The notes beneath the pieces were generated by a model, which saw nothing but the letters and a program-made list of their open reading frames with translations, had not been told where the DNA came from and made no database searches. Position numbers and translations under genes: made by a program. This document shows positions 1 through 5,971 of a stretch of 5,971 nucleotides of DNA, piece by piece (the stretch's first letter is position 1; every line of letters begins with the position of its first letter). Source of the stretch: Lachnospiraceae bacterium (GTDB taxonomy: Bacteria; Bacillota; Clostridia; Lachnospirales; Lachnospiraceae); contig JAILPU010000096.1 in the NCBI GenBank assembly GCA_024699395.1, positions 1-5,971 of the forward strand, given 5' to 3'.

Positions 1-617
1 TCCTTGGATTTCTGAACTTCATCGTTGATTCTCTTGCATAAATCAGTTTTCCCGGTACCTGAGTTTATGAGATTACAAAACTCTTGAAGGTTTTCGGAAA
101 CATCGTTTTTCGTACCAGAAGTATTTAGTATTATTTTATAAGTCTCGTCGCCAAGTGATAAATTAGGGTTTTCGGTACAAAGATTTTCAAAACTATAATA
201 ATATTTCCCCATTTTATAGGGATCTGACGTGCAGATAAAAATGATATAGGATTTCTTGAGTTCTGAAAAATTAGCGCCTCTTTCAATGAGATTGAGATCA
301 ATCATTCCCTGATAATAACGCATTCTTTTGGGAAGTTCTTTTTTACTTGTTGTCTGCATCTCAAGATCGTATACGGTTTCTTCGGTATCGTCGAGGTATA
401 CGTCCAGGCGAACACCTCTTGATTCCGATGTGATCTCAATAGAAAATTGTTTTTGCGGTACAACTTTTTTTATCTTTTTATTGAGAATCATCTCAATAAG
501 ATCCTTTGCAATATCAGGATTGTTCGTGAGAATCTTGCAGAATAGAAAATCGTCACGGAAAGTAAGACTTTGATATTTTTTTTCTGCATCTTTGATTAAT
601 TGTTCTTTGTTAAGCAT
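1..617 (-). CDS. Rpn-family PD-(D/E)XK nuclease / putative transposase, 3' end missing
   Basis: This open frame has no stop down to base 1; 205 residues are visible and the C-terminal part lies outside the window. Residues 67-90 hold the nuclease core: Asp72 in RGVRLDVYLDD and Glu86-x-Gln88 in VYDLEMQ, matching the D...ExQ variant of the PD-(D/E)XK site. Downstream come RMRYYQGMIDL (about 98-108), SYIIFICTSDP (about 123-133) and the FENLC...LSLGDETYKIILNTSG block (about 143-166), the usual order in the Rpn family (recombination-promoting nuclease, often named PD-(D/E)XK nuclease family transposase). Known members are DNA endonucleases that promote RecA-independent recombination, and some act in phage defence. 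The ATG at 617 is preceded by AGAGGTG with 5 bases of spacing, which fixes the start. G+C is somewhat lower than in the neighbours (81 of 240 bases in 1-240 by hand count). It has its own promoter candidate and a structured leader, so it is probably a separate unit. The family call is firm; the role here is unknown. Confidence 0.9.
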   Translation of the reverse strand, partial: MLNKEQLIKDAEKKYQSLTFRDDFLFCKILTNNPDIAKDLIEMILNKKIKKVVPQKQFSIEITSESRGVRLDVYLDDTEETVYDLEMQTTSKKELPKRMRYYQGMIDLNLIERGANFSELKKSYIIFICTSDPYKMGKYYYSFENLCTENPNLSLGDETYKIILNTSGTKNDVSENLQEFCNLINSGTGKTDLCKRINDEVQKSK

Positions 618-700
618 TCTATCACCTCTCTAATTTCCCAATCAGAGAGGCTTAAAGCCTGCCCTGATTGAATCAATCAGGGCAAAAGCCCTATGCTCTC
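618..700 (-). promoter_or_regulatory. Structured 5' leader with alternative hairpins, one covering the ribosome site
   Basis: Several pairings compete in the minus-strand RNA. (a) AGGGC at 692-688 can pair with GCCCT at 683-679 across a TTTT loop. (b) A perfect 10-base stem lies at 683-661. (c) AGGCT at 660-656 can pair with AGCCT at 652-648. (d) An outer stem can form between AGAG...GGGCTT (699-686) and AAGCCTCTCT (653-644), enclosing stem b. (e) CCTCTCT at 650-644 can pair with AGAGAGG at 631-625, which is part of the Shine-Dalgarno sequence of the nuclease gene. Stems d and e use the same segment 650-644, so forming d would free the ribosome site and forming e would hide it. No run of T follows any stem on the minus strand, so this does not look like an intrinsic terminator. 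It matches no riboswitch class that I recognise. Confidence 0.5.
661..683. repeat. Perfect 10-base inverted repeat with a 3-base loop
   Basis: The arms GCCCTGATTG (661-670) and CAATCAGGGC (674-683) are exact reverse complements around AAT. It is the strongest hairpin in the window. The motif GATTG/CAATC recurs at 639-643, so the downstream copy could also pair with one arm. The repeat could be an RNA stem in the nuclease leader or a DNA palindrome bound by a protein; sequence alone does not decide. Confidence 0.8.
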
Positions 701-704
701 TTTG

Positions 705-713
705 ATTATAACA
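705..713 (-). promoter_or_regulatory. Extended -10 promoter candidate for the Rpn nuclease gene
   Basis: On the minus strand this reads TGTTATAAT: a perfect TATAAT preceded by TG one base away, the extended -10 form. The -35 position 17 bases upstream reads TTCTTC, which is poor, but extended -10 promoters often do without a good -35. It lies about 27 bases beyond the clamp gene stop. A start near 697-699 would give a leader of about 80 bases that begins just at the upstream arm of the hairpin region. This is seen by eye only; transcription has not been shown. Confidence 0.55.
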
Positions 714-739
714 TACCGTTAAATGAAGAAGAAAATACT

Positions 740-2071
740 TTATTCGGTAGCCTGGTCCTCTTCTTCGTTCCGATTGCTTATAGTAAGAATATAGATGATA
801 TTGGAGATGTTCTCACTAAGATCACCGGAAGAGATAGAAACTGGAGTTGAAGGATTTTCAACACAGATTCTTATGAGACAGTTGCCACCGGAAAGCTTGG
901 TTATAGCTGATGATAACTTGTCTCCGCTGAGGCATGTATTAATCTTATCTACGTCACCTTCGTTGGCAGATACTTTGGTATTGACCACTGTTCCGCCTTT
1001 TTTGCCAGATAAACTGCCTGTTTTGAAGAAAAAATTGATACCACCCTCGCTATCGTCCAATTTGAGAAGATTTATACTTCTTAAGAAATCATCTCTGTCA
1101 ACGACTACCTTTGATGAGTATGGAAGTTGATCCCATTTATCGATAATAGACTCATATATAGCAGGGCATTCACCTGCAAGAGCAAAGGTTGCCAGGATGT
1201 TATTTGCCTGTAAAAGCAGGTTCTGCGGTGTAAGGATTGCTGACACTACATCAGCCTCGGAGAAGAGCTTTCCTATGATACCGGTTGATGCGCCCGCAAG
1301 TGCAAAAGAGATGCTCTTTGTGGGATCATACCCTTCTTCTTTTGCCAGTGCTATCAGTGCTTCAGTATCATTGCTTACAAGCTGAATCTTTTCCATAAGT
1401 GTCTTTTTGTCAGCATCCGACAGTGCGTTACCCTTGTCCCTTAAGTAGGTAAGAGCACTAAAGGTAGTGTTCTTTTCAAGCTTTATAGGGCACCAAGCTT
1501 TAGAAGCTGCGGTACCGTCACAAGAATAAATGTAAGCCTTCTCATCTTTGAGAACTATTGCAACCCTGTCTGTGATGCCTTTAGGGTCTGCTCCCGGTGT
1601 TGCTATATAACCACCGCGGTTAAGGGTTATAAAGAAGTCCTTACCAAACTTCATTTTGCAAAGTGTGCAGTCAAAATCCGTTTTGAGAAGAGGCTCACAA
1701 TCCTCATCAGACACAACTGATAAAGGAATTACAGCTTCCTTACCCACTTTAAAGTTAACGATTTTTTCGGATATATCCCAGACTATATCGGAGTTGTACT
1801 CTTTAAGTGCTGAAATAGTTTGAACAAACTGTGAGGCTTTAAGGTTGAATGATGCTGTTTTAGGCTCTTCATCAGATACTTTACCGGATATAGTGGCTTT
1901 AAAACCGACATCTACCATTCTTCCTGTGTCAACAATGGTTAACTTGGATGCAAGACCGTCTTCGAGCTCTTTGATACCGATGTTTACACGAATCTTGTTT
2001 GTTTTGTTTGCAAAAGGGTTTACGTTTGATACCAGATTGTTAGCAACTTCGTTTGTTATTTTTATCTTCAT
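740..2071 (-). CDS. Divergent DNA sliding clamp (DnaN / Pol III beta-like)
   Basis: The 443-residue protein appears to carry the three DnaN domains in order. Domain 1 (about 1-122) starts MKIKITNEVANNLVSNV and holds ASFNLKASQFVQTISALK (73-90), like the clamp segment where a core helix follows a strand. Domain 2 (about 136-315) has RVAIVLKDEKAYIYSCDGT (169-187), comparable with the DnaN DGKLTLVATDGHR strand-turn. Domain 3 (about 320-433) is clearest: KVVVDRDDFLRSINLL (321-336), NTCLSGDKLSSAITKL (378-393), RICVENPSTPVSI (401-413) and a final strand NIIYILTIS (424-432), matching the DnaN pattern YLldaLk...dplsPvvi...yLilPvr. Typical clamps are about 370 residues; the extra length lies mainly in a helical stretch at about 205-300 and in an acidic tail, NRNEEEDQATE. 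Clamps encircle DNA and tether polymerases and other partners. The neighbouring helicase ends in a clamp-binding motif, which supports the call. An unrelated fold is possible, since the match is from pattern reading, not a search. The start is unusual; see the entry at 2072-2104. Confidence 0.7.
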   Translation of the reverse strand: MKIKITNEVANNLVSNVNPFANKTNKIRVNIGIKELEDGLASKLTIVDTGRMVDVGFKATISGKVSDEEPKTASFNLKASQFVQTISALKEYNSDIVWDISEKIVNFKVGKEAVIPLSVVSDEDCEPLLKTDFDCTLCKMKFGKDFFITLNRGGYIATPGADPKGITDRVAIVLKDEKAYIYSCDGTAASKAWCPIKLEKNTTFSALTYLRDKGNALSDADKKTLMEKIQLVSNDTEALIALAKEEGYDPTKSISFALAGASTGIIGKLFSEADVVSAILTPQNLLLQANNILATFALAGECPAIYESIIDKWDQLPYSSKVVVDRDDFLRSINLLKLDDSEGGINFFFKTGSLSGKKGGTVVNTKVSANEGDVDKINTCLSGDKLSSAITKLSGGNCLIRICVENPSTPVSISSGDLSENISNIIYILTISNRNEEEDQATE

Positions 2072-2104
2072 GTTTTTTTTGGAGCGTTTTAACGCTCTCT
2101 CCTT
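2072..2104 (-). promoter_or_regulatory. Ribosome site with a hairpin between Shine-Dalgarno and start codon
   Basis: The only good Shine-Dalgarno sequence for the clamp gene is AAGGAG at 2104-2099, 27 bases before the ATG at 2071, which is too far for normal use. Between them lies a perfect inverted repeat: GAGCGTT (2097-2091) and AACGCTC (2088-2082), followed by C, a run of eight A and C. If the stem folds, 16 bases are removed and the effective spacing falls to about 11, a workable value. The GGAG of the ribosome site (2102-2099) could instead pair with CTCC (2084-2081), which would hide it. There is no usual in-frame start codon closer to the AAGGAG, so the ATG at 2071 remains the best start. 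Folding of this kind is known at some phage T4 ribosome sites (genes 25 and 38). Confidence 0.6.
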
Positions 2105-2118
2105 TCCAATTTGTTTAA

Positions 2119-5100
2119 TTAAAATGCCATATCAAACAACGAACGTTGTCCGACTACTTCTTTTTTTCTGGGTTTTGCCTTTTTCACGGGAACTATGTTA
2201 GGTTTTTCTTTTTCTTCTTTAACCGGTTTGCTTGTAAATAAAAGATTATTAAAGATACCGGCAAAGAAGTCTTCAAAACTTTCAGTTTCCTTTATGTCAG
2301 GCATGATTGTCTTGTCGGGACTATTCTTTTCTTCTTCAATCCTGTCTTTAGCAGGTTTGGATAAGAAATCTTCAAAGGCAACTTCACCTGTATATTTCTG
2401 TTTTCCGGTCAATTCCCAGAAGTTTAAGGACTTTTTGAATGTAGAATAAGAATCATCTACGGTTTCGTTCGATGTTTGTAAAGCATCAAACATGTTTTCC
2501 AGGGTATCTCTCGAAGTCATATCCCCGGAAGATAATGCTGCGGCAAGCTCCGTTCTTGCATCAACGCCTTTTGCCATGGAAGCTAAGCCTTCAGCCGAGA
2601 AGTGTCCCTGAATAGCTGCGGTTGACACTTGTTTTTTGGCCATAATACGTAAGGCTTCAGCCTGAAGGGTTCCGTCATATGCAAGGTAATAGTTTCTGCA
2701 CTCGCATTTTTGATTAAGACGAAAGGCTCTTCTTGATGCCTGCCATATAGTGGCAAGAGAATAGCTTGTCTGATAGAAAATAAGGGTTGGATAATTATAA
2801 AACCTGCCATTGTACTTAAAACAAAAATCCAAGCCTGTTTCTACGTTCATGGGATTGGTTATGAATACCTTTATTCCCTCCGACGCTTTTTTATGGAACC
2901 ACTCTTCTCTTTTGGAAGCTTCGGGTGATGAAGACTGGATTATCTCCACAGCACCTTTCAGATTGCATCTTTCTTCAATGATCTTTTTTAATCTGTAAAC
3001 TACGTTTGTATCAGGAGACCGTGTAAAAGAGGCATAAATAAAGAGGTTTCTATTTTGCGAAATCTCCTTGTTTACTATGTCTATAAGTGCTTCCTCTTTT
3101 GGAAGAAGCATTTCGGTCTCATACTCATTGAATTCTTCAACGTTACAGACTATACTGTCTTTTCTGTAAGGGTCTTTTATGTATTTAACCCCATACGGCT
3201 TGTCCAGATAGGAAAGACCGAACTGGAGAAGGATTGATAATGCACTCATTCCAAGGTTTGTTTTGCTTTCCTGCTTAAGAATCTCAAGTACGCGCTTATA
3301 CTCATGCCCTACTTCATTGGGCACTTCAACAAGCTTAACTTCTTCATGGAATTTAGGTAAGAACTTTGACAAATCCGAAATATCCATAAAGAGACACCTG
3401 TCTATAAGCACTTCACCGAATAAGACCGGCGAAATACCGGGCATAAGTTTCGGAGGTGATAACTGCTTACCTCTGCTGAACTTATTCTTCAAAATGTCGT
3501 AATTGGCTTCATATACGGTTTCCACACAACCGTAGGTTTTGCAAAACCTCATCATTTCAGAAGACGAATACTTATACCCTTTATCAATAAGCTTTTTAGG
3601 TTCAAGCATAAAAAATAAGTTATAAAAACTGCCGGCTGTACCGTTTGAGATTGTTCCGGTTAAGCAAAGAGTAAATTTACTTGCCTTAATAAGTGCATGG
3701 GCGGCTGTTCCCTGGGCTGATTCGCCAAGATATTTGTGGCACTCGTCGAGAATACAGAAATCAAAAACACCCTTAAGATACTTTTTTATGTACCTTGCGG
3801 GTGCTACCTTTCTGGGACCGTATTCCTGAGAGACATATGACCATCCATCAACTGTTACCTGTGCGTCCTTATATGCCTTTTCATTAGCCTTTCCATTTAA
3901 TATCCAGGACGTCTTCTTCGTTTTTTTCCTATGATTTGCAAAATGCGAGACTCTCCTCCATTTGGGTAAGATTTTTTTAGAGTCGTCTGTAGTCAGAGGT
4001 TTTGCATTTGCTCCCCATAAGGGATAATCGCAATGGTAACACTTTTCATTGGTGCTACATTTTGATGCCATATCAATAGGAGAAAGAATTATAGAATCAA
4101 TCCTATCATCAAAAGAAGAGCTTTCGGGACATAATCCTTTATACCGTAATAAGAGGCCGTCACAGTTGGGACAGACAAGACCTCTTTTCATACCATAATA
4201 GGTAAGTTCATAGGGGATAAAGTTGCTTCCATGACATACAGGACATTCAGCATTCTTGCCGACGCCTTTTTTATAGTTAATTGAGTGATCGTCATGGTAA
4301 CAGTCTGCACATATATCGAGTGCAACATATCTGGATCTTATATGTGTCGGTGTAGGGGAATACATGGTATCAAGCTTACAAAAATCCTTGGAAAAGATAT
4401 AAAACTCCTTACCTTTCGGATTTTTGCGTTCTTCTCTTAAAGTAATAAGCTGTGACAGATGTCTTACTATATCCACCTTTGCGTATGGGATCTCCGACTC
4501 TATCTCTGCCTTCCACTTTTCTAAAAGATGCCCGGGAGCCATAACAGCAACCCTGTAATGAATGATATCCTTATCCATGTATGCGTCTTTTAAGGTTTTT
4601 CCGGGATTACTCTTTAACCAGTCGCCTATTTTTGCGGCTTCGATAGCGGATATAGTTTCGAGCGTCTTGCCACACCCCATGCCGTGGTTTATCACTGCAT
4701 AGTTTATGCCGTTATCACGCATGGCCAATACACCGTTTACTGTTGCAGCCTGCTGGGGAAAGAGGCTTTTTTCCATTAAGGCGAGATTATCGACGTTTGG
4801 TTTAAGAGCTGTCAAAGGAGAAAGCTCTTTATCGAGGTTATCTACAGCCTTTTTGCCGTATCTGGTGAAATAATCGTCAAGCCCGTTGATATTAAGGGGA
4901 CTGATGGGGCTATCACACATTTTGATCTCTTTTTTCCTCAGTGATTCACAAATAACGCTTTCTAAAGCATCCTCTGTAAGGCATGAGAAGTCGATTGCTA
5001 CAAGGTCGGCTATATCAACTTCTTTTCCGTGAAGCTTTAAGTTAATCTCGTTATGTGGTTCCTTTTCCTTTCTTAGGTAGGATTCTCTAACAAGACGCTT

Positions 5101-5487
5101 GTCTTCTAGGATCTTCATAAGCTGCCCGGTCCATTCCTTTTTTAAAGGCATACAATAATTAACCATAAGGAAGTCATAATAATCATCTAAAAGCATATCC
5201 TTTGTGGTTAATAAGAACTGTTTGCCTACCTTCTCCGATATAGCGAGAATATAGGTAACAGTCTCTCGTCCTATCTGTTCGGTATGAAAGAAGCACTTCC
5301 ACTCATCGTCACCGCGGGTGTCGTACTTTTTCCAGCCAAACTTTAAGACTTTACTTCCGATCATGGCCCCGACTGCCTTTATTTTTGTTTTGGAACGATG
5401 AAATGCTCCAACGATTAAGGCTTCATTATCGGTATTGGCCAAAACAAAATGACCTGATACGCTCAGGTCTCCGATTGTGAGATGCAT
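2119..5487 (-). CDS. SNF2-like superfamily 2 helicase with cysteine-rich insert and C-terminal clamp-binding motif
   Basis: The 1122-residue protein has the superfamily 2 ATPase motifs in SNF2 style: a Q-like LFPQQAATVNGVL (242-254); Walker A HGMGCGKT (268-275, Lys274); motif Ia VAVMAPGHLLEKW (313-325); motif II DECH (581-584); motif III LTGT followed by N (609-615); LFIYASFTR (815-823); VFITNPMNVETGLDF (874-888); and motif VI QASRRAFRLNQ (916-926) followed by a YDGTLQAEAL segment (937-946), like the SNF2 gTiEe element. Such enzymes use ATP to translocate on duplex DNA and remodel bound proteins. About 250 residues separate motifs Ia and II; they hold Cys pairs 393/396, 415/418, 439/442 and 483/486 plus Cys453 and Cys477, likely zinc sites. 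The first 240 residues resemble nothing I recognise. Residues 1040-1113 are charged and low in complexity and lead to QRSLFDMAF. The ATG at 5487 follows AAGGA with 7 bases of spacing. The upstream stop is 15 bases away and the clamp gene follows after 47, so an operon is likely. No nuclease or methylase domain was seen. Confidence 0.88.
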   Translation of the reverse strand: MHLTIGDLSVSGHFVLANTDNEALIVGAFHRSKTKIKAVGAMIGSKVLKFGWKKYDTRGDDEWKCFFHTEQIGRETVTYILAISEKVGKQFLLTTKDMLLDDYYDFLMVNYCMPLKKEWTGQLMKILEDKRLVRESYLRKEKEPHNEINLKLHGKEVDIADLVAIDFSCLTEDALESVICESLRKKEIKMCDSPISPLNINGLDDYFTRYGKKAVDNLDKELSPLTALKPNVDNLALMEKSLFPQQAATVNGVLAMRDNGINYAVINHGMGCGKTLETISAIEAAKIGDWLKSNPGKTLKDAYMDKDIIHYRVAVMAPGHLLEKWKAEIESEIPYAKVDIVRHLSQLITLREERKNPKGKEFYIFSKDFCKLDTMYSPTPTHIRSRYVALDICADCYHDDHSINYKKGVGKNAECPVCHGSNFIPYELTYYGMKRGLVCPNCDGLLLRYKGLCPESSSFDDRIDSIILSPIDMASKCSTNEKCYHCDYPLWGANAKPLTTDDSKKILPKWRRVSHFANHRKKTKKTSWILNGKANEKAYKDAQVTVDGWSYVSQEYGPRKVAPARYIKKYLKGVFDFCILDECHKYLGESAQGTAAHALIKASKFTLCLTGTISNGTAGSFYNLFFMLEPKKLIDKGYKYSSSEMMRFCKTYGCVETVYEANYDILKNKFSRGKQLSPPKLMPGISPVLFGEVLIDRCLFMDISDLSKFLPKFHEEVKLVEVPNEVGHEYKRVLEILKQESKTNLGMSALSILLQFGLSYLDKPYGVKYIKDPYRKDSIVCNVEEFNEYETEMLLPKEEALIDIVNKEISQNRNLFIYASFTRSPDTNVVYRLKKIIEERCNLKGAVEIIQSSSPEASKREEWFHKKASEGIKVFITNPMNVETGLDFCFKYNGRFYNYPTLIFYQTSYSLATIWQASRRAFRLNQKCECRNYYLAYDGTLQAEALRIMAKKQVSTAAIQGHFSAEGLASMAKGVDARTELAAALSSGDMTSRDTLENMFDALQTSNETVDDSYSTFKKSLNFWELTGKQKYTGEVAFEDFLSKPAKDRIEEEKNSPDKTIMPDIKETESFEDFFAGIFNNLLFTSKPVKEEKEKPNIVPVKKAKPRKKEVVGQRSLFDMAF
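2131..2148 (-). other. Clamp-binding peptide (QRSLFD) at the helicase C terminus
   Basis: Codons at 2148-2131 encode QRSLFD, residues 1114-1119 of 1122. The bacterial beta-clamp binding pentapeptide has the consensus Q-L-(S/D)-L-F; this one fits at Q, S, L and F, with Arg in the variable second position. It lies at the extreme C terminus after a Lys/Glu/Pro-rich linker, the usual place for such motifs in clamp partners. The next gene in the block encodes a clamp-like protein, which makes a chance match less likely. Confidence 0.7.
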
Positions 5488-5502
5488 AGCTGTTTCCTTT
5501 CT

Positions 5503-5971
5503 TTAAAGCAAAGTTAGATTTCCGTTGGCTTCAAGTATCCTTAACTCAACGGATGTCGATGTTGTTACAGAGACTGTATTTGTTCCATTCCCTTCAGAAT
5601 CTTCTTCCGTCGTACGGATATTATTCTGTTCGATGATCTTAGCCACGCCTCTCATCATGTGAAGATCATCACTTTCGACTGAACCGACTGTTCCATCAGT
5701 AAAGCCGGACGTCACAAGCAGATACTTGGAATCCTGCTTGGGACTTATCGGTGGTCTTAAAAGCTGTCCCGTACAATACCTCTTCTGACTGACGTTTAAG
5801 TCAAATGCCTGTAACATCTCATCAAGCATGTGCCCGTTTAGTCTGTCATAGATTACGTTTTCCTTATATTCCCTTGTAGTAAAGTTGATTACTTCACTGG
5901 AATCTGACGGGAAAATCTCAATATCTTCTGTGGGTTTATCCGGGATTTCAGAAATATTACTGAGCCATTTA
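5503..5971 (-). CDS. Hypothetical protein, 5' end missing
   Basis: The frame is open from the right window edge to the TAA at 5505-5503, giving 155 visible residues. I do not recognise the protein. Visible parts are an acidic stretch near the edge (KPTEDIEIFPSDSSEV), then EYKENVIYDRLNGHMLDEMLQAFDL, a segment SKYLLVTSGFTDGTVGSVES, a short helix-like DLHMMRGVAKIIEQNNI, and a Ser/Thr/Asn/Glu-rich stretch ending in SVELRILEANGNLTLL. There is no signal peptide, membrane segment or cysteine motif in this part. An ATG at 5829 lies inside the frame but has no ribosome site, and the frame stays open for 47 codons before it, so the true start is probably outside the window. The stop is 15 bases from the helicase ATG, and the helicase ribosome site lies in that gap. 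This suggests co-transcription and a role in the same process. Confidence 0.75.
   Translation of the reverse strand, partial: KWLSNISEIPDKPTEDIEIFPSDSSEVINFTTREYKENVIYDRLNGHMLDEMLQAFDLNVSQKRYCTGQLLRPPISPKQDSKYLLVTSGFTDGTVGSVESDDLHMMRGVAKIIEQNNIRTTEEDSEGNGTNTVSVTTSTSVELRILEANGNLTLL

Follow-up and report, generated by a model that had tools for sequence, protein, structure and literature searches.

Which sliding clamp, if any, is bound by the tail of a SNF2-type helicase that ends in a clamp-binding motif and whose gene lies directly upstream of a clamp-like gene? The question is raised by a stretch of 5,971 nucleotides from a Lachnospiraceae bacterium (the window, analysed over its full length), which is contig C322 of a genome bin of 1.9 Mb (76% complete, 333 contigs). 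Four main ORFs, all on the (-) strand, make up the window, and their features are collected in Table 1. The clamp gene starts 47 bp past the helicase stop. At this junction a stretch of 60 nt has a folding energy of -9.8 kcal/mol (z -2.8), and the hairpin, situated between AAAGGAG and the clamp ATG, could set the translation of the clamp. The DNA of the window likely belongs to a mobile element.

Table 1. Features of the window, with positions counted from its first nucleotide
Feature	Position	Strand	Basis
Adenine methylase, C-terminal part (DUF6094-like), cut by contig end	5503..5970	(-)	phmmer/BLAST match to the methylase upstream of the L005 helicase (E 2.7e-22), and others
SNF2-type ATPase/translocase, 1122 aa	2119..5487	(-)	Pfam, PHROG, motifs, Foldseek
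Walker A of helicase, GMGCGKT	4663-4683	(-)	sequence
Helicase insert with eight Cys	4030-4311	(-)	alignment
DECH of helicase	3736-3747	(-)	sequence
Helicase C-terminal tail (residues 1033-1122), with predicted disorder and many Lys towards the end	2122..2391	(-)	AF2 pLDDT <50; low column conservation
QRSLF, of the clamp-binding consensus (Q-L-x-L-F type), helicase residues 1114-1118	2134..2148	(-)	sequence; consensus in PMC4549789
Intergenic stretch with inverted repeat between AAAGGAG and clamp ATG	2072..2118	(-)	fold energy
Divergent DnaN-type sliding clamp (predicted), 443 aa	740..2071	(-)	family profiles and model
Clamp residues 184-189 (CDGTAA), opposite the LDGHRI loop of host DnaN	1505..1522	(-)	hhalign alignment
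Three-helix insert of clamp, residues 202-245	1337..1468	(-)	AF2 secondary structure; gap in hhalign to host DnaN
Clamp residues 429-431 (LTI), opposite the C-terminal LPV of host DnaN	779..787	(-)	hhalign alignment
PDDEXK_2 (PF12784) nuclease/transposase-family protein, just after clamp, cut by contig end	3-617	(-)	Pfam

The helicase carries the features of the SWI2/SNF2 group, namely a Walker A motif, a DExH motif and the SNF2 core fold. ResIII and SNF2-rel_dom both match above the Pfam cut-off, the PHROG match is a DNA helicase, and the eight cysteines of the insert are invariant across 31 alignment rows. The AF2 model has a mean pLDDT of 77.5 and a pTM of 0.58; its Foldseek neighbours are mostly SNF2 proteins (Mot1, ISW1, Chd1, CSB, Rad5, and RapA), at a query TM of about 0.3. 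Among these neighbours, Mot1 and RapA strip proteins from DNA or polymerase. An earlier, sequence-only reading had called the protein SNF2-like, and Pfam, motifs and structural neighbours bear this out.

The same reading had placed a beta-clamp binding pentapeptide near the helicase end, behind a flexible charged linker, and both parts are upheld. QRSLF is followed by the last four residues, DMAF, and the region ahead of it is Lys-rich, gapped and weakly conserved, with predicted disorder (pLDDT <50) throughout the tail. A search with the helicase returned 96 proteins, 94 of them close (its own sequence included), with P0100 and P0101 set aside as distant; after seven shorter proteins were dropped, 87 close homologues of at least 1070 aa remained for counting. 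The form Q..[LMIV][FL] occurs within the last 35 residues of 60 of these 87 tails; when the same tails were shuffled 500 times, the average was 4.6 and the highest count 12. The strict form Q.[SDTNA][LIM]F is present in 50 of the 87, where shuffling gives 0.4 on average. In the protein bodies the former pattern has a frequency of 0.04 per 35 residues. In an alignment of 31 of the 96 proteins, Q1114 is conserved at 94% and F1118 at 90%, whereas columns 1000–1110 average 37%. Conservation of the motif is an established observation; retention of QxxLF among the homologues, which had been proposed as a check, is incomplete, with 27 of the 87 tails deviating from the canonical form. Several of these have a near form (GQSSFF, GQLSFF, and HLSLF), and in others, P0091 and P0093 for instance, no form of the motif is found in the tail. 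PMC4549789 gives Q-L-x-L-F as the consensus for C-terminal beta binding, and a conserved QLxLF-type motif in a predicted flexible terminus is what the helicase family presents. As judged from sequence and model, a conserved Gln and Phe within a variable tail of predicted disorder are what one expects of a short docking motif borne by a flexible arm. It is very improbable that the motif is vestigial or arose by chance and binds no clamp; the 27 non-canonical tails would suit such an origin, but it does not account for 60 matches where 4.6 are expected, in a poorly conserved region of the protein.

The neighbouring gene had been read as a divergent sliding clamp, and this assignment, drawn from family profiles and a structure model, is supported. 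Searched alone, the window protein gives no Pfam clamp match and no PDB sequence match. Its one Pfam match, to Nif11, lies under the cut-off and falls in the helical insert, and a Nif11 identity was rejected. The clamp profile A3 matches the PDB with a best E of 1.9e-22, and hhalign of the element-clamp profile to the host DnaN gives a probability of 99.3 and an E of 7.5e-21; the smaller five-row profile A1 gives no significant match (PDB E 0.029; hhalign prob 1.7). A Patescibacteria DnaN was also matched, at E 7.4e-9. In Lachnospiraceae-family genomes the clamp profile recovers host proteins, the 27 best of which all have three DnaN domains; in the genome bin of the window only a partial DnaN, under its cut-off, is present. 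Clamps that match above Pfam cut-offs lie beside the helicases of L016, L060, L123, L175, L177, and L178. In the model the DnaN fold is predicted across the whole length, at about 10–14% identity in structural alignments, and the last eight residues (436–443) are predicted to be disordered. The product is thus a predicted DnaN-type clamp, distant from DnaN in sequence and similar over its full fold, from which it differs in the low identity, the three-helix insert, the likely element-borne gene and, for the window protein, the lack of the pocket proline. The LDGHRI loop of the host DnaN presumably borders the peptide pocket, and we take the pocket to carry a C-terminal [LM]P[VM]. T430 of the window clamp stands at the site of the pocket proline in the hhalign alignment; the relatives have LPV, MPV, or CPV, and L008–L011 have forms such as IIRI. 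In a tree, 20 element clamps fall on one side of a single branch from nine of the 27 host DnaN proteins. This tree, built with L007, L012, L013, L014, and L020 left out, has long branches and unsettled bootstrap values, and supports neither one nor several origins of the clamp pairs.

The pairing of helicase and clamp recurs across genomes. The search that gave the 96 database homologues did not include their gene context, so the evidence for pairing comes from 79 loci in named genomes, 20 of which (L002–L021) are close relatives. Two of these 20 (L019 and L021) end inside the helicase, and in all 18 with downstream DNA a clamp gene adjoins the helicase 3' end, with gaps from -4 to 110 bp; in L007 and L014 the contig stops within the clamp gene. 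Since 13 of the 18 loci supplied rows of the clamp profile, profile matches there arise by construction, and the claim is carried by position and by the Pfam and PDB evidence; in the other five (L007, L012, L013, L014, and L020) and in an extra pair, L090, the clamps were found by the profile. In a survey of the Lachnospiraceae family, the helicase was present in 3 of 397 genomes, including the window's own and the L015 genome (G039), and a clamp lay beside it in all three. In the corresponding survey of the class, four of 391 genomes besides the window's own, all from other families, have a helicase at E <1e-40. Three of the four have a clamp with DnaN domains above cut-off downstream, either overlapping the helicase gene or up to 660 bp distant from it, and in the fourth the contig extends for 105 bp past the helicase; helicase tails in this survey include GQLTLFDIAV, EQLSLFDLAG, and DQISLFDLLAS. 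The genes and their order are established. Helicase and clamp distances are correlated (Mantel r 0.94, 14 pairs, 0/5000 permutations), but plain co-inheritance of a single block would also produce both this correlation and the adjacency.

More distant pairs were also observed. On the Subdoligranulum variabile plasmid OY725881.1 the gap between the two genes is 6 bp and the helicase tail is QLSLFDLF; in L060 the gap is 28 bp and the tail, NQFELPLF, lies outside the canonical pattern. The helicase ORF of L178, from the survey of the class, ends without the motif, and its reading frame looks broken. A tblastn search with the Subdoligranulum clamp gave seven records. One is the query's own; the rest have <60% identity, and several carry the annotation dnaN. 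Distant helicase matches occur in 83 to 87 plasmid records, and among three examined a clamp lies beside the helicase only in Subdoligranulum. The loci L082, L083, L085, and L086 were rejected as clamp pairs; a 401-aa gene after their helicase reads by eye as RtcB-type and has no clamp profile match. On a Thermoanaerobacterium plasmid (L121) the helicase follows a DUF6094 gene and has two motif-like sites at its end, GQINLF and GQLMFDF, and no clamp was found beside it.

The motif is less uniform than the pairing. It had been stated that homologues beside the same clamp but devoid of the motif would speak against a tether, and on this point the 18 clamp-paired loci are mixed. The canonical form with Gln is present in six (L002–L006 and L018) and a near form in two (L015, QMSFF; L016, QPMYSLF, with Met at the Gln position); Met replaces Gln in eight (L007–L013 and L020), as GM or KM for GQ, and the motif is absent in two (L014 and L017), as it is in the extra pair L090. 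Among these, L011–L013 and L020 share one common helicase tail. The complete clamps of the Met group (L008–L013 and L020) are without a C-terminal LPV, and those of L017 and L090 end in MPV. The Met-for-Gln tails, the altered clamp ends and the absent motifs may reflect co-adaptation or loss. A plasmid of the isolate Sporofaciens musculi WCA-9-b2 has the module, and the helicase tail there is devoid of the Gln.

These variants bear on whether the helicase tail docks on the host DnaN instead, as the QLxLF of transposases does, with the element clamp serving only an element polymerase. PMC4549789 offers the transposase precedent, a short C-terminal beta-binding motif on an enzyme of a mobile element, and canonical QLxLF suits ordinary DnaN. 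Furthermore, of 65 distant homologues, 13 (Deltaproteobacteria, Anaerolineae, a Helicobacter, and one viral contig) have the motif at their end and no clamp was found in their flanks, which vary in length, and because of this the host clamp is likely used somewhere in the wider helicase family, as far as sequence comparison can indicate. For the family treated here such docking is rather unlikely: the clamp gene is next or next but one after the helicase in several separate lineages, and the Gln is replaced in L007–L013 although the sampled family DnaN is conserved (46–76% identity to one row). In the transposase case the partner is the host clamp (PMC4549789), whereas here a clamp gene lies directly alongside.

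In relatives the pair belongs to a larger block than the sequence-only reading assumed: an adenine methylase accompanies it, often together with DnaE and a clamp loader. In all 18 loci with upstream DNA, the helicase gene is directly preceded by one for an adenine methylase (with NPPY in 17), and Pfam assigned DUF6094 in the two tested (L005 and L018); five such proteins went into the local methylase profile. Rows of the profiles for methylase, DnaX and delta' also came from several of the 18 loci, whose matches therefore arise by construction. DnaX was searched in 19 genomes or records, 18 of them distinct (G039 = G407), with L013 left out. Twelve of the 18 have a DnaX above cut-off on the same contig as the helicase, four have an extra DnaX on another contig (G000, G397, G400, and G408; possibly of the same element), and no extra DnaX was found in two (G411 and W01). 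Ten of the 12 genomes with DnaX on the helicase contig have another above cut-off elsewhere, and no other is listed for G403 and G404.

The 12 helicase contigs were fetched for their DnaX match, and in all of them the DnaX gene is on the helicase strand, 1.7–15.5 kb upstream. Adjacent to it or close by, each contig has a delta'-like gene, recognised with a local profile derived from four of these genes. Full-length DnaE is encoded on six (L158–L163, two of them nearly alike) and SSB on one. Pfam supports DnaX in L015, L017, and L018, and in L163 it supports DnaX, DnaE and the delta'-type protein; there NCBIfam names the small subunit delta', below its cut-off. The element DnaE has QTPLF in four of the six and a QSSL-type form in two, at a position that we take to be the site of the internal clamp motif. 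In the window's genome, a second DnaX and an SSB (Pfam) are present on the 5.5 kb contig C147 (L170, 142-1569 and 4113-4586), possibly another piece of the same element. Three proteins of L163 (6579-8123, 8981-10195, and 17828-19492) have no Pfam family, with look-alikes by eye in several other blocks, and could hold the missing delta or a primase-type function.

Such genes could form a private replisome, in which clamp, DnaX, delta', SSB and sometimes DnaE would work together as a second machine of Pol III type for copying the element, with the SNF2 protein remodelling forks or removing roadblocks in it, independently of methylation. The presence of DnaX, delta'-like, DnaE and SSB genes on helicase contigs agrees with this, as do structural neighbours such as Mot1 and RapA. 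A eukaryotic SNF2 member, ZRANB3, provides a further parallel. According to PMC5481773, it is an ATP-dependent endonuclease recruited to stalled forks by PCNA. It works alike, as a translocase brought in by a clamp through a short peptide, and differs in being eukaryotic, in its HNH nuclease and in having no dedicated clamp, so that likeness and not membership is meant. Against a role independent of methylation, the methylase is next upstream in 18/18 loci, compared with DnaE on 6/12 and SSB on 1/12 contigs, and we consider this explanation unlikely. Host-clamp use and a private replisome are rivals, yet not mutually exclusive.

The reading we prefer, to which we give about an even chance, is that the tail of the helicase links the methylase–SNF2 dyad to the clamp of the element, on element DNA that has just been synthesised. 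The gene order kept over very divergent lineages, the co-divergence and the clamp-type sites of the element DnaE likely point to the element clamp as partner. The proposal of a translocase tethered to an element-encoded clamp stands in its parts, namely the translocase, the motif, the predicted clamp fold and the recurrent pairing in related and distant loci, and is weakened by the replacement or absence of the motif in 10/18 loci. We infer that the clamp would be loaded at primer junctions by the element DnaX/delta'-type loader, whose genes are found in relatives, either when the element is copied or when a transferred strand is made double-stranded. The QxxLF tail would then dock in the clamp pocket, and the tethered translocase would move along the new duplex, stripping proteins or presenting sites to the methylase, so that element DNA is protected from restriction or the fork is cleared; the host clamp may be a second partner. 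The last step is modelled on the known methylase–SNF2 dyad, and its action together with replication, whether in methylation or clearance, would extend that model. More broadly, and more tentatively than the tether itself, clostridial mobile elements may carry a second, self-contained Pol III-type processivity system (clamp, loader, at times polymerase) whose clamp is the landing platform of the methylase–SNF2 pair, by which element DNA would be marked or cleared while it is made, with no need of the host clamp.

The dyad of DNA methylase and SWI2/SNF2 helicase is known from phages, plasmids, and conjugative transposons, with DarB of phage P1, which protects DNA in cis against type I restriction, as its archetype (Iyer et al. 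2017, PMC5512222). The present loci resemble it in that mobile DNA pairs an adenine methylase with an ATPase of SNF2 type, and differ from it in the separate genes, the C-terminal clamp motif, the dedicated clamp and, often, the loader. In the main text of PMC5512222, the words clamp, DnaN, sliding, DnaX, and processivity do not occur. Phages of the T4 type also encode their own clamp and loader, and as replicons so equipped they are alike; in contrast, the loci here have VirB4-like and PrgI-like genes and bacterial DnaN/DnaX-type proteins. Open-access literature gave nothing on point, among the matches listed, for plasmid- or ICE-encoded clamps, loaders or SNF2–clamp links, and no paper on DUF6094. 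Each component is of a known kind, and the combination was not found in the open-access literature among the matches listed. The methylase–SNF2 dyad is a known theme of phages and conjugative elements. The motif with a dedicated clamp and loader, if true, would give a testable reason how the dyad finds its own DNA, that is, by following the element replication machinery. In the same way, there would be a likely conjugative replicon with a private clamp and clamp-loader, a test bed for two clamps in one cell, a bacterial counterpart of PCNA-guided translocases, and a mobile element that owns a replication-coupled DNA-handling machine.

The element is likely conjugative. VirB4-like matches were obtained in all five proteins tested (L003, L004, L005, L008, and L017), all under NCBIfam cut-offs, and in L003 the TraG P-loop is above cut-off; no type IV secretion ATPase is visible on the window contig. 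Of the two relaxase families searched, PF03432 has no listed match on any of the 12 fetched helicase contigs and occurs elsewhere in 11 of 17 genomes, and TrwC was found in none of the 17 genomes or records. A viral origin was rejected: among viral contigs, searches with either window protein gave no relatives, the clamp alignment gave none and the helicase alignment seven; phage records gave five distant helicase matches. A defence system was likewise set aside, since PADLOC, given eight proteins, reported nothing for helicase or clamp; on the neighbouring methylase it reported methylase-type models, in L018 mad2 of MADS. Downstream of the clamp in L018 and beside an SSB gene, a 1141-aa protein (13352-16777, (+)) has RuvC_1 and Cpf1-type domains and is Cas12-like. 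In L157 (11167-14867, (+)), the interval between dnaX and the methylase contains what look by eye like type I-C Cas5, Cas8, and Cas7 genes, together with an HNH gene.
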